Part shown: positions 1-64,000 of the stretch, piece by piece
Layout: every line of letters starts with the position of its first letter
Position numbering within the stretch: the stretch's first letter is position 1
NCBI RefSeq assembly: GCF_902502825.2
Contig: NZ_LR723670.1
Coordinates: forward strand, 992,001-1,056,000
Reading direction: 5' to 3'
Length of the DNA stretch: 64,000 nt
Origin: Pseudorhizobium flavum
Lineage (GTDB): Bacteria; Pseudomonadota; Alphaproteobacteria; Rhizobiales; Rhizobiaceae
Notes under the pieces: generated by a model
What the model saw: only the letters and a program-made list of their open reading frames with translations
What the model was told of the DNA's origin: nothing
The model's database searches: none
Translations under genes and position numbers: made by a program

Positions 1-396
1 ACGCTGATCAACACGCTCCGCTGGCCGATCCTGCTTCTCATCATCATGGGCGGCATCACCTTGCTCTACCGCTACGGGCCGAGCCGCGAAGACGCCAGGC
101 TTCGCTGGCTTAGCTGGGGCGTCATCTTTGCGACCGTGTCCTGGCTTCTCGCTGCCGTCGCCGTGTCCTTCTATCTGTCCAATTTTGCCGACTACAACGC
201 CACCTACGGCACCTTGGGCGCCCTGATCGGCTTCATGGTATGGACATGGGTATCGGTCATCATCGTTATCGTCGGTGCGGAACTGAATGCCGAGCTCGAG
301 CATCAGACGGCGCAGGATTCCACGACCGGGCCTGAACAGCCGATGGGCGAGAGAGGCGCCTATATGGCTGACCACGTTGGCAAAGCCTCTTCCTGA
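1..396 (+). CDS. YihY/BrkB family inner-membrane protein, C-terminal part
   Basis: The reading frame is open from base 1, so the 5' end lies outside the window and only the last 131 residues are visible. They show the LRWP start of a transmembrane helix, the family's LLYRYGPSR stretch, then two hydrophobic helices, one containing GALIGFMVWTWVS and ending with GAELNAELEH. This is the usual C-terminal end of the YihY/BrkB family (formerly called ribonuclease BN), six-helix membrane proteins of uncertain role. A hydrophilic tail of about 35 residues follows the last helix. The family call is secure; the function is not known. Confidence 0.88.
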   Translation, partial: TLINTLRWPILLLIIMGGITLLYRYGPSREDARLRWLSWGVIFATVSWLLAAVAVSFYLSNFADYNATYGTLGALIGFMVWTWVSVIIVIVGAELNAELEHQTAQDSTTGPEQPMGERGAYMADHVGKASS

Positions 397-466
397 TCGA
401 GATCGGTTGATTGGCGCCGGGATCTGCGCAATTGGCTATGGACGCCGATCGCGGTTCCGTATTACC

Positions 467-482
467 TTGACGTCAACGTCAA
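467..482. promoter_or_regulatory. Palindrome TTGACGTCAA with an overlapping CGTCAA repeat
   Basis: A perfect 10-bp palindrome (467-476) is followed by a second CGTCAA half, ending 9 bases before the Shine-Dalgarno of the gene at 501. It could be an operator or simply part of a promoter (TTGACG resembles a -35 box). No regulator can be assigned. Confidence 0.3.
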
Positions 483-500
483 AACATCGAGGAGAGATTG

Positions 501-890
501 ATGAACGAACTTGTGACGCGCGTCGCCGACAATGTCGGTATCGCCCCTGATACCGCGGAGAAGGCCGTAGGCATGATGCTCGGCTTCCTGCAGCGCGAGG
601 CCGACGACGCGGCCGTAGCCCGGATGATCGAGTCTATTCCAGGCGCTCCGGAACTGGTAGCCAGGTTCAACGGCGAAGGGCAGGGCGGCGGCGGTCTGCT
701 TGGCGGCCTGATGGCGAGCTTCGGCGGCGGCGTCATGGCGCTTGGCCAGCAGTTGATGAGCCTCGGCCTCGGTATGGGTGAAATCACCTCGCTCGCCAAG
801 GAGACCATCAAGGTCGCGCGCGAACATGCTGGCGACGAGACCGTCGACACGGTCGTCTCCTCCGTTCCGGGCCTCAGCCAGTTCGTCTGA
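501..890 (+). CDS. DUF2267-like small helical protein
   Basis: This 129-residue protein starts at ATG 501, preceded by GGAGAG at 491-496; an in-frame TTG just before it is less likely. The N-terminal half has the pattern of DUF2267-type domains: NELVTRVADNVG, then TAEKAVGMMLGFLQREA, then a VARMIESIPGA helix. The middle is a glycine-rich linker (residues about 57-75), followed by a second helical segment ending VVSSVPGLSQFV. No signal peptide or catalytic motif is seen. It has its own terminator just downstream and looks monocistronic. The function is unknown; the family assignment is moderate. Confidence 0.7.
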   Translation: MNELVTRVADNVGIAPDTAEKAVGMMLGFLQREADDAAVARMIESIPGAPELVARFNGEGQGGGGLLGGLMASFGGGVMALGQQLMSLGLGMGEITSLAKETIKVAREHAGDETVDTVVSSVPGLSQFV

Positions 891-910
891 CCCGGTACTG
901 CCTTGAAACG

Positions 911-945
911 AAGTAAGCCGCCGGCACGCCCGGCGGCTTACTTTT
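911..945. terminator. Bidirectional rho-independent terminator
   Basis: A perfect 14-bp stem (911-924 with 930-943) encloses a 5-nt loop and is flanked by A-rich and T-rich ends. It lies between the convergent genes ending at 890 (+) and 949 (-), so it can stop transcription from both sides. Confidence 0.85.
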
Positions 946-948
946 GGC

Positions 949-1773
949 TCAATCCCATTCCGGCGCTAGGTGGCCCGGATTGACGATGCGGCCGTCGGAG
1001 CGTGCGAGCTTATGGATCTCCGCCATCTCGCCCTCGCCGAGCGCGAAGTCGAAGATGTCGAAATTCTCCCTGAGCCGGCTCTCCGTCGCGGTCTTCGACA
1101 GGGCAATCACGTCCTTCTGCTGCACGGCCCAGCGCAGAGCCACCTGAGCCGCCGTCTTGCCGTGCCGGGCGCCGATCTCCCGCAGCACCGGATCATGCGG
1201 CACCTTGCCGTCGGCCATCAGGTAGTAAGCGGTGATCGACATGCCCGTCTTGTGGGCCTCGTCAATCACGTTGGTCTGGTTGAGATACGGGTGGTACTCG
1301 ATCTGGTTCGTGACGATGGGCGCGTCCGAGAGCTTGACCGCCTCGGCCATCAGCGCAGTCGAGAAGTTCGAGATGCCGATATTCCTGACTTTGCCGGCCC
1401 GGCGCAACTCGTTCAGTGCGCCGATACGATCGGCGAGCGGCATCTCGCTTTGCGGCCAGTGGAGGAGGAGAAGGTCCACATAGTCCGTCTTCAGCTTCGC
1501 GAGGCTTTCGTCAACGGAGGCGATGAAGGCGTCGTGACCGACGCGGTCGACCCAGACCTTCGTTGTCAGGAAGATATCGGCGCGCGGAATGCCGGAAGCA
1601 TGGAGCACATCGCCGACCGCCGCCTCGTTCTTGTAGATCTGCGCGGTGTCGACATGGCGGAAACCGATCTTCAAGGCTTCCGGCAGGATCCGGTGCACGT
1701 CCTCCTCCGGCATGCGGAAGGTCCCGAAGCCGAGGGCGGGGATGTTGGCGCCGTTTGCACTGACTGAATGCAT
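949..1773 (-). CDS. Aldo/keto reductase (2,5-diketo-gluconate reductase type)
   Basis: A 274-residue cytosolic NADPH-dependent reductase of aldehydes and ketones. The start is ATG at 1773, behind a strong AAAGGAGT; the frame extends further upstream but without family similarity. The catalytic tetrad is visible: Asp and Tyr in the DTAQIYKNE segment, Lys in LTTKVW and His in LLLHWP. The cofactor end shows ALRWAVQQKDVIALSKTA near residue 225 and the ESRLRENFDIFDF segment. This pattern is closest to the DkgA/DkgB (AKR5) group, but the true substrate cannot be read from sequence. It stands alone, convergent with the DUF2267-like gene. Confidence 0.93.
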   Translation of the reverse strand: MHSVSANGANIPALGFGTFRMPEEDVHRILPEALKIGFRHVDTAQIYKNEAAVGDVLHASGIPRADIFLTTKVWVDRVGHDAFIASVDESLAKLKTDYVDLLLLHWPQSEMPLADRIGALNELRRAGKVRNIGISNFSTALMAEAVKLSDAPIVTNQIEYHPYLNQTNVIDEAHKTGMSITAYYLMADGKVPHDPVLREIGARHGKTAAQVALRWAVQQKDVIALSKTATESRLRENFDIFDFALGEGEMAEIHKLARSDGRIVNPGHLAPEWD

Positions 1774-1984
1774 GGAAGTACTCCTTTGGTGCGCCCGTTG
1801 GACCCGGGCGGAAATGCGGCTCCTTCTACATGGGCCGCAGGCGGATCGCTTCAACTGCAGCCGTCCCTTCGACGGGAGGGACATTTGGAGATTTTCCGAC
1901 AGCAGGAAGGGGTATATAAACCGATTCAAATCATTGACGGCAGGACGACCCGCCTGCCCATTTCAAGTATTGATAAGGACGGCG

Positions 1985-2015
1985 CCTGCAGTTTGCAGGA
2001 GATGCCAGTGGCATC
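1985..2015 (+). other. Two back-to-back short hairpins in a 5' leader
   Basis: CCTGCA-GTT-TGCAGG (1985-1999) is followed after one base by GATGCC-AGT-GGCATC (2001-2015). Both have 6-bp perfect stems and 3-nt loops, just before the ribosome binding site of the gene at 2040. They may be tandem protein-binding dyads or RNA stem-loops. The rest of the 266-bp gap (1774-2039) shows no gene. Confidence 0.35.
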
Positions 2016-2039
2016 GGGGATCCGTCCGGAGAAAAGCCC

Positions 2040-2369
2040 ATGACGGAAACGCCATTTCAGCTGGTTGCAAGCCTGCGCGCGCAAGCCCATTCTGCCAATG
2101 CTCCTCCAGCGGCCGATGCGACCGCCGAGATCGACGCCCTGCGCGAGCGATGCGAGGCGCTCGAACGGCAGAATGCGGAACTGCGCCGGCAGGCCGCGCG
2201 GGGAGAGGCCATGCTTCAGGCCGCCTCGTCCTTCCTGGAGGCCTATGGCCGCAAGTATAAGAACCTGGCCGGCGGCGGCATCCGCCCCACCGCGATCCTT
2301 CTCAACGAAGTGAAGGTGATGTGGGCGGTCCACAACGACTTCCGCACCTTGACGGAAAGCGAGTTCTGA
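2040..2369 (+). CDS. Hypothetical coiled-coil protein
   Basis: A 109-residue soluble protein, ATG preceded by GGAGAAAAG. Residues about 28-60 form a heptad-rich coiled coil (EIDALRERCEALERQNAELR) and a C-terminal segment ends in LTESEF. I do not recognise the family. The good Shine-Dalgarno, normal codon use and a unique frame support it as real. It is convergent with exoD, with only 19 bases between stop codons. Confidence 0.6.
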   Translation: MTETPFQLVASLRAQAHSANAPPAADATAEIDALRERCEALERQNAELRRQAARGEAMLQAASSFLEAYGRKYKNLAGGGIRPTAILLNEVKVMWAVHNDFRTLTESEF

Positions 2370-2388
2370 ACGCCGTGGCACTCCGGCC

Positions 2389-3024
2389 TTAGAGAACGAG
2401 CCTGTAGAGCAGGTAGACGGTTCCGCCCGCAAGGATTGCGGCCAGGAAGGCCAGCAGGCCGTCGCGCACCATAAGGGCCAGTCCGAACAGGCCGATGGCG
2501 CCCATCGGCAGTGTGCTGCCGAAGGGAATGAGCTCCAGCGGCGGGACTGCGGCGGCGAGCAGCAGGCATGCCGCTGCAATGACCTGAATTGCAGGAGGCC
2601 GGGTAATCCAGCGCAGGCGCGGCTTCAGCACCTTGTCGATCCACCGCGCAGGCGGCCGCAGGAAGTTCAGCCCGTCCTTCAGCTTGTCTCCCGGCATCTT
2701 GCGATTTTCCACAAAGTCCGGCAGCCAGAGGTGCTTCATCCCAAAGGCGATCTGCAGCGAGAACAGGCTGACGACGGCGGCGAGCGCCGTCGGCACGCCG
2801 GGGATACCCCCGACGGGGCTGAGCTCGATCAGCGAGGGGATGACCAGGAACGGGCCGAAGCTGCGTTCGCCAATCTCCTCGCGGATCTGGTGGACGGACA
2901 CCTTGTCATGCCGCTTTCCCAGGTGGCTGAGGCTCTGCACCAGATGTGAGAGACCTTCGCCGGCCTGTCCGCCTCCGCTGGTCGGACCCGCGTCAGCTTG
3001 TTCGGTAGTGGAGCGCGTGCTCAT
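2389..3024 (-). CDS. exoD: ExoD-family membrane protein
   Basis: A 211-residue protein whose ATG (3024) overlaps the stop of the upstream phospholipase gene (ATGA), indicating translational coupling; longer in-frame extensions run through the phospholipase gene and are not expected. After a hydrophilic 25-residue start, the ExoD hallmarks follow: an EEIGERSFGPFLVIPSLIELSPVGGIPGVP block, then several hydrophobic helices. ExoD was first described in Sinorhizobium as affecting exopolysaccharide production and alkali tolerance; its biochemical role is unknown. It is co-transcribed with the phospholipase D gene, which suggests an envelope role. Confidence 0.9.
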   Translation of the reverse strand: MSTRSTTEQADAGPTSGGGQAGEGLSHLVQSLSHLGKRHDKVSVHQIREEIGERSFGPFLVIPSLIELSPVGGIPGVPTALAAVVSLFSLQIAFGMKHLWLPDFVENRKMPGDKLKDGLNFLRPPARWIDKVLKPRLRWITRPPAIQVIAAACLLLAAAVPPLELIPFGSTLPMGAIGLFGLALMVRDGLLAFLAAILAGGTVYLLYRLVL

Positions 3025-4562
3025 CTCGCCTCCGAATGCTCGGCCTGCAGGAGGGCGGTGTGCGAAAATTTTCGGCGCAGGAGCTTCGGGGTCCGATAGC
3101 GCAGACCCGCCGGCCGTTCCGGATCGGCAAGGTCGGATTCGGCCATCAGTTCCTCGTCGGGCGTCAGCTCCCGCAACGGAATTGGCCGAAGACCGCGGCC
3201 GGTCTCCCGGTTCAGCATTTCGATGGCCCGGATCAATGAGCCGTCTGCACGTTGCAGGCCTGCCTCCACCTCTTCGATCGGGCGCCCGAGATGTTCGGCG
3301 AGAAGCGCGTTCCGCTCCTCCAGAATGGCAGCGTGAAGATCCGGCTGGTCTTCGCCGGCCTCGAGGATCAGATCGCACTCTGTGTCATACCCCATGGACC
3401 GGTTGTTGAGATTGGCAGATCCGATCTTCAGGATGCGGTCATCGGCGATCATCAATTTAGCGTGCACATAGATCGGTGTGCCGGCATCGTTGACCGGGTG
3501 GTAGATGCGGAAGCGGTCGTGCAGGTCCGCGTCGTGAACCAGTTTCATCAGCCGCACCCGGGCGGAATCCATCGCCTTCGATTCCAGCCAGCCATTGGCG
3601 CCTTCAGGGTTTATGAGGACCACTTCCGGTCCGTCCGGCTCCCTCAGTCGCTTCGCAATCGCCTCTGCGATCCGGCGGGAGGCGAAGTACTGGCTTTCGA
3701 TGTAGAGGGATTTGCGGGCCGCGGCGATGATGGCGAGCTTTGCAGTCTCGATCTCGACCACCTGTTTGCGCTCCCCATATTCCGGTGCCGTGCGGGCGAT
3801 CCCGACGTCGACCTCCCGGTACTCCACGGGCAGATCGTCCGGCCAGGGGTCCCAGGACCGACCGCCGTTCTCCGGCTTCGGCAGTTCCTCGCCCGTGGCG
3901 AGCTGCCAGCGCTGCCGTGCAAGATCCGCCAGCGCTGCAGCGGCGGGGCCGGAACAGCAGCTCGTCGCGTCGTGCCAGGGGTCTTCGGCAAACCCTAAGG
4001 GGGAGCGTCGCGCCGGGTCCTTCTCCTTGTGGTCCCTGGTATCCCACCGCCCGATCGTCATGTCGATACCGCCGCAGAAGGCCACCTTGTCGTCGACGAC
4101 GAGAAGCTTCATGTGATGCGCCGACATGGCCGGATGTGCGCTGTCCAGTTTCAGATGGATGCGGCGGTTGAACAGCCAGCGCAGGATGTAGAAGGGGGTC
4201 TCGCCACGGGTCAAGGACGCGATCAGGCCCACATCCCACTTGAGGATGCGGATGTCGATCTCCTCGTTCCGGCGCGCCAGTGAATTGAGGAAGCGGCCGA
4301 GCTTGTCCGGCCTTTGTGCCTCCGGATTGCCCGGCTCCAGCCGGATGCGCGTATCGAAGTCCCAGCCGATCAGGTAGATCGACCGCTTCGCCTTCAACAT
4401 CGCCTGCTTGGCATACCGGAAGAAATCGGCCGCATCGACGATGACCGAGAAACGGTCGGCTCGCGCCACGCGCCAGCAGCTTTCGCCCTCCGCCAAGATC
4501 GATGCCATCTCTTGCCTTGCCCCACTGTCAGTTTCTGCCTGGAGGCGCCGATCAGGCGGCAC
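3021..4562 (-). CDS. Phospholipase D / transphosphatidylase family protein
   Basis: 513 residues with two HKD catalytic motifs: HHMKLLVVDD (about residue 149) and VHAKLMIADD (about residue 368), each followed by family segments (GGIDMTIGRWD and GSANLNNRSMGYDTE). The order matches bacterial phospholipase D-like enzymes that hydrolyse or transfer phosphatidyl groups. No clear signal peptide is seen. A second in-frame ATG at 4508 (MASILAEGESCWR) may be the true start, since the first 18 residues carry no family sequence. The stop overlaps the exoD start, forming a two-gene operon. Substrate specificity cannot be told. Confidence 0.92.
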   Translation of the reverse strand: MPPDRRLQAETDSGARQEMASILAEGESCWRVARADRFSVIVDAADFFRYAKQAMLKAKRSIYLIGWDFDTRIRLEPGNPEAQRPDKLGRFLNSLARRNEEIDIRILKWDVGLIASLTRGETPFYILRWLFNRRIHLKLDSAHPAMSAHHMKLLVVDDKVAFCGGIDMTIGRWDTRDHKEKDPARRSPLGFAEDPWHDATSCCSGPAAAALADLARQRWQLATGEELPKPENGGRSWDPWPDDLPVEYREVDVGIARTAPEYGERKQVVEIETAKLAIIAAARKSLYIESQYFASRRIAEAIAKRLREPDGPEVVLINPEGANGWLESKAMDSARVRLMKLVHDADLHDRFRIYHPVNDAGTPIYVHAKLMIADDRILKIGSANLNNRSMGYDTECDLILEAGEDQPDLHAAILEERNALLAEHLGRPIEEVEAGLQRADGSLIRAIEMLNRETGRGLRPIPLRELTPDEELMAESDLADPERPAGLRYRTPKLLRRKFSHTALLQAEHSEAR

Positions 4563-4569
4563 CGGTTCT

Positions 4570-4594
4570 GGAACGATTCAGGCTGGACGCGGTT
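4570..4594 (+). promoter_or_regulatory. Candidate EcfG (general stress sigma) promoter
   Basis: GGAAC (4570-4574) is separated by 16 bases from GGTT (4591-4594), one mismatch from the alphaproteobacterial general-stress consensus GGAAC-N16/17-CGTT. It lies 27 bases before the small membrane protein start at 4622. Confidence 0.4.
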
Positions 4595-4621
4595 CCGTCA
4601 GCGACAAAGAAGGGACGATCC

Positions 4622-4774
4622 ATGCAATTCGCGCTGCCGGTGATTTTTCTGCTGCTTATCATGGCGGTATTGAGCACGATGCTCGCAAGTGCGCCGGAAA
4701 CCGGGGCCACCCGTGACATGCTGACGACCTCGGCGATTTCGCGAACGCAGGATGCCGGGCCGTCCCCTCCCTGA
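4622..4774 (+). CDS. Small single-span membrane protein
   Basis: A 50-residue protein starting at ATG 4622 behind GAAGGGA. Residues 3-21 (FALPVIFLLLIMAVLSTML) form one hydrophobic helix, followed by a short polar tail ending GPSPP. No family is recognised. Support comes from the Shine-Dalgarno, the clear membrane segment and the possible stress-type promoter upstream. The longer frame from 4502 overlaps the phospholipase start and is not favoured. Confidence 0.5.
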   Translation: MQFALPVIFLLLIMAVLSTMLASAPETGATRDMLTTSAISRTQDAGPSPP

Positions 4775-4908
4775 CGGGGGCAGCTAACCCGACCGGGGAC
4801 AAGTTCCGGTGCTGCCTTGAGCAGGTCGCATTCCTGGCGTTTCTGTAGAGCCCCGTCTCCGAGAGATGGGTCTGTGGATATGTCTTGCGTTCCGTCCCGG
4901 AGTTTCCC

Positions 4909-5067
4909 ATGCGTCTGCCCTTCCTGTTCTTCATGCTCTTTCTGCTCGGCTGCATCCTGAGCATCGTGCTGCTTGACCGGTTCGGATCCGTGCGTATGCA
5001 GGACAGTCTGATCGAGGCCGTTCGGCCGGATCGCAATCCCCTGCTTCCGCCGCCCAGCCGCTCCTGA
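4909..5067 (+). CDS. Small single-span membrane protein
   Basis: A 52-residue protein from ATG 4909, with GGAG seven bases upstream. It has one hydrophobic helix (residues 3-21, containing FLFFMLFLLGCILSIVLL) and a positively charged, proline-rich tail. Its layout resembles the small protein at 4622, though the sequences differ. No function can be assigned. The remaining 190 bases before the aminotransferase gene show no gene. Confidence 0.45.
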   Translation: MRLPFLFFMLFLLGCILSIVLLDRFGSVRMQDSLIEAVRPDRNPLLPPPSRS

Positions 5068-5259
5068 CGGCCGTCGCCCCTTCGCATGATATTTTGTGAT
5101 CGACCCATTCCGCATCCTGCTGGATTCCGGAAAAGGTCGTACGAAATCAATGCTGCGTCTTGAAGCTTGGGCGACTGAAGAGGCGCGCGCGCGACAAGAT
5201 TTGTCTTGACCTCGCCGGTTGTCGGGGCCTTCATTCCCGCCGAACGCAAGGAGACGACG

Positions 5260-6138
5260 ATGCCCGTGAATACCGCACCCCGCACAGCAACCTGGACCTA
5301 TGTCGAAGGCGAATGGCTGGAGGGCAATCCACCGCTCATCGGCCCGACCTCCCATGCGATGTGGCTCGGTTCCACGGTATTTGACGGCGCGCGCTGGTTC
5401 GACGGCCTGTCGCCCGACCTCGACCTGCACTGCCAGCGCGTCAACCGCTCCGCCACCAACATGGGCCTGAAGCCCACCATGGAAGCGGGCGAGATCGAGC
5501 GGCTGGCGCTCGAAGGCGTGAAGAAGTTTGACGGCAAGACAGCGATCTACATCAAGCCCATGTACTGGGCCGAGCACGGCACGCCCTTCAGCGTCGTGGC
5601 GCCCGACCCGGAATCGACCCGCTTCGCGCTCTGCCTCTTCGAGGCGCCGATGCATGCGGCAAAGCCGTCCTCGCTCACCGTCTCTCCCTATCGCCGCCCC
5701 AACCCGGAAGTGGCGATGACGGCTGCCAAGACCGGCAGCCTCTATCCCAACAGCGGCCGCATGATCATCGAGGCCCGCTCGCGCGGCTTCGACAATGCGC
5801 TGGCCCGCGACATGAACGGCAATGTCGCCGAAACGGCCTCCTCCAACATCTTCATGGTCAAGGACGGCGTGGTGATGACGCCGGTCGCCAACGGCACCTT
5901 CCTCTCCGGCATCACCCGCGCCCGCGTCATCGGCCTCCTGCGCGAGGCTGGTTACGACGTCCGCGAAGTGACCCTGACGGTCGAGGATTTCCGCAATGCC
6001 GACGAGATCTTCACCTCCGGCAATTATTCCAAGATCGTGCCGGTGACGAAGCTCGACGACCGCGACCTCCAGGAAGGCCCCGTCGCCCGCAAGGCGCTCG
6101 ACCTCTACATGGACTGGGCCCGCTCCACCGCCGCCTGA
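5260..6138 (+). CDS. Branched-chain amino acid aminotransferase (class IV, PLP)
   Basis: 292 residues, ATG preceded by AAGGAG. It transfers the amino group between glutamate and leucine, isoleucine or valine keto acids in the cytosol. Fold-type IV features are visible: GPTSHAMWLGSTVFDGARWF near residue 25, the catalytic lysine within AAKTGSLYPNSGR (about residue 158), the NVAETASSNIFMV phosphate-binding segment and FLSGITRARVIGL. The length is normal for alphaproteobacterial IlvE-like enzymes. Class IV also includes D-amino-acid aminotransferases and aminodeoxychorismate lyase, so paralogue specificity is not certain. It appears monocistronic. Confidence 0.88.
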   Translation: MPVNTAPRTATWTYVEGEWLEGNPPLIGPTSHAMWLGSTVFDGARWFDGLSPDLDLHCQRVNRSATNMGLKPTMEAGEIERLALEGVKKFDGKTAIYIKPMYWAEHGTPFSVVAPDPESTRFALCLFEAPMHAAKPSSLTVSPYRRPNPEVAMTAAKTGSLYPNSGRMIIEARSRGFDNALARDMNGNVAETASSNIFMVKDGVVMTPVANGTFLSGITRARVIGLLREAGYDVREVTLTVEDFRNADEIFTSGNYSKIVPVTKLDDRDLQEGPVARKALDLYMDWARSTAA

Positions 6139-6167
6139 GGCTGCCCTGACGGGTTCCGCCGCGCCGC

Positions 6168-6911
6168 CTAGAGCAGCCGGGCGGCGGCGGTGGCGATGAT
6201 GATGAGCGAGACCGCGATCATCAGCGGCTTCACGGGCAGGCGCTTGAGGACGAGCGCGCCGAAGGGGGCGGCGAGCACGCCGCCGATGATGAGGCCGATC
6301 GCCGCGGAAAGCTCCGACCAGCCGAGCGCCAGGATGAAGGTGGCCGAGATCACCGTCGTCACTGCAAATTCGGTGAGGTTGGTGGAGCCGATCACCTTCT
6401 TCAGGTCATGGCCGCGGCCGAGCAGCGTGCTCGTCACGATCGGCCCCCATCCGCCGCCGCCCATGGCGTCGAGCAGCCCCCCGACCCCGCCGACATAGGG
6501 GACGATCCAGTCTCGCACGTCGCGCGGCCATTTTGGCCGGAAGGCACGGAACAGGATGAAGCAGCCGATGGCGATCAGGTAGAGCGAGATGAAGGGCGCG
6601 ATCACCGAGCCGTCGATATTGGAGAGCACATAGGCGCCGATCGCCCCGCCCAGCATGCCGGCGGGCGCCAGCCGCGCCACGAGCCGCCAGTCGACGTTGC
6701 GATGATAGGCGTGTGAGAGGCCGGAGGCGGCCGTGGTGAAGCATTCCGTCACATGCACCATGGCGCTGGCGATGGCGGGTGGCACCCCGAGCGACAGCAG
6801 GAGCGTCGTGGTGAGGACGCCGAAGGCGAGGCCCAGCGCTCCGTCGATGATCTGCGCGACGAAGCCGACGGCGATGAAGAGAAGGAGATCGGTGCTCAGG
6901 ACGTCGGGCAT
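6168..6911 (-). CDS. TSUP (TauE/SafE) family permease
   Basis: 247 residues with about eight hydrophobic helices and the family's duplicated signature: GFVAQIIDGALGLAFGV at residue 16 and VGGVGGLLDAMGGGGWGPIVTSTLL at about residue 140. This family exports or imports small organosulfur or carboxylate anions such as sulfite and sulfoacetate; the substrate here is unknown. It is convergent with the aminotransferase gene. The 295-bp gap to sodB holds the divergent promoters and no other gene I can see. Confidence 0.9.
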   Translation of the reverse strand: MPDVLSTDLLLFIAVGFVAQIIDGALGLAFGVLTTTLLLSLGVPPAIASAMVHVTECFTTAASGLSHAYHRNVDWRLVARLAPAGMLGGAIGAYVLSNIDGSVIAPFISLYLIAIGCFILFRAFRPKWPRDVRDWIVPYVGGVGGLLDAMGGGGWGPIVTSTLLGRGHDLKKVIGSTNLTEFAVTTVISATFILALGWSELSAAIGLIIGGVLAAPFGALVLKRLPVKPLMIAVSLIIIATAAARLL

Positions 6912-7206
6912 GCCATCTCCACGAAAGGGGCGCGTGCCGCAACATGCCGCAATGCAGCGCCGTTTCGCAAGCGCCCACCGGCATCATTCACGCAAGCGCC
7001 ATCTCGTCGTGATCCGCCGCTGGCGGCCATGATGCGGAGCCCGAACCGGCCGCAGTCCGCCGACTTTTCTTCCTTCGCGCCGGTTGCAGCATGACTTGCC
7101 TCTGGCGGCCCGATTTTTGGCAAGTGGCCCGTTGCCACCCGTCCGCTTGGAACCTATGTTCCGGCTCGACGCTGTTCACGGTATTTTGCCGAAAAGGAGT
7201 AAGATC

Positions 7207-7809
7207 ATGGCCTTTGTACTTCCCGAACTCCCCTACGCCTACGACGCGCTGGCGCCCTACATGTCGGCGGAGACGCTGGAATACCACCACGACAAGCACC
7301 ACAAGGCCTATGTGGACACCGGCAACAAGCTGGCCTCCGAGGCAGGCATGGGAGATCTTCCCGTCGAGGATGTGATCCGCAAGTCCTACGGCACGCACCA
7401 GACGCTCTTCAACAATGCCGGCCAGCACTACAACCACATCCACTTCTGGAACTGGATGAAGAAGGATGGCGGCGGCACCAAGCTGCCGGGCAAGCTGCAA
7501 GCCGCGATCGACAGCGATCTCGGCGGCTACGACAATTTCAAGTCGGATTTCGTTGCAGCCGGCACCACCCAGTTCGGCTCGGGTTGGGCATGGCTTTCGG
7601 TGAAGAACGGCAAGCTGGAAATCTCCAAGACCCCGAACGGCGAAAACCCGCTGGTTCATGGCGCTGACCCGATCCTCGGCGTCGATGTCTGGGAGCACTC
7701 CTACTACATCGACTACCGCAACGCCCGCCCGAAGTATCTCGAAGCTTTCGTCGACAACCTGATCAACTGGGACTACGTGCTCGAGCGCTACGAAGCCGCC
7801 ACGAAGTAA
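7207..7809 (+). CDS. sodB: Superoxide dismutase, Fe/Mn family
   Basis: 200 residues, start behind AAAAGGAGT. It converts superoxide to hydrogen peroxide and oxygen. Metal ligands are in place: His27 in EYHHDKHH, the His of QHYNHIHFW, and Asp and His in GVDVWEHSYY. The FGSGWAWL segment is more like iron enzymes, but Fe versus Mn preference cannot be settled by eye. No signal peptide is present, so it is cytosolic. It is monocistronic, with its own terminator. Confidence 0.95.
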   Translation: MAFVLPELPYAYDALAPYMSAETLEYHHDKHHKAYVDTGNKLASEAGMGDLPVEDVIRKSYGTHQTLFNNAGQHYNHIHFWNWMKKDGGGTKLPGKLQAAIDSDLGGYDNFKSDFVAAGTTQFGSGWAWLSVKNGKLEISKTPNGENPLVHGADPILGVDVWEHSYYIDYRNARPKYLEAFVDNLINWDYVLERYEAATK

Positions 7810-7834
7810 GTCCTGTTCAGGCAGAACGAGAAAG

Positions 7835-7861
7835 GGCTCCGGTGACCGCCGGAGCCATTTT
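7835..7861 (+). terminator. Rho-independent terminator after sodB
   Basis: An 8-bp GC stem (7835-7842 with 7849-7856), a 6-nt loop and an ATTTTC tail lie 25 bases after the sodB stop. Confidence 0.75.
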
Positions 7862-7866
7862 CATGG

Positions 7867-8481
7867 TCACAAGCCCGGCGAAAACTGCGCCATCGGGTTC
7901 TGGCGGAAGAAGGCGAGGTCCCGCTCGGCCTCGCTCAGTTCATAGCCCAGGTCGTCCGCCTCGCGGCGCGCCCGGCGCCGGTCGCGCTCCAGGTCGTCGA
8001 TCCGGTCCCGAATGGCGCGGCGATCCTTGTCGGCCGCCTTCTTCATATCATCATGCAGCTTGTCAGCCTCATATTCCTTGGAGCTTGCGCTGGAGTTCAG
8101 CGAATTGATCCGCGAGCGCAGGTCGTGCACGCGCTTGCCGAGGCTGTAGCCGCGCATGAAGTCGGTGGCCAGTTCCGGCGGGCAGACATTGTGGTAGGCC
8201 CGCCCGGCCTCTCCCGTCGAGGCGCCATTCAGCGGCGTGCAGTAACGCTTGATGCCTGCTTGATAGCCTTCGTACCAGCGCGTCTGGTCCGGCACGGCGC
8301 CGCTCTTGGAGCAGGAGCGCACGTGGTCGGCAAACCGGGTCTGCGGATCGTGCCCGGCCGCGCCGTCGGTATCGCCGACCACCGCCCAGTCCGCCACGCG
8401 GCATTCTTCCTTCGACATGGTATTGCAGGAGGCAAGCGACAGCAGCACGGCCGCCATGCCCATCATCGGCAGGTAACGCAT
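7867..8481 (-). CDS. DUF2799 lipoprotein
   Basis: 204 residues from ATG 8481. The N-terminus is a lipoprotein signal with lipobox LASC (Cys about residue 19), so the mature protein should be lipid-anchored in the envelope. The body has the DUF2799 pattern: ECRVADWAVVGDTDG, four conserved-looking cysteines, WYEGYQAGIKRYCTP and the YSLGK motif. A highly charged coiled coil rich in Arg, Asp and Glu fills residues about 130-190. The role is unknown. It is convergent with sodB. Confidence 0.82.
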   Translation of the reverse strand: MRYLPMMGMAAVLLSLASCNTMSKEECRVADWAVVGDTDGAAGHDPQTRFADHVRSCSKSGAVPDQTRWYEGYQAGIKRYCTPLNGASTGEAGRAYHNVCPPELATDFMRGYSLGKRVHDLRSRINSLNSSASSKEYEADKLHDDMKKAADKDRRAIRDRIDDLERDRRRARREADDLGYELSEAERDLAFFRQNPMAQFSPGL

Positions 8482-8568
8482 TTGAAATTCCCCGGTTTGA
8501 AAGTCCCCGCCGGTCAATAAGCACAGATTTGCTTGCGCTTCCAGTGCTCCACGCCGAAGGAATCTCGG

Positions 8569-9270
8569 TTAGACTTGGCCCACCTTGGCGTTACTTTGCC
8601 AGCCATCCATCCAGAGCCTGCGCAAGCCGTCGCCTTCGCCGCGGAAGAACTGTGGCCCGGCGTCGCAATGCTCCACGCGGTCGGCGCGGAAGTTGCGGAT
8701 CGCCTGCCGTAGCTCGCACCAGGCGACGATGTTGGCCGTCTGCGAATAGTAGATGAGCGCGATCGGCCGGATCGTGCGCTCGGTCAGCCGGCCGAATTCA
8801 TCCCGGTAGTCGAGCTGCAGCGTCTGCTCGTCGCGGATTGCCTGGCGTACCGTGGTGAGGTCGACCGCCTCCGGCGCAGGCGCGACGCTGCCCCAGGCAT
8901 GCAGCGCATTGGCGCTGAAGGTCGCGGCAAGCGGTGGCGGCACGGCGGCGGCGATCTTGCGGTTCACCTGCTTGGCAGCCTGCCGAAGCCCCGTGTCTCC
9001 CGTCCGCTCCAGGAGCGCCAGCGACAGCACGATCGCCTCCGTCTCCTCTACCGTCAGCATCAGCGGCGGCAGCGTGAAGCCCGGCCTCAGGATGTAGCCG
9101 ATGCCGCGCCCACCTTCGACCGGCACCCGCATTGCCTGCAGTTCCGCGATGTCGCGATATATGGATCGCGGCGTCACCTCCAGCTGTGCGGCGATCTGTG
9201 CCGCCGTCACCGGCTGGCGGGCGAGCCTCAGGATCTGGATGATCTCGAACAGCCGCGAGGCCTTGCGCAT
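8569..9270 (-). CDS. WYL-domain transcriptional regulator (YafY type)
   Basis: 233 residues, ATG 9270 behind GGGAGGAAGAG. An N-terminal HTH_11 domain (VTAAQIAAQLEVTPRSIYRDIAEL, residues about 20-43) is followed by the YafY central segment (GRGIGYILRPGFTLPPLMLT) and a C-terminal WYL-type ligand-sensing domain (LDYRDEFG, IRPIALIYYSQTANIVAWCELR). It diverges from a LysE-type exporter across a 14-bp perfect inverted repeat, the obvious candidate operator. It probably controls its own gene and the exporter in response to a small ligand. Confidence 0.9.
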   Translation of the reverse strand: MRKASRLFEIIQILRLARQPVTAAQIAAQLEVTPRSIYRDIAELQAMRVPVEGGRGIGYILRPGFTLPPLMLTVEETEAIVLSLALLERTGDTGLRQAAKQVNRKIAAAVPPPLAATFSANALHAWGSVAPAPEAVDLTTVRQAIRDEQTLQLDYRDEFGRLTERTIRPIALIYYSQTANIVAWCELRQAIRNFRADRVEHCDAGPQFFRGEGDGLRRLWMDGWQSNAKVGQV

Positions 9271-9283
9271 CTCTTCCTCCCAG

Positions 9284-9315
9284 AAGGCAACTGACAGAAC
9301 GCTGTCAGTTGCCTT
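9284..9315. promoter_or_regulatory. Perfect 14-bp inverted repeat: likely operator of the WYL regulator
   Basis: AAGGCAACTGACAG (9284-9297), four bases, then its exact complement (9302-9315). It sits 14 bases upstream of the regulator's start codon in the divergent region with lysE. A third copy of GGCAACTGACA lies at 9385-9395. Confidence 0.7.
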
Positions 9316-9384
9316 GCCGTATACCGCCCCAGATCCGATGGAAAAACAAGCCGCTCGATCCTTCGGGGCAATGCGGCCGAGATG

Positions 9385-9395
9385 GGCAACTGACA
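9385..9395 (+). promoter_or_regulatory. Third operator half-site at the lysE start codon
   Basis: GGCAACTGACA repeats the left arm of the 9284-9315 dyad and runs into the ATG at 9395. Regulator binding here would block the start of the exporter gene. Confidence 0.45.
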
Positions 9396-10024
9396 TGACC
9401 TATGGCGAGAACCTCTGGCTTTTCTTCACCCTGCTGTTCGGCATCATCATTGTTCCGGGCATGGACATGATCTTCGTGCTGGCGAACTCGCTCTCCCGCG
9501 GGCGCCCCGCCGGCATGGCCGCGACCGCGGGGATCATGGCGGGCGGCGCCGTGCACTCGCTCTACGGAGCGCTTGGCGTTGGCTTGCTGGCAAGCTTCAT
9601 TCCGGTCCTGTTCACGCCGCTCCTGATTGCCGGTTCGCTCTACATGGCCTGGATCGGCTACACGCTGATGCGCAGCTCGATCGTGATCGACGGCGTCGGT
9701 CCGGCGCAGGCAGCAAGCCACGCCCAGGCCTTCCGCCGCGGCGCCATCACCTGCCTGATGAACCCGAAGGCCTATCTCTTCATGCTCGCGATCTACCCGC
9801 AGTTCCTGCGGCCGGAGTTCGGTCCGCTCCTGCCGCAGGCGCTGGTCATGGGGCTGATGACAGCCGCAACCCAGCTTGCCGTCTATGGCGGCCTGGCGCT
9901 GGCGGCGGGCAGGGCGCGGCAGGCGATCGTCCAGAACGCCACGGCCACGATCTGGATCGGCCGCGGCGCCGGCATCCTTCTCGTCGCTGTATCGTTGGTC
10001 ACCCTCGCGGAGGGGCTGCGTTGA
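9395..10024 (+). CDS. LysE/RhtB family exporter
   Basis: 209 residues with six hydrophobic helices. The family signature FGIIIVPGMDMIFVLANSLSRGRPAGMAATAG is at residues about 15-46 and the CLMNPKAYLFMLAIYPQF block near residue 122. LysE-type proteins export amino acids or other small metabolites. The ATG at 9395 has no clear Shine-Dalgarno and overlaps an operator half-site; an in-frame ATG at 9371 is an alternative start. Divergence from the WYL regulator suggests ligand-induced efflux. Its 3' end overlaps the PAP2 gene tail-to-tail by 26 bases. Confidence 0.9.
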   Translation: MTYGENLWLFFTLLFGIIIVPGMDMIFVLANSLSRGRPAGMAATAGIMAGGAVHSLYGALGVGLLASFIPVLFTPLLIAGSLYMAWIGYTLMRSSIVIDGVGPAQAASHAQAFRRGAITCLMNPKAYLFMLAIYPQFLRPEFGPLLPQALVMGLMTAATQLAVYGGLALAAGRARQAIVQNATATIWIGRGAGILLVAVSLVTLAEGLR

Positions 10025-11129
10025 CGGCGAGGGGGGCAGTGCACAGGAGCCCCTGCCTGTCACGAAGAATGCGGCGCGTGATTGCGTAAAGCCCGAGGAC
10101 TGCGACGATCGAGACATATCCGTCAATCGCGTAGTGCCAGCCCAGGTAGACGGAGCTGAACAGGATGACGACGACATAGACAAAGCCAGCGATACCAGCG
10201 GTTCGGCTGAGCTCGCGCAAAAACAGCGCGTTAAGCATCGCCAGCGCCACGTGCATGCTCGGAAAGGCCGAGATCCCGCTGCCGAGAGCGGAGGTACCTG
10301 CCGCGTGGTGGTTCCATAGGTAGGCTTGGAACGCCACCGCGGAGGACGATGATGATGAGCCGTGGCCAAGGAATGCAGTAATCTCTGCAAAACGGGTAAC
10401 ATCGCCAGTAACGCTCCCGTAGAAAGCAGGGCCGGCAGAGAGGAAAGCACAGGCGAGAAGGCTTCCGATGACGATCCAGGTAGCCGCTAAGGTGACGAGG
10501 TAACGCAGTCTGATGCTATCGGCTGCTTTGTGAGTTGCCACAAAGAAGGGGGGCAAGAATCCGAATAGCGACCACAAGACGCTGTAGTTCCATTCAACTG
10601 CCGCAAGAAGTCGCGGGAATGGCAGAAGTCTGACAAGAGCCGGCCCTGGGTCCGCGCCCAGGTGGAGAACCCTGTCTATGGCCGCTTGGGCTCTGTCGTA
10701 TTGAAAGCCGTCCTGAATCGCGGGCATCAGGTTCTTCCAGCTTGTAAAGGACCCCATGAAAATGATGAAGCTGACCATGGCGAGAAGGCCCGCGGCGACG
10801 CGGCCCACGGTTTCGCTCGAGAGGTACTGATGCGCCATCCTGCCTCTCTCAGACCAGTCGTCGGTGCGATGTGCAATCACTCCCACTGCAAGAGAAAATC
10901 CCGCGATGGGAAGAATGGCCAGATAAAGTGGACCGAGCTTGGCAAAGTAGCTTTGGTAGGATAGTGCATCCGTCTGGTCCAGGACGATAGCGGTCGACAG
11001 CACCAGTAGGGAATAGACTGTGACTATCACATGGAAGGGTCCCAGGGCCACGGTTCCCTGATAGCACGCTCCACATGCTGCTTTGAGCCAACGCTGCAAC
11101 ATTAATCCCACCTTGTCCCTCCTCGGCAT
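9999..11129 (-). CDS. PAP2-superfamily membrane phosphatase
   Basis: 376 residues with about ten hydrophobic segments. The phosphatase motifs sit near the C-terminus: FPSMHVA (PSxH, about residue 291) and YLGWHYAIDGY (HxxxD, about residue 331), the arrangement of the PAP2_3/Aur1-like group that handles lipid phosphates or inositol phospholipids. The KxxxxxxRP motif 1 is not obvious. A run of serines (GHGSSSSSSAV) interrupts one loop. Base composition and codon use look less GC-rich than neighbours, so acquisition is possible. Substrate unknown. Confidence 0.8.
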   Translation of the reverse strand: MPRRDKVGLMLQRWLKAACGACYQGTVALGPFHVIVTVYSLLVLSTAIVLDQTDALSYQSYFAKLGPLYLAILPIAGFSLAVGVIAHRTDDWSERGRMAHQYLSSETVGRVAAGLLAMVSFIIFMGSFTSWKNLMPAIQDGFQYDRAQAAIDRVLHLGADPGPALVRLLPFPRLLAAVEWNYSVLWSLFGFLPPFFVATHKAADSIRLRYLVTLAATWIVIGSLLACAFLSAGPAFYGSVTGDVTRFAEITAFLGHGSSSSSSAVAFQAYLWNHHAAGTSALGSGISAFPSMHVALAMLNALFLRELSRTAGIAGFVYVVVILFSSVYLGWHYAIDGYVSIVAVLGLYAITRRILRDRQGLLCTAPLAVNAAPPRG

Positions 11130-11220
11130 AAGCGCAGAATTTCAAGAAACTCCTAACGCCGACAAGGGGGTGGGGAAATTGTCCAGAGGAGGTTTGATAA
11201 GGCGCAGCTTTGCCGGTGAA

Positions 11221-11239
11221 ATCACCGGCTTGTTACTTT
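11221..11239 (+). promoter_or_regulatory. Conserved upstream element of cytochrome c' gene 1
   Basis: A 19-base stretch (ATCACCGGCTTGTTACTTT) recurs with one mismatch at 11832-11850 before the second cytochrome c' gene. The distance to the start codon is nearly identical in both cases (about 75 bases). It is probably part of a duplicated promoter or activator site. Confidence 0.5.
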
Positions 11240-11313
11240 GTTCCAGCCGCCGAAGCGGCCATGTTGCGGCGCATCATCAACGCCGCGCCGCGGCGTAACA
11301 AGGAGATCACTGC

Positions 11314-11754
11314 ATGCGCCTCAAGTCCCTCGCTCTCGCCGTTGCAATCGGCTGTCTCGGTATGTCCGTTGCGGTTGCCCAGGAACCGCAGGTCGTGCGG
11401 CAGGAGCAGATGAAGGCGATCGGCCAGTCGATAGGCGCGCTCGGTGCGATCGCCAAGGGCGAAAAGCCCTATGACGCAGCCGTTGTGCAGACCGCGCTTG
11501 AGGGCATCAGCACGAATGCCAAGGCATTTCCGGACCAGTTCCCGGCCGGCACGGAGACGGGTGCCGAGACCGAGGCCGCTCCGGCCATATGGGAAAATAT
11601 GGCCGACTTCGCCGCCAAGGCGGAAAAGCTTAGCGCTGCAGCCGACACGCTTCTCGCCTCTGTTCCCGCCGATCAGGCCGGCGTCGGTGCGGCCATGAAG
11701 ACGTTGGGCGCCACCTGCGGCGACTGCCACGAAACCTATCGCGTCAAGCGCTGA
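11314..11754 (+). CDS. Cytochrome c' (class II c-type cytochrome), copy 1
   Basis: 146 residues, ATG preceded by AAGGAG. A Sec signal peptide (residues 1-22, cleavage after AVAQ or VAVA) sends it to the periplasm. The mature part is a four-helix bundle with the single haem site CGDCH near the C-terminus (about residue 136), as in cytochrome c'/c556 proteins that bind NO or carry electrons. It is strongly similar to the next gene (shared VVRQE-MK-IGQS, GAIAKGEKPYDAAVV and PDQFP segments), so the pair arose by tandem duplication. Confidence 0.92.
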   Translation: MRLKSLALAVAIGCLGMSVAVAQEPQVVRQEQMKAIGQSIGALGAIAKGEKPYDAAVVQTALEGISTNAKAFPDQFPAGTETGAETEAAPAIWENMADFAAKAEKLSAAADTLLASVPADQAGVGAAMKTLGATCGDCHETYRVKR

Positions 11755-11766
11755 CGCTGGCGCGGC

Positions 11767-11796
11767 GGAGGCGGCGGGCCTGCCGCCTCCCTTTCT
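11767..11796 (+). terminator. Rho-independent terminator between the cytochrome c' genes
   Basis: A 9-bp GC stem (11767-11775 with 11782-11790), a 6-nt loop and a CTTTCT tail follow the first copy. Each cytochrome c' gene therefore appears to be its own transcription unit. Confidence 0.65.
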
Positions 11797-11831
11797 GTGG
11801 GTTTATCGCGCCCGCTCCCCAAGCGTAACCC

Positions 11832-11850
11832 ATCACCGCCTTGTTACTTT
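11832..11850 (+). promoter_or_regulatory. Conserved upstream element of cytochrome c' gene 2
   Basis: ATCACCGCCTTGTTACTTT, 18 of 19 bases identical to 11221-11239 and at the same distance from the start codon. Confidence 0.5.
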
Positions 11851-11925
11851 TCCCCTTTCGCCGCAAGGAGCATCGTGCCCGTCGTCAACAGCCGGCGGTG
11901 CCGGCACTTCGGGAGGAGTATGCGA

Positions 11926-12369
11926 ATGCTGTCGAGGTCCTGTCTTATTGCCGCTGCCGTCTGTCTCGGTCTTTCTCCAGCCCTTGCCCAGGAGGAGCCG
12001 CAGGTCGTGCGGCAGGAACTGATGAAGGAGATCGGCCAGTCGGTCGGTGCGATGGGGGCGATCGCCAAGGGCGAGAAGCCCTATGATGCCGCGGTGGTCG
12101 AGCAGTCGCTGACGGTGATCAGCACGAACATCCAAGCCTTCCCGGACCAGTTCCCGCCGGGAACCGAGAGCGGCCATGAGACGGAGGCGCTGCCGTCGAT
12201 CTGGGAGCAGCCGGAGGAATTCCGGGCCAGTGCCGAGAAGCTTCACGCGGAAGCGCAGGCGCAGCTCGCCTCCCTGCCGGCGGACCAGGCAGCCGTGGGT
12301 GCGGCCATGCGGAATCTCGGAGCCATCTGCTCGGACTGTCACGAGACCTTCCGGGCAAAGAAGCAGTAG
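11926..12369 (+). CDS. Cytochrome c' (class II c-type cytochrome), copy 2
   Basis: 147 residues from ATG 11926, seven bases after GGAGGAG; another ATG at 11920 sits too close to the ribosome site. It has a signal peptide ending near ALAQ, then a four-helix domain with one haem site CSDCH (about residue 137). It is a clear paralogue of the preceding gene but has diverged in the middle (EALPSIWEQPEEFRASAEKLHAEAQ). It is periplasmic and probably takes part in electron transfer or NO binding. A strong hairpin without a T-run follows. Confidence 0.92.
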   Translation: MLSRSCLIAAAVCLGLSPALAQEEPQVVRQELMKEIGQSVGAMGAIAKGEKPYDAAVVEQSLTVISTNIQAFPDQFPPGTESGHETEALPSIWEQPEEFRASAEKLHAEAQAQLASLPADQAAVGAAMRNLGAICSDCHETFRAKKQ

Positions 12370-12377
12370 TGAGTGAA

Positions 12378-12413
12378 CCGGTGCCGGCGGTGGGTTCGTG
12401 CCGCCGGCACCGG
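12378..12413 (+). other. Strong intercistronic hairpin
   Basis: A perfect 13-bp GC-rich stem (12378-12390 with 12401-12413) with a 10-nt loop but no T-run separates cytochrome c' copy 2 from the diheme cytochrome gene. It may protect the upstream message from 3' decay or lower downstream expression. Confidence 0.55.
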
Positions 12414-12437
12414 CCAATATGATCGGAGAGAATGGGA

Positions 12438-13355
12438 ATGGCCTTGCGGTGGAGACGGGTGCTGGGTGCCGGAGCGGCAGTGGTTGCGGTCGGCGTGGCG
12501 GTCGCCTGGTTCCTGACGAAGCCGGATCCGCTTCCGGATCAAACCTGGGCCAATCTCGGGGAGCCCGATCTCGCCCGCGGCGAGATGCTGTTCTGGGCAG
12601 GCGGTTGCACCGGCTGTCATGCAGCCAAGGGCGCGACGGGCGACGACGTCAGGATCATGTCCGGAGGTTTGGCGCTCACCAGTTCCTTCGGCACCTTCCA
12701 TGTTCCGAACATTTCGCCCGATCCGCAGGCCGGCATCGGCAGCTGGACCTTGGCGGAGTTCGGAAACGCGATGCTGCGCGGCGTCGGCCGGGAAGGGGAG
12801 CACCTCTATCCGTCCTTTCCCTATACCTCCTATGCGCGCATGAGCCCGCAGGACGTCAACGATCTCTTCGGTTTCATGAAGACGCTGCCGACCAGCAGCA
12901 ATGTCTCGTCGCCGCACGACCTTTCCTTCCCCTTCAACATGCGCCTTGCGCTCGGCGGCTGGAAGTTCCTCTTCTTCGATGACGGCCCGCGTATCGAGCT
13001 TGCCTCCGCTGACGAAAAGCTGCAGCGGGGCCAGTTCCTCGTCGAGGGTCCAGGCCATTGCGGCGAATGCCATACGCCTCGCAATGCCCTGGGTGGGCTC
13101 CAGACCGCCCAATGGCTGGGCGGCGGTCCCAATCCCGAAGGTGAGGGTCGTATTCCCAACATCACGCCCGGTTCGCAATCGGTCGGCTCCTGGAGCGAGG
13201 CCGATCTCGTCAGCTATTTCCAGACCGGCTTCACGCCTGACTACGATTCGGTCGGCGGTTCCATGGTGGAGGTGCAGAAGAACCTGTCCCACCTGCCGCA
13301 GGAGGATCTGGAGGCGATCGCAGCCTACTTGAAGGCCGTCCCGGCCCGGCAGTAG
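12438..13355 (+). CDS. Membrane-anchored diheme cytochrome c
   Basis: 305 residues from ATG 12438 (GGAGAG seven bases upstream; the ATG at 12432 is too close). An uncleaved N-terminal helix (residues about 7-27) anchors it, with the rest in the periplasm. Two haem sites are seen: CTGCH (about residue 59) and CGECH (about residue 211), with likely axial Met residues. The architecture resembles the cytochrome subunits of membrane alcohol or sugar dehydrogenases, but those have three haems and no dehydrogenase gene is nearby. It is probably an electron carrier working with the adjacent cytochromes c'. Confidence 0.9.
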   Translation: MALRWRRVLGAGAAVVAVGVAVAWFLTKPDPLPDQTWANLGEPDLARGEMLFWAGGCTGCHAAKGATGDDVRIMSGGLALTSSFGTFHVPNISPDPQAGIGSWTLAEFGNAMLRGVGREGEHLYPSFPYTSYARMSPQDVNDLFGFMKTLPTSSNVSSPHDLSFPFNMRLALGGWKFLFFDDGPRIELASADEKLQRGQFLVEGPGHCGECHTPRNALGGLQTAQWLGGGPNPEGEGRIPNITPGSQSVGSWSEADLVSYFQTGFTPDYDSVGGSMVEVQKNLSHLPQEDLEAIAAYLKAVPARQ

Positions 13356-13374
13356 TCAGGTTCTGCAGAAAAAC

Positions 13375-13992
13375 CTAGGCGGCCGCCAGCCGCGGGCGGC
13401 GAAAGACCGTCCACGTTCCCAAGGCCAGCACCGCCATCACTGTACCACCCGCGAGGAGGATGACGATGAGGCTCGGCCGGTGCGCGATGAAGTCGTGCCA
13501 GTCGGGCCCGACCGGCGAGGCCGTGTTGAAATCGGTCGCGCTGAAAATGCAGAGCACCAGCGACGCCCCTTCCTCGACCATTTCCTTGTCAACTACGTCG
13601 AACAGTGACCTGGAGCGATCCTGCCAAAAGGGCAGGTCGCGCATGCGCACCAGCATGGCGCGGTCGGCGGCCAGATAGGCGTGGCTGCACTCGTTCATCG
13701 GGCTTGCCTCGTCCTGGATGCTGAACGGCATCAGGCCCCATAGGCACCGGGCAAACTGCGTGCGGCTGAACGCCAGCAGTTTACGGATCTCTGCATCCTT
13801 CACCGCAACCCAGGAGGCGAGCGCGTGGATCTCCTCCCTGTGCCTCGCCACCACCTCCATCTGGCCGTGGCTGAGCGACGGGATCGATATGCCCGATGTG
13901 TCGCGTGGCGCACGCAGACTGTGGGCCGCGGTCTCCGATACCGGAACGGACAGCAGCATCATGGACAACAGCAGGCGACGCAGCACGAGCAT
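13375..13992 (-). CDS. Hypothetical secreted/membrane protein
   Basis: 205 residues from ATG 13992 (GGGAG nine bases upstream). Residues 1-24 look like a signal peptide ending near ETAAHS. The middle is soluble with several Trp and Cys residues (CLWGLMPFS, NECSHAYLAADRAML). A C-terminal hydrophobic helix (HRPSLIVILLAGGTVMAVLALGTW) is followed by basic residues. This suggests a protein facing the periplasm and anchored at its C-terminus. I do not recognise the family. It is convergent with the diheme cytochrome gene, 19 bases between stops. Confidence 0.65.
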   Translation of the reverse strand: MLVLRRLLLSMMLLSVPVSETAAHSLRAPRDTSGISIPSLSHGQMEVVARHREEIHALASWVAVKDAEIRKLLAFSRTQFARCLWGLMPFSIQDEASPMNECSHAYLAADRAMLVRMRDLPFWQDRSRSLFDVVDKEMVEEGASLVLCIFSATDFNTASPVGPDWHDFIAHRPSLIVILLAGGTVMAVLALGTWTVFRRPRLAAA

Positions 13993-14079
13993 TCGCGGAA
14001 ACTCCCTCGGTGGAGGGAGTAGCACACGGCAAGGTTCAACCACCAGCGATTCTCTTCTGCCTGCTGATGGCTCTTCGCC

Positions 14080-14919
14080 CTAGTGGGAGAGCAGGACCGG
14101 CATGCGCAGGTCCCGGAAGACTCCCTTGGTAGCGCCGCCGAGGATGAAGTCACGAATACGCGAATGCCCGAAGCCGCCCATGACAAGAAGGTCTGCGCCG
14201 GCCTCGGCTGCAGAAGCTTGCAAGGCTTCCGCGATCGGCCGGCCATTCAGCAACACGCTTTTCGCCTGGGCGTCGAGGCCGCGCAACTGCAGCGACGAGG
14301 CAAGGGCCGATGCGATGTCCCCGCGCTCCAGCTGTTTCTCATCCTGGATCGTGAGCACGGTGACGCGCGCGTCATCGGCCAGCAGCGGCATGGCATCCGC
14401 GAGTGCCCGGGCGGCAACGCGCGTCCCATCCCACGCAATAGCGACGTGGTTGATCTTCTCAGGGATTGCCGACGGGGGCACGAGGATCGCCGGGCGGCCG
14501 GACCCGAAGACGACCGCCTGGGCGAGGTCCTGGATCGTCAGCTTGTCCTTCGCCCAGGGAAGCAGGGAAAGGTCATAGTATCGCGCCTGGATGGCGGCGG
14601 CGTCGAGGGTGAGGCCCGTTGCCAGCTTTCGGGTGGTGCATTCGGCCTTCACGGCTGTGCCGGCTTTCCGCCTGACAAGATCTTCCAGGCGGCGGCATTG
14701 AACGACGCTGTTTTCCTCGGTGGTGCGGATCATTCCGGGCAGGTCGAGGAGAACGCCTCCCAGGGCCGAGGATGCGCGCGGGATTTCCACTGAGAAGGTC
14801 TTCGCGTGAAGCTCGAGCCCCAGCGCGACTGCAACCGCCACAGCTGCCGAGACTGAATCGTCGGGGGCAATGTCCGGATAGGTGATCAGGGGCATGTAGG
14901 CGAGGCGGGCGCGGGTCAT
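14080..14919 (-). CDS. Tandem universal stress protein
   Basis: 279 residues from ATG 14919 behind AAAGGAAG. There are two UspA-like halves. The C-terminal half is complete, with HVAIAWDGTRVAARALADAMPLL and the ATP-binding signature ADLLVMGGFGHSRIRDFILGG (G-2x-G-9x-G type). The N-terminal half is degenerate. Proteins of this size are common in Rhizobiales and respond to starvation or low oxygen. A perfect TTGAT-N4-ATCAA box lies 57 bases upstream, suggesting FixK/FNR control. It diverges from an HTH gene and a P-type ATPase gene. Confidence 0.92.
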   Translation of the reverse strand: MTRARLAYMPLITYPDIAPDDSVSAAVAVAVALGLELHAKTFSVEIPRASSALGGVLLDLPGMIRTTEENSVVQCRRLEDLVRRKAGTAVKAECTTRKLATGLTLDAAAIQARYYDLSLLPWAKDKLTIQDLAQAVVFGSGRPAILVPPSAIPEKINHVAIAWDGTRVAARALADAMPLLADDARVTVLTIQDEKQLERGDIASALASSLQLRGLDAQAKSVLLNGRPIAEALQASAAEAGADLLVMGGFGHSRIRDFILGGATKGVFRDLRMPVLLSH

Positions 14920-14975
14920 CTCTCTTCCTTTCATCCAAGTCCGGAACAGGTGACCACAAGCTTGCCTGGTCTCCC

Positions 14976-14989
14976 TTGATCCAGATCAA
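14976..14989. promoter_or_regulatory. FNR/FixK-type box TTGATCCAGATCAA
   Basis: A perfect TTGAT-N4-ATCAA dyad in the divergent region between the stress protein gene (start 14919, -) and the HTH gene (start 15047, +). A class II position (-41.5) would put the stress gene's transcription start near 14941. Confidence 0.75.
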
Positions 14990-15046
14990 CCATTTTCGGT
15001 GATCCGTCGCTATCTTGCGCCATAGGACAGAAAACGGTGCCATGCG

Positions 15047-15331
15047 ATGCCACAGGATCGATATCAGACGGTGCAGGAAGTGGCTGATCGCCTGAGGGTC
15101 AGCGAGGCGACGGTTCGCCATTGGATCAGGGACGGCGATCTTCGGGCAATCGATATCGGCAAGGGGTGGCGGGTATCGGATGCGGATCTCGAGGATTTTC
15201 TCCGGCGTCACGAAACGCGGCCTCGGGAGACAAGCTCGCAGGATCAACTGCGGTGTCCGGGGCCGGAGCTTTCGACGATGCCCGACCGAAGCAGCATTGA
15301 TGCTTCGCCCCCAACGAGACGGAATACATAG
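15047..15331 (+). CDS. MerR/excisionase-type helix-turn-helix protein
   Basis: 94 residues. Residues 6-52 form a winged-helix DNA-binding domain of the excisionase/MerR-like HTH_17 type (TVQEVADRLRVSEATVRHWI, then IGKGWRVSDADLEDFLRRH). The remaining 40 residues are polar and probably unstructured. It lies 13 bases upstream of the P-type ATPase gene and is probably co-transcribed. Such small proteins sometimes regulate the adjacent operon, but no target is evident. The divergent FNR/FixK box could also serve this side. Confidence 0.8.
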   Translation: MPQDRYQTVQEVADRLRVSEATVRHWIRDGDLRAIDIGKGWRVSDADLEDFLRRHETRPRETSSQDQLRCPGPELSTMPDRSSIDASPPTRRNT

Positions 15332-15344
15332 AGGAGAAGGACGA

Positions 15345-17999
15345 ATGCCGATCGAACAAAGCACTCTTTCGAACGCCCATGCGCGCACCGCGGAAGAATG
15401 CCTTGCCGCTCTGGATGCCGGGCCAGGTGGTCTTGCCGCGGCCGAGGCAGAGCGTCGGCTGGCTGTCTTCGGTCCCAACCGGCTTCCGGCGGCGGAAGGA
15501 CGTAGCGCCTTGCGCCGCTTTCTCGGCCAGTTCCACAATGTGCTGATCTACGTCCTCCTCGGTGCAGCCGTCGTCACGGCTGCCCTCCAGCACTGGATCG
15601 ATACCGGTGTGATCCTTGCGGTCGTGCTTGCCAATGCCGTGATCGGCTTCATCCAGGAAGGCAAGGCGGAGCAGGCGATGACGGCCATCCGCAACATGCT
15701 GGCGCCGCATGCCGCGGTCCTGCGGGACGGTCGCCGTGTGACGGTGGACGGCGCGGATCTCGTGCCGGGCGACGTCGTGCTGCTGGAGGCGGGCGACAAG
15801 GTTCCCGCCGACATGCGCCTGCTCGAGGCACGTGGCCTTGCCGCCCAGGAAGCGGTGCTGACGGGTGAATCGGTTCCGGTCGACAAGGCGGTGGGGCCGG
15901 TCGCGGACGATGCGGCGCTCGGCGACCGCCGGTCCATGCTGTGGTCCGGCACGCTCGTCACCAAGGGTACCGCGCGGGGCGTGATTGTCTCCACGGGGCG
16001 GGCGACGGAAATCGGCCGGATCGGCGGGCTTCTCTCCGACGTGCAGGAGATCACCACGCCGCTCGTGCAGCAGATGGATCATTTCGCGCGGTGGCTCACA
16101 TTCCTGATCCTCGTCGTTGCTGGCCTGCTTCTCGTCTACGGCTATTACGTGGGCCACCAGGAATTCTCGGAAATGTTCATGGTCGTGGTCGGGATCGCGG
16201 TCGCCGCGATACCGGAAGGGCTCCCGGCCGTCATGACGATCACGCTCGCCATCGGCGTGCAGGCAATGGCCCGGCGCAACGCGATCGTGCGCCGTCTGCC
16301 GGCGATCGAGGCGATCGGTTCGGTTTCCGTGATCTGCACCGACAAGACCGGCACGCTCACGCGAAACGAGATGGTGGTGGCAGCCGTCGAGACACCCGAC
16401 GGCGCATTCGAGGTCTCCGGCGAAGGCTATGCCCCTGAGGGCGAGGTGACGCCAGGGGGCGACCTCCAACGCCTTGCGGCCGCCGCTGCCCATTGCAACG
16501 ATGCAGCGCTCACATTCCGGGACGACCAGTGGACGGTCGAGGGGGATCCCATGGAGGGTGCTCTTCTGGCCTTCGCCGGAAAGGTCCGCCATCCGCGCGA
16601 GGCGCGGCGGATCGATGCGATCCCCTTCGACAGCCGCCACCGCTACATGGCCGTGCTCAGCGAAAACGCCGACGGGCGGGTCACCCATGTGAAGGGCGCG
16701 CCCGAGCGCGTGCTTCGAATGTGTGCGGGGCTGGACTACGATCATTGGCACGAGCGTGCCGAGGCGATGGCGCTGCGCGGGCTGCGCGTCCTGGCGCTTG
16801 CCGAGCGACGGGAGGAAGCCGACGAGGTCGACGAGGCGAGCCTTTCCGGCAGCCTCACCTTCCTCGGCCTCGTCGGCCTGATCGATCCGCCTCGGCAGGA
16901 GTCCATAGCCGCCGTCGCCGAATGCCGTGCAGCCGGTATCCGCGTCAAGATGATCACCGGCGACCATGCCGGGACCGCCATGGCGATTGCCCGCCAGATC
17001 GGGCTAGAGAACTCCGGCCGCGTTCTGACCGGCGCCGATATTGACAGGCTCGACGACGCCCAGCTTGCCCTTGAGGTGCTGTCGGTCGACATCTTTGCCC
17101 GGACCAGTCCGGAGCACAAGCTTCGGCTGGTGACGGCGCTGCAGGCCCACGGGCTCTCGGTCGCGATGACGGGCGACGGTGTCAACGACGCGCCGGCTCT
17201 CAAGCGTGCCGATGCGGGGATTGCCATGGGCCTGAAAGGCTCGGAAGCAGCCAAGGAAGCCGCCGACCTGGTGTTGGCGGACGACAATTTCGCGACTATC
17301 GCCGCGGCCGTGCGCGAGGGCCGCACCGTCTATGACAACCTCAAAAAGGTCATCACCTGGACGCTGCCGACCAATGCCGGCGAGGCGGCGACGGTGATCC
17401 TCGCGCTGCTCGCAGGTCTCGCCTTGCCGGTCACCGCGGTCCAGATACTCTGGGTGAACCTGATAACGGCGGTCACGCTTGGTCTTGCTCTCGCTTTCGA
17501 GCCCACGGAAGCCGGCACCATGGAGCGCCCGCCGCGGCCGCGCGACATGCCGATCATGTCCGGCTTTCTGGTCTGGCAGGTGACACTGGTTGCCATTCTC
17601 TTCCTGGCGGCCGTTTTCGGTGTCTTCACCTATGCGCTCGATCGTGGCTATCCGCTTCCGCTCGCCCAGACCATGGCGATGAACATGCTCGTGGTGCTGG
17701 AAATCTTCCACCTCTTCTTCATCCGCAACATGCACGGCACCTCCCTGACATGGTCTGCGGTGCGCGGCACGCCTGTCGTGTGGCTGGTGGTCGTCATCGT
17801 TGTCCTGGCACAGTTCGCGGTCACTTACCTGCCGCCCCTGCAGGCGATCCTCGGCACGCAGTCCGTTCCGCTGGCGGACGGCTTCCTCATCGTCGCGATT
17901 GGAGCCGTTTCCTTCACCATCACCGAGATCGAAAAGCAGATCCGTCTGGGTCTGATGAAGCGAAACTCGGGCAAGGTGTCGGCCTCTGATGACTTGTGA
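15345..17999 (+). CDS. P-type cation ATPase, calcium-pump-like (P2 type)
   Basis: 884 residues from ATG 15345 (GGAGAAGG upstream). P-ATPase motifs are complete: TGES (about 173), PEGLP in the ion-binding helix (about 290), the phosphorylated Asp in DKTGT (about 333), KGAPERVL, MITGDH and TGDGVNDAP (about 610). An N-terminal cation-ATPase domain (NAHARTAEECLAALDA) and about ten membrane helices match the SERCA/PMR1-like group that expels Ca2+, Mn2+ or Mg2+. The PEGLP motif rules out the heavy-metal CPC type. It is downstream of the small HTH gene and near a stress gene, which suggests ion pumping under low oxygen or stress. Confidence 0.93.
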   Translation: MPIEQSTLSNAHARTAEECLAALDAGPGGLAAAEAERRLAVFGPNRLPAAEGRSALRRFLGQFHNVLIYVLLGAAVVTAALQHWIDTGVILAVVLANAVIGFIQEGKAEQAMTAIRNMLAPHAAVLRDGRRVTVDGADLVPGDVVLLEAGDKVPADMRLLEARGLAAQEAVLTGESVPVDKAVGPVADDAALGDRRSMLWSGTLVTKGTARGVIVSTGRATEIGRIGGLLSDVQEITTPLVQQMDHFARWLTFLILVVAGLLLVYGYYVGHQEFSEMFMVVVGIAVAAIPEGLPAVMTITLAIGVQAMARRNAIVRRLPAIEAIGSVSVICTDKTGTLTRNEMVVAAVETPDGAFEVSGEGYAPEGEVTPGGDLQRLAAAAAHCNDAALTFRDDQWTVEGDPMEGALLAFAGKVRHPREARRIDAIPFDSRHRYMAVLSENADGRVTHVKGAPERVLRMCAGLDYDHWHERAEAMALRGLRVLALAERREEADEVDEASLSGSLTFLGLVGLIDPPRQESIAAVAECRAAGIRVKMITGDHAGTAMAIARQIGLENSGRVLTGADIDRLDDAQLALEVLSVDIFARTSPEHKLRLVTALQAHGLSVAMTGDGVNDAPALKRADAGIAMGLKGSEAAKEAADLVLADDNFATIAAAVREGRTVYDNLKKVITWTLPTNAGEAATVILALLAGLALPVTAVQILWVNLITAVTLGLALAFEPTEAGTMERPPRPRDMPIMSGFLVWQVTLVAILFLAAVFGVFTYALDRGYPLPLAQTMAMNMLVVLEIFHLFFIRNMHGTSLTWSAVRGTPVVWLVVVIVVLAQFAVTYLPPLQAILGTQSVPLADGFLIVAIGAVSFTITEIEKQIRLGLMKRNSGKVSASDDL

Positions 18000-18080
18000 T
18001 GCGGTTGGGACTTCCGGGCCGGAGGTGTAGCGTCGGAATCTGGTGCCCCCGTTCCTGTTGAAAGCCGCGAAGGAGGCTGG

Positions 18081-19040
18081 ATGGCCCATCATCACCACCA
18101 CCACGGCAGCGAGGCCGGCGACCGCCGGATGATCTGGGCGATCGGCGTCAACCTCGCTCTTACTCTCGCGCAGATCGCCGGTGGCATCCTCTCCGGCAGC
18201 CTGTCGCTGATCGCCGACGCCCTCCACAATTTCAGCGATGCAGCCTCGCTGGTCATCGCCGCCTTTGCGCGGCGTATCGCCCGCCGTCCCTCCGACGCGA
18301 CGATGACCTTCGGCTACGTCCGGGCGGAGGTGGTGGCGGCGCTCATCAACTACACGACGCTGATCGTCATCGGCCTCTACCTCGTCTACGAGGCGGTAAT
18401 GCGCTTCATCACGCCCGAGCCGATCGAGGGCTGGATCGTCGTCGGCGTAGCGGTCGTGGCGCTGCTGATCGACCTCGTCACGGCGCTTCTGACCTACACC
18501 ATGTCGAAGGAGAGCATGAACATCCGCGCCGCCTTCGTCCACAATGTGGCCGATGCGCTTGGATCGGTCGGCGTCATCATCGCCGGTACGCTCATTCTCC
18601 TCTATGACTGGCAGATCGTCGATCCGATCGTCACACTCGCGATCGCCGGCTACATTCTCTGGCAGGCGTTTGCCGAAATCGGCGGGGCGATCCGCATGCT
18701 GATGCTGGGCACGCCTCCTGACGTCGACGTGGCGCAACTGATCGAGAGGCTCTGCGGCATAGAGGGCGTGACCGACATCCACCACGTCCACGTCTTCGCC
18801 ATCGACGAGCGGTTGACGGCGATGGAGGCTCACGTGGTGGTGGCAGAGGGCCACGGCGAGACGGCGGACGCTGTCAGGAACCGTCTGAAGCAGATCGCCA
18901 ACGCGGAATTCGGCATTGCCCATTCCACGCTTGAACTGACCATTGGCAGGTCATGCTGCGAGGCAGGCGAGGCGAAGGTCATCGGCCACCGCACCGGGCG
19001 ATCAGCGGGGACGGATGGCTCGAACGGCCATCAACACTGA
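18081..19040 (+). CDS. CDF family cation exporter with N-terminal His run
   Basis: 319 residues, ATG behind GAAGGAGG. It starts with an uninterrupted run of six histidines (MAHHHHHHG), then six membrane helices with the HxxxD zinc-site pattern (ADALHNFSDAASL in helix 2, VHNVADALGSVG in helix 5) and a C-terminal cytoplasmic domain (VTDIHHVHVFAIDERLTAMEAHVVV). It exports Zn2+, Co2+ or Cd2+ in exchange for protons, as CzcD-type CDF proteins do. The His run probably binds metal. It follows the P-type ATPase gene by 81 bases and may belong to the same unit. Confidence 0.93.
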   Translation: MAHHHHHHGSEAGDRRMIWAIGVNLALTLAQIAGGILSGSLSLIADALHNFSDAASLVIAAFARRIARRPSDATMTFGYVRAEVVAALINYTTLIVIGLYLVYEAVMRFITPEPIEGWIVVGVAVVALLIDLVTALLTYTMSKESMNIRAAFVHNVADALGSVGVIIAGTLILLYDWQIVDPIVTLAIAGYILWQAFAEIGGAIRMLMLGTPPDVDVAQLIERLCGIEGVTDIHHVHVFAIDERLTAMEAHVVVAEGHGETADAVRNRLKQIANAEFGIAHSTLELTIGRSCCEAGEAKVIGHRTGRSAGTDGSNGHQH

Positions 19041-19055
19041 CCGTCGTCGTCGCGG

Positions 19056-19625
19056 CTAGCTGCGATGCTCCCGCGAGAAGGCGGCAATCTCCGCTTCCGC
19101 CTCCGCTCCCCAAAGGTCGAGCGCCTTGAGGATCTCGATCGTGAACGTCACCGGCGCACTGCCCGGCGCGGTAACGACGCCCGCATGCGAGACCGCCTGC
19201 GGCTGGTCGCGGTAGAGCGCCTCGCCGCGATAGGCCGCCTGCCGCTTGTGCGACGCGAGTGAGTTTCCGGTATGGGCGACACTGTTCAGGATGCCCGTGG
19301 CCGCAAGCGCGCTCGCGGCCGCGCAGATGCCCGCCACGACCTTCCCGGCAGCGTGGAATGCCTGCACATGCGCGGTGAAATCGGGAGCTTCCTCCGTTTC
19401 CCAGGCGAGGCCGCCCGGGATCACCAGCGCGTCGAAGACGGCCGGGTCGAGCACATCGTAGGCAAGATCCGGCGTGATCCTCATGCCGCCCATCGAAACG
19501 ACGGCGTCGCCGTCCGGGGAGGCGGTCACGACATCCGCCTGGAGATAGCTGCGTGCCACCGCCATCAGCAGCGCGCATTCCCAATCTGCAAAATGCGGCG
19601 TCAGTGCAATGGCGATGCGGGTCAT
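19056..19625 (-). CDS. DJ-1/PfpI family protein
   Basis: 189 residues of the class I glutamine-amidotransferase-like DJ-1/ThiJ/PfpI fold. FDALVIPGGLAWE (about residue 64), the nucleophile-elbow cysteine in VAGICAAASALA (about residue 99) and a His in VAHTGN are visible. Related proteins act as deglycases, chaperones or hydratases; the activity here cannot be told. The gene starts 16 bases after the GNAT gene on the same strand, so both are probably under the leader-peptide attenuator upstream of the GNAT gene. Confidence 0.88.
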   Translation of the reverse strand: MTRIAIALTPHFADWECALLMAVARSYLQADVVTASPDGDAVVSMGGMRITPDLAYDVLDPAVFDALVIPGGLAWETEEAPDFTAHVQAFHAAGKVVAGICAAASALAATGILNSVAHTGNSLASHKRQAAYRGEALYRDQPQAVSHAGVVTAPGSAPVTFTIEILKALDLWGAEAEAEIAAFSREHRS

Positions 19626-19641
19626 CTCGGTTTCCTCAGGA

Positions 19642-20130
19642 TCAGGCGATTGCCTGCATGTAGCGCATGCCGGTCACCGGGCGCGGGCGGAAGTCCAACT
19701 GCTCGTAGAAGCGGTGGGCGGCGAAATTACCGGTGGCGGCGCTGACGGAAAGATAATCGCAGCCGGCAGTGCGGGCAATCTCGCGGGCCCGCGAAACGAG
19801 ATGGTGGCCGATGCCGTTGCCGCGCTGGCCGTCGCGGACGAAAAGGTGGTGAAGGTCCATGCCGCGGGTGCCGGTATCGGCCCTGTAGAGTGGCACGAGG
19901 ATGGCGTATCCCATCAGACCCTCGCCGCTGTCGGCCACCAGCGCCTGGATCCACGGCATCGGGCCGAACAGGTCCCGCTCCAGCTTGTCTGGCGTCATTC
20001 CGGCAGCATCGCCATGATGGGCAGCGAGAAGCGCGATCATGTCGTTGACCTCGGGAAGATCATGGCGCTTGGCGGCGCGAATGGTGACGACCGCCGGGCG
20101 GGGAAGGGTGATTTCGGTATCTTCGGTCAT
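19642..20130 (-). CDS. GNAT family N-acetyltransferase
   Basis: 162 residues; ATG 20130 preceded by AGAGGAAG. The acetyl-CoA-binding core is clear: HHLFVRDGQRGNGIGHHLVSRA (R/Q-x-x-G-x-G, about residue 95), then a C-terminal VSAATGNFAAHRFYEQLDF segment. The substrate is unknown; diamine, aminoglycoside or protein targets are all possible. The gene has a 150-base leader holding a 17-codon uORF and an attenuator-like structure. It forms an operon with the DJ-1-like gene downstream. Confidence 0.9.
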   Translation of the reverse strand: MTEDTEITLPRPAVVTIRAAKRHDLPEVNDMIALLAAHHGDAAGMTPDKLERDLFGPMPWIQALVADSGEGLMGYAILVPLYRADTGTRGMDLHHLFVRDGQRGNGIGHHLVSRAREIARTAGCDYLSVSAATGNFAAHRFYEQLDFRPRPVTGMRYMQAIA

Positions 20131-20183
20131 TTCAGCTTCCTCTGGGTATTTGTGCCGTCAGGAGGAGCCGTCTTGAAACAACA

Positions 20184-20231
20184 AAGCCGCCTGACGGCGG
20201 CTTGTTGACATTGTGATCTGTCGAGCCGCCC
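20184..20231 (-). terminator. Attenuator: alternative antiterminator and terminator hairpins
   Basis: Reading the minus strand, segment A (20231-20224, GGGCGGCT) directly follows the uORF stop. Segment B (20203-20196, AAGCCGCC) can pair with A or with segment C (20191-20184, GGCGGCTT). B:C is an 8-bp stem with a 4-nt loop followed by TGTTGTTT, an intrinsic terminator. A:B excludes it. This is the classic layout of amino-acid-operon attenuation. Confidence 0.65.
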
Positions 20232-20232
20232 G

Positions 20233-20286
20233 TTACCGGTAGGCCCAAAAATACGTGCAGGAGATGGGTGCGCGTGCGTTGATCAT
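20233..20286 (-). CDS. Candidate leader peptide MINARAPISCTYFWAYR
   Basis: A 17-codon uORF ATG...TAA upstream of the GNAT gene. It encodes four clustered aromatic residues (Tyr-Phe-Trp, then Tyr) near its end. There is no Shine-Dalgarno, but the predicted promoter places transcription start on or within a base or two of the ATG, so the message would be leaderless, as is known for the rhizobial trp leader. A ribosome paused at the Tyr-Phe-Trp codons would leave segment A of the attenuator free; a ribosome at the stop codon would cover it. Confidence 0.6.
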   Translation of the reverse strand: MINARAPISCTYFWAYR

Positions 20287-20293
20287 GGCGAAG

Positions 20294-20322
20294 TAGATGC
20301 GCCGGTTTTGACAGGTTGTCAA
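20294..20322 (-). promoter_or_regulatory. Promoter of the GNAT leader, with a TTGACA-GGT-TGTCAA dyad
   Basis: On the minus strand a consensus -35 TTGACA (20322-20317) is 17 bases from CATCTA (20299-20294). Seven bases later comes the A of the leader ATG. The -35 is one half of a perfect 6-3-6 dyad (20308-20322), which may be an operator. Confidence 0.55.
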
Positions 20323-20352
20323 GCCGCATCATCCGACCAGCCTTCGGGGGCC

Positions 20353-20709
20353 CTACGCCGCCTTCAGGGTAAAATCGACGCGAACCTCGTCATAGGGAAA
20401 ACTGACTTTCCCGGCTGCAGTCCTGTCTAGGATGCCGGCGGAGACAAGTGCGGTGACGTCGCCATGAACGGCTTTGATGTCACGACCGACCCTCCGCGCG
20501 ACCTCGCGAACGGCCATGGCACCTTGACCTGCCATGGCCTGTAGGATTTCCAGCCGCTTGACCGTCAGGACCTTCCAGAGAAGATCAATGGACACAAAGT
20601 CGATGCGTGTCCCCTGCGCGTGTCCGCCGAAGGCCGCAGCCACCTGCCGTTTGGTCTCCTGGATAGAGGAAAGGCCAAGCGTCACGACTGAGTGTGATCC
20701 TTCATCCAT
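20353..20709 (-). CDS. tumA: TumA-type antitoxin (HVO_A0114-family HTH protein)
   Basis: 118 residues with a winged-helix DNA-binding core: VLTVKRLEILQAMAG, then AVREVARRVGRDIKAVHGDV and ALVSAGILDRT, ending in a small sheet (VSFPYDEVRVDFTL). This is the antitoxin usually found with TumE-type toxins. The coding region overlaps the 3' end of the TumE gene by 28 bases, so the toxin gene comes first. It probably both neutralises TumE and represses the operon. Confidence 0.82.
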   Translation of the reverse strand: MDEGSHSVVTLGLSSIQETKRQVAAAFGGHAQGTRIDFVSIDLLWKVLTVKRLEILQAMAGQGAMAVREVARRVGRDIKAVHGDVTALVSAGILDRTAAGKVSFPYDEVRVDFTLKAA

Positions 20710-20978
20710 AGTTCGACGTCCTTCCAGAAATCGTCCTGCAGTCGCTCCAAATCCACATAAGCGTAATCGACCTCATCGTGGCCCAGGTGCTTATGATCTC
20801 CCTTGCCGGCTTCGTTGTCGTATCGCAGTACACAGGTCTCGTTCGAGACCAGCGCCAGGCTGTACTTGATGTTGTGCGGGCTGCCACGAACCGGCTTCGG
20901 CACCTGCCATATCCTGATATCCACGAAGCATGTCTCCGTAAGGGTCAGACGTTTCCGCAGCAGAGGCTTCGCCTTCAT
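20682..20978 (-). CDS. tumE: TumE-type toxin (DUF6516 family)
   Basis: 98 residues: an N-terminal RKRLTLTETCFVDIRIWQVP strand segment, the SPHNIKYSLALVSNETCVLRYDNEAGKGDHKHLG block typical of TumE proteins, and a C-terminal helix (VDLERLQDDFWKDVELW). Overlap with the downstream HTH antitoxin gene supports a toxin-antitoxin pair. The toxic mechanism is not evident from the sequence. A start further in is possible, but the first ATG gives the usual length. Confidence 0.82.
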   Translation of the reverse strand: MKAKPLLRKRLTLTETCFVDIRIWQVPKPVRGSPHNIKYSLALVSNETCVLRYDNEAGKGDHKHLGHDEVDYAYVDLERLQDDFWKDVELWMKDHTQS

Positions 20979-21009
20979 CGTTGGAGTTTGCTACAACGGT
21001 GCTCTCCCG

Positions 21010-21423
21010 TCAATGCTCCGCCTCGCACATGCCGTGGTCGGAAAGCGCCCGGATCACGTAGCAGTCCTCGACCGAATGACCGCTGCAGTGGGAGACGATT
21101 CGCTCCAGCTCCTGTTCCAGCTTGCTGAGCTTGGCAATCTTCTCCCGCACCGCAGCCAGGTGTTCCTCGGCAATGCGGTCAGCACCAGCGCAGGGCGCGT
21201 CCGGGTGGCGGCTGAGCGCGATCAGGTCGCGGATCGCCGGAATGTCGAAGCCGAGATCGCGCGCATGACGGATGAAGGCGAGGCGCTCCAGGTCGGTCTT
21301 CTCGTACCGCCGTTGATTCCCCTCCGACCGGTGCGCGGCGCTGATCAACCCCATCTGTTCGTAATAGCGGATGGTCGGCACCTTCACCCCGGTCCGCCGC
21401 GAAAGATCACCGATCGAATACAT
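21010..21423 (-). CDS. MerR-family metal sensor (CadR/PbrR/ZntR-like)
   Basis: 137 residues with an N-terminal MerR helix-turn-helix (MYSIGDLSRRTGVKVPTIRYYEQ), a dimerisation helix and metal-binding cysteines at about 78 (DAPCAGAD), 113 and 121 (HCSGHSVEDC), matching the three-cysteine pattern of Cd/Pb/Zn sensors. A C-terminal Cys-His tail (MCEAEH) adds possible ligands. It diverges from a CDF exporter gene across a MerR-type promoter with a 19-bp spacer, so it most likely activates that exporter in response to a soft divalent metal. Confidence 0.9.
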   Translation of the reverse strand: MYSIGDLSRRTGVKVPTIRYYEQMGLISAAHRSEGNQRRYEKTDLERLAFIRHARDLGFDIPAIRDLIALSRHPDAPCAGADRIAEEHLAAVREKIAKLSKLEQELERIVSHCSGHSVEDCYVIRALSDHGMCEAEH

Positions 21424-21438
21424 TTTCCGAGATTCCTC

Positions 21439-21469
21439 TTGAAGCTATAGTGGCTAGAGGGATTAGCTA
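21439..21469 (+). promoter_or_regulatory. MerR-type promoter with 19-bp spacer
   Basis: TTGAAG (21439-21444), a 19-base spacer holding the dyad-like CTATAGTGGCTAGAG, then TAGCTA (21464-21469). The long spacer is diagnostic of promoters twisted into activity by MerR proteins. It drives the CDF gene at 21507. Confidence 0.7.
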
Positions 21470-21506
21470 TGCCGTCACCGACATCGAAACAAGAGAAGGT
21501 GACATC

Positions 21507-22259
21507 ATGAGTGCATCCTGCAGCCATCACCACGACACGTTCGAGGGGCTTTCGCCCGACTACAAACGACGGCTCTGGGCCGTCATTGCCATCAATGCAA
21601 CGATGTTCGCGGTCGAGATGATGGCCGGCCAGATGGCGCGCTCGCAGGCGCTGCAGGCGGATGCGCTGGATTTCTTCGCCGATGCCGTGACCTACGGGAT
21701 CTCGCTCGCCGTCATCGGCGCCTCGATCCGCGTCCGCACCACCGCCGCTGCGGCCAAGGGAATCAGCCTCTTCCTGATGGGGCTCTGGGTCTTCGGCTCG
21801 ACGATCTGGCGGTTCTTCTTCAATGGCGTCCCGGAGGCCCCGATCATGGGCGTGATCGGCCTCCTTGCGCTTGCCGCCAATCTCCTGAGCGTCCTCTTGC
21901 TGGTGAACTACAAGGATGGCGACGCCAATGTCCGCTCGGTCTGGCTCTGCTCCCGCAACGATGCAATCGGCAATGTCATCGTCATGATCGCCGCACTCGG
22001 TGTCTGGGGGACGGCCACGGCATGGCCCGACCTCGCGGTCGCCGCCATCATGGCAGGCCTCTTCCTGTCCTCCTCGGTCCAGATCCTGCAGCAGTCCTGG
22101 CGGGAATGGCAATCAGGCGGCGCGGTGTCGCTCGATCCTCATGCGGGTCACAGCCATGATGCGGAAAGCGGGATGAACAGGGAGGCAGGTGCATGTGGCG
22201 CCGCGTCCGCTTGCTGCGGTGACAGCCATTCGACGGCCAACAGTGAGGTGCATCGATGA
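21507..22259 (+). CDS. CDF-like cation transporter
   Basis: 250 residues from ATG 21507 (GAAGGTG upstream). It begins with a metal-binding MSASCSHHHD tail, then membrane helices with ADALDFFADAVTYG (helix 2) and CSRNDAIGNVIVM (helix 5), the reduced motif set of the alphaproteobacterial cation-transporter branch. The C-terminus lacks the usual CDF cytoplasmic domain and ends in a His/Cys-rich tail (HAGHSHD and ASACCGDSHS). It is divergently paired with a CadR-like sensor, so it probably exports Cd2+, Zn2+ or Pb2+. Confidence 0.88.
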   Translation: MSASCSHHHDTFEGLSPDYKRRLWAVIAINATMFAVEMMAGQMARSQALQADALDFFADAVTYGISLAVIGASIRVRTTAAAAKGISLFLMGLWVFGSTIWRFFFNGVPEAPIMGVIGLLALAANLLSVLLLVNYKDGDANVRSVWLCSRNDAIGNVIVMIAALGVWGTATAWPDLAVAAIMAGLFLSSSVQILQQSWREWQSGGAVSLDPHAGHSHDAESGMNREAGACGAASACCGDSHSTANSEVHR

Positions 22260-22268
22260 AGAAGCGAT

Positions 22269-22285
22269 GCGGCCCTCCGGGCCGC
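22269..22285. other. Short GC hairpin between convergent genes
   Basis: A 7-bp stem (GCGGCCC with GGGCCGC) and a 3-nt loop lie between the genes ending at 22259 and 22311. There is no T-run, so termination is uncertain. Confidence 0.3.
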
Positions 22286-22310
22286 TATCGTCTACCCGCA
22301 GGCAGGAAGA

Positions 22311-22601
22311 TCAGAATTCGCCGAACTCGCGGTAACGCTCCGCCACCCATTCCTCGCCACGCGGCGAAACGCTGGAGGGGCGCGATGTCTCGGGCTCGGC
22401 CCGGGCGGTCTTGCTTCCATCGCCGACGATCCAGAGCGCGTTGGCGAGGGAGGTGGAAAGCAGCGTGCTGCTCTCGACCGTCGAAGCACTCAATCTCGTC
22501 GGCGCTTCATTCTCGCGCAGTGCCGATTCCTCGGACCGGCGCTCGACGTCGGAGGACCGGCTCTGATAGTTATAGCTGCTGAGGCCACTCTCGATCTTCA
22601 T
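22311..22601 (-). CDS. Hypothetical small protein under a CtrA-type box
   Basis: 96 residues, polar and Ser/Glu-rich: MKIESGLSSYNYQSRSS at the start, one mildly hydrophobic segment (TSLANALWIVGDG, about residue 50) and a charged end. No signal peptide or known domain is recognised. A perfect TTAA-N7-TTAA site lies 23 bases upstream of its start codon, the binding consensus of the cell-cycle regulator CtrA. That suggests cell-cycle or motility-linked expression and is the main reason to take this gene seriously. Confidence 0.6.
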   Translation of the reverse strand: MKIESGLSSYNYQSRSSDVERRSEESALRENEAPTRLSASTVESSTLLSTSLANALWIVGDGSKTARAEPETSRPSSVSPRGEEWVAERYREFGEF

Positions 22602-22623
22602 GGAAGACCCCTAGGTTCAATCG

Positions 22624-22638
22624 TTAATAAATGGTTAA
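22624..22638. promoter_or_regulatory. CtrA-type binding site TTAA-N7-TTAA
   Basis: TTAA (22624-22627), seven bases, TTAA (22635-22638): an exact match to the alphaproteobacterial CtrA consensus in an otherwise GC-rich sequence, just upstream of the gene at 22601 (-). Confidence 0.65.
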
Positions 22639-22770
22639 CGTTGGAACCTTGCGCGAACCTTGCCTCGAACGCGGGTAGGGCGAATCAGGCCCTTGACAGA
22701 TTCGTGAATAGCAGCATGCGCTGATTTGCGTCCGTGGGTTGTGCAATGCACTCGTCAGTCGGCGTGGCGC

Positions 22771-24030
22771 TCAGAGGCCGGTCTCCGCCACAAGACGCTC
22801 CCGATCGGGTTCGAATTCCAGCTTCTCCAGCGATCGTCTCTGCGCGATCGCCGCGAGCCGTCGCGCGGCAGGCCGCATCTCCGGATGCGCGGCCGCGGCA
22901 ACTGCCGCCAGCGCCTTCTGCAGGCGGATGGACACTTCAACCAGACCGGCCCCGTCGCGCGATATCGGCATGAAGGCTGCGTCGATGAGATCGTCTTCCC
23001 GCAGCTGTGGAAGGTGGACGTGCGGGTAGGAGATATCCCGGTCCTCCCGGTCCCGCTCCTCCTTGCCATCCGGAACCAGCACCCGCACCAGCGTGGCGAG
23101 AACGTCGATCGCGGTTCCGGGATCGTTGATGCCGGGGGAGAGGGCGCGCGAGCCGATCTCGGACAGGGCGATCAGCCCGAAGCGTGGGTCCTGGTCGTAG
23201 GACCGGCGCGGGCCGAGCGTGAAGGCCGCCCGGATCCCTGCCGTCAGCGCCGCATCATAGGTGGCACTTGCATCGTGCAGGACGACGGAGGCGATGGGCG
23301 TGGAGGGATCGCAATGCCCGCCGGGCCGCCGTCGCACATAGATGTCCAGGTCACCCTTCTCGGCAATGGCCGAAAGGGCCTTCACATCGAGATGCTGCAG
23401 GTAGCCGACGCTGTCATGCTGAATCTCGATTGCCCCGTCAGGCACGTCCTGAAGCAAGGGAACGCAGCCGAGATAGGGCGTGCGCCGGTGGGCCCGGTAG
23501 GCCCGCGCGACGGCTTTCTCCACCCGGGTGATCGTCTCGCCGACCCGCCCGAGGCCCGCAAGATGGTCGATCCATTGCAGGAGGGTGACGACGATCAGCA
23601 CCACCACGACCAGCGTCGCGATGAAAAGGATGAACCTCCCGCCCGCTCCATAGAGCTCGGTGTTGAGCGCGATCAGTCCGACGAGAGAGAAGAGAAAGCT
23701 GCCGAGAAAGGTGGAAAGCGCCCGCTGCGCAGTCGTATCCTCAAGAAGCAGGGAGGTCGCGCGCGGCGTGGTGCTGGATGAGGCGGCGGTCGTGGCGGAG
23801 ACGAGGGTGGTCATGGAGAAGGTCGTCACCGCCAGCATGCTGGAGGCGATGATCGACAGGATGGAATCGACTGCATCGGCACCGACCTTTCGCGGCAGGT
23901 CGGAGGGCATGTACGGATCGGCGAGGATCGCCGCCACGGCCACCGCAACACCCACGAGGCAATAGATTGCCGCGCGGACCCAGAGCCGCCGGAGGTAGCG
24001 CACGAGTATCCACCACCGCCTCGAAATCAT
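22771..24030 (-). CDS. DUF2254 membrane protein
   Basis: 419 residues. Four N-terminal hydrophobic helices (residues about 15-155, including SIIASSMLAVTTFSMTTLVSA) are followed by a large soluble domain with the family landmarks SPGINDPGTAIDVLATL and AFMPISRDGAGLVEV. DUF2254 proteins are widespread inner-membrane proteins of unknown function. The gene is monocistronic with no clear regulator nearby. Confidence 0.88.
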   Translation of the reverse strand: MISRRWWILVRYLRRLWVRAAIYCLVGVAVAVAAILADPYMPSDLPRKVGADAVDSILSIIASSMLAVTTFSMTTLVSATTAASSSTTPRATSLLLEDTTAQRALSTFLGSFLFSLVGLIALNTELYGAGGRFILFIATLVVVVLIVVTLLQWIDHLAGLGRVGETITRVEKAVARAYRAHRRTPYLGCVPLLQDVPDGAIEIQHDSVGYLQHLDVKALSAIAEKGDLDIYVRRRPGGHCDPSTPIASVVLHDASATYDAALTAGIRAAFTLGPRRSYDQDPRFGLIALSEIGSRALSPGINDPGTAIDVLATLVRVLVPDGKEERDREDRDISYPHVHLPQLREDDLIDAAFMPISRDGAGLVEVSIRLQKALAAVAAAAHPEMRPAARRLAAIAQRRSLEKLEFEPDRERLVAETGL

Positions 24031-24126
24031 GTCCGTCCCTACCGCTCCGTTTCAACGTCAATTCTGCAAGGGGTACGGAAGTTCCACCCGCCTCGTGGAG
24101 CGCAGCCGGGCGATGGGCAGCGGTGC

Positions 24127-26250
24127 CTACATCTTCCCGGCCACTTTGATGGCGAAAGCATATTCGAAGGCGATCTCCTCCAGGCGCTGGAAGCGGCCGG
24201 ACTTGCCGCCGTGGCCGGCCGCCATGTTGGTCTTCAGCAGGTATGGCCCCGCGTCTGGCGCCTTCTCGCGCAGCCTGGCGATCCACTTTGTCGGCTCCCA
24301 GTAGGTGACGCGCGGATCGGTTAGGCCGGAAAGCGCCAGGATCGGCGGGTAGGGCTTGGCGCCGACATTGTCATAGGGACTGTAGGCTGCGATCCACTGG
24401 TATTCCTCTTCCGACTCCAGCGGATTGCCCCATTCCGGCCATTCCGGCGGGGTGAGCGGCAGCGTGTCGTCGAGCATGGTGTTGAGCACGTCGACGAAGG
24501 GAACGGCGGCGATGATGCCGGCGAACTTCTCCGGCGCCATGTTGGCGATCGCCCCCATCAGCATACCGCCCGCCGATCCGCCCTCGGCGATGATGTTCGC
24601 GTAGGACGTGAAGTTCTGCTCCACCAGATGATCAGCCGCGGCGATGAAGTCCTTGAAGGTGTTCTCCTTCTTCTTCATCTTCCCGTCTTCGTACCAGGCG
24701 AATCCCTTGTCCTTGCCGCCGCGGATATGGGCGATGGCATAGACGAAGCCTCGGTCGGCGAGCGACAGTGCATTGGTGGAGAAACTCGCGGGGATCGTTA
24801 TCCCATAGGCGCCATAGCCGTAGAGCAGGCATGGCGCCGTACCGTCAAGGGCCACGTCCTTGCGGTAGAGCAGCGAGACGGGCACCAGTTCGCCGTCATG
24901 CGCAGGCGCCATCACCCGGCGGGTGACGTAGTCGTCAGGATTGTGCCCGGACGGCACTTCCTGCGTCTTCAAAAGCACCCGCTCGCGCGTCGACATGTTG
25001 TAGTCGAAGAGCTGGGAGGGCGTCGTCATTGACGAATAGGAGAAGCGGATCACCTCTGTCTCGTATTCCGCCGCACCCTGCAGCCCAAGCGAATAAGCCT
25101 CTTCGGCGAAGGAGATGGCATGCTCCTCGCCACTCTGCCGGTCGCGAATGACGATCTGCGGCAGCCCGTCCTTGCGCTGCAGCCAGACGAGGTGCCGGGC
25201 AAAGGCCATGTGGGTGATGATCAGCCGCCCCGGCTCGTGGGCCACGACCTCGCGCCAGTTCTCCTTGCCCGGCGCCTCGACTGGCGCTTCCATGAGCTTG
25301 AAATCCTTGGCGCCGCCGTCATTGGTAAGGATGTAGAAGACGTCGCCGCCCTCCGTCATCGAATATTCGATGCCCTCGACCCGCTCGGCCACCAGCATCG
25401 GCTCGGCCATCAGGTCCTTGGTCGACAGGAGGCGATATTCCGAAGTCTCGTGGTCGTGCACGTCGATATAGATGAAGTCGTCCAGCAGCGAACCGCCGAC
25501 GCCCACGAAGAAGCCCGGGTCCTTTTCCTCGTAGACCAGCCGGTCTTCGGACTGCGGCTGGCCTACGATGTGGTGGAAGACCTTGGACGGCCGGTGATTC
25601 TCGTCCTGCAGCGTGTAGAAGAAGCTCTTGCCGTCGGGCGCCCAGACGCCGCCGCCACCGGTGTTCTCGATCACGTCCGGGAGGTCTTCGCCGCTTTCCA
25701 GATCGCGGATCCTCAACGTGAAATATTCCGACCCCTTGTCGTCGTAGCCCCAGATGCCGAAGCGGTGGTCGGTCGTGTGGTCGAGACCTGCCAGTCGGAA
25801 ATAGTCCTTGCCGCTGGCCTCCTTGTCGCCGTCGAGCAGCAGCTTGCGGCTCGCTTCATCCCTGTGGTCGGCGTCGCGGGGGATGCGGAAGTAGCGCGGC
25901 TGCTCGCCGCCGGTCACATAGGCGGTGCCATAGGCGAAGGGGCCGTCCTTCATCGGCACGGAAGAATCATCCTCCTTGATCCGGCCCTTCATCTCGGCAA
26001 ACAGCGTCTTCTGCAGCGCCACCGTGTCGGCCATGGCGGCCTCCATATAGGCGTTTTCCGCTTCCAGGTGCCGCCGCAGTTCCGGTTCGAGCAGGCTCGG
26101 ATCCTTGAACATCGCCTGCCAGTTCTCGGCCCGCATCCAGGCATAGTCGTCGCTGCGGGCGATCCCGTGGCGCGTGTCCGAAACGGGTTTCTTTTCAGCG
26201 GCGGGCGGGGAGGGCAGGTTCTGGAAGACGGGCTTGCGGGAGACGGCCAA
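24127..26250 (-). CDS. ptrB: Oligopeptidase B (S9 family)
   Basis: 707 residues if translation starts at TTG 26250, seven bases after GGAG; no in-frame ATG or GTG fits the family start (AVSRKPVFQNLPSPP). An N-terminal beta-propeller domain is followed by an alpha/beta-hydrolase domain with Ser559 in EGGSAGGMLMG, Asp in LSGLTDPRV (about 644) and His in AAGHGGKSGRF (about 680). S9A enzymes cut short peptides, oligopeptidase B after Arg or Lys. No signal peptide, so cytosolic. Confidence 0.93.
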   Translation of the reverse strand: MAVSRKPVFQNLPSPPAAEKKPVSDTRHGIARSDDYAWMRAENWQAMFKDPSLLEPELRRHLEAENAYMEAAMADTVALQKTLFAEMKGRIKEDDSSVPMKDGPFAYGTAYVTGGEQPRYFRIPRDADHRDEASRKLLLDGDKEASGKDYFRLAGLDHTTDHRFGIWGYDDKGSEYFTLRIRDLESGEDLPDVIENTGGGGVWAPDGKSFFYTLQDENHRPSKVFHHIVGQPQSEDRLVYEEKDPGFFVGVGGSLLDDFIYIDVHDHETSEYRLLSTKDLMAEPMLVAERVEGIEYSMTEGGDVFYILTNDGGAKDFKLMEAPVEAPGKENWREVVAHEPGRLIITHMAFARHLVWLQRKDGLPQIVIRDRQSGEEHAISFAEEAYSLGLQGAAEYETEVIRFSYSSMTTPSQLFDYNMSTRERVLLKTQEVPSGHNPDDYVTRRVMAPAHDGELVPVSLLYRKDVALDGTAPCLLYGYGAYGITIPASFSTNALSLADRGFVYAIAHIRGGKDKGFAWYEDGKMKKKENTFKDFIAAADHLVEQNFTSYANIIAEGGSAGGMLMGAIANMAPEKFAGIIAAVPFVDVLNTMLDDTLPLTPPEWPEWGNPLESEEEYQWIAAYSPYDNVGAKPYPPILALSGLTDPRVTYWEPTKWIARLREKAPDAGPYLLKTNMAAGHGGKSGRFQRLEEIAFEYAFAIKVAGKM

Positions 26251-26345
26251 GGAAGCACTCCGGTTTTTGGAAACGGAGTGCCACAGATAGGCGGCGGGTC
26301 GCCGGGAGGCAAGCGTCGGCGTGAGCTTGCCGGGTCGCCCCGAAC

Positions 26346-27506
26346 TCACCCCGGCAGGTGCGGTACCGTGCGACGTTCCGGAAACAGTTCGTTGGCGATC
26401 GTCATGACGATCAGCGACAGCGGCAGGGCAAGCATGGCGCCGACTGCGCCCCACATCCAGGTCCAGAAGATGATGGCGATGAACACCAGGAAGGGGTTGA
26501 TCTCCCACTGGCGGCCCATGATGGCAGGGAAGATCAGGTTCTCCATGATCAGGTGCACGATGAAGAAGACGAAGGCGGGCATCAGGCCGATAATCAGCGT
26601 GTCATGCGTCAGCACCCCGCCGAGCGCCACGGAAAAGGTCATCAGCGTAATGCCGAGATAGGGGATGAAGCTTGAGATGAAGGCGAAGATCCCCCACATC
26701 GCCGGTGCAGCCAGCCCGCCGAAATAGGCGATCAGGGTCATCGATATGCCGAGGCCGAGATAGAGCATGCTGGCGGTGGCGAAATAATAGCCGAGCACCT
26801 CCTCCATCGAGTTCAGGACACGGATGGCGATCAGCCGCTGCCTGCGCTGCGGGAAGGCCATGATGACCGTACGCCTCAGCCTGACGCGGCCATAGAGGAA
26901 GAGCAGCAGCGCCGCGAAGAAGATCATCGCCTGGATGACGGCGGGCGCCAGGCTGGCGCTCAGGATCGCGAGCACGCTACTGCTGTTTTCAAGCAGCTTC
27001 TCCATCGACATCGGCCCCGTCTCAAAGGTCGCCGCGCTGATGTTCAGCCATTCCATCCGCTCGAGATAGGGAAGCATCCGATCTATCGTCTGTTCTACGA
27101 GGTCCGGGCCGCTGTTGATGAAGAAGGCCACCGGCTCCGCCAGCGCGTAGACGATCAGGAACATGACGGCGGCCACGGCAGACGACAGCGTGATCGCGAT
27201 ACCGAAGCGCGGTATGCCGAGCTCCCCCAGTCGTTCTGCGGCCATGCCGAGGATGATGCCCACCACGATTGCCAGCGTGATCGGGATCAGGACGAGCTTC
27301 ATGTAGGAGATGAGGGCCAGGCCGGCGAGACAGAAGAGGCCGATCAGCGCCCAGCTGGCGGCCACCTCGAGGGCGGCGCGGCCGAGCGGCGAGAATTCGG
27401 TAGGATCGACTTCGTCCTCGAGCTTGGCGCTTTCGGCCTTTGCGACCACAAGGTCTGCTGCTGTCCTGATCGGCCTGCGGCCGCTGCCGCTGTCTGAAGT
27501 CGCCAT
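26346..27506 (-). CDS. AI-2E (PerM-type) family transporter
   Basis: 386 residues: a 45-residue cytosolic start, a helix pair (LISYMKLVLIPITLAIVVGIILG), a long soluble loop and four or five C-terminal helices with FISSFIPYLGITL and the GRQWEINPFLVFIAIIFWTWMWG block. This matches the AI-2E family, whose members include TqsA and Na/H antiporters; the substrate is not predictable. It lies upstream of the oligopeptidase gene on the same strand, with a 95-bp gap. Confidence 0.9.
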   Translation of the reverse strand: MATSDSGSGRRPIRTAADLVVAKAESAKLEDEVDPTEFSPLGRAALEVAASWALIGLFCLAGLALISYMKLVLIPITLAIVVGIILGMAAERLGELGIPRFGIAITLSSAVAAVMFLIVYALAEPVAFFINSGPDLVEQTIDRMLPYLERMEWLNISAATFETGPMSMEKLLENSSSVLAILSASLAPAVIQAMIFFAALLLFLYGRVRLRRTVIMAFPQRRQRLIAIRVLNSMEEVLGYYFATASMLYLGLGISMTLIAYFGGLAAPAMWGIFAFISSFIPYLGITLMTFSVALGGVLTHDTLIIGLMPAFVFFIVHLIMENLIFPAIMGRQWEINPFLVFIAIIFWTWMWGAVGAMLALPLSLIVMTIANELFPERRTVPHLPG

Positions 27507-27562
27507 GTGTCGAGTCCCCGGTGCGCGCCGTCAACGCGCGGCGCGAATACCGGTTCCGGACG

Positions 27563-28423
27563 CTACGCCGAAAGGGTGATGCCGATGTTCCACGGATCGC
27601 GGATCACCCAGCCTTCGACCGTTTGCTGCATCGGGACTTGCTTCTCCCGGAGGCTGGCAAGCGTTGATTCAAAGGCGGCGGCATCATTGTAGTGCAGCCG
27701 GTAGCCGGCGAGCCCTCTCATGTTTTCCCGCCTTGGTTCCGCCTTGCGGCTGTTCCAGATGTTGACAGCGACGTGATGATGATAGCCGCCCGTTGCCATG
27801 AAGCTCGCGCCGGGATAATGCGCCATTACCTTGAGGCCGAGAATGTCGTGGTAGAAGCCCTCTGCCTGCGCGACGTCGCCTACCTGCAGGTGGATGTGGC
27901 CGACCGCCGTGCCATCCGCCATTCCCGCAAACGGCTTGTGGGGCGTCTCCGCAAGCAGCGCCCGAAGGTCCAGCCGCTCCGTCGCCATCTCGACCGTCCC
28001 GTCGTCGTGGTAGGTCCACTCGTCCGGGCGGCGGTCACGATAGATCTCTATGCCGTTGCCTTCCGGGTCGGAGAGATAGAGTGCCTCGCTCACCAGGTGG
28101 TCGGACGCTCCTTCGAGCCTCACGTTCTGTTCGCCGGCATGGGAGAGCCAGTGTGCCAGGTCGGTGCGTGTCGGCAGAAGGAACGCGATGTGAAACAGGC
28201 CCGCCGCCGATAGCGGCGCAGGGGCCGCGTCGCCGCGTTCGGTCAGTGTCAGCAATGGTCGTCCGCCGACGCCCAGCACATCCTTGCCGGCATGGTGCTC
28301 GATCGGCGACAGCCCGATCACTCGCTGGTAGAAGGAAGAGACGGTGGACAGATCGCCGACCGTCAGTTCGACGTGGTCGACGAAGGCGGGCGTGGTCAGT
28401 GCAAAGGACGAACCTTCGGTCAT
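27563..28423 (-). CDS. VOC-family ring-cleavage-type dioxygenase/glyoxalase
   Basis: 286 residues from ATG 28423 (AGGAGAA upstream). Two glyoxalase/extradiol repeats are present: FVDHVELTVGDLSTVSSFYQRVIGL (residue about 15) and VGHIHLQVGDVAQAEGFYHDILGL (about 158). Candidate metal ligands are His in DHVEL and HIHLQV and Glu in the DPEGNGIEIYRDR segment. The length and two-repeat layout match the CatE-like catechol-2,3-dioxygenase group. No aromatic-degradation genes are nearby, so the substrate stays open. Confidence 0.88.
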   Translation of the reverse strand: MTEGSSFALTTPAFVDHVELTVGDLSTVSSFYQRVIGLSPIEHHAGKDVLGVGGRPLLTLTERGDAAPAPLSAAGLFHIAFLLPTRTDLAHWLSHAGEQNVRLEGASDHLVSEALYLSDPEGNGIEIYRDRRPDEWTYHDDGTVEMATERLDLRALLAETPHKPFAGMADGTAVGHIHLQVGDVAQAEGFYHDILGLKVMAHYPGASFMATGGYHHHVAVNIWNSRKAEPRRENMRGLAGYRLHYNDAAAFESTLASLREKQVPMQQTVEGWVIRDPWNIGITLSA

Positions 28424-28541
28424 GGGAATTCTCCTGCGCGCGAGGCTTGTTCGCACCAATATGGCGGCTCAGGGTCGTTCAATAAAGATCGCCGATGTTG
28501 GACAGGACGTTCATTGAAAGTTGACAATGCTTCTGTCGAAC

Positions 28542-28555
28542 TTGATCCCGATCAA
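28542..28555 (+). promoter_or_regulatory. FNR/FixK-type box TTGATCCCGATCAA
   Basis: A perfect TTGAT-N4-ATCAA dyad 66 bases upstream of the stress protein gene at 28622. A class II position would give a transcription start near 28590. Confidence 0.75.
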
Positions 28556-28621
28556 TGCAGGGTCGACGAAAAGTTGAAGATTGGGAAGCACTGGATGAAC
28601 GCGGGACCGAAGGAGCCCATC

Positions 28622-29032
28622 ATGTACAGCAAGATCATCGTCGCGGTCGACGTCGCAGCCATCGAGAAAGCCGAACGGATCGTCCCGCGAGCGGTGCAAC
28701 TGCGTCGCGAGGGCGGCAAGATCCTGCTCGTCGGTGTGGTGGAAGACCTGCCCGGCTATGTGCTCGCCGAAGTGCCGGCCAGCATCTCGCTGGATGCCCG
28801 GCGTGATGCGGAGGCGAAGCTGGATGAACTTCGCAAGCGGCACGGGCTCGATTCCGAGATGGAAGTGCGTCAGGGTGCGCCGGCGAGGGAGCTTCTGGCC
28901 GCGGCAGCGGAGCACAAGGCCGACCTCATCATCCTGGCCTCGCACCGTCCGGACCTCTCCAACTATTTCCTCGGCGCCACGGCCGACCGCGTGGTTCGTC
29001 ACGCCCAGTGCTCGGTGCTCGTAGACCGCTGA
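28622..29032 (+). CDS. Universal stress protein (single domain)
   Basis: 136 residues from ATG 28622 (GAAGGAG upstream). One UspA domain: MYSKIIVAVDVAAIEKAERI at the start and the nucleotide-binding signature ADLIILASHRPDLSNYFLGATADRVVRHAQCSVLV at the end. The usual G-2x-G-9x-G loop is altered (ASHRPDLSNYFLG), as in the non-glycine Usp subgroup, so ATP binding is uncertain. A FixK/FNR box upstream links it to low oxygen. The DksA/TraR-like gene follows 38 bases downstream, probably co-transcribed. Confidence 0.92.
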   Translation: MYSKIIVAVDVAAIEKAERIVPRAVQLRREGGKILLVGVVEDLPGYVLAEVPASISLDARRDAEAKLDELRKRHGLDSEMEVRQGAPARELLAAAAEHKADLIILASHRPDLSNYFLGATADRVVRHAQCSVLVDR

Positions 29033-29070
29033 GCCCGCATCAAGTGAGAATGAAAGAAGGATACTGATTG

Positions 29071-29391
29071 ATGGACATCGCCAGGTACAAGGCCATTCTG
29101 ACGGAGCGCAAGCGGGAACTCGATACCCGCCTGCACAAGATCGAAGAGGACTTCGAGCAGCCGCGCAATCCTGATGATGACGACCGCGCTGTCGAACGCA
29201 ACAATGACGAGGTCCTGGAAGAACTCGGCGAAGCTGGCCAGAAGGAGCTTGCCGCGATCGATGCCGCACTCGGCCGGATTGCGGCGGGTACCTTCGGAAC
29301 CTGCGTGAAGTGTGGCGACCCGATTTCCGAGGAGCGACTCGACGTCGTTCCGCATACGCCGTTCTGCAAGACCTGCGCGGCCGCTCTTTGA
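29071..29391 (+). CDS. DksA/TraR-type zinc-finger protein
   Basis: 106 residues from ATG 29071. A coiled-coil start (RYKAILTERKRELDTRLHKIEEDF) is followed by the C4 zinc finger CVKCGDPISEERLDVVPHTPFCKTC (about residues 78-102). This size and layout match short DksA/TraR homologues that enter the RNA polymerase secondary channel. The coiled-coil tip has acidic residues (RNPDDDDRAVERNNDEVLEEL). It is probably in one unit with the upstream stress protein gene, so transcription retuning under low oxygen is a reasonable guess. Confidence 0.88.
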   Translation: MDIARYKAILTERKRELDTRLHKIEEDFEQPRNPDDDDRAVERNNDEVLEELGEAGQKELAAIDAALGRIAAGTFGTCVKCGDPISEERLDVVPHTPFCKTCAAAL

Positions 29392-29478
29392 CAGGTTGAA
29401 ATTCTTTTTGAATCAACAGCCTCTTGCCTCGCGGCGCCTGTACGATCATTTTTGTCGCACTGGTGCCGCGAGGATTGC

Positions 29479-30147
29479 ATGAGCGAGTTGTTCAACTTTG
29501 GACGGAAATACGATTTCCACGAGATTGTCGCCGATGGCATCGTCCACGGGATCGGCATCGTGCTGGCGCTGATCGGCGTGACGGCGCTGATCTTCTACGC
29601 GACCCTCTGGGCAAGCCTCGGCGAGATCGCAGCCGCCTGGGTCTACGGGCTGGGCCTTCTTCTCTGTCTGTCGATCTCGTTCACATACAATATCTGGCCG
29701 CATTCCCGCACCAAGTGGATCCTGCGCCGTCTCGACCATTCGGCCATATTCATATTGATTGCGGCGACCTATACCCCCTTTCTCGTGCGCGGCACCCATG
29801 ACCCGCTGATCCTCTTCATGCTCGTCGCGATCTGGCTGACGGCGATCCTGGGGATATCCCTGAAATGCCTGTTTCCCGGTAGATACGACCGGCTGGCGAT
29901 CCTCCTCTACCTCGCCATGGGATGGAGCGGCGTCATCGTCGCAGTGCCGATCTCGAGCTACCTCCCGACCATTACCGTCTGGCTGATCGTCGCCGGCGGC
30001 ATCATCTACTCGCTGGGCGTCATCTTCCACGTCTGGGAGCGGCTGCGTTTCCAGAACGCTATCTGGCACGCTTTCGTGGTCGCTGCCTCCGCCGTACATT
30101 ACGGCGCGGTGATCACCAGCTTCAGTCTGTCGGGTACGGGATTTTAG
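29479..30147 (+). CDS. Hemolysin III family membrane protein
   Basis: 222 residues from ATG 29479. Seven hydrophobic helices in the HlyIII/AdipoR superfamily pattern: FHEIVADGIVHGIGIVLALIG at residue 13, a TYNIWPHSRTKWILRRLDHSAIFILIAATYTPF block (His and Asp are candidate metal ligands) and a C-terminal HAFVVAASAVHYGAV. Despite the name, members are probably membrane hydrolases or of unknown role. Its 3' end overlaps the convergent gene by 26 bases. Confidence 0.9.
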   Translation: MSELFNFGRKYDFHEIVADGIVHGIGIVLALIGVTALIFYATLWASLGEIAAAWVYGLGLLLCLSISFTYNIWPHSRTKWILRRLDHSAIFILIAATYTPFLVRGTHDPLILFMLVAIWLTAILGISLKCLFPGRYDRLAILLYLAMGWSGVIVAVPISSYLPTITVWLIVAGGIIYSLGVIFHVWERLRFQNAIWHAFVVAASAVHYGAVITSFSLSGTGF

Positions 30148-30628
30148 CCGTGTCGCCGGCGCAGGCACCGGTTGCCTGCAGGCTTGCCGCCATGTGCTTG
30201 AAGATGGGTCGGAGCAGTTTCACGTCCCAGCGGTGATAGTCGTACTCGAAGAAAGCCGCGGCACCATCGCAGATCTCGATTCCGTGGACGTAACGGATGA
30301 TCCCGTCCCCGGACATGTCGAAGGTGGCCGTGCGCGGCTCGATCTTCTCGTAGTTCACCCGCCAGCCCTCGGCGATCGCGGCGTCGAGCCGGCCTCTCGC
30401 TTCTTCCTCGAATGTCCGTCCGATCAGGATCGTGCCATGGACCCGCAACTGACCGTGCTCGACGGAATAGGTCACTCCGTCCCCGCTGTCGGCGCGGACG
30501 GGCTGTTCGGCACCTGGAGGGACGTGGAGACGATAGCCGTGCCGCTCGTTCTCATAGGTTTGCCACTGCGCCTCGGCGGCGCTGGCAAGAATGGGCATCA
30601 TGGCAGCCGTCAGCAAGAATCTGTGCAT
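30122..30628 (-). CDS. Hypothetical periplasmic protein
   Basis: 168 residues from ATG 30628, preceded by GGGGGGAG. A signal peptide (residues 1-20, cleavage near AEAQ) exports it. The mature domain has a YENERHGYRLHVPPG start, alternating strands (GVTYSVEHGQLRVHGTILIG) and two cysteines (EICDG, TGACAGD) that may form a disulfide. No family is recognised with certainty. It diverges from the GNAT gene at 30705. Confidence 0.65.
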   Translation of the reverse strand: MHRFLLTAAMMPILASAAEAQWQTYENERHGYRLHVPPGAEQPVRADSGDGVTYSVEHGQLRVHGTILIGRTFEEEARGRLDAAIAEGWRVNYEKIEPRTATFDMSGDGIIRYVHGIEICDGAAAFFEYDYHRWDVKLLRPIFKHMAASLQATGACAGDTAKIPYPTD

Positions 30629-30704
30629 GTCTCCCCCCAATGGACACTCCGCCGATGCCGGTATAGGGACGGACATCGATCACCTTACCGGGGCTACAGC
30701 ATCC

Positions 30705-31211
30705 ATGCCGCTCATCCGCGACGCCAGCGAAGCCGATCTTCCCGCCATCATGGATATCTACAACGACGCGGTGGCCAACACCACGGCGATCTGGAACGAC
30801 ACGCAGGTCGATCTCGCCAATCGCCGCGAGTGGTTCCGGGCGCGCCAGGCGCGCAATTTCCCCGTCCTGGTGGCCGATGTCGGCGGCACCGTCGCGGGCT
30901 ACGCCTCCTATGGGGACTGGCGGGCCTTCGACGGCTTTCGCCATTCCGTCGAGCATTCGGTCTATGTCCACAAGGACCATCGTGGAGCAGGCCTCGGCCG
31001 CGACCTGATGCAGGCGCTGGTCCGGGTCGCCGGCGAGCGGGACATCCATGTGATGATCGGCTGCGTGGAGGCCGGCAATGCAGCGTCGATCCGGCTCCAC
31101 GAGAGCCTGGGCTTCCGCAATGTCGGGACCTTTTCCGAAGTCGGCACGAAATTCGGCCGCTGGCTCGATCTCACCTGCCTCGAACTGCGCGTGCCCCCGC
31201 AGCATAATTGA
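30705..31211 (+). CDS. GNAT acetyltransferase, phosphinothricin/methionine-sulfoximine type
   Basis: 168 residues from ATG 30705. The pattern is that of the Pat/Bar/MnaT branch: IRDASEADLPAIMDIYNDAVANTTAIW at the start, YASYGDWRAFDGFRHSVEHSVYVHKDHRGAGLGRDLMQAL with the acetyl-CoA loop, and ASIRLHESLGFRNVGTF. Related enzymes acetylate glutamate analogues such as methionine sulfoximine and phosphinothricin. The length is normal. Whether it detoxifies an analogue or has a metabolic role is unclear. Confidence 0.9.
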   Translation: MPLIRDASEADLPAIMDIYNDAVANTTAIWNDTQVDLANRREWFRARQARNFPVLVADVGGTVAGYASYGDWRAFDGFRHSVEHSVYVHKDHRGAGLGRDLMQALVRVAGERDIHVMIGCVEAGNAASIRLHESLGFRNVGTFSEVGTKFGRWLDLTCLELRVPPQHN

Positions 31212-31218
31212 GTAGGGT

Positions 31219-31374
31219 CTAGCCGGGTTCTCCGCCGACATACTGGAAATAGGCCCAGGTGGCGACGAGTGCGGCCACGATGCCAAGCAGGGTGAGGAGT
31301 TTCCGCAGGCCCGGGTTGGGCTTCTTCGGCGCCGGCGGCTTCGGCGGCTTCTTGAACTGGACGACGTTGGACAT
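31219..31374 (-). CDS. Small single-span membrane protein with a Lys/Pro-rich start
   Basis: A 51-residue protein that is easy to miss. ATG at 31374 follows GGGAGC. It starts MSNVVQFKKPPKPPAPKKPN, then one hydrophobic helix (LLTLLGIVAALVATWAYFQY) and a VGGEPG end. The positively charged proline-rich N-terminus and single helix suggest an inner-membrane protein with its tail in the cytosol. Codon use is normal, and the frame fills a gap with no other candidate. Function unknown. Confidence 0.6.
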   Translation of the reverse strand: MSNVVQFKKPPKPPAPKKPNPGLRKLLTLLGIVAALVATWAYFQYVGGEPG

Positions 31375-31555
31375 CTTGCTCCCTGCAGCTATCGCTCCCC
31401 TCTTACGCGGGAGAAGTTAAGGCTTGTCTGATGCAATTCCCAGCAGGAATTGTAGAAACGGCAGCCTGCTTCCCTCGGTGAGATGGCAGGCTTGGAGAGG
31501 CTGTGCGCCTGTCCTATCTTCCCGCCCTCGTCGATTCCCGCTTGCAAGGATCATC

Positions 31556-32521
31556 ATGCCAGTCATCGCATCGTTCGTGTACCGCAATGGCAGGCGAGGT
31601 GAGCCGCTAACCGTCAATGGAACGCCTCCGCTGCTGGAGGGGCACGACTTCGCCTGGATCGGGCTTCATGAGCCGGTCCCGAGCGAGATCGAGGGACTGG
31701 CTGCAACCTACGGCCTCCACCAGCTCGCCGTCGAGGACGCCCTGAAGGCTCACCAGGTACCGAAGGTGGAAGTGTATGGCGACCAGTTGTTCGTCATCGC
31801 CAAGACCGCCCATCTGGAAGGCGACAAGATTCGCTACGGCGAGACCGCCATCTTTGTCGGCCGGCAACACATCATCACGGTGCGGCACGGCTCCGCCCGC
31901 GCCCACACGGATCTGCGCTCGCAGCTCGAGGCATCGCCCCAGCTTCTCTCGCAGGGCCCGGACTACGTCCTCCATGCCATCCTCGACTTCATCGTCGACG
32001 GCTATCTGCCGGTGGTGCAGGAAATCGAGGACAAGGTGCTGAAGATGGAAAAGCACATGCTCGCCTCCTTCCTGGAGCGCGAGCAGATCCGCCGCCTGTT
32101 CAGGCTGCGGCGGCAACTGATCCTCTTCGGGCGCATCCTGGGGCCGATGTCGGACGTCACCAGCAAGCTCGTCCATCTCGATCTGCCCTGTATCGACGAG
32201 AACGCCAGGCCGTTCTTCCGCGACGTGCATGATCATGTCAGTCGGGTGGAAAGCATGGTCGGCGGCTTGCGCGAAGTCATCACCTCCGTCTTCGAAGCCT
32301 CCAACCTGCTGGAGCAGCAGCGGCAGGGCGCGATCACCCGCCAGCTCGCCGCCTGGGCCGCGATCCTCGCCGTACCCACCGCGATCGCCGGCATCTACGG
32401 CATGAACTTCGAGAACATGCCGGAACTGTCGACCCGCTACGGCTACTATGTCGTGATCGCCGTCATCGCCGCCCTCTGCGGGATCCTGTACTACCGCTTC
32501 AAGCGGACCGGCTGGCTCTGA
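31556..32521 (+). CDS. CorA/ZntB-family divalent cation transporter
   Basis: 321 residues from ATG 31556 (AAGGATC upstream). A large cytosolic N-terminal funnel domain ends in two C-terminal membrane helices, the first followed by the selectivity motif GMN in AGIYGMNFENMPE (about residue 282). It mediates Mg2+ or related divalent cation transport as a homopentamer. The start of the family domain (FVYRNGRRGEPL) is close to the ZntB/CorA-like branch, so Mg2+ import versus Zn2+ transport cannot be decided. Confidence 0.92.
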   Translation: MPVIASFVYRNGRRGEPLTVNGTPPLLEGHDFAWIGLHEPVPSEIEGLAATYGLHQLAVEDALKAHQVPKVEVYGDQLFVIAKTAHLEGDKIRYGETAIFVGRQHIITVRHGSARAHTDLRSQLEASPQLLSQGPDYVLHAILDFIVDGYLPVVQEIEDKVLKMEKHMLASFLEREQIRRLFRLRRQLILFGRILGPMSDVTSKLVHLDLPCIDENARPFFRDVHDHVSRVESMVGGLREVITSVFEASNLLEQQRQGAITRQLAAWAAILAVPTAIAGIYGMNFENMPELSTRYGYYVVIAVIAALCGILYYRFKRTGWL

Positions 32522-32650
32522 CGGGGAGGGAGAGGGCGGTCGGAGTAGACGGCACGTCCTACGGTGTAGGGAGCCAGAGCGCGTTGTTCCTATAGTCCAG
32601 CAGCGAGTGTTGGGGCGCAACGATGGAGATTGCCTTGCGATCCGGCAGGG

Positions 32651-33346
32651 TCAGTCGAATAGCTTCGCGATCACAGCCTGTTCGGCTTCCTCCCACTTGC
32701 GGACCACCTCACCGACTTCCTCGATCTCCTCGTCGCTGAGATGGTGGGCGCCTTTCGCGTCGATCCGGCACAGGCTGAACGGCTTGCCGACGCTGGCGGA
32801 GGTGAGGTCGAGCGCGTGCAGGACGCGCAGCACTGCTGCGCAGCCGAAACGAACGGACCTCTTGCCGAGACGAAAGTGGGAGAGCAGCGAACCCGCCTGC
32901 TGGGCCATGGCTGCACCGCTGCCGATGGCGTGAAAGCCGATATCGGCATAGTGCCCAATCATGCCGGAGGGCGTGATTTCGATGATCCACGGCTCGCCGT
33001 CTCGCCACCCGGCGGCCATGACATAGGCCGACGGCGTGCCTCCGCCTTCCTCTCCCGGTACGTCGGGAATGAAGGTATCGTAGTGATGGCGAAGGATCGG
33101 CAGAACCTGCGCCTGTAATGCCCGACCGATATCGGGTGCTTCCAGGATCGCCGCGCTCTTCTCGTTGAAGCAGCGCTTTACATCCGTCAGCACCGATCGC
33201 GCGCCACTGCCGCCCCAGGCCGCCGTATCGCCCAGGGGGTGAAGCTTCTCCGCGGGATATGTCATGCCGCGCCCCTTGTCGGTGATCTGCGAGTCGGAGC
33301 CGATCACCACTCCATCTTCGCATACGGTGGCAAGCACGACAGTCAT
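32651..33346 (-). CDS. Stand-alone proteasome-beta-like Ntn hydrolase
   Basis: 231 residues. The protein starts Met-Thr-Val-Val. Counting the Thr as 1 after Met removal, Asp falls at 17 (VIGSDSQ), Lys at 33 (PAEKLHPLG) and Gly at 47 (GGSGA), exactly the positions of the proteasome beta catalytic triad and its oxyanion region. Later segments (GTPSAYVMAAGWRDGEPWIIEITPSG and HAIGSGAAMAQQAG) also fit the fold. It is too divergent in context for HslV, and no hslU, mpa/arc-type or Anbu-operon genes adjoin it. Likely an N-terminal threonine hydrolase of unknown substrate. Confidence 0.82.
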   Translation of the reverse strand: MTVVLATVCEDGVVIGSDSQITDKGRGMTYPAEKLHPLGDTAAWGGSGARSVLTDVKRCFNEKSAAILEAPDIGRALQAQVLPILRHHYDTFIPDVPGEEGGGTPSAYVMAAGWRDGEPWIIEITPSGMIGHYADIGFHAIGSGAAMAQQAGSLLSHFRLGKRSVRFGCAAVLRVLHALDLTSASVGKPFSLCRIDAKGAHHLSDEEIEEVGEVVRKWEEAEQAVIAKLFD

Positions 33347-33696
33347 GTAGCAGTCCTTTCAAGCTATAGGTGTCTTGGACATTCCTGTCGGAGCCGCATC
33401 GGTGGTGGCCCAGACATTCATGCCGCGACGATCAAGACAATACCGCGGGTCGCATTGTCAGCCCCACCTATACGCCTTCGACCCCCACGGCGTTCCATTT
33501 GGCCACCCGTTCGCGCGCGGCGTTTCCGTCAGATGCTTCACGCAATTGGCGTCAGCCGCTCTTCGACTTGAACTCGCGCGATCTCCATCCCAGATGTGGC
33601 TTGACCCGCTGGTCCGGGCCCCTCTGGCGTAGCTGTCGGCGCTCACGCGATGTCGGACCGTTTCCGACAAGTTGCCGATAGTAAGAGGATCTAGCG
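33347..33696. other. 350-bp gap with no convincing gene
   Basis: Open frames here overlap each other on both strands and show no Shine-Dalgarno, domain or consistent codon use. The divergent promoters of the Ntn hydrolase and of the small gene at 33697 must lie here. The stretch may hold decayed sequence. Confidence 0.5.
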
Positions 33697-34008
33697 ATGA
33701 TCTCCGACCTTGCCGCCTGGTTGTTCGCATTGCTCGTTGTCAATCCGATCAATGCCGAGATACGTGAACGCATCGAGACGGCAAATCTGCCGTTGCAGGC
33801 GTTCCAACAGTCGCAGCAATGCCTGGCCAACCATGGCCCGCGGCTTCTTGCCCAGGCGGAGAACGATCCTGTCTGGGCTGTGGGCACCGCAATCGGCATC
33901 ACGACCGGCTGGACATCCTCCACGCAACTGTTGGACACCAATGATCCTGACTGCTTGGTCCTCACACGGCTGCTGGCGCACGAAGGCCGCGAGAACACAG
34001 GCAGCTAG
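33697..34008 (+). CDS. Hypothetical small exported protein
   Basis: 103 residues from ATG 33697 behind AAGAGGATC. The first 20 residues (MISDLAAWLFALLVVNPINA) look like a signal peptide. The mature part has two cysteines (QQCLANHG, PDCLVL) that could form a disulfide, and a glycine-rich hydrophobic stretch (AVGTAIGITTGW). I do not recognise the family. Codon use here and in the next gene is slightly less GC-biased than in the surrounding core genes. Confidence 0.55.
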   Translation: MISDLAAWLFALLVVNPINAEIRERIETANLPLQAFQQSQQCLANHGPRLLAQAENDPVWAVGTAIGITTGWTSSTQLLDTNDPDCLVLTRLLAHEGRENTGS

Positions 34009-34164
34009 GCGATGATCGCCGGCGAACGCGATGATGGAGGCTCAAGCGGCCTCGCCCTTGCGATTGGGGTGATTGGACCGCAGCAAACTTCGCGGTGGTT
34101 GCGCAATGCAAACTTCGGCTGCACAAGGTAGCTCATCCCTCAAGTATCAGGAGTGTCAGGAACC

Positions 34165-35142
34165 ATGATGATCTGGGTCATGCTCGTCGGTGGCTTAGGC
34201 TTTCTTCTTGTCGGGGGAGAGCTTCTGGTGCGGGGCGCCGTACGTGTCGCCAGCCAACTCGGGGTATCCCCATTGATCATCGGCCTGACGCTGGTGGGAT
34301 TTGGAACATCCGCGCCTGAGTTGGTCACGTCCGTACAGGCCGCTTTGAGCAACGCCCCCGGGATCGCCTTTGGCAATATCGTCGGTTCCAACATCGCGAA
34401 CCTGCTCCTGATCCTGGGCGCATCCTCATTGGTCACGCCCATTATCGTGCAATCCTCCGCGCTGCGCCGGGACGCCGTGGTGATGGTCGCCGTGGCCGTC
34501 TTGTTTTCGGTTCTCTCGCCACTGTTTCCGATGGGACGCCTGATCGGGTTAATTTTTGTGGCTGGATTGGCCATCTACATCTACGCCGCGTTCCGACAGG
34601 AAACTGCCACGGAGCCAGACCATGGGGCCGCTTTTGACAAGGGGCTGGCGGCCCAGGAGGCCGACCCAGCGCTCTCACCCACTGCGCCTGCGGAAGGCTC
34701 ACTGCTAATGCCGCTTTTGACGTCGCTGGCAGGTCTCGCCATCGTTGTCCTTGGGGGATACCTGTTGGTGAACGGTGCGGTGGCGCTGGCGCGTTCCTTT
34801 GGTATTTCCGAGACCGTCATCGGTCTGACCATCGTGGCCGTCGGCACTTCCATGCCCGAACTGGTTACGTCTCTGGTTGCGGCGGTCCGACGGGAGGCTG
34901 ATGTTGCATTCGGCAACATCATCGGCTCCAACATCTACAACATTCTCGGTATCGGCGGTGTCACCGCGCTCATTGCTCCCTCGCAAGTGCCGCCGCAGAT
35001 CGTTGGTTTTGATAACGTGCTGATGGTGGCCGTATCTGCTCTCGTGATCTTTTTCGCCTACACAGGCAGGCGTTTGACCCGTTTGGAGGGGGGTGTCCTC
35101 GTCGCAGGATACGGTGGGTACGTCTGGTGGCTCTGGCCCTAA
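34165..35142 (+). CDS. CaCA family Ca2+/Na+ or Ca2+/H+ exchanger (YrbG-like)
   Basis: 325 residues from ATG 34165 (AGGA upstream). It has ten or so helices with the duplicated alpha-repeats: GLTLVGFGTSAPELVTSVQAAL (about residue 42) with GNIVGSNIANLLLILG, and GLTIVAVGTSMPELVTSLVAAV (about residue 222) with GNIIGSNIYNILGIGG. The acidic residue in each repeat (APEL, MPEL) binds the cation. A hydrophilic loop of about 40 residues separates the halves. It expels calcium using an ion gradient. TTG-rich leucine codons suggest acquisition. Confidence 0.92.
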   Translation: MMIWVMLVGGLGFLLVGGELLVRGAVRVASQLGVSPLIIGLTLVGFGTSAPELVTSVQAALSNAPGIAFGNIVGSNIANLLLILGASSLVTPIIVQSSALRRDAVVMVAVAVLFSVLSPLFPMGRLIGLIFVAGLAIYIYAAFRQETATEPDHGAAFDKGLAAQEADPALSPTAPAEGSLLMPLLTSLAGLAIVVLGGYLLVNGAVALARSFGISETVIGLTIVAVGTSMPELVTSLVAAVRREADVAFGNIIGSNIYNILGIGGVTALIAPSQVPPQIVGFDNVLMVAVSALVIFFAYTGRRLTRLEGGVLVAGYGGYVWWLWP

Positions 35143-35381
35143 CCACCCCGACGTGCGGGATCGCCAATAGGACCAAGGCGGGGACATCCTTCGAGCCACA
35201 ACTGCCTCGCCAGGTCGAAATCAGCAACTCGGAATGTGGAGAGTGGCGTAGAAAAGATCATTCGCCGATTGGATGCTGCTTTCATGTCGCGACTTCGCTG
35301 CTTTGACCAACAGCTGCCTTGACCGAGGCGGCGCCACTAGAGAACGTCACCCAGAGATCCCTGGCTCGCGCTGCCGCAAAA

Positions 35382-37367
35382 CTACGCGGACGAGAGCCCG
35401 GCAGCGGCCGGAGACGGGAGCCAACCAAGATTTCCGAAGCGCCTTGCCGGTTCCGGTCGCCCTACGTGATAGCCCTGGATCTGTTCGATCCCGTACTGCC
35501 GCATCAGCGTCTCCTGCTCCTCGGTCTCCACGCCTTCGACGAGGATCCTGAGGCCGCGATGGCGCAGTAGGCTGATGATGTCGCGCATCATCCTTCGTCC
35601 GCGTTCCGTCTCGCAGTCGTGAAGGAAGGAGCGGTCGATCTTGACGGTGTCGAAGTCGATCATCCGCAGCCACGACAGCCCGGCAAACCCGGTGCCGAAA
35701 TCGTCCAGCCAAATCTGGACGCCCAGTCTCTTCAACTCGCTGATGCAGCGAACCACGTCCGTGTCCACGTCCAGTTCGACGCCCTCGGTGATCTCGAAGG
35801 CAAGGCGCGTCCCGACCAGGCCGTATTCAGCCAAGGTCGCTGCCACGTAGGTTGAAAACCCGGGCATCTTCAGTTCGCTCGGGGAAACATTGACGCTGGC
35901 GACCTTGACCTTGTTGGTGGCCAGCATTTCCTTGCAGACCGTGCGGATCGCCCATCGACCGAGTTCGATGATGGCTCCTGTTCTTTCCGCGACCGGGATG
36001 AAGGTCCCCGGCATGATCGACGTGCCGTCGGGCATCTTCATGCGCATCAAGGCTTCCGCGCCGTCCAGGGCGCCCGTCTGGACGTTGCGGATCGGCTGGT
36101 AGACGAGTGAAACAAGGCGCTGCTCGAGCGCGATCCGCAGGATGGCCGCAATATTCTCGCTCTCGTCGCCGTGCTGCGGATCGTCGGGATCGAAGACCTT
36201 CAGGCAGTTGCGGCCATTTGCCTTGGCGGCATAGAGGGCCCGGTCAGCCTCGTGGATGATCTTCTCCAGCTGTTTGGTCTGGGCGCGGGTATTGGACACG
36301 CCGACGCTGACGGTGACCACGGAGGTGCCGTCGCGCCGGCAGGTGTGCGGCCACGCCATCGCATGGACCGCGGAGCACAGGTCCTCTGCAAGCCGGATCG
36401 ACTTATCGGCGTCGTCTATCCGCAGGATAAGGATGAACTCCTCACCCCCGTAGCGGCCGATTACGGCGCCATGGGAGGCGGCAATGTCTGCTAGTCTCTT
36501 GGACACCGCGATCAGGCAGCGGTCGCCCTCCTGGTGCCCGTAGAAGTCATTGTAGCGCTTGAAGAAGTCCACATCGACGAGCAGGACGGAAAAGCACTGG
36601 CTCCGGCCTTGCCAGTCTTGCCAGTGGAGACGCAATTGCTGGTCGATAGCGCGGCGGTTCTCCAGGCCCGTCAGCGAATCCGTGTGCGAAAGCTCAAGCA
36701 GTGCCTTGCCCCGTTCATCGGCTGCCTCCTGCTGCAGGCGCGCTTCATAGGCATTCAGGAAGACCTTGTAGCGTTCCCGGTTCAGCTGGAGGTTCACGTA
36801 ACTGGTGAAGATGAAGCACGAGATGCAGAATGCGCCCAGGATCAGCTTGTGGAGAAGCAGCATCGGTTCGAAGAGGTAGAGCGCACCGATGAAGATCAAA
36901 AGGTTCGTCGCTGACGACGCGAGGGCGAGCGGAAAGCGGAAGCTGAAGAACAGGTTGACGCTCATCATGAAGATGGCGCCGAATGCCATGTAATAGGAAA
37001 ACGCGTCGAGGGCGCCGGTCATGTTGGCTGTCACAAGCCATACGACGTAACCGGCAAGCACCGACAGGGCAGCCCAGAGATCTAGGGCGTCCGCCGAGAC
37101 CTTTAGGCGCAGGAGAAGCTCCAGAACGCAAAGCGCGGTAATTCCGACGATCAGCCGCCCCGCGATGGTGTTCGACGCGACGTCGGGAATGAAGAGATAG
37201 TCGGTTCCCGAATAGGCGATATACGAAAACACTGCGACCCACAGACCATGCCGTGTCGTCCTCTTCCGTACGTCCTCGCTTTCCTGTCGGTACAGGCTGC
37301 GCATCTGCTCGGTCGACAGCGTCGGCCGGACAGTGGGCACACCGGTATCGGTTAACACGTGCATCAT
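35382..37367 (-). CDS. Membrane GGDEF-EAL bifunctional c-di-GMP protein
   Basis: 661 residues from ATG 37367; an ATG at 37409 adds 14 residues and neither has a strong ribosome site. Six N-terminal helices (residues about 40-205) form a membrane sensor. The GGDEF domain has RYGGEEFILIL (active-site GGEEF, about residue 325). The EAL domain has AEALMR, NVSPSELK, EITEGVEL, LDDFGTGFAGLSWL, VKIDRSF and LVEGVETEEQ, so the catalytic residues of both domains look intact. It can probably both make and degrade cyclic di-GMP. It diverges from a PhcB-like methyltransferase gene. Confidence 0.93.
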   Translation of the reverse strand: MMHVLTDTGVPTVRPTLSTEQMRSLYRQESEDVRKRTTRHGLWVAVFSYIAYSGTDYLFIPDVASNTIAGRLIVGITALCVLELLLRLKVSADALDLWAALSVLAGYVVWLVTANMTGALDAFSYYMAFGAIFMMSVNLFFSFRFPLALASSATNLLIFIGALYLFEPMLLLHKLILGAFCISCFIFTSYVNLQLNRERYKVFLNAYEARLQQEAADERGKALLELSHTDSLTGLENRRAIDQQLRLHWQDWQGRSQCFSVLLVDVDFFKRYNDFYGHQEGDRCLIAVSKRLADIAASHGAVIGRYGGEEFILILRIDDADKSIRLAEDLCSAVHAMAWPHTCRRDGTSVVTVSVGVSNTRAQTKQLEKIIHEADRALYAAKANGRNCLKVFDPDDPQHGDESENIAAILRIALEQRLVSLVYQPIRNVQTGALDGAEALMRMKMPDGTSIMPGTFIPVAERTGAIIELGRWAIRTVCKEMLATNKVKVASVNVSPSELKMPGFSTYVAATLAEYGLVGTRLAFEITEGVELDVDTDVVRCISELKRLGVQIWLDDFGTGFAGLSWLRMIDFDTVKIDRSFLHDCETERGRRMMRDIISLLRHRGLRILVEGVETEEQETLMRQYGIEQIQGYHVGRPEPARRFGNLGWLPSPAAAGLSSA

Positions 37368-37632
37368 GCCCTGTTTACCCAATATGGTTCGGCTGCGCCT
37401 GATGCACACCCTTGGCTCGCAATGAGAAGGTTAGTTGCCTCAGACATTCATGAAGGCAACCGTGAACGGTCTCCTAGACGCGGCCTGGGCGCGATTATGC
37501 GCAAAAGGGCTTAACGGTTTCCAAACTTCTTGAGGGGCGCCGGTTGAAGATGATGCTTCTTCGCTTGACGTCCCTGAAAATACTGCAGATTTTAAGAATC
37601 GGATTCATTATCGGTTAATCAATGAGGTGCGC

Positions 37633-38676
37633 GTGGCCCAGCCTTTGTTTTCTCTCGATGGCGAGAGCCTGATCACCCCGCAGTCCGTCAGCAGACAAAT
37701 CCCTGTAGAACAGAAAGATGACGACGCGGATCGGCTGCTCGCCGCCGAGGCCGAGTTTGCGTTGATCATCAGCATTGCGATGCAGAGGTTCGAGGCCGGC
37801 AGGAATTTACCGGACGCGGTCAAGTGGTTGATCACGCAGATGCATGAGCTGCGGCACAAGTCGGGTTCGGTCGTCTGGCAGAAGCTCATCCCGATCATTC
37901 AGGCCCATCCTTCTGCAAGGATCATGCAGCAGTGCCCTTTCACCCGCTGGTCCTATGACAAGCCGCGCGGATATTCCGGGGATGCCAGCCTCATCGACTT
38001 CATCTATGGCCATCCGGACGTTGCCGACGAGGTGGCGAAATCCACGCCTCAGGGATTGAGCATCTTCGAATACACCATCAACGCACCCGGCCCCGTAGCC
38101 GTTCGGGAAAGGCGGGACATCCTGACGCGCTACGTGGATGAGACTGCTGCGCGGGCAGGGCCGGGAACCGAAATCCTGACCGTCGCCGCGGGCCATCTGC
38201 GGGAAGCGGAGAGGTCGCAGGCGTTAGGTGAGGGCGCCATCAAGCGATGGGTCGCACTCGACCAGGACCCGCTGAGCATAGCCACGATCGCGGGCCAGTT
38301 CCCGGACACCTGCATCGAACCCGTCGACGGGTCCGTGCGTGGCCTGCTTGGCAAGAAGTACCGGCTGGGCTCGTTCGACCTGATCTATGCAGCTGGCTTG
38401 TACGATTACCTTTCCGACAAGGTCGCTATTCGCCTGACCGAAGTCTGCATGGATATGCTCAAACCCGGTGGCTTCTTCCTTTTCGCCAACTTCTCCGATG
38501 AAATGGCCGACGACGGATACATGGAATCCTACATGAACTGGGAGCTCCTGCAGCGGTCGGAGCAGGACATGTGGAGGGTCTCCAGCGCAAGCACGGATCC
38601 AGCATCCGTCGACATCGATGTGTGGTTCGGCACCAATCGCAACATCATCTACAGCACCATCCGGAAGAAGGCGTGA
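37633..38676 (+). CDS. PhcB-like SAM-dependent methyltransferase
   Basis: 347 residues from GTG 37633, five bases after GAGG (GTG 37627 is an alternative). After a helical N-terminal half come a KPRGYSGDASLIDFIYGHP block, a Rossmann motif with an unusual glycine loop (ILTVAAGHLREAERS), an acidic SAM-ribose strand (WVALDQDP), and the end pattern YDYLSDKVAIRLTEVCMDMLKPGGFFLFANFSDE...YMNWELLQRSEQDM. This order matches the family annotated as 3-hydroxypalmitate methyl ester synthase (PhcB). The natural substrate here is unknown. Confidence 0.82.
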   Translation: MAQPLFSLDGESLITPQSVSRQIPVEQKDDDADRLLAAEAEFALIISIAMQRFEAGRNLPDAVKWLITQMHELRHKSGSVVWQKLIPIIQAHPSARIMQQCPFTRWSYDKPRGYSGDASLIDFIYGHPDVADEVAKSTPQGLSIFEYTINAPGPVAVRERRDILTRYVDETAARAGPGTEILTVAAGHLREAERSQALGEGAIKRWVALDQDPLSIATIAGQFPDTCIEPVDGSVRGLLGKKYRLGSFDLIYAAGLYDYLSDKVAIRLTEVCMDMLKPGGFFLFANFSDEMADDGYMESYMNWELLQRSEQDMWRVSSASTDPASVDIDVWFGTNRNIIYSTIRKKA

Positions 38677-38780
38677 AGACAGGGAAGCCTTGATGGGCGT
38701 TTCCTGTCTGAGCACTTCTGCGCATCATCCGGCCGGGCGAGCTGCGGGATCCTGAGGAGGCGGGGCTGCCCCGCCTGCCG

Positions 38781-39191
38781 CTATTCGATCGGCTCGAACA
38801 CCATCGAATGGCCGTTGATGCAGTAGCGCAGGCCCGTCGGTGGCGGGCCGTCGGGGAAGACGTGGCCCAGGTGCCCGCCGCAATTGGCGCAGCGCACCTC
38901 GGTGCGGACCATCCCGTATGACATGTCCCGGTGTTCCGTCACCGCCCCCGGCTTTACCGGCTCGAAATAGCTTGGCCAGCCGCAGCCGGCATCGAACTTG
39001 GTGTCGGACACGAAGAGCGGCTCGTCGCAGGCCGCGCAGCGGTAGAGGCCCTTTTCCGTGCTGTCCCAATAGGGTCCGGTGAAGGCGCGTTCGGTGCCGT
39101 GTTCGCGAAGGATGCGATACTGTTCCGGCGTCAGCTGTTCGCGCCATTCGGCATCGGTCTTCTGGATGCGGGGAGTGCTGGTGTCTGTCAT
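38781..39191 (-). CDS. msrB: Peptide-methionine (R)-S-oxide reductase
   Basis: 136 residues. It repairs methionine-R-sulfoxide in proteins. The catalytic cysteine is Cys124 in [10 protein letters not shown], with resolving Cys70 in [10 protein letters not shown]. Four zinc ligands (Cys52, Cys55, Cys101, Cys104) are in CAACD and [16 protein letters not shown]. No signal peptide, so cytosolic. It is convergent with the methyltransferase gene and divergent from the mrp operon. Confidence 0.96.
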
Positions 39192-39355
39192 GGGAGAACC
39201 TTTCTTCGACTAAAGATAGGTTGCGCGCCGCCTTCCGAAAAGCCTCAACTATTTGTGGGTTGACCGTTAATGGCTTGAGGCAGCGGATTCTTTGTCCTAA
39301 GTGGTGTGGGGCTTACGTCCGCTGGGGGCGATCCGCAAAAGAAACGGGAGACGAA

Positions 39356-41731
39356 ATGGCCGAGACAACGGCATTGACGTTCTTTTGTCTTATGCTGCCA
39401 TTTCTGGCCGCCATCCTTGCGCCGTCTGCGGTCGGCCGGCTTGGCCATGCAGCCTCCTGGGTCCTGGCGCTGGCGCCGTTCTTCGCCTTCCTCCACTTCC
39501 TGACCTTCCTGCCTGAGGTCGCCGACGGCGGCGTGGTGACCGGCGGCTATGCCTGGGTGCCGAGCCTCAACCTCTCCTTCTCGTGGTTCCTCGACGGTCT
39601 TTCGCTGACCTTTGCGCTGCTGATCACCGGCATCGGCACGCTGATCGTGCTCTATTCGGGCGGCTACATGAAGGGCCATCCGCAGCAGGGGCGCTTCATC
39701 TGCTTCATCCTGCTCTTCATGGGAGCGATGCTCGGGCTCGTCGTCTCCGACAGTTTTCTGATGCTCTTCGTCTACTGGGAGCTCACCTCGATCACGTCCT
39801 TCTTGCTGATCGGCTTCGATCACGAGCGGGAGGCTGCGCGCCGGTCGGCGCTGCAGGCGCTGGTGGTGACGGGTCTCGGCGGGCTGTCGCTGCTGGCCGG
39901 CCTCATCTTCCTGTGGAACATGACGGGCGTCACGCAGCTCTCGCTGCTCGTCAATGTCGACGACACGCTGCGCAACAGTCCTTTCTATCTCGCGGCGCTG
40001 CTCCTGCTTCTCGGCGGCGCTTTCACCAAGTCGGCGCAGTTCCCGTTCCATTTCTGGCTTCCCAATGCCATGGAGGCACCGACTCCGGTTTCCGCCTACC
40101 TGCATTCCGCCACCATGGTGAAGGCAGGCGTCTATCTCTTGATGCGGCTGAACCCGGTGATGGGCGGCACACCGGCCTGGGAGATCCTGCTGCCCTTCTT
40201 CGGCGGTGTCACCCTGATTGCCGGTACGCTGCTTGCGATCCGGCAGACAGACCTGAAGCTGATGCTGGCCTATACGACCATGGCCTCGCTCGGCCTGCTC
40301 GTTATGCTGACCGGCTTCGACACGCCGCATGCGGTAGAAGCGGCCGTGCTCTATCTCGTCGCCCACTCACTCTTCAAGGGCGCGCTCTTCATGGTCGCCG
40401 GCCTCGTCGACCATGAATCCGGCACCCGTGACGTGACCAGGCTCGGCGGCTTGCGGGAAGCCATGCCGATCACCTTCGCTGCGGCGCTGCTTGCAGCACT
40501 CTCCATGGGTGGCCTGCCGCTCTTCCTCGGCTTCCTGGCCAAGGAGGAGATCTACTACGCGCTTGCCGGCGGCAATCTGCGCTCCATCCTCTTCACAATG
40601 GTGGCAGTCCTCGGCAATGCACTGATGTTCGTCGTCGGCTTCGCCGTTGCGCTGAAGCCTTTCCTCGGGCGGCATGTGGAAACGCCGAAGCACGCCCACG
40701 AAGGCCCGCCGCTGATGTGGATCGGCCCGGCGCTTCTCGCGGCGCTCGGCCTGTTTGGCGGCATCCTTTCAAGCGTCACCCACCGCTTCATCTCGACGCC
40801 GATGGCAAGTGCCGTGGCCGGCGAGCCCACCCTCGTCGAGATCACTACGATCCCGCACATCGGCATGCCGCTGCTGCTCTCGATCGTCACCGTTGCCCTC
40901 GGTGTCCTCGTCTATCTCAAGCTCGACCAGGCTCGCGACCTCATGGTTCGGGTGCTGGCGGCGATCGGCAGCGGTCCCGATCGCGGCTTCGACCACTTCG
41001 TCTCCGGTCTCGTGCGCATTTCGGTCGCGGTGACCCGCGTCGTGCAGCCGGGCCGCCTGGAGATCTACATCACCGTTACCTTCATCCTGCTGGCATTAAC
41101 GCTGCTCGTCCCGCCGTTCGTCTACGGTGAACTGCCGGACATGCCGCAATGGCCGTCCGATGTCCTCTTCCACGAATGGGCGTTCTTCGTGCTGGCGGTG
41201 ATCGGACTCGTCGCGGTGCTGCGGGCCAGCGACCGCCTGACCGCGATCGTCTCCCTCGGCATTCAGGGCTTCGCCGTTGCGGTGATCTTCCTGCTGTTCG
41301 GTGCGGCCGACCTTTCCTTCACGCAGTTCATGGTGGAAACGCTGTCGGTCGTCATCCTTGCACTGGTCATGACCCGGCTTCGGCTGTCGCCCCGCGACCA
41401 CCGTCCGCTCGGGCAACTCCTGTTCGACACGGTGATCGCCGTGTCCTGCGGCCTCGGCTTCGCCCTCCTGCTGATGAAATCCACCCAACTGCCGTTCAAC
41501 ACGGCGCTGACGGAGTTCTTCAACGCCTATTCCAAGGTCATTGCGCACGGCGCCAATGTCGTGAACGTCATCATTGTCGACTTCCGCGGCACCGATACGC
41601 TTGGCGAGATTGCCGTGGTGATGATCACCGGCCTTGCCGTGCTCGCCCTCATCCGCGTGCGCCTGCGCAACCCGCTTCCCGAAACGGCTGATACTCAAGT
41701 CGAGTCTCCGGTGAAGGAGCCCGCCCGATGA
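39356..41731 (+). CDS. mrpA: Mrp antiporter subunit A (PhaA/MnhA)
   Basis: 791 residues from ATG 39356 (GGGAGA upstream). The main subunit of the multi-protein Na+/H+ or K+/H+ antiporter, related to complex I NuoL. It has about 20 helices, with the proton-channel block [15 protein letters not shown], the [35 protein letters not shown] segment (essential Lys and Glu) and [14 protein letters not shown]. The C-terminus carries the MbhD/MbhE-like helices ([18 protein letters not shown] and [20 protein letters not shown]). It is the first gene of the seven-gene operon; its stop overlaps mrpB. Confidence 0.97.
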
Positions 41732-42147
41732 ACACGCTCATCCTGCGCACCGTCGCCCCGCCGATCACGGCCCTGATGCTGGTCTTTTCCGTGTTCGTGC
41801 TCCTGCGCGGCCATAATGAACCGGGCGGCGGCTTCATCGGCGGGCTGATCGCCGTTTCGGCGCTTGCGATCTACGGCATCGCCTATGGTGTGTCGGCTGT
41901 CCGACGAGCCATCCGTTTCCATCCCCTGGCCATTGCCGGCTTCGGCCTGCTTATCGCCACGCTGTCCGGCTTCCTGTCGCTTTTCGTCGGCGCACCCTTC
42001 ATGACCGGCTTGTGGATCTATCCGAGCTTCTTCGGCGTGGAACTGGCGCTCGCCACCGTGATCTCCTTCGACATCGGTGTCTACTTCGTGGTTCTCGGCG
42101 CGATTTCCTCGATCGCGCTCGCGCTTGAGGAAAGGGAGACGGATTGA
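41728..42147 (+). CDS. mrpB: Mrp antiporter subunit B
   Basis: 139 residues with four helices and the MnhB signature: [37 protein letters not shown] at the start, then [34 protein letters not shown]. Its ATG overlaps the mrpA stop (ATGA), and its own stop overlaps mrpC the same way, so translation is coupled. Confidence 0.96.
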
Positions 42148-42524
42148 TGGAAGCGATCTTCTCGATTCTGATCGGCGTCTTCTTCGGCGCCGCCGTCTAC
42201 CTGATGCTCTCCAAGCACAGCGTTCGAATCCTGCTGGGCATCGCCATCCTCGGCAATGGGGTCAACCTCTTGCTCTTTACCGCCGGTCGCCTGACGCGCG
42301 AAGTGCCGCCGATTATCCCGGGCGGCATGGACGTCCTGCCGGCCGGTGCCGCCAACCCGTTGCCGCAGGCCCTGATCCTCACGGCCATCGTCATCTCATT
42401 CTCCTTCTTCGCCTTCCTGCTCGTGCTGACCTATCGCGGCTATCAGGAACTCGGCACCGACAATACCGACGAGATGCGGCTTGCCGAGCCGCAGAACGAA
42501 CCCGTTCCGCCGCTCGGTTACTGA
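42144..42524 (+). CDS. mrpC: Mrp antiporter subunit C (NuoK-like)
   Basis: 126 residues with three helices resembling Nuo[42 protein letters not shown], a loop with PPIIPGG, and [26 protein letters not shown]. The C-terminal 25 residues are polar. The start overlaps mrpB by four bases. Confidence 0.96.
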
Positions 42525-42540
42525 CAGGACACACTGACGG

Positions 42541-44127
42541 ATGGCCGCAACCACTTCCGCCCCTATCGATCTGTCCGCCGCCATGGTGATGGCGCCGACG
42601 CCTGTTGCCGATTGGCTGGTGATCGCCCCCATATGCCTGATGATCGCGCTTGGCGCCATCCTCGTCATGGTCCGCCACAGGGTGCATCTGCATGGCTGGA
42701 TCGCCATTCCCGGCCTGGTGGCGCTCGTCGTGCTCGACAGCCTTCTGCTCTGGCGCGTCGCCCATGCCGGGCCCTTCACCATGACCGCCGGCCGCTGGCT
42801 GCCGCCCTTCGGCATCTCCTTCACGGCCGATCTCTTGGGCGCACTCCTGGCGCTTGCGTCCGCGATCGTGGCGCTCGCCGCCGGCATCTATGCCCTGCGC
42901 GACATCAACACGACCGGCCGCCGCTACGGCTTCTTCCCGTTCCTGATGCTGCTGATGGCCGGCGTGACCGGCGCATTCCTGACCGGCGACATCTTCAACC
43001 TCTATGTCTGGTTCGAGGTGCTGCTGATCTCCTCCTTCGGCCTGCTGATCCTGGGATCGGAGCGGGAGCAGATCGACGGAGCGTTGAAATACGCGATCCT
43101 CAACTTGATCGGCACGACGCTTTTCCTGATTTCGGTCGGCTATCTCTATGCCATCTTCGGCACCCTCAACATGGCCGACATTGCCCGCCAGGCGAGCGCG
43201 TATGCGGACACTGCCCCGCTCATGACACTGAGCGCGCTGTTCATCCTTGCCTTCGCCATGAAGGCTGCCGCCTTCCCGGTGAACTTCTGGCTTCCTGCGT
43301 CCTACCACACGCCGCGCATCGTCGTCGCGGCGCTGTTTGGCGGCCTCCTTACCAAGGTAGGCGTCTACGCGCTGATGCGGGTCATGGTCATGCTCTTTCC
43401 GCTGCAGCGGGAGGAGTTGAGCCTCGTCATCGCCGTCTCGGCTGCGCTCACCATGGTCATCGGCGCGCTCGGCGCGCTGGCGCAGAACGACCTCAGGCGC
43501 ATGGCGGGCTTTGCAGTGATTGCCGGCATCGGCAACGTGATGGCCGGCATCGCGATCGGCGGCACGGCCGGCACAGGCGGCGCCATCCTCTATGCCCTCC
43601 ACTCGATCGTCGCGATGACGGCGCTCTATCTCCTGGTCGGCGAAGCTGCCCGCATCGGCGGTTCCTGGTCCCTCCAGACGCTTGGCGGCATCTACCGCCA
43701 GGCGCCGTGGGTGGCTGCGGGCGCCTTTGTCATCTTCTTTGCGACCGCCGGCCTGCCGCCGTTTTCGGGACTCTGGCCGAAGATCGTGCTGTTGAAGGCG
43801 GCGCTCGACATCGGCGCCTGGTGGCTCTCGGCCGCGATCCTCGTCTCCGCGTTCCTGATCACGCTGGCGCTCGGCCGCGTCTTCCTGCTCGCTTTCTGGC
43901 GGCCGCGACCGGGCGGTGATGCAGCCGAGCCCGCGGCCGCCGTCGCCGCGCCGCTCGCTGCGGGGGCGTGGGAGCGCTCGGGGCCCCTTGCGGGGCTCGT
44001 CCTCCTTCTCGTCTTCTTCGGCCTGTTTCCGGAAGTGCCGGTACGGCTGTCCCAGGCGGCCGCCTCGAGCCTTGCCGATCCGGCCGCCTATATCCAGTCG
44101 GTCTTCCCGGCAGGAGATGTCGAATGA
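42541..44127 (+). CDS. mrpD: Mrp antiporter subunit D (NuoM/N-like)
   Basis: 528 residues, about 14 helices. Proton-channel motifs include VWFEVLLISSFGLLILGSE (Glu in helix 5), AFAMKAAAFPVNFWLPASYHTPRIVVAALFGGLLTKVGVYALMR (essential Lys) and LAQNDLRRMAGFAVIAGIG. It forms the second proton path of the complex with MrpA. A short Ala-rich loop (EPAAAVAAPLAAG) sits near the C-terminus. The 16-base gap after mrpC is the longest in the operon. Confidence 0.96.
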   Translation: MAATTSAPIDLSAAMVMAPTPVADWLVIAPICLMIALGAILVMVRHRVHLHGWIAIPGLVALVVLDSLLLWRVAHAGPFTMTAGRWLPPFGISFTADLLGALLALASAIVALAAGIYALRDINTTGRRYGFFPFLMLLMAGVTGAFLTGDIFNLYVWFEVLLISSFGLLILGSEREQIDGALKYAILNLIGTTLFLISVGYLYAIFGTLNMADIARQASAYADTAPLMTLSALFILAFAMKAAAFPVNFWLPASYHTPRIVVAALFGGLLTKVGVYALMRVMVMLFPLQREELSLVIAVSAALTMVIGALGALAQNDLRRMAGFAVIAGIGNVMAGIAIGGTAGTGGAILYALHSIVAMTALYLLVGEAARIGGSWSLQTLGGIYRQAPWVAAGAFVIFFATAGLPPFSGLWPKIVLLKAALDIGAWWLSAAILVSAFLITLALGRVFLLAFWRPRPGGDAAEPAAAVAAPLAAGAWERSGPLAGLVLLLVFFGLFPEVPVRLSQAAASSLADPAAYIQSVFPAGDVE

Positions 44128-44597
44128 CGACTTATATCTTCAACGTACTCTTCGCGGTCATTTGGGTGGCGATCACCGGTAGCGCCACCCTCGTCAACCT
44201 GGTGTTCGGCTTCTTTATCGCGACGATCGCGCTATGGATCGTGCGTGGCGAGATGGGCGGGCCGCAATACTGGCTGCGCGTTCGCCGTATCCTGTCTCTG
44301 CTTCGCCTTTTCCTGAAGGAACTCGCGATGTCCGCCATCCGGGTCGCGATCATGGCCTTTAGCCCGAGACTTGATCTGAAGCCGGGCATATTCGCCTTCC
44401 CGTTGACGGTCGACCGGGATTTCGAGATCACGCTGCTCGCAAACCTCATCACGCTGACGCCCGGCACGCTTTCGGTCGACGTCTCCGCCGACAGCAAGGT
44501 CCTCTACGTGCACGCGCTCGATTGCTCCGATCCCGAGGCGGCGAGGCGTGACATTGCCGATGGATTCGAACGCAAGATCCTGGAGGCCTTCCGCTGA
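44124..44597 (+). CDS. mrpE: Mrp antiporter subunit E
   Basis: 157 residues from ATG 44124, overlapping the mrpD stop by four bases. Two or three N-terminal helices precede the MnhE block: [20 protein letters not shown] [16 protein letters not shown], then [45 protein letters not shown]. The stop overlaps the mrpF start (TGATG). Confidence 0.95.
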
Positions 44598-45265
44598 TGA
44601 CGGCAGACACCATCACCCAGTTCGCCGTCCATGTCGGCCTCCTCGTCCTCGGTGCTTCCTTCCTGTTGACCGTCTGGCGCGTCATCAAGGGCCCGACCCT
44701 GCCCGACAGGGTCATCGCGCTCGACATGCTGGTCGGCATCGTCATGGGCTTCATTGCGCTGATTGCGATCCGCACCGGTTTCACGCTCTACATCGACATC
44801 GCCATCTCGCTCGGCCTGGTCGGCTTCCTGGCAACCGTAGCCTTCGCCCGCTTCATCCTGTCGCGAAAGCGCCGGGGAGGGGAGGACGGTTCTCCTCCCG
44901 AGCCGGTGGAGCCGGAGCTGAAGCCTGTGACGCAGGACGCGTCAAAGCATGCCGCGGTGAAGAGCCGCGCCAAGGACCGGCCTTCCCCCGCGGCAGCTCC
45001 AGACCCTGTTCCAGAGCGGACTGCAGCTAGGATCATGCCGGTGGTTGCCGATGCAAGCCCGGCAGAAGCGCCGGCCAAGCCTGCCACCCGCAAGGCGGAT
45101 GCGACCAAGGCCAACGCCGCAAAGGTGAAGATCGCCAAGGCCAAGGCAGCGGGCAAGGCTGCTGGCGCCGCGGAGGCGGCTGCGGGCCCGGCCAAGGCCA
45201 CGAAGCCCCGTACGGCAACCAAGCCCACCAAACCCGCCAAGCCGGCAAAGAAGGACACGCCGTGA
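44597..45265 (+). CDS. mrpF: Mrp antiporter subunit F with a long Ala/Lys/Pro tail
   Basis: 222 residues, about twice the family's usual 90-120. Residues 1-90 are a normal MnhF: three helices with [38 protein letters not shown]. Residues 93-222 form a hydrophilic tail, acidic and proline-rich at first, then dominated by Ala, Lys, Pro and Thr ([20 protein letters not shown] and [12 protein letters not shown]), like bacterial histone-H1 or AlgP tails. The frame is intact and overlaps mrpG, so the tail is translated. Its role is unknown. Confidence 0.93.
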
Positions 45266-45606
45266 TGGACATCCTGTTTGCGCTCGTCACTGCCGCACTG
45301 ATCCTCGTCGGCGCCGTCTTCGTCCTCGCGGCTGCCCTCGGTCTCAACCGGTTCCCGGATCTCTATTCCCGCATGCATGCGGCGTCGAAGGCCGGCACGG
45401 TTGGATCGGCGCTGATGCTGATCGCCGTCGGCATCCATGCCGCCGATCTCGCCATTCTCGCGCGCTCGTTCGCGGGCTTCTTATTCTTCGTGCTTACTGC
45501 CCCGGTTTCGGCACATCTGCTTGCCAAGGCTGCGCACGAGACTGGCTATCCCCTGTCGGATATCTCGGTACGGGATGACATGAAGAAAGATCAAGTTAAG
45601 CTTTAA
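45265..45606 (+). CDS. mrpG: Mrp antiporter subunit G
   Basis: 113 residues from ATG 45265, overlapping the mrpF stop (TGATG); a GTG three bases earlier is possible. Three helices with the MnhG signature: [36 protein letters not shown] and [21 protein letters not shown]. It closes the operon. No terminator hairpin was seen directly after it; an AT-rich stretch follows. Confidence 0.95.
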
Positions 45607-45996
45607 TACTACCTATTTTTCTGGGTGATTTATTGCGACACCGATGTGACAAAAGCTCACATGGCATCGCTACTTGTGGTAAATTTGGAAAATATTGCCT
45701 CCGCTTGAACTTCATCCTTGGAGTTTCCATTTACTTGGTGCTACGGGAGTAACGGCCAAGTGTGATGCTTGCATGAAGATGCATGTCCCGATTCGGAGAC
45801 GAGGCATTCCTTTATTGCAAAGGTTCTCCTCCGGATTTCATCTTCCTGCAATGCGTTGGGGCTCTATTGCGGTGCGGGCCGCAAGCGAGCGGGCATCTTG
45901 CGATGCCTCACCTCTGGCGATGTCCATAATGTACTGTGGCGCGGTTTTGCTTTGGACGCGTCACGACAACGATAAGAAAAGACAGGAGACGTCCAA
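45607..45996 (+). promoter_or_regulatory. Long AT-rich leader upstream of mucR
   Basis: The 390-bp gap between mrpG and mucR is less GC-rich than its surroundings, with T-rich runs (CTATTTTTCTGG and GATTTATTG near 45612-45632). MucR/Ros proteins bind AT-rich DNA and often repress their own gene, so operator sites are expected here. An open frame at 45695-46000 has no family and no Shine-Dalgarno and I do not call it. Confidence 0.45.
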
Positions 45997-46425
45997 ATGA
46001 CAGATGTGGCACCGATCAAGGGAGATAGTCTCCTGGTCGAACTGACGGCAGATATCGTCGCGGCCTATGTTAGCAATCATGTGGTTCCGGTGGGCGAATT
46101 GAGCCACCTCATTTCCGACGTCCATGCGGCGCTCAACAATACCTCGACTCCGACTCCCGTCGCTGCGGTCCCGGAGAAGCCGAAGCCGCCCGTGCCGATC
46201 AAGAAGTCGATCGAGGAGGATTACCTCATCTGTCTGGAAGACGGGCAGAAGTTCAAGTCTCTGAAGCGGCACCTGATGACCCACTACAACATGACGCCCG
46301 ATGAATATCGCGAGAAGTGGGGTCTCCCGGCCGATTATCCGATGGTGGCGCCCGCCTATGCGGAAGCCCGTTCCCGTCTCGCCAAGCAGATGGGGCTCGG
46401 ACAGCGCCGCAAGCGCGGCAAGTAA
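45997..46425 (+). CDS. mucR: Ros/MucR zinc-finger transcriptional regulator
   Basis: 142 residues, ATG preceded by GACAGGAGAC. N-terminal oligomerisation segment ([19 protein letters not shown]), then the prokaryotic C2H2 zinc finger: Cys in YLICLEDG, then [38 protein letters not shown] with two His. The first zinc-ligand Cys of the usual pair appears replaced (YLICLEDGQ gives CxxD), as in MucR/Ml-type proteins. It controls exopolysaccharide, motility and symbiosis or virulence genes in rhizobia. It has its own terminator. Confidence 0.95.
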
Positions 46426-46449
46426 GCGCGACTGCCATACTGAGACCTG

Positions 46450-46486
46450 AAGGGTCGGAAGCATTGCTTCCGACCCTTTCCTTTTT
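46450..46486 (+). terminator. Rho-independent terminator of mucR
   Basis: A perfect 13-bp stem (46450-46462 with 46466-46478) with a 3-nt loop, followed by TCCTTTTT, 24 bases after the mucR stop. Confidence 0.9.
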
Positions 46487-46615
46487 GGGGGCAGGCGGGG
46501 ATAGAGGAAGGAAGAAATTCACATCATGTTTGGCGGAAGCGGTGAAATGTGATGGGAAATCAGCTGCAGGCGCGCTAAAGCCTCATTTTCCTTATCCCCT
46601 TTGCACCCAAGGATG

Positions 46616-46631
46616 TAGGAATAAATTCCTA
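46616..46631. promoter_or_regulatory. 16-bp palindrome before the DnaA-like gene
   Basis: TAGGAAT-AA-ATTCCTA is a perfect dyad four bases before the GAGGAG ribosome site of the gene at 46646. It could be an autoregulatory operator. Confidence 0.4.
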
Positions 46632-46645
46632 TTCGAGGAGTTGTC

Positions 46646-47065
46646 ATGTCATCCGAAAGAACTTTTCAGTCCGGTGCTTCCGGTCCGCCCCTGCCTCCCA
46701 CGGAGGTGCGCTGGCCTCCGCACCGCATCCACTCGCTCCCGCTCAGGACCACGTGTCGCATCGTCCGGCAGGTGGTGGAAGAGATGGTCCTCCTGTTCGG
46801 CGACCGCGTGCTGGTCCGGCGCGACCGCCGCCGGCTGGCCTGCCACGTCCGGCAGATCGCCATGTATGTCTGCCATGTCGCGCTAAGGATATCGCAGACG
46901 GATATCGGCGATGCTTTCGGCCGCGACCGCACCACGGTGCGCCACGCCTGCCATGCGGTCGAGGATCGCCGCGATGACCCGGTGTTCGATGATTTCATCT
47001 CCGCCATCGAGCGCATCGTCGTTGCGGTCTTCGGCACGCTGGAGGTTGCCGCCCATGACGGATGA
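46646..47065 (+). CDS. DnaA domain-IV-like helix-turn-helix protein
   Basis: 139 residues, ATG behind GAGGAG. After a proline-rich 40-residue start, residues about 65-120 match the DNA-binding domain IV of the replication initiator DnaA: RQIAMYVCHVALRISQTDIGDAFGRDRTTVRHACHAVEDRRDD, including the RDRTTV-HAC box-recognition motif. The AAA+ domain of DnaA is absent. It overlaps the DUF6456 gene by 11 bases. It may bind DnaA boxes without initiating; target and role are unknown. Confidence 0.88.
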   Translation: MSSERTFQSGASGPPLPPTEVRWPPHRIHSLPLRTTCRIVRQVVEEMVLLFGDRVLVRRDRRRLACHVRQIAMYVCHVALRISQTDIGDAFGRDRTTVRHACHAVEDRRDDPVFDDFISAIERIVVAVFGTLEVAAHDG

Positions 47066-47855
47066 GTGGACCAAGAGCGAGATGCGCGACCTGCAGCGCC
47101 TGCTCCGCCGCCTCTTGCGCGGCCCCTGCAAGTTCAGCACCGGTGACGGTGGCACGCTTCACCTTGCCGACCTTCCAGGTGCCTTTCCCCCCGCCCTTAT
47201 AGCGCGGATCGAGCGTCGTGGCCTGCTGGTCAAAGGCGCCGGTAGACTGGCCGCAACCGGCGCGACCGCCGCCTTCCTGCGGCGCGCCCTCCTGCCCGAG
47301 GATGCCTTCGCAGGGCAGCACCGGATCGAGGTCGACGTGTCCGTGGAATATGAAGGCCAACGACAGTCCGCGCGACGAAACCTCGCGGAATCCCCTCTGT
47401 CGCTGCTGGCGCGCCTCAAGGACAGGACCGGACAGGACTTCTTTCCCGAAGAGGCGCGGGAGGCGGGCGAGCGGCTTCTGTCGGACTTCCACCGGGCGCA
47501 GCTGCGCCCACGCGTCGCAGCCACATGGGAGCCGCGGCTTTCCAGTCGCGGCAAGGGACAGGCTGGAGGGCAATCGGAACTGGCAGATAGCGCCATCGCT
47601 GCCCGCCAGCGTTTCTCCCGCGCCGTCGAAGCGATGGGGCCGGAGCTTTCCGGCGTCGCCGTCGATGTCTGCTGCTTCGAGAAGGGGCTGGAGACGGTCG
47701 AGCGGGAGCGGCAGTGGCCGGCGCGTTCGGCCAAGCTGATGCTGCGGACGGCGCTGCTGGCCCTCGCTCGTCACTATGCGCCGCCGGCGCCGCAGCGCCG
47801 CACCAGCCACCATTGGGGAACAGAAGGCTATCGCCCGCCGCTCTCCCAACCATGA
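47055..47855 (+). CDS. DUF6456 domain protein
   Basis: 266 residues from ATG 47055, inside the end of the DnaA-like gene. An N-terminal winged-helix-like part (residues about 5-70, RDLQRLLRRLLRGPCKF and ALIARIERRGLLVKG) is followed by the DUF6456 block: AESPLSLLARLKDRTGQDFFPEEAREAGERLLSDFHRAQLRPRVAATWE, then AIAARQRFSRAVEAMGPELSGVAVDVCCFEKGLETVERER and SAKLMLRTALLALARHY. Function unknown. Overlap with the DnaA-like gene suggests joint action on DNA. Confidence 0.88.
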   Translation: MTDEWTKSEMRDLQRLLRRLLRGPCKFSTGDGGTLHLADLPGAFPPALIARIERRGLLVKGAGRLAATGATAAFLRRALLPEDAFAGQHRIEVDVSVEYEGQRQSARRNLAESPLSLLARLKDRTGQDFFPEEAREAGERLLSDFHRAQLRPRVAATWEPRLSSRGKGQAGGQSELADSAIAARQRFSRAVEAMGPELSGVAVDVCCFEKGLETVERERQWPARSAKLMLRTALLALARHYAPPAPQRRTSHHWGTEGYRPPLSQP

Positions 47856-47858
47856 GCC

Positions 47859-48281
47859 TCAGGCCGCCGCCTTCAGTCGCGCCTCATCGCGGATGCGTTT
47901 GACCATGGAACGCAGGCCGTTGGCGCGCTGCGACGACAGATGCTCCACGAGACCGATGCGGTCGAAGATCTCGATCGCGTCGGTCCGGGCAATCTCGGAG
48001 GCGTGCTTGCCGGAATAGACGGCGAGCACGATCGCCACCAGCCCGCGCACGATATGGGCGTCGGAATCGCCTTCGAAGGTGAGGACGGGATCGGCGCTGC
48101 CATCTTCCGGATGGCTGACGAGCCAGACCTGGCTGGCGCAGCCCTGGACCTTGTTCTGGGCCGTGCGCTTCTGCTCCGGCAGTTCCGGCAGGGCCTTGCC
48201 CAGTTCGATCACGTACCGGTAGCGGTCCTCCCATTCGTCGAGGAAGGCAAAGTCGTCGATGATCTGCTCGAGCGTCGCCAT
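47859..48281 (-). CDS. sufE: SufE-family Fe-S assembly sulfur acceptor
   Basis: 140 residues from ATG 48281 (GGAG upstream). SufE takes persulfide sulfur from the desulfurase SufS in Fe-S cluster assembly. The catalytic cysteine is in QNKVQGCASQVWL (about residue 49), followed by GDSDAHIVRGLVAIVLAVYSGK and the C-terminal LSSQRANGLRSMVKRI. No suf operon adjoins it; a separate sufE is common in alphaproteobacteria. It is convergent with the DUF6456 gene, three bases between stops. Confidence 0.94.
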   Translation of the reverse strand: MATLEQIIDDFAFLDEWEDRYRYVIELGKALPELPEQKRTAQNKVQGCASQVWLVSHPEDGSADPVLTFEGDSDAHIVRGLVAIVLAVYSGKHASEIARTDAIEIFDRIGLVEHLSSQRANGLRSMVKRIRDEARLKAAA

Positions 48282-48342
48282 GGAATGCTCCATCCTTGTC
48301 TTAGCCACGCATATAGGAAGGATCGGCGCCGGGGTGAACAGA

Positions 48343-48372
48343 AAAAAGGCCGTGAGGCGAAAACCTCACGGC
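48343..48372 (-). terminator. Rho-independent terminator of the DUF5330 gene
   Basis: On the minus strand a 9-bp stem (48372-48364 with 48357-48349) and a 6-nt loop are followed by CCTTTTTTCTG. It lies between the DUF5330 and sufE genes, so they are separate units. Confidence 0.85.
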
Positions 48373-48464
48373 TCAGCAAAGGCTGAAGTCGGGCAGGCAG
48401 TCCGACGCCGGAACCCGGACAATGGTCTCCGGCGCAAGAGGTGAATTCGAAGGCGGTAGCCGGG

Positions 48465-48893
48465 TCAGTTCTGCGCCGGTCGCTTCATGGGGAGCGGGAC
48501 TGTGGTGGCCGGCGCTCCATCTGTCTCGGCCAGGAGAGGCCGGGTGGAGGCGGTCGTCAAGGGCTTCTCCGGCATGGGCTGCGGGTTTGCGACCTCAGCC
48601 ACCGCCGGCGTATCGTCGGCAAACTGCTTGTCCAGCAGTTCGAAGGCAACGCGGGCGCCTTCCTTGGCGCGCTGTCCGAGAACGGCGATCGATTCGGCGC
48701 CCTTTTCGCAGACCTGCGGCTTCTCGATGCAGATGGCGCTCAGATACTGATAGGCCTGCGCGGCGGCACTGACGGCATCCTGCATCTCGATCTGCTGGCT
48801 GCCGCTCACCTCGGCGACCGGGCGGCCGCTGAAGTAGGAGAGCCCCACCAGCACCATCGCAAATGTCAAACCGGTCTTGATCAGAAACCACAT
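48465..48893 (-). CDS. DUF5330 protein
   Basis: 142 residues from ATG 48893. It has one N-terminal hydrophobic helix (MWFLIKTGLTFAMVLVGLSYF), then a soluble helical part with AVSAAAQAYQYLSAICIEKPQVCEKGAESIAVLGQRAKEGARVAFELL including two cysteines, and a proline/threonine-rich tail. This matches the Rhizobiales family DUF5330, membrane-anchored and of unknown function. Confidence 0.85.
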   Translation of the reverse strand: MWFLIKTGLTFAMVLVGLSYFSGRPVAEVSGSQQIEMQDAVSAAAQAYQYLSAICIEKPQVCEKGAESIAVLGQRAKEGARVAFELLDKQFADDTPAVAEVANPQPMPEKPLTTASTRPLLAETDGAPATTVPLPMKRPAQN

Positions 48894-49280
48894 TTCCCTG
48901 TCCACCACCCGTGAATGCCCAAAATGCCCTTGAATGCCTTTGGGCCCGCCGGGTCGTTCCCGGTCTTGACGCCAACCTAGCCGCGAGAAGCAAACCCGCC
49001 TTTGACGCCGGTCGGCAAATTTTCGCGGAATTTATCTAAAATGCGATCTTTTCTCCCGTTCGGATGGCGGTCGGCAGCATTCGTCGCGAATCCTGCCGTC
49101 GACCGTTAAGCATAATTGCGGCGCTTCGGCGGAGTTCCCAGTGCTTTCTCCGCCCGTGCTTGCCGCAATCCTTAACGCGATAGGGAAAATGCAAGCAAAT
49201 CCGTCGCTTACGCCCCGTTAACCACGAGCGGAAAAGGCTCGCCCAAGGCGTGTCAAAACGGGAAACCGGGGGCTTTCGGG
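48894..49280. other. 387-bp intergenic region with clustered TTAA sites
   Basis: No gene is seen. The promoters of the DUF5330 gene (-) and the histidine kinase gene (+) must lie here. Four TTAA motifs (near 49105, 49171, 49217 and, just past the gap, 49312) stand out in GC-rich sequence. None pairs into a full TTAA-N7-TTAA site. Confidence 0.4.
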
Positions 49281-50906
49281 GTGGCTGGCGGCCCCTGCTT
49301 TTATACTTTCCTTAAGCCGGCGGGCGGTAATGTCGGGCGGTATCAAACGGCGTCAGGGTATTGCGTGCGCACAGTTGCTGAAATGGCTGGAAAGGCGGTC
49401 GCGGAGATCGATCGGACCGCCGCCCGCTGGCTGGAAAGCCTCGGGCAGCCACAGGAAAACCGCGCCCGCGACGTCGCCCTCTTGCGCATGATGCTTCTTT
49501 GCGCCGTCGCGGCGGCCCTTGCTGCCCCGATCGCGCTTGGCCTCTTCTTGCCTGCGTCGCTCGCTCTTCCGGTCGGCGCCACAATGGTCGTCGCGGTCTT
49601 CCTCGCGCTCGTCGCTGCAACCTTCGCCTCCAGCCGGGTGTCGGCCGTGGCGGATGGCCTCGTGAGCGCTGACACACTCGTCTTCGATGCCTGCCCGGGC
49701 CTGTCGCTGATGCTCGACTCCCGCGGCATGGTGACGAAATGCGGTGGCCGCGACCGAGCGGGTTTTCCGCCGGTCCTGCAGGAATCCTGCGGCCAGCGCC
49801 TTGCCGAACTCGTCCATGTTTCCGACCGCATCGCTCTCATCCATGCCCTCGACACGCTTCGCCAGGGTGCCGATGCGGCTTCCGCCTCGGTTCGGGTCCA
49901 GGGTCTCTACAGCGCCTCGGAAGGGCGGCAGTTCCTGCATCTCGGCCTCGAGTTGACGGCCTTGCGTCAGCCGGACGGCGAGCTTTCCGCAATCTTTGTG
50001 CAGCTGCGCGACATCTCGGCCGACGAAGCCCTGCGCCGTGAGGCTGCCGAGCGTGTCTCGGAGGCACATTCCGCCCATGAGGCGAAGTCGCGCTTCCTCG
50101 CCGCCGTCAGCCACGAACTGCGCACGCCGCTCAATGCCATCCTCGGCTTCTCGGATGTGCTGGCTGGCGAATATTTCGGCCGGCTGGAAAACGACCGCCA
50201 GAAGGAATATGTCGGCCTGATCCGCCAGTCGGGCGCCCATCTCCTGTCGCTCGTCAACACCATGCTCGACATGAGCAAGATCGAGGCAGGTCATTACGAG
50301 CTCCTGGCCGAGCCGTTCGGTGTCGCCGATGTGGTGGAGTCCTGCCGCGCCATGCTCGACCTGCAGGCGAGGGGCAAGGGCGTCACCCTGACCGCGCGCA
50401 CCGCCAAGGGGCTCGGCGATGTCGTCGCCGACCGCCGGGCCGTCAAGCAGATCCTCATCAACCTTGCCGGCAACGCCATCAAGTTTACGGGCGACGGCGG
50501 GATCGTCACCATCGATGCGGCGCAGTCGGGCAGCGACTTCGTCCTCACCGTCAGCGACACAGGCATCGGCATTCCGGCCGAAAAGCTGGAGCTCCTCGGC
50601 CGGCCCTTCATGCAGGTCCAGGACGGCTTTACGCGCGAATACGAGGGAACGGGGCTTGGGCTCGCGCTGGTGAAGGGACTTGTTGCATTGCACGGCGGAC
50701 GGCTACATATCAGGAGCACGGCCGGCGAGGGGACCGTGGTCACCGTCACGCTTCCCGCAGACGGCCGTGGGATCGGCGCGCCCGGCGAGGCGGGAGAGGC
50801 TTCGTCCGTGGAGTTTCCCCCACGCCTGCGCAATGCCACCCGACCGGCCATGAAGGACGTACAGGACATAGAGAATGACGACGCCGCGAAAGCGAAAATC
50901 GCCTGA
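49281..50906 (+). CDS. Membrane sensor histidine kinase
   Basis: 541 residues from ATG 49281; the true start may be later (ATG 49383), since the first 35 residues have no family pattern. Two hydrophobic helices (about residues 70-115), a PAS-like domain (ACPGLSLMLDSRGMVTKCGG), then the kinase core: phospho-acceptor His278 in FLAAVSHELRTPLNAILGFSDVL, the N box NLAGNAIKFT, G1 DTGIGIPAEKLELLGRPFMQ and G2 GTGLGLALVKGLVALHGG. No response regulator gene is adjacent. Its 3' end overlaps the peptidoglycan-binding protein gene by 32 bases. Confidence 0.92.
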   Translation: MAGGPCFYTFLKPAGGNVGRYQTASGYCVRTVAEMAGKAVAEIDRTAARWLESLGQPQENRARDVALLRMMLLCAVAAALAAPIALGLFLPASLALPVGATMVVAVFLALVAATFASSRVSAVADGLVSADTLVFDACPGLSLMLDSRGMVTKCGGRDRAGFPPVLQESCGQRLAELVHVSDRIALIHALDTLRQGADAASASVRVQGLYSASEGRQFLHLGLELTALRQPDGELSAIFVQLRDISADEALRREAAERVSEAHSAHEAKSRFLAAVSHELRTPLNAILGFSDVLAGEYFGRLENDRQKEYVGLIRQSGAHLLSLVNTMLDMSKIEAGHYELLAEPFGVADVVESCRAMLDLQARGKGVTLTARTAKGLGDVVADRRAVKQILINLAGNAIKFTGDGGIVTIDAAQSGSDFVLTVSDTGIGIPAEKLELLGRPFMQVQDGFTREYEGTGLGLALVKGLVALHGGRLHIRSTAGEGTVVTVTLPADGRGIGAPGEAGEASSVEFPPRLRNATRPAMKDVQDIENDDAAKAKIA

Positions 50907-51843
50907 CAGGAAGAAGGCCCAGGAACCAGGTATCCTGTCCCGGCTTTTCCAGGCAACGGGGCGGATGGCGGCGCGTCATCCGCGCGTGGTTCTTGGCGTC
51001 TCCGGCTTTGCCGTAGTCTTCGGCTTCGTGGCAGCAAACGCCCTATGGTATCAGCCCTCAAGCCATCCCTCGCCTTTCCTCGCGACCCGTGATCCGGAAG
51101 ATCCGAACGGCATTGCCGGCTATCGCCCCGCGCGCCCGGTCCCACCGCAGGACATGACCACCTTCCGCATCGCCCGCGACGAGGCAACCGGCGCGACCCA
51201 CGCATTGCCCCAACCAGTCTCTCCGGTGGAGGCCCCTGCGGCGACCGCCGGCCCGCCCCGTGAACTCGTGGCCGAGGTGCAGCGCCAGCTCACCCGCCGC
51301 GGACTCTATCAGGGGGCCGATGACGGGCTTGTCGGTCCGCAGACGACGGCGGCCATCCTCTTCTTCGAGGAGGCCGAGGGCCTGCCGCAGACCGGCGAGG
51401 CCACGCCTGCCCTGCTTGCGGCACTTAGCGCAGCACCCCAGCCCGCGGCAGAGATCATGACGGCCTCGGCCGAGCCTTCGTCACCGGAGGTGGTTGCCGT
51501 CCCCAAAATGCGGCCGCGTGAGGATGTGAGCCCCACCATCGAGGATCCCGTCGCCGCCGCGATCCGTGCGGCAGAACAGGGCCGCGGCAGTGCCGCTTCC
51601 GCATCGCCCCGCCCGTCATCCGCCGGCGAAATGGCCGCGGCCATTCCGGCATCCGGGGACCTTGTGGTGCAGATCCAGCGCGGCCTGTCGAACATCGCCT
51701 ATACCGACATCACCGTCGATGGCGTTGCCGGTGCCCAGACCAAGGCGGCGATCCGCCGTTTCGAGAAGCATTACCGGCTTCCGGAGACGGGCGAGCCCAA
51801 CGAACTGGTGCTCAAGAAGCTGAAATCGATCGGCGCGCTCTGA
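50875..51843 (+). CDS. Peptidoglycan-binding membrane protein
   Basis: 322 residues, starting inside the kinase gene. A basic 40-residue cytosolic start (MTTPRKRKSPDRKKAQEPG), one membrane helix (VVLGVSGFAVVFGFVAANALW), then two PG_binding_1 domains: VAEVQRQLTRRGLYQGADDGLVGPQTTAAILFFEEAEGL (about residue 126) and VVQIQRGLSNIAYTDITVDGVAGAQTKAAIRRFEKHY (about 263), separated by a disordered Ala/Pro linker. It probably tethers the membrane to the wall. Overlap with the kinase gene suggests joint regulation or sensing of wall state. Confidence 0.9.
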   Translation: MTTPRKRKSPDRKKAQEPGILSRLFQATGRMAARHPRVVLGVSGFAVVFGFVAANALWYQPSSHPSPFLATRDPEDPNGIAGYRPARPVPPQDMTTFRIARDEATGATHALPQPVSPVEAPAATAGPPRELVAEVQRQLTRRGLYQGADDGLVGPQTTAAILFFEEAEGLPQTGEATPALLAALSAAPQPAAEIMTASAEPSSPEVVAVPKMRPREDVSPTIEDPVAAAIRAAEQGRGSAASASPRPSSAGEMAAAIPASGDLVVQIQRGLSNIAYTDITVDGVAGAQTKAAIRRFEKHYRLPETGEPNELVLKKLKSIGAL

Positions 51844-51898
51844 AATCCGTGACGCGGCCAGGCTCGTCCCGCTCTCGGCCATCAACCGGAGAGAACCT

Positions 51899-52246
51899 AT
51901 GCGTATCCGTACCGACATCTTCGTCTCCGCGCTGATGCGCCGCGTCTTTTCGGCGGGCGGCTTTGCGGCGATCGAGCACAAGGGGGCGGAAGCAGCTGGC
52001 GCCGTCTTCATCCGGCAGCGGCTCCGGGACGGCACGGAAACGCTTTATGCTCCGGCGCCACAGAACGTCTTCGAAGATCCCGGCGATGCCACGGAGCGAC
52101 GCTTCGAGAAGCGGCTGGAGCGGCAGGAGCCCGCCCGCATCGCCGAGCATCTGAGCGGCGAGAGGCGCTTCGATAGCGATCTCTGGGTGGTGGAACTGGA
52201 AGCGGACGACATCAACGGTCTGTTCGCCGTCGTCGACGCGGGCTGA
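51899..52246 (+). CDS. DUF1491 family protein
   Basis: 115 residues, ATG behind GGAGAG. It has the DUF1491 landmarks: MRIRTDIFVSALMRRVFSAGGFAAIEHKGAEAAGAVFIRQR at the start and SDLWVVELEADD near the end. It is a small soluble alphaproteobacterial protein of unknown function. It is convergent with the DUF2336 gene, four bases between stops. Confidence 0.9.
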   Translation: MRIRTDIFVSALMRRVFSAGGFAAIEHKGAEAAGAVFIRQRLRDGTETLYAPAPQNVFEDPGDATERRFEKRLERQEPARIAEHLSGERRFDSDLWVVELEADDINGLFAVVDAG

Positions 52247-52250
52247 ACGG

Positions 52251-53204
52251 TCACGCCTGGCGGCGCAGCACCGTCCTTGACCGCAGCGGCCGGCTGCCCG
52301 ACTGGTTTGCCGGTGCATCCTGTTGCGCCGGGGTGGCAAACTCGCTCTCCCGGGCCGTGTAGCCGTCTGCACGCCGCCATGCCTCGACGCGGCGGCCGCA
52401 CTCGTCCGCATCGAGTGCGTTCCACAGGAATTCGCCACGCGGAGTGGCGTTCACCGGATTGGCGAGATGCGGGTAGAAGCGCTCCAGCACAAGCAGCGCG
52501 TCGGTCCGCTCCATACACAGTGCCTTGAGCGTCGTGGCCAGCTGCTGGCCGGAAATGTCGAGAAGGATGCGCTCGGCGAGCCAGCGGCTGGTGGACAGGC
52601 TGTCGGCCAGGACGCTGGCAAACATGCCGCCGTCGCGGCTGCGGGCGAACCGCACCAGCAGCGCCTCCTGGACCGGGCTCAGCGTCCTCAGGCCGAGCCG
52701 ATCGTCGTCGCTGCGATGCACGTGGTTGGCGAGCGCCTTGATGCGCTGGCGCAATTCCTCTTCGCGCCAGCGACGCTCCGCCTCATGGGCGGCAGCGGCG
52801 GAAGGCGAGGGCGCATCCTCGACCTCGGCGGTTGCGCCGGGCGGTGCCGCCGGTCGATCCTGTCGCAGGCTCACCAGCGCATCGATCACCTTGGGGGAAA
52901 GGTTCTCGCGGCGCACGATGGCTCGCACATGGGCCGCACCCTGCGTGCGGGCGACCGCAATCAGCGTATCGTCGTCGAGGCAGGGGGACGAAGCAAGGAA
53001 AGGCGCCGCGATCGCGATCGGCTGGCTGGCAATGAAGAAGACGACCGTAGGCGGCAGGGTAGAAGACCTGGAAAGGGCGGCGACAGCCTGGCGCCTTGCC
53101 TCCTCGCTGGAAGCCGAGAACAGCGGCACGAACAGTTCTGCGAACTGTCTCAGCTCGTTTCGCGATGGATGCGGCAAGGCCTCGAAACTGGTTACCGTGG
53201 CCAT
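52251..53204 (-). CDS. DUF2336 (HEAT-like) protein
   Basis: 317 residues from ATG 53204 (AGGAAGGA upstream); ATG 53228 would add eight residues. The helical DUF2336 domain starts RNELRQFAELFVPLFSASSEEARRQAVAALSRSSTLPPTVVFFIASQPIAIAAPFL and has the VIDALVSLR repeat. The second half is charged, with an ATTLKALCMERTDALLVLERFYPHL segment. DUF2336 proteins are helical-repeat proteins found in alphaproteobacteria, function unknown. CtrA-like near-sites lie in the upstream gap. Confidence 0.88.
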   Translation of the reverse strand: MATVTSFEALPHPSRNELRQFAELFVPLFSASSEEARRQAVAALSRSSTLPPTVVFFIASQPIAIAAPFLASSPCLDDDTLIAVARTQGAAHVRAIVRRENLSPKVIDALVSLRQDRPAAPPGATAEVEDAPSPSAAAAHEAERRWREEELRQRIKALANHVHRSDDDRLGLRTLSPVQEALLVRFARSRDGGMFASVLADSLSTSRWLAERILLDISGQQLATTLKALCMERTDALLVLERFYPHLANPVNATPRGEFLWNALDADECGRRVEAWRRADGYTARESEFATPAQQDAPANQSGSRPLRSRTVLRRQA

Positions 53205-53746
53205 CAGAACCACATCCTTCCTGCGCATGGCAGAGGGCCTTTCAAGATCTCGAAACTGGTCCGTCACGGCCACACTCACGTTACGCAATACACTGTCGCG
53301 GCAGAAACTCCGGTGACGTCCCGGCGCCGGGCACTCGCCCTCGCTCCAGCCATACCGGACCGTCATGGTAAACCGAACGGTAACTGGCCACGGTTAATGG
53401 CGGGTGAATCTGCCCCGGGCCGGCACGTCTCTCCTCAGAATTGCGGGTGTGAGCATTTTGCCACGCCGCCGGCCTTTCACGCTCGCAAGTCGGCGGTAAC
53501 GCCGTGAAGCTTTATTAGCATTAACGAATGGTTTACCCAGAATCGGCTGAATGGACCTGTTCGCAGCAGAAAGAGCACCCTCGGGAAGTCCGGGAGCGGC
53601 TGCGGGTCGTGGTTGAGTGTCGGTGGCGCGTTGTGCGCATCGGCGAGAAAGGCGCAGATGCCCGCTTGCAGGGATGCGTCGGCCTCTTGTGAGGCAGGGT
53701 GAAGCTGGACCTTCTTTCATCCGTCTCGAATTGTCAGGAGACGAGC
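53205..53746. other. Intergenic region with two CtrA-like near-sites
   Basis: No gene is called in this 540-bp gap. TTAA-N7-TGAA (53394-53408) and TTAA-N7-TTTA (53521-53535) each differ by one base from the CtrA consensus; the second also shares ATGGTT with the perfect site at 22624. They lie between the DUF2336 gene (-) and the small gene at 53747 (+). Confidence 0.4.
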
Positions 53747-53935
53747 ATGGCAGAGATAGTGATACTGAAAAATTGGCGCGACCTGCGGCCGAGGCGCGCG
53801 GAGATCCGCATCGGCAAGGCGGACGAAGTGGTCTCCGGCAGGCTGCTTCTGTTTACCGGCATTCGCTACGAGAGGCTGGAGCAGGCTCCTCCCTCGCTTG
53901 GCGCTCTGATGGTTCTGGAGCAGGGCCAGAACTGA
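53747..53935 (+). CDS. Hypothetical 62-residue protein
   Basis: ATG 53747 is preceded by a very good CAGGAGACGAGC. The protein is small, basic and soluble: MAEIVILKNWRDLRPRRAEI, then a strand-rich part (EVVSGRLLLFTGIRYERL) and a LGALMVLEQGQN end. No family is recognised. The Shine-Dalgarno and coding look support it. Confidence 0.55.
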   Translation: MAEIVILKNWRDLRPRRAEIRIGKADEVVSGRLLLFTGIRYERLEQAPPSLGALMVLEQGQN

Positions 53936-53959
53936 CCCTCGGCCTCGCCGTGAAGGGCG

Positions 53960-54523
53960 TCAGAACTGCTGGCGCGGTCGCCAGTCGAACGGTGCGCAGA
54001 CGGCTTGCGACAGGAATTCCGTCGCCGCCGCGTTGAAACTCCGCTGCGGCACCATTGTCCGCAACACCATGTAGCCGTCGGCCTGCTGGGTTTCCACCAG
54101 GATCGCCTCGCTGATCGGCTCCGGCAGCGCCTTGCGCAACAGAGTCAACTGGACCGGGGTTGCCAGGACGACATCGAGGACGCCGTTCGAGGCGGTACGG
54201 TCGTTGATGCTGAAGACCTCGTTGGACCCGGCGTCGTAGATGCCGAGCGACCAGAATGGCACGTCCCCCCGCGCATAGATCCGGATCGGCCCCTGAGAGA
54301 TGTCGTAGGCACAGACCGACAGTTCAACGAACGGATCGTCCTGCACCAGCCCGGCGCGGTCGCGGATGTCGGGCAGTCGGTGGAAGCTGTGTCGCTCCCC
54401 TTCTGCAAGCACGCGGGTATAGGCATCCTTCTCGCTGAAATAGGGAAGCGACAGGATGATGATGAAGTGCAGCAGTGCGGCCCCGAGCAGCCCCGTGACG
54501 ATCGCGAGACCAAGCTTAAGCAT
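53960..54523 (-). CDS. DUF1254 membrane-anchored protein
   Basis: 187 residues with an N-terminal helix (MLKLGLAIVTGLLGAALLHFIIILSLPYF), then the DUF1254 pattern: VQDDPFVELSVCAYDISQGPIRIYARGDVPFWSLGIYDAGSNEVFSINDR, NGVLDVVLATPVQLTLL and the end PFDWRPRQQF. It is probably periplasmic. It overlaps the DUF1214 gene by eight bases; the two domains are fused in many other proteins, so they likely act as one complex. Confidence 0.87.
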   Translation of the reverse strand: MLKLGLAIVTGLLGAALLHFIIILSLPYFSEKDAYTRVLAEGERHSFHRLPDIRDRAGLVQDDPFVELSVCAYDISQGPIRIYARGDVPFWSLGIYDAGSNEVFSINDRTASNGVLDVVLATPVQLTLLRKALPEPISEAILVETQQADGYMVLRTMVPQRSFNAAATEFLSQAVCAPFDWRPRQQF

Positions 54524-55103
54524 CGCGGCATCCGGTCTGCTGGATGGACGGCATGGAGAGGTCGATCAATCCGGAACTGCCGGCTGCGGGCGTGTCGAGC
54601 AGCGTCAGCCGCAGTCGCAAACGGCGGTCGCCGGGAACGGCAAGCCAGTTGCCGGGCTTCGCATCCGCCGAGACCTCGATTTCGAAGGAGCCGTCCGCAT
54701 GGCGCAGGATGGCCCGGGAGTTGAGCGCGACCGGAAGTCCTGCATCCTCGGCCTTTCTCATCGTCTCCGTCCGCACGCTGTGCAGGGTCCACAGCCGTGT
54801 CGGCGGGGTATGGCCGGAAATGCGATAGGAGCAATCGCCTCGCAACGCAGCACCGCTGTCGTCCACGTTGGCGGTGAACTGCAGGCCCTCTGCCGTGGCA
54901 TAGAGCAGCGCGCCGGCGCTCGCCCGGTGCGATTTCGCGTAAGGGTCGGCCGCAGCCGTCTGTGCGTTCGGAAAGGCTTCCCAGGCGCCGAGGCGGATGG
55001 CGCCGAAACCGGCGGTCGCCTCAAGGGCCCGGAGCGTCGACCAGATGCCGCCGCCGAAGGCAATGGCAAGCGCGATGGCGACAAGGAATGGCACACGAAA
55101 CAC
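54516..55103 (-). CDS. DUF1214 membrane-anchored protein
   Basis: 195 residues. An N-terminal helix (FLVAIALAIAFGGGIWSTL) is followed by the DUF1214 core: AWEAFPNAQTAAADPYAKSHRASAGALLYATAEGLQFTANVDDSGAALRGDCSYRISGHTPPTRLWTLHSV, FEIEVSADAKPGNWLAVPGDRRLRLRLTLLDTPA. It is periplasmic and anchored. It is the first gene of the pair with DUF1254. Function unknown. Confidence 0.88.
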   Translation of the reverse strand: MFRVPFLVAIALAIAFGGGIWSTLRALEATAGFGAIRLGAWEAFPNAQTAAADPYAKSHRASAGALLYATAEGLQFTANVDDSGAALRGDCSYRISGHTPPTRLWTLHSVRTETMRKAEDAGLPVALNSRAILRHADGSFEIEVSADAKPGNWLAVPGDRRLRLRLTLLDTPAAGSSGLIDLSMPSIQQTGCRDA

Positions 55104-55170
55104 GGAAAGGCTGCCCTCGATGATTGCGGTCGAGGGTTACCACTGATTCCCCCGGAAAGGAACGCCCCGG

Positions 55171-57396
55171 CTACCGCACCGGCGCTGCGACAGGCGTGGC
55201 CTCGACCGCGCCGGTAACGGTGGAATCGGCGACCTTGGCTGTTGCCGGCAGAAGCGGGGCTGCCGCCTTCAGCTGGTCGGCGATCCTGCGCAGGACGCGG
55301 GTGGATTCCGCCGACATGGAGCGCGGCCTCACCAGCGGCGGAAGCGCCTCCTCGCCCTCCGGCTTTTCGGCGACGACCGCATCCTTTTTCTTCTCGCTCT
55401 CGGGGAAGGGGTTCTCGATGCCCGGGATCGGCTTCAGCTCGATGCCCTGGTGGGCATAATCCATCAGCTTCTTGAAGGTCATCGCCGGCAGCGAGCCGCC
55501 CGTCATGTTGTTCATCGGCGTGTAGTCGTCGTTCCCGAACCAGACGGCCGAGGTGTAGTTGCCGGTAAAACCGACGAACCAGGCGTCGCGATAGCTCTGG
55601 GAGGTTCCGGTCTTGCCGGCGGTCAGGACCCCGTCGAGCGCTGCCCGTCGTGCGGTGCCGTTATAGGGAATGTTGGTCAGGATCCGGTTCATGGACGACG
55701 TCGCCTGCTCCGAGAGCACGCGGCGCGGTGGCGGCTCGTCGCGCTGGAAGTCGTAAAGGACGTCACCGCCATAGCCCACCACCTGGGCAATGCCATGGCG
55801 GCGAGACTGCAGCCCGCCCGCCGGCATCACCGCATAGGCCGTCGCCTGATCGAGCACGGTTACTTCGGAGGTGCCGAGCGGAATGGTCTTGTCGGTCCTG
55901 AGCGGCGTCTCGATTCCCATGTCCTTGGCAAGCTGGGCGATCCGTTCGGTTCCTAGCTCGTCCTTTGCCAGCCGAACCGGCACGGTATTGTAGGATTGCG
56001 ACATGGCCGTCATCAGCGTGACCCGTCCCTTGTAGGAGCGGCCATAGTTCTGGGGCGACCAGCCGCGCCATGTCACGGGTGCGTCGGAGACCACCGATTC
56101 CGGCGTAAAACCCTTCTCCATGGCGGCCGCATAGGTATAGAGCTTGAAGGAGGAGCCTGGCTGCCGCAGCGCCCGCGTTGCGCGGTTGAACTGGCTCTCG
56201 CCGTAGTCGCGCCCGCCGACCATGGCGCGCACGGCACCGCCGTTCTCGACCAGCACCAGCGCGCCCTGCTTCGAGCGATAGCTTTCGCCATATTCCCGCA
56301 GACTGGATTCGACCGCGGCTTCCGCCGCCTGCTGCAGGCCCATGTCCAGCGTGGTGCGGACGATCACCGACCGCTCCTTGATCTTGCCCGTCTTCGCCAG
56401 ACGCTGGACCTCGTCGAAGGCCCAGTCGAGGAAATAGTCCGGTGCCTTCACCTCGGCGCGGTCGATGACGCTCGCCGGGCTGCGCCGCGCGCCGATCACC
56501 TGTCCCTCGCTCATCATGCCGCCCTGCACGAGGTTGGTCAGCACCTCGTTGGCGCGGGCGCGGGCAGCCGGCAGGTTGACGTGGGGCGCATATTTCGCGG
56601 GCGCCTTGAACAGGCCGGCCAGCATGGCGCTTTCGGCAAGGTTCACCTCGGTGATGTTCTTGCCGAAGTAGAACTGCGACGCCGCCGCTGCCCCGAAGGT
56701 GCCGCCGCCCATGTAGGCGCGGTCGAGATAGTAGGCGAGGATCTCCTTCTTGGAGAGGTTGGCCTCGAGCCACAGCGCCAGGAAGGCTTCCTTGATCTTG
56801 CGCTCGAAGGAGCGCTCATTGGTCAAAAACAGGTTCTTGGCGAGCTGCTGCGTCAGCGTCGAGCCGCCCTGGACGACGCCGCCCGCCTTGGCGTTCTCGT
56901 TCATCGCCCGGGCAAGCCCGAAGAAATCGATGCCGAAATGGTCGAAGAACCGGCGGTCCTCGGTCGCCAGCACTGCCTTGATCAGGTGGTCCGGCAGCTC
57001 GTCGATCGGCACGGAGTCCTCGTGGATGATGCCGCGATGGCCGATCGTGTTGCCGTAGCGGTCGAGGAAGGTGACGGCGAAATCGCCACGATTGCGCCAA
57101 TCTTCCTTGGTTTCCTCAAACGCGGGCATGGCAAGCGCGAGCAGCACGACCGCGCCGGCCGTGCCGAGCGTCATGGCTTCGCCGGCGAGTTCGAAGACGG
57201 CCTTCTTCCACCCTCGGACGCGGAACCGGCGGAAGAAGATGGTAATCTCTTCCCAGATCTCGCCGAGCCGGAAGCCGAGGTTCCAGACGGTGGAGTCGAT
57301 CCAGGAATCGATGCGCAGCAGCAGGTGGCGCTTCCTGCGCGGCTGCTTCTGGCTGTTTGTCGGATCGTCCTGCACCGTGTATCCCCCGATCGTCAT
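55171..57396 (-). CDS. mrcA: Penicillin-binding protein 1A (bifunctional)
   Basis: 741 residues. A 60-residue cytosolic start and one membrane helix (GTAGAVVLLALAMPAF) precede the GT51 glycosyltransferase domain: VLATEDRRFFDHFGIDF, GGSTLTQQLAKNLFL, ERKIKEAFLALWLE. The transpeptidase domain follows with the active-site SSFK (QPGSSFKLYTYA, about residue 415), SQSYN and KTGTSQ. It polymerises and crosslinks peptidoglycan in the periplasm. The Ala/Pro-rich C-terminal extension after residue 660 is typical of PBP1A. Confidence 0.95.
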   Translation of the reverse strand: MTIGGYTVQDDPTNSQKQPRRKRHLLLRIDSWIDSTVWNLGFRLGEIWEEITIFFRRFRVRGWKKAVFELAGEAMTLGTAGAVVLLALAMPAFEETKEDWRNRGDFAVTFLDRYGNTIGHRGIIHEDSVPIDELPDHLIKAVLATEDRRFFDHFGIDFFGLARAMNENAKAGGVVQGGSTLTQQLAKNLFLTNERSFERKIKEAFLALWLEANLSKKEILAYYLDRAYMGGGTFGAAAASQFYFGKNITEVNLAESAMLAGLFKAPAKYAPHVNLPAARARANEVLTNLVQGGMMSEGQVIGARRSPASVIDRAEVKAPDYFLDWAFDEVQRLAKTGKIKERSVIVRTTLDMGLQQAAEAAVESSLREYGESYRSKQGALVLVENGGAVRAMVGGRDYGESQFNRATRALRQPGSSFKLYTYAAAMEKGFTPESVVSDAPVTWRGWSPQNYGRSYKGRVTLMTAMSQSYNTVPVRLAKDELGTERIAQLAKDMGIETPLRTDKTIPLGTSEVTVLDQATAYAVMPAGGLQSRRHGIAQVVGYGGDVLYDFQRDEPPPRRVLSEQATSSMNRILTNIPYNGTARRAALDGVLTAGKTGTSQSYRDAWFVGFTGNYTSAVWFGNDDYTPMNNMTGGSLPAMTFKKLMDYAHQGIELKPIPGIENPFPESEKKKDAVVAEKPEGEEALPPLVRPRSMSAESTRVLRRIADQLKAAAPLLPATAKVADSTVTGAVEATPVAAPVR

Positions 57397-57448
57397 GCCG
57401 GTTGCTTGACGTCGCCATCATGAGCGGCCAGAGCAGCGGGCATGCATA

Positions 57449-57464
57449 ATCAGCATTAGCTGAT
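57449..57464. promoter_or_regulatory. Dyad ATCAGC-ATTA-GCTGAT between mrcA and ycgN
   Basis: A perfect 6-4-6 inverted repeat in the 147-bp divergent gap, within AT-richer sequence. It may be an operator or promoter element for either gene. Confidence 0.3.
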
Positions 57465-57543
57465 GAAATGTTGAAATGCGATGACAGAATCGCAACAGGC
57501 AAAAGCGGCAACCGCCTTATCGGTTCCCGGCACGGATATGTGA

Positions 57544-58008
57544 ATGACCGAACTGCCCTTCTGGAAGACGAAATCGCTGGAGGAGATGGACCAGCGCGAA
57601 TGGGAGAGCATCTGCGACGGCTGCGGTCTTTGCTGTCTCAACAAGCTCGAGGACTGGGAAACCGGCGACGTCGTCTTCACCTCCGTCCGCTGCCGGCTGA
57701 TGGATGGGACGAGCTGCCGCTGCACCGACTATGAGAACCGCCAGGCGACCGTGCCGGAATGCATCCAGCTGACGCCCGCTGCGGTCGACGAGATCGTCTG
57801 GCTGCCGCCCACCTGCGGCTACCGCCTGCTGCGCGAAGGCCACGACCTCTACTGGTGGCATCCGCTGGTTTCCGGCGATCCCGAAACCGTCCACCAGGCC
57901 GGCATCTCCGCCCGCGGCCACGAAACCGTCAGCGAAACGGACGTCCCGGTGGAGGATTTCGAGGACTATGTGGTCGACTGGCCGTGGAAGGTGGGTGAGC
58001 AGGCGTGA
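57544..58008 (+). CDS. YcgN family cysteine-cluster protein (UPF0260)
   Basis: 154 residues. A cluster of cysteines typical of the family: [13 protein letters not shown] (about residues 23-35), [19 protein letters not shown] and PECIQLTP, followed by [36 protein letters not shown]. The cysteines may bind a metal or Fe-S centre. Function unknown, cytosolic. It is convergent with the DUF6064 gene, six bases between stops. Confidence 0.94.
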
Positions 58009-58014
58009 GCGATA

Positions 58015-58680
58015 TTATGGCGCCGCCGGTGTTTTTCGCGGTGGACGCGTCCGCTCCCGGTCCAATATCGTAAGGAGAGCGAGCGATGCCACGCCGCTGA
58101 CGAGCAGCAGCCAGTCCTGCGGGATATCAAGCAGGAAGGCGGCGCTTCCGCCGATGAGCGACCAGAGCAGGGGGACGACGAGAAGCACAACCGGTACCCG
58201 CCGCGTTGCAAGCAGCAAGACGCCGAACGTGAAGATCGTCACGGGGCATGGCGTCACCCCGAATGCGGGCAATTCAGCCAGGCTGTGCCCGAAGAAAATC
58301 CCGATCAGCGGATAGAGCACTACCGCATAGGTCAAGAGGAAGTAGCCGACATAGTTCCTGAACCGCGGTGCATTACCAAATTCCAGATCCCGCCGGGTAG
58401 CAGCCCGCAGGAACAGCAGTCCCTGGAGAAGGAAGCCGGCGCCGAACACGTAGGCAGCGCCGTTGATGCTGCTGAAGAACGCCAGATGATAGAACAGACC
58501 GGTCCAGAGCCACGTGGCACCCAACCCGAGGCTCGCGAGCACGCCCGCCCACTTCGTCTGCCTCACGACCGCGTAGATGATGGCGACGCCCAGAGCCAGA
58601 GCAAGGAGCTGTGCGGGCCATATCGAATGATTGTAGGCGGCAAAGACCGCCAGGAACTGGTCGCGGGAAAAGGGCAGCAT
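58015..58680 (-). CDS. DUF6064 family membrane protein
   Basis: 221 residues from ATG 58680 (GGAGG upstream). It begins MLPFSRDQFLAVFAAYNHSIWP, the family's N-terminal signature, and has seven hydrophobic helices, including WLWTGLFYHLAFFSSINGAAYVFG and a CPVTIFTFGVLLL block. Function unknown; no cofactor motif is seen. Confidence 0.85.
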   Translation of the reverse strand: MLPFSRDQFLAVFAAYNHSIWPAQLLALALGVAIIYAVVRQTKWAGVLASLGLGATWLWTGLFYHLAFFSSINGAAYVFGAGFLLQGLLFLRAATRRDLEFGNAPRFRNYVGYFLLTYAVVLYPLIGIFFGHSLAELPAFGVTPCPVTIFTFGVLLLATRRVPVVLLVVPLLWSLIGGSAAFLLDIPQDWLLLVSGVASLALLTILDRERTRPPRKTPAAP

Positions 58681-58798
58681 GTCGAAACCTCCATGCACCC
58701 ACTATCACCGCCGCCGTTCGTCCCGCATTGATCAGGCGCAACAATAGCCGTTGGCGGCCCCGCGGATACGGATGGCGACTGCTCCAGAGGCTGCCTCC

Positions 58799-59458
58799 CT
58801 AGGTCAGCTTCCGCCTCCGCTCCAGTTCCGCCTCCGTCGGCTGCTCGAACTCGAAGGAGCCGGTGACGACCGGGCCGGCGGCGGCGTAGCGGTTCACCAC
58901 GATGCCGGTGCCCGAGGTCTTCGAGCCGAGGAGCTTCAATGTCACCGGCGTGGCGCCGTCGGCGAACAGCCGCTTGCCGCCGCCAAGGATCACCGGGAAG
59001 ACCGAGACATACATCTCGTCCACCAGTCCGTGCCGGAACAGCGTCTGCAGGAAATCCGTCGAGCCCTGGGTGAGCAGGTTCGGCCCGTCCTCCTTCTTCA
59101 ACTCCTTCAGCGTCTCGACCACATCGGTGCCGAGCGTCCGGCTGTTCTGCCAGTCGAGCGCCATCCCCGGATCGCGGGTCGCCACATATTTCGTGATCCG
59201 GTCGAACAGCGAACCGATCGGATCATCGGCGCCGGCATAGGGCCAGTGGGCGGCGAAGATGTCGTAGGTCTTGCGCCCGAGCAGCAGGTCGAAGGGTTCG
59301 GCAAACATCTCGTCCACCGCCTTGCCCATGTCCTCGTCGAAGAAGGGGAAGGCCCAGCCGCCGTGCCCGAAGCCGCCGGTCGGGTCCTCGTCCGGACCGC
59401 CGGGTGCCTGCATGACGCCGTCGAGGCTGGTGAATGCGCCGACAATGATCTTCCTCAT
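58799..59458 (-). CDS. Dihydrofolate-reductase-like (RibD C-terminal) protein
   Basis: 219 residues from ATG 59458 (GGGAG upstream). The DHFR/RibD C-terminal fold shows MRKIIVGAFTSLDGVMQAPGGPDEDPTGGF at the start, FDLLLGRKTYDIFAAHWPYA, NLLTQGSTDFLQTLFRHGLVDEMYVSVFPVILGGGKRLF and SFEFEQPT at the end. It probably binds NADPH and reduces an unknown substrate; it is not a housekeeping DHFR. It diverges from copA. Confidence 0.9.
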   Translation of the reverse strand: MRKIIVGAFTSLDGVMQAPGGPDEDPTGGFGHGGWAFPFFDEDMGKAVDEMFAEPFDLLLGRKTYDIFAAHWPYAGADDPIGSLFDRITKYVATRDPGMALDWQNSRTLGTDVVETLKELKKEDGPNLLTQGSTDFLQTLFRHGLVDEMYVSVFPVILGGGKRLFADGATPVTLKLLGSKTSGTGIVVNRYAAAGPVVTGSFEFEQPTEAELERRRKLT

Positions 59459-59550
59459 CGCTCTACTCCCGTCTTTGATGAATTCCGGCCCAAGGACGCG
59501 GGCAGAAACACGCTTCCGACACCCCCGGCGAATTTCTCTGCACATCGTGC

Positions 59551-59582
59551 TTGACCTTCCCATGATGGGAAGGTCCACCTAT
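59551..59582 (+). promoter_or_regulatory. CueR-type promoter and operator of copA
   Basis: A -35 TTGACC (59551-59556) overlaps a perfect 10-1-10 dyad ACCTTCCCAT-G-ATGGGAAGGT (59554-59574), then a -10-like ACCTAT (59577-59582). The over-long spacer (20 bases) and the CCTTCCC/GGGAAGG arms are diagnostic of CueR/HmrR activation by Cu+. Confidence 0.85.
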
Positions 59583-59604
59583 ATGCGGAACAGAGGATTC
59601 CGCC

Positions 59605-61986
59605 ATGAACCAGACCGTCAAACTGCCCCATATCGAACCGATCAGCATCCCTATCGAAGGCATGACCTGCGCCTCCTGCGTGCGCCGCGTGGAAAGCGCC
59701 GCCGCCAAGGTGCCGGGCGTGGCGACAAGCTCCGTCAACTTCGCGACCAAGAAGCTGACGGTCGAACCGACCGAGAACTTTTCACCCGAGGCGCTGACCG
59801 CGGCGATCGAGAAGGTCGGCTACGAGGTTCCCGCCGGCGCCATGCAGCGGGCGCTTCGGGACGCTGGCTATGCGGCCCCCGCGGCCGATCCGCATGCCGG
59901 TCACGGCGCGCATGACCATGCGCGCCAGGACCATTCGCATCATCAGCACGCCGGCCATCCCGCCGCCGATGAGCCAGCGGGCCATGACCACATGCACATG
60001 CATGGCGACGCAACGCTGAAGCGCGACCTCGCCATTGCCGCGATCCTCACCCTGCCGCTCTTCGTCCTGGAAATGGGCGGTCACGTCTATGATCCCATGC
60101 ACCACTGGCTGATGGGCGTCATCTCGACGCAGAACCTCTATTACCTCTACTTCGCGCTGGCCACTATCGTCATCTTCGGCCCCGGCTTCCGCTTCCTGAA
60201 AAGCGGCCTTCCGGCGCCCTTCCACGGCGCGCCGGATATGAACTCGCTGGTCGCGGTCGGCGTGCTGGCCGCCTACGGCTATTCGTTGGTCGCGACCTTC
60301 CTGCCCGCCCTGCTGCCGGAAAATGCCCGCTATGTCTATTACGAGGCCGCGACCGTTATCGTCACGCTGATCCTCTTCGGCCGCATGCTGGAGGCGCGCG
60401 CCAGCGGCCGCGCCAGCCAGGCGATCTCCAAGCTCGCCGGCCTGCAGGCCAAGACCGCCCGCGTCGAGCGCGACGGCAAGGCGGTCGATATCCCGACCGA
60501 GGAGGTCGTGGTGGGTGACGTGGTCGTCATACGGCCCGGCGAGCGCGTCCCGGTCGACGGCACCGTCATCGACGGCGCCTCGCATGTGGATGAATCGATG
60601 ATCTCCGGCGAGCCCCTACCGGTCGAGAAGGGCGAGGGCGCCACCGTCATCGGCGGCACCATCAACAAGACCGGCTCCTTCCGCTTTAAGGCCGAAAAGG
60701 TCGGCCGCGATACCATGCTGGCGCAGATCATCCGCATGGTGGAGCAGGCGCAAGGCGCCAAGCTGCCGATCCAGACCATGGTCGACAAGGTGACCGCCTG
60801 GTTCGTGCCGGCCGTCATTGCACTCGCCGTCGCAACCTTCTTCGCCTGGCTCGCCTTCGGCCCCTCGCTCAGCCATGCAGTGGTCGCCGCCGTTGCCGTC
60901 CTCATCATCGCCTGCCCCTGCGCCATGGGTCTCGCCGTACCGACCTCGATCATGGTGGGATCCGGCCGCGCCGCCGAGCTCGGCGTCCTCTTCCGCAAGG
61001 GCGATGCGCTGCAGGAACTTCGCTCGGTCGACATGGTCGTCTTCGACAAGACCGGCACGATCACCAAGGGCCAGCCGGAGCTGACCGATCTCGTCGCGGC
61101 CGAAGGCTTTGCCGAGGATGAGGTCCTGGCGCTTGTCGCGGCCGTCGAGGGGCGCTCGGAACACCCGATTGCCGAGGCCATCGTTCGGGCGGCAGAGGAG
61201 AAGGGGCTGACCGCCGAGCCTGCCACCGGCTTCCAAGCCACCGCCGGTTACGGCATCGAGGCCGACGTTGCCGGTCGTCGGATCGCCGTTGGCGCCGACC
61301 GCTTCATGGAAAAGCTCGGTCTATCCGTCGCATCCTTCGCCGAGGCAGCCGCCAGGCTGGGGGATGAGGGCAAGACGCCGCTCTATGCCGCCATAGACGG
61401 CAAGGTCGCGGCTGCGATCGCCGTTACCGATCCTATCAAGCCCGGCAGCGCCGCGGCGATCGCTGCGATGAAGGAGATGGGGCTGACCGTTGCCATGGTC
61501 ACCGGCGACAACCGCCGCACGGCGCAAGCCGTTGCCCGCCAGGCAGGCATCGACCGCGTCGTGGCGGAAGTCCTTCCCGACGGAAAGGTTGCCGCCATCC
61601 ATGACCTCCGCGCCGGAGGCCGCAAGCTCGCCTTCGTCGGCGACGGCATCAACGATGCGCCCGCACTGGCCGAAGCCGATATCGGCATTGCCGTCGGTAC
61701 CGGCACGGATGTGGCGATCGAAAGCGCCGACGTGGTGCTCTCGGGCGGCGCGCTCTCCGGCGTCGCCGATGCCATTGCCGTCAGCCGCGCGACGATCCGC
61801 AACATCAAGGAGAACCTGTTCTGGGCCTTCGGCTACAACGTCGCGCTGATCCCGGTCGCCGCCGGTGTTCTCTATCCGGCCTTCGGCATCCAGCTGTCGC
61901 CGATGATCGCCGCCGGCGCCATGGCCTTCTCCAGCGTCTTCGTCGTCCTGAATGCGCTGAGGCTGCGCGCGGTCAAGGTGAAATAA
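59605..61986 (+). CDS. copA: Copper-exporting P1B-type ATPase
   Basis: 793 residues. One N-terminal metal-binding domain with GMTCASC (Cys22, Cys25), a His/Met-rich linker (residues about 97-135, with HDHMHMHG), then the ATPase core: eight membrane helices with the copper-selective CPC (about 436-438, [11 protein letters not shown]), the phosphorylated Asp of [10 protein letters not shown] (about 481), SEHPI (about 518) and [10 protein letters not shown]. It pumps Cu+ out of the cytosol. Rhizobial homologues are called ActP. It is first in a unit with cueR, under a CueR-type promoter. Confidence 0.96.
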
Positions 61987-61997
61987 GGAGAAATGCG

Positions 61998-62420
61998 ATG
62001 AACATCGGCCAGGCATCCGACGCCTCGGGCGTATCCGCCAAGATGATCCGCTATTACGAGCAGATCGGCCTGATCCGGCCCATGGGCCGCACCGGCAACA
62101 ACTACCGCGTCTATGGAGACGAGGAGGTGCACATCCTCCGCTTCATCAAGCGCGCCCGCAATCTCGGCTTCTCGCTGGAGGAGACGGAGACGCTCCTGAA
62201 GCTCTGGCAGGACAAGGACCGCACCAGCGCCTCCGTCAAGGAGGTGGCCGAGGTTCACATCGTCGATCTGGAGCGGCGCATTGCTGAGATGCAGGGCATG
62301 GTCAAGACGCTGAAGCATCTCTCCCATTGCTGCAGCGGCGACGACCGCCCCAACTGCCCGATCCTCGACGATCTGGCGGGTGCCGCTCCGGCTCCCGTCC
62401 GCGCCAAGAAACGTGCTTGA
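61998..62420 (+). CDS. cueR: Copper-responsive MerR-family activator (CueR/HmrR)
   Basis: 140 residues, ATG behind AAGGAG, 11 bases after copA. MerR helix-turn-helix (MNIGQASDASGVSAKMIRYYEQIGL), a dimer helix, and Cu+ ligands Cys112 and Cys120 in HCCSGDDRPNCPIL, at the positions known for CueR. Ser/Thr in place of a third Cys in the dimer helix (RTSASV) fits the Cu+/Ag+/Au+ specificity. It should activate copA and copZ through the two operators. Its stop codon lies inside the -35 box of the copZ promoter. Confidence 0.95.
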   Translation: MNIGQASDASGVSAKMIRYYEQIGLIRPMGRTGNNYRVYGDEEVHILRFIKRARNLGFSLEETETLLKLWQDKDRTSASVKEVAEVHIVDLERRIAEMQGMVKTLKHLSHCCSGDDRPNCPILDDLAGAAPAPVRAKKRA

Positions 62421-62440
62421 CCCTCCCACTGTGGGAAGGT
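62417..62440 (+). promoter_or_regulatory. CueR-type promoter/operator of copZ
   Basis: TTGACC (62417-62422) overlaps ACCCTCCCAC-T-GTGGGAAGGT (62420-62440), a 10-1-10 dyad with one mismatch, like the copA operator. The cueR stop codon TGA (62418-62420) lies within the -35 box. Confidence 0.8.
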
Positions 62441-62474
62441 GCAGAAGGCAATGACAACAAAAGGAGACTGCTCG

Positions 62475-62672
62475 ATGACCACCACTTTCAACGTCCCGGA
62501 CATGACCTGCGGCCACTGCGAGAAGAGCGTCCGCTCCGCCCTTGGCGAGGCACTGCCGGGCGCTGCCGTGACCGTCGACCTCGACGCCAAGCGGGTCACC
62601 GTCGAAGGCGATGCCGCCCGCGCCGAAGAAGCGATCCGGGATGCCGGCTATACGCCGGAAAAGGCTGCCTGA
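62475..62672 (+). CDS. copZ: Copper chaperone
   Basis: 65 residues from ATG 62475 (AAAAGGAG upstream; an upstream in-frame ATG lacks a ribosome site). A single HMA domain with the Cu+-binding MTCGHC (residues about 10-15) and the rest of the ferredoxin-like fold (LPGAAVTVDLDAKRVTVEG, AIRDAGYTPE). It hands Cu+ to CopA or to CueR. It has its own CueR-type promoter. Confidence 0.95.
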   Translation: MTTTFNVPDMTCGHCEKSVRSALGEALPGAAVTVDLDAKRVTVEGDAARAEEAIRDAGYTPEKAA

Positions 62673-62748
62673 GGCTCGCAAGGAGAAGCCGCCCTGCGGA
62701 AGCGATCCGGCAGGGCCGTGGGGGATCGCCCCCTCTCTCTGCTCGGAC

Positions 62749-63153
62749 TTAGACCGGTGCGGCAGTTTTCAGGTGGGGGCGAAGGGCCTCCACGACCTCC
62801 TCCGGCTCGAACGGCTTGCTGAGGCAGGGGCTGCCCTGGAACCGCTCGGGAAGGAAGTGGCACTCGTATCCGGTCAGGAAGACGAACGGGATTCCCTCTT
62901 CTGCAAGACGCTCGGCGAGCGGGAAGACGTCTTCGCCGCCGAGTTTTACATCGAGTGTGGCAGCATCCACGCGAATGCGCTCGTTGTTCAGCAAGTCGAG
63001 TGCCATGCGCAGATCCGACACCGGCCCGACGATGTCCGCGCCGGCATCCTCGAAGGCATCCGTAATCATCGAAGCTACCAGATACTCATCCTCCACGACC
63101 AGGACCGCTTTTCCTGCGAAGGTGGTGTCGATCTTCTCTCGTCTCGTCTCCAT
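62749..63153 (-). CDS. Receiver-only response regulator
   Basis: 134 residues, ATG behind GGAGG. A complete CheY-like receiver and no output domain: acidic pair in VLVVEDEYLV (about residues 21-22), phospho-acceptor Asp in AATLDVKLGGEDVFPLAERL (about residue 68), Thr in FLTGYE and Lys in CLSKPF. Single-domain receivers of this LDVxLxGE type are common in rhizobial phosphorelays. No kinase gene is adjacent. An EcfG-like sequence lies upstream. Confidence 0.9.
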   Translation of the reverse strand: METRREKIDTTFAGKAVLVVEDEYLVASMITDAFEDAGADIVGPVSDLRMALDLLNNERIRVDAATLDVKLGGEDVFPLAERLAEEGIPFVFLTGYECHFLPERFQGSPCLSKPFEPEEVVEALRPHLKTAAPV

Positions 63154-63211
63154 TTTCTTGCCTCCGGTCTCTCCGGTTGCAGCCCGCTATGACAACCTGC
63201 TTTTGCGAGGA

Positions 63212-63237
63212 TACGCAGAGGGAAGGGAGATCGTTCC
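63212..63237 (-). promoter_or_regulatory. Possible EcfG-type promoter of the receiver gene
   Basis: On the minus strand GGAAC (63237-63233), 17 bases, CGTA (63215-63212): one mismatch from GGAAC-N17-CGTT. It is about 60 bases before the receiver start codon. The rest of the 362-bp gap (63154-63515) shows no gene; a weak hairpin at 63303-63322 is unassigned. Confidence 0.35.
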
Positions 63238-63515
63238 CGTACGTTAGCGAACGGAGATAACCATGGGGCCTTTGAAACCGGCTCAAATAGTTCCGCGAAC
63301 CGGAGGAGGTTTGCCTCCTTTCCGGCGTCAGTGGATTTTTTGATCCGTCAACCCATTGGAGCAACAACCTTCTTTGATGCGCAGGAGGCCCTGCGGCCAA
63401 AGCGGCCTTTCCTCCCGGTAGGTGACCTCTATATTCGCCCTATCGTCTGCAGACTAAAAAGGGCGCAGACGGCTGAGGGACCAAACGCGCTCTTGCCCCA
63501 ATTCGGAGGCGCGTG

Positions 63516-64000
63516 ATGGAAACTCCGCTCCAAGCCACCATTTCCAACAAGCTGCTTTCGCTGCTGCCGCCCGATGACTTCGAGCAGATCAGCGGCAAGC
63601 TCGAGCATGTCCTGCTGCCGCGAGGAACTTCGATCGGCAAGTCGGGACAGCCGATCGACTACCTCTATTTCCTGACTTCTGGCATCGGTTCGATCGTTGT
63701 GGAAACGCCGGAGGGACACCGGGCCGAAGCGGGCATGTTCGGGTTTGACGGCTATGTTCCCACCTCGGCCGTGGCCGATGTGGAACTCCACGCCCATGAC
63801 GTGAGCATTCAGGTGGATGCTGAAGCCTACCGGATGAGCTTTGCCGATTTCCGGCATGCCATGGAGACCAACCGGAGCTTTTCCCGCGTCGTCATCCGCG
63901 CCATGGAAGCCTTCTCGATCCAATTATCCTATACGCTCGCCTCGAATGCCATTCATGACGTCACCGAGCGGCTCGCTCGATGGCTGCTGATGTGCCACGA
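63516..64000 (+). CDS. Crp/Fnr-family regulator, N-terminal part
   Basis: ATG 63516 follows CGGAGG. 161 residues are visible before the window ends. They form a cyclic-nucleotide-binding-type beta-barrel: LLSLLPPDDFEQISGKLEHVLLPRGTSIGKSGQPIDYLYFLTSGIGSIVV, then AGMFGFDGYVPTSAVAD and the dimer helix through AIHDVTERLARWLLMCHE. The C-terminal helix-turn-helix lies beyond the edge. There is no N-terminal cysteine cluster, so it is not an oxygen-sensing FNR of the Fe-S type. This GxxGFDGYVP branch is common in rhizobia; the ligand is unknown. Confidence 0.9.
   Translation, partial: METPLQATISNKLLSLLPPDDFEQISGKLEHVLLPRGTSIGKSGQPIDYLYFLTSGIGSIVVETPEGHRAEAGMFGFDGYVPTSAVADVELHAHDVSIQVDAEAYRMSFADFRHAMETNRSFSRVVIRAMEAFSIQLSYTLASNAIHDVTERLARWLLMCH

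Follow-up and report, generated by a model that had tools for sequence, protein, structure and literature searches.

The region upstream of a GNAT acetyltransferase gene of Pseudorhizobium flavum raises a simple question: why should a short leader with consecutive tyrosine, phenylalanine and tryptophan codons, organized like a trp-type attenuator, precede such a gene? By family assignment, neither the GNAT nor the DJ-1-like protein encoded after it makes or charges the amino acids that would be sensed. The locus is on the minus strand of the window, i.e., the whole stretch of 64,000 nucleotides that was analysed (contig NZ_LR723670.1, positions 992,001 to 1,056,000). An earlier note on this DNA had placed a candidate leaderless attenuator at 20184..20322. 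The element is present there, but it reaches further, to the GNAT Shine-Dalgarno sequence (SD, at about 20133), and comprises two parts that had been missed, a hairpin sequestering this SD and a segment (segment 5) complementary to a hairpin loop. As argued below, it is very probably a leaderless ribosome-mediated attenuator, responding to how well the cell is supplied with aromatic aminoacyl-tRNAs and combining transcription termination with SD sequestration. Its features are listed in Table 1.

Table 1. Features of the leader and of the genes that follow it (window coordinates).
Feature	Position	Strand	Remarks
-35 box, TTGACA	20317..20322	-	Read from the sequence
Weak -10 box, CATCTA	20294..20299	-	17-nt spacer to TTGACA; 7 nt to the uORF ATG
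Leader uORF, MINARAPISCTYFWAYR then stop, 17 codons	20233..20286	-	ATG 20286-20284, TAA 20235-20233
Sensor codons TAT TTT TGG (Tyr-Phe-Trp)	20245..20253	-	Additional Tyr codon at 20239-20241
Segment 2, GGGCGGCT	20224..20231	-	Partner of segment 3
Small hairpin GACA...TGTC within the 2:3 stem	20207..20222	-	Pairs in 46/46 representative close relatives
Segment 3, AAGCCGCC	20196..20203	-	Pairs with 2 (antiterminator) or 4 (terminator)
Segment 4, GGCGGCTT, then TGTTGTTT	20184..20191	-	Terminator-like hairpin with segment 3, GTCA loop
Loop and flanks of hairpin 3:4, GCCGTCAGG	20190..20198	-	Complementary to segment 5
Segment 5, CCTGACGGC	20154..20162	-	Complement of the 3:4 loop; 5' end also pairs with the GNAT SD
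SD-sequestering hairpin, left arm CGGCTCCTC, right arm GAGGAAGCTG	20133..20170	-	Covarying arms
GNAT acetyltransferase, 162 aa	19642..20130	-	Controlled gene; start codon 53 nt after segment 4
DJ-1/PfpI-family protein, 189 aa	19056..19625	-	Probable second operon gene

The promoter that had been proposed (TTGACA-N17-CATCTA) holds as regards its two boxes and their spacing. The -35 box is conserved, TTGAC lying 35 or 36 nt 5' of the ATG in all 90 unique close-relative rows (window included), and TTG(A/C)C 34-39 nt 5' of it in 180 of the 185 elements of the wider unique set. The -10 box, on the other hand, is poor, with three of six matches to TATAAT in 133 of 175 elements, two in 21, and four or five in 21; over 174 rows aligned on TTGAC, position 2 of this hexamer is A in 97% and position 3 is T in 88%. 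A transcript starting 6-7 nt past the -10 box would coincide with the uORF ATG. Since SD-like tetramers are found 5' of the uORF in only 47 of 185 elements, near the chance level estimated by hand, and since the promoter spacing is fixed, the uORF is probably leaderless. A search of the region against Rfam yielded no family at gathering score, the best sub-threshold match being isrK (14.7 bits versus 50).

Conservation of the leader was assessed on 110 loci issued from two GNAT-protein searches, the second one limited to the best 80 of 231; these include many near-duplicates, and amount to 90 unique sequences counting the window. The earlier note had described a 17-codon uORF with Tyr-Phe-Trp codons, and had suggested looking for such a peptide and for covarying hairpins at orthologous GNAT loci. 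The aromatic cluster is indeed conserved: a relative of the uORF is located 5' of the orthologous GNAT gene in each of the 110 fetched loci, as an ORF ending in YFW(A/L)(Y/F)(R/L) and a stop, at most 400 nt upstream. The motif TATTTTTGG is present in 89 of the 90 unique sequences, and TACTTTTGG in the remaining one. As to the operon proposed with DJ-1, DJ-1 is no fixed partner and follows GNAT in 84 of the 174 loci with enough sequence (not deduplicated). In the window, the DJ-1 product matches Pfam DJ-1_PfpI (1.1e-26) and PDB 2fex (6e-73). Further along, the cation-efflux protein at 18081-19040 (+) has a predicted start, MAHHHHHHGS, that is purification-tag-like but genomic, and an Rfam terC RNA is found at 33606-33665 (+), with 53.7 bits for a gathering score of 39.9.

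Among 394 sampled genomes of the family (Rhizobiaceae), 101 encode the GNAT protein. A covariance model of the region (R1) detected the element in 95 of the 394, all of them GNAT carriers, and the six GNAT genomes that it missed also have leaders, read by eye. A broader model (R2) matches all 101 GNAT genomes at E ≤6.4e-6, and 17 non-GNAT genomes only at E 8.8e-5 or weaker. The matching of genome lists and the adjacency of hits to GNAT were judged by eye, and adjacency at the fetched loci by script. With a leader in 101 of 101 GNAT genomes, the element therefore goes with the gene. In Sinorhizobium meliloti, the leader MIKNAPISSVYFWLFR, followed by a stop, lies unannotated 5' of a gene annotated as GNAT. 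One record of this species (strain Ak57, L297, CP090106.1) is titled plasmid pSymB, yet is chromosome-sized (3.72 Mb), and its title may be swapped. After removal of two false hits, the wider set counts 185 unique elements (four tyrS-type loci were missed by the selection rule), of which 172 precede GNAT, nine tyrS and three a prephenate-dehydrogenase-like gene, with one orphan.

All 172 unique GNAT leaders contain Y, F and W, as YFW in 157 and as WYF in 15; in the latter, TGG precedes TAT TTT, and ACG comes after. Five of the six leaders missed by R1 also hold the three residues, and one divergent leader reads WFYY; leader L292 is the exception, with Tyr and Phe present and no Trp. On a tree of 76 GNAT proteins, three changes of aromatic order are needed, at least two of them forced by well supported branches. 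The residues flanking the cluster vary between leaders. In each of the 185 unique elements, the last codon of the cluster is 12 nt (YFW) or 15 nt (WYF, YY) 5' of the stop, a count to be read knowing that the scan used to pick elements demanded at least two aromatics in the uORF tail. For Phe, every one of the 172 GNAT leaders uses TTT, versus 42 of the 865 Phe codons within the GNAT genes.

Downstream of the uORF, segments 2 and 4 compete for the shared segment 3, giving mutually exclusive pairings with linked three-way changes, and the alternative pairing of trp type put forward earlier is borne out by compensatory changes in the stems. For example, the outer position triple 2-3-4 is U-A-U in 27 of 46 representative close relatives and C-G-C in eight, the outer 2:3 pair being broken in six of the 46. 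In these relatives, the proportion of paired cells is 100% for the 3:4 helix, compared to 97% for 2:3. In distant relatives, 2:3 holds a core of about five pairs and loses its outer pairs (86% of cells paired), and the small GACA...TGTC hairpin is not retained in that form. For the window, the predicted fold of the region around 3:4 (20170-20210) has an energy of -19.7 kcal/mol and a z of -4.4 versus shuffles.

Segment 5 is the perfect complement of the 3:4 loop region, and it also opens the hairpin that holds the GNAT SD. Changes in the loop are generally matched in segment 5 (GCCATCAGG with CCTGATGGC, GCCTTCGGG with CCCGAAGGC, GCCGCAAGG with CCTTGCGGC). In a test on 36 sequences, in which each of 18 variants of the loop was represented by at most four, true partners reach -15.9 kcal/mol versus -13.2 (sd 0.5) when swapped, and none of 10,000 permutations was as good. 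The own segment 5 beats foreign partners in 32 of the 36 sequences and pairs no better in four, and some sequences, e.g., L012 and L086, are mismatched. The arms of the SD hairpin are unrelated between lineages and still complementary (CGGCACC/GGATGCCG, GCGTCC/GGACGC, ACTTTCCC/GGGAAAGT, TCCTC/GAGGA), with -10.4 versus -8.2 (sd 0.4) when permuted, and again 0 of 10,000 as good (31 groups). Both permutation tests take groups as exchangeable, with no correction for descent. In 168 of 184 elements, half or more of the SD is paired, compared to 63% when the preceding sequence is shuffled.

In the mechanism inferred from these features, transcription would begin on or beside the uORF ATG, and RNA polymerase would be followed by ribosomes translating the leaderless uORF. 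As long as charged tRNA-Tyr, tRNA-Phe and tRNA-Trp are ample, the ribosome would be found at the stop and cover segment 2, leading to the 3:4 terminator-like hairpin, and segment 5 would pair with the GNAT SD, keeping both read-through and translation low. The spacing is compatible with the ribosome footprint: a stop-codon ribosome covers about 12 nt past the first base of the stop, and the GCGGC core of segment 2 begins 5-6 nt past this base in 181 of 184 elements, so that it would be masked and the 3:4 and SD hairpins could form. Upon a shortage of any one of the three charged tRNAs, the ribosome would pause on Tyr-Phe-Trp and leave segment 2 free, even when held at the last codon of the cluster. 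The 2:3 pairing would then form first and block 3:4, the released GUCAGG would pair with segment 5, and capture of the latter would free the SD, allowing GNAT (and DJ-1 where present) to be made.

Minimum-energy folds of the growing window transcript give 2:3 at 42-48 nt (-17.4), 3:4 at 54 nt (-19.7) and 4:5 at 78-102 nt, the complete transcript adopting the OFF fold (-37.7); this succession is compatible with read-through upon stalling. Equilibrium folding favours 3:4 in each state on average, and its median probability is still 0.9 when a ribosome is stalled. In only 44 of 88 sequences does a stall at W open the SD more than a ribosome at the stop, and forcing 2:3 (ON) costs a median of 3.1 kcal/mol relative to OFF (183 elements). 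Equilibrium folding does not predict the ON state, and switching would therefore call for kinetic control, the usual assumption for attenuators.

The strong covariation of the SD hairpin and of the 4:5 pairing would also suit a control of translation only, in which 3:4 is not a working terminator and keeps the loop from segment 5, a stalled ribosome freeing the SD. The U-tract past 3:4, which is imperfect and interrupted (TTTGTTGT), points the same way. This alternative is nevertheless rather unlikely, as 3:4 is GC-paired and stable, with a tail rich in T in the aligned relatives, and as transcription is reported to be terminated by trpL, a rhizobial element built along similar lines (PMC7298713). 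Action in trans of the leader peptide or of a terminated small RNA, with cis-control of GNAT being secondary, has a precedent within Rhizobiaceae, namely peTrpL and rnTrpL of S. meliloti (PMC7298713), and Ile as second residue in 179 of 185 leaders could be read in this sense. It is improbable, given that the element adjoins GNAT, tyrS or a tyrA-like gene in 184 of 185 unique cases, and that its 3' part is fitted to the SD of the next gene.

The combined attenuator gains a further argument from related leaders in which the codon identity tracks the downstream gene. Before tyrS, the leader reads YY in nine unique elements and YFYY in three more, outside the count of 185; before the tyrA-like genes, it reads YY in three. 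Of the tyrS products, five were tested: four score above the curated cut-off for TyrRS, and the fifth is a truncated copy. The three dehydrogenase-like proteins match below cut-off. For these tyrS and tyrA-like elements, the controlled gene does make or charge the sensed amino acid. The three leaders before prephenate-dehydrogenase-like genes (L183, L184 and L186) are from three other families of the order, and may be attenuators by which Tyr specifically controls its own synthesis. Two TyrRS matches above the cut-off are present in each of ten genomes where tyrS is under leader control, and the leader-controlled copy is therefore a spare one. In four further genomes, the spare tyrS is split, truncated, missing or decayed: it is truncated in G315 and split in G434, G130 retains a leader without tyrS, and both are decayed in G594 (such decaying cases are listed under L153, L167, L188 and genome G434). 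No such leader was found at the housekeeping tyrS or at the class II DAHP synthase gene (ten genomes each) by a scan that recovers 80 of 80 leaders of GNAT genes, as well as the tyrS leader on which it was tested; these leaders therefore do not define a general aromatic regulon in the bacteria concerned.

These observations bear on the signal, for which aromatic tRNA charging and a ribosome-targeting drug had both been considered. In the second case, the leader would be a drug-inducible arrest peptide of the erm/cat/cml kind, where an antibiotic bound in the tunnel stalls the ribosome at YFW and induces a drug-inactivating acetyltransferase. In favour of this, some drug-modifying enzymes have the GNAT fold, close relatives show no variation in YFW, and SD-sequestering hairpins are typical of drug-inducible leaders. 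However, a nascent-chain motif would hardly tolerate the changes of aromatic order (YFW, WYF, WFYY) and the varying flanking residues, and an identical architecture with Tyr-Tyr precedes tyrS and the tyrA-like gene, which makes the drug reading very improbable. Sensing of aromatic aminoacyl-tRNA supply fits better and is favoured, because the order of Y, F and W shifts between genera while their composition stays, and because the Tyr-only versions precede tyrosine genes.

Upstream of the leader, two genes (20353-20978, -) separate it from a MerR-type regulator gene (21010-21423), one for a TumE-like toxin and the other for a helix-turn-helix protein of the HVO_A0114 type. Of the 110 loci, only 23 have a relative of tumE and only 23 one of the HVO_A0114 gene, versus 74 for merR (second search: best 80 of 231), so that the pair looks like a variable insertion. 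The same-strand gene ends at 20353, immediately 5' of the promoter, and could suggest a plain terminator of this pair with a chance uORF, a reading of negligible probability that is contradicted by the conservation of the leader in 110 of 110 loci.

The attenuator proposed here can be compared with several known systems. In the E. coli trp and pheST-type attenuators, the position of the ribosome on a short leader also selects antiterminator or terminator, but these leaders have an SD and control biosynthesis or housekeeping synthetase genes, unlike the GNAT element. In ermC and cat, a stalled ribosome frees the sequestered SD of a resistance-type gene, as proposed for the GNAT element; the arrest there is drug-dependent and of the nascent-chain type, whereas the GNAT leader conserves codon composition and not peptide order. 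Bacillus TyrZ, a second TyrRS under T-box control, is an accessory synthetase induced by uncharged tRNA-Tyr, in which it resembles the leader-controlled tyrS; the T-box binds the tRNA directly, whereas the sensor of the leader-controlled tyrS would be the translated leader.

Ribosome-mediated attenuation itself is known, and the nearest known design is the leaderless S. meliloti trpLE(G) attenuator (rnTrpL, peTrpL), with a 14-codon uORF at the 5' end of the transcript (PMC7298713 and PMC10117765). Both occur in Rhizobiaceae, with a leaderless uORF (predicted here), consecutive aromatic codons, and mutually exclusive antiterminator and terminator. In trpL, however, the codons are for Trp alone and the gene under control belongs to Trp biosynthesis, whereas the GNAT element has all three aromatics, a loop-complementary segment 5 and an acetyltransferase as its target. 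The GNAT element also carries an SD-burying hairpin. A literature search, carried out largely outside subscription journals, returned no description of the element, of a three-amino-acid sensor, of the extra segment or of these targets, nor was a terminator-like hairpin loop competing for an anti-SD segment met as a design.

As to function, it can be proposed tentatively, and with some doubt, that widespread alphaproteobacterial five-segment leaderless attenuators sense the failure of aromatic aminoacyl-tRNA and switch on accessory protective genes: GNAT (with DJ-1) would neutralize a compound that blocks aromatic supply or use, and the Tyr-Tyr leaders would provide a spare TyrRS. The sequence encodes a prediction for an uncharacterised and widely conserved operon, GNAT/DJ-1, which would be used when charged Tyr, Phe or Trp tRNA is short; as S. 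meliloti carries the element, this prediction is directly testable there. The shared RNA architecture links this operon to accessory tyrosyl-tRNA synthetases. If the proposed function is true, the system would be an inducible means of protection from natural compounds that inhibit aromatic metabolism or charging.
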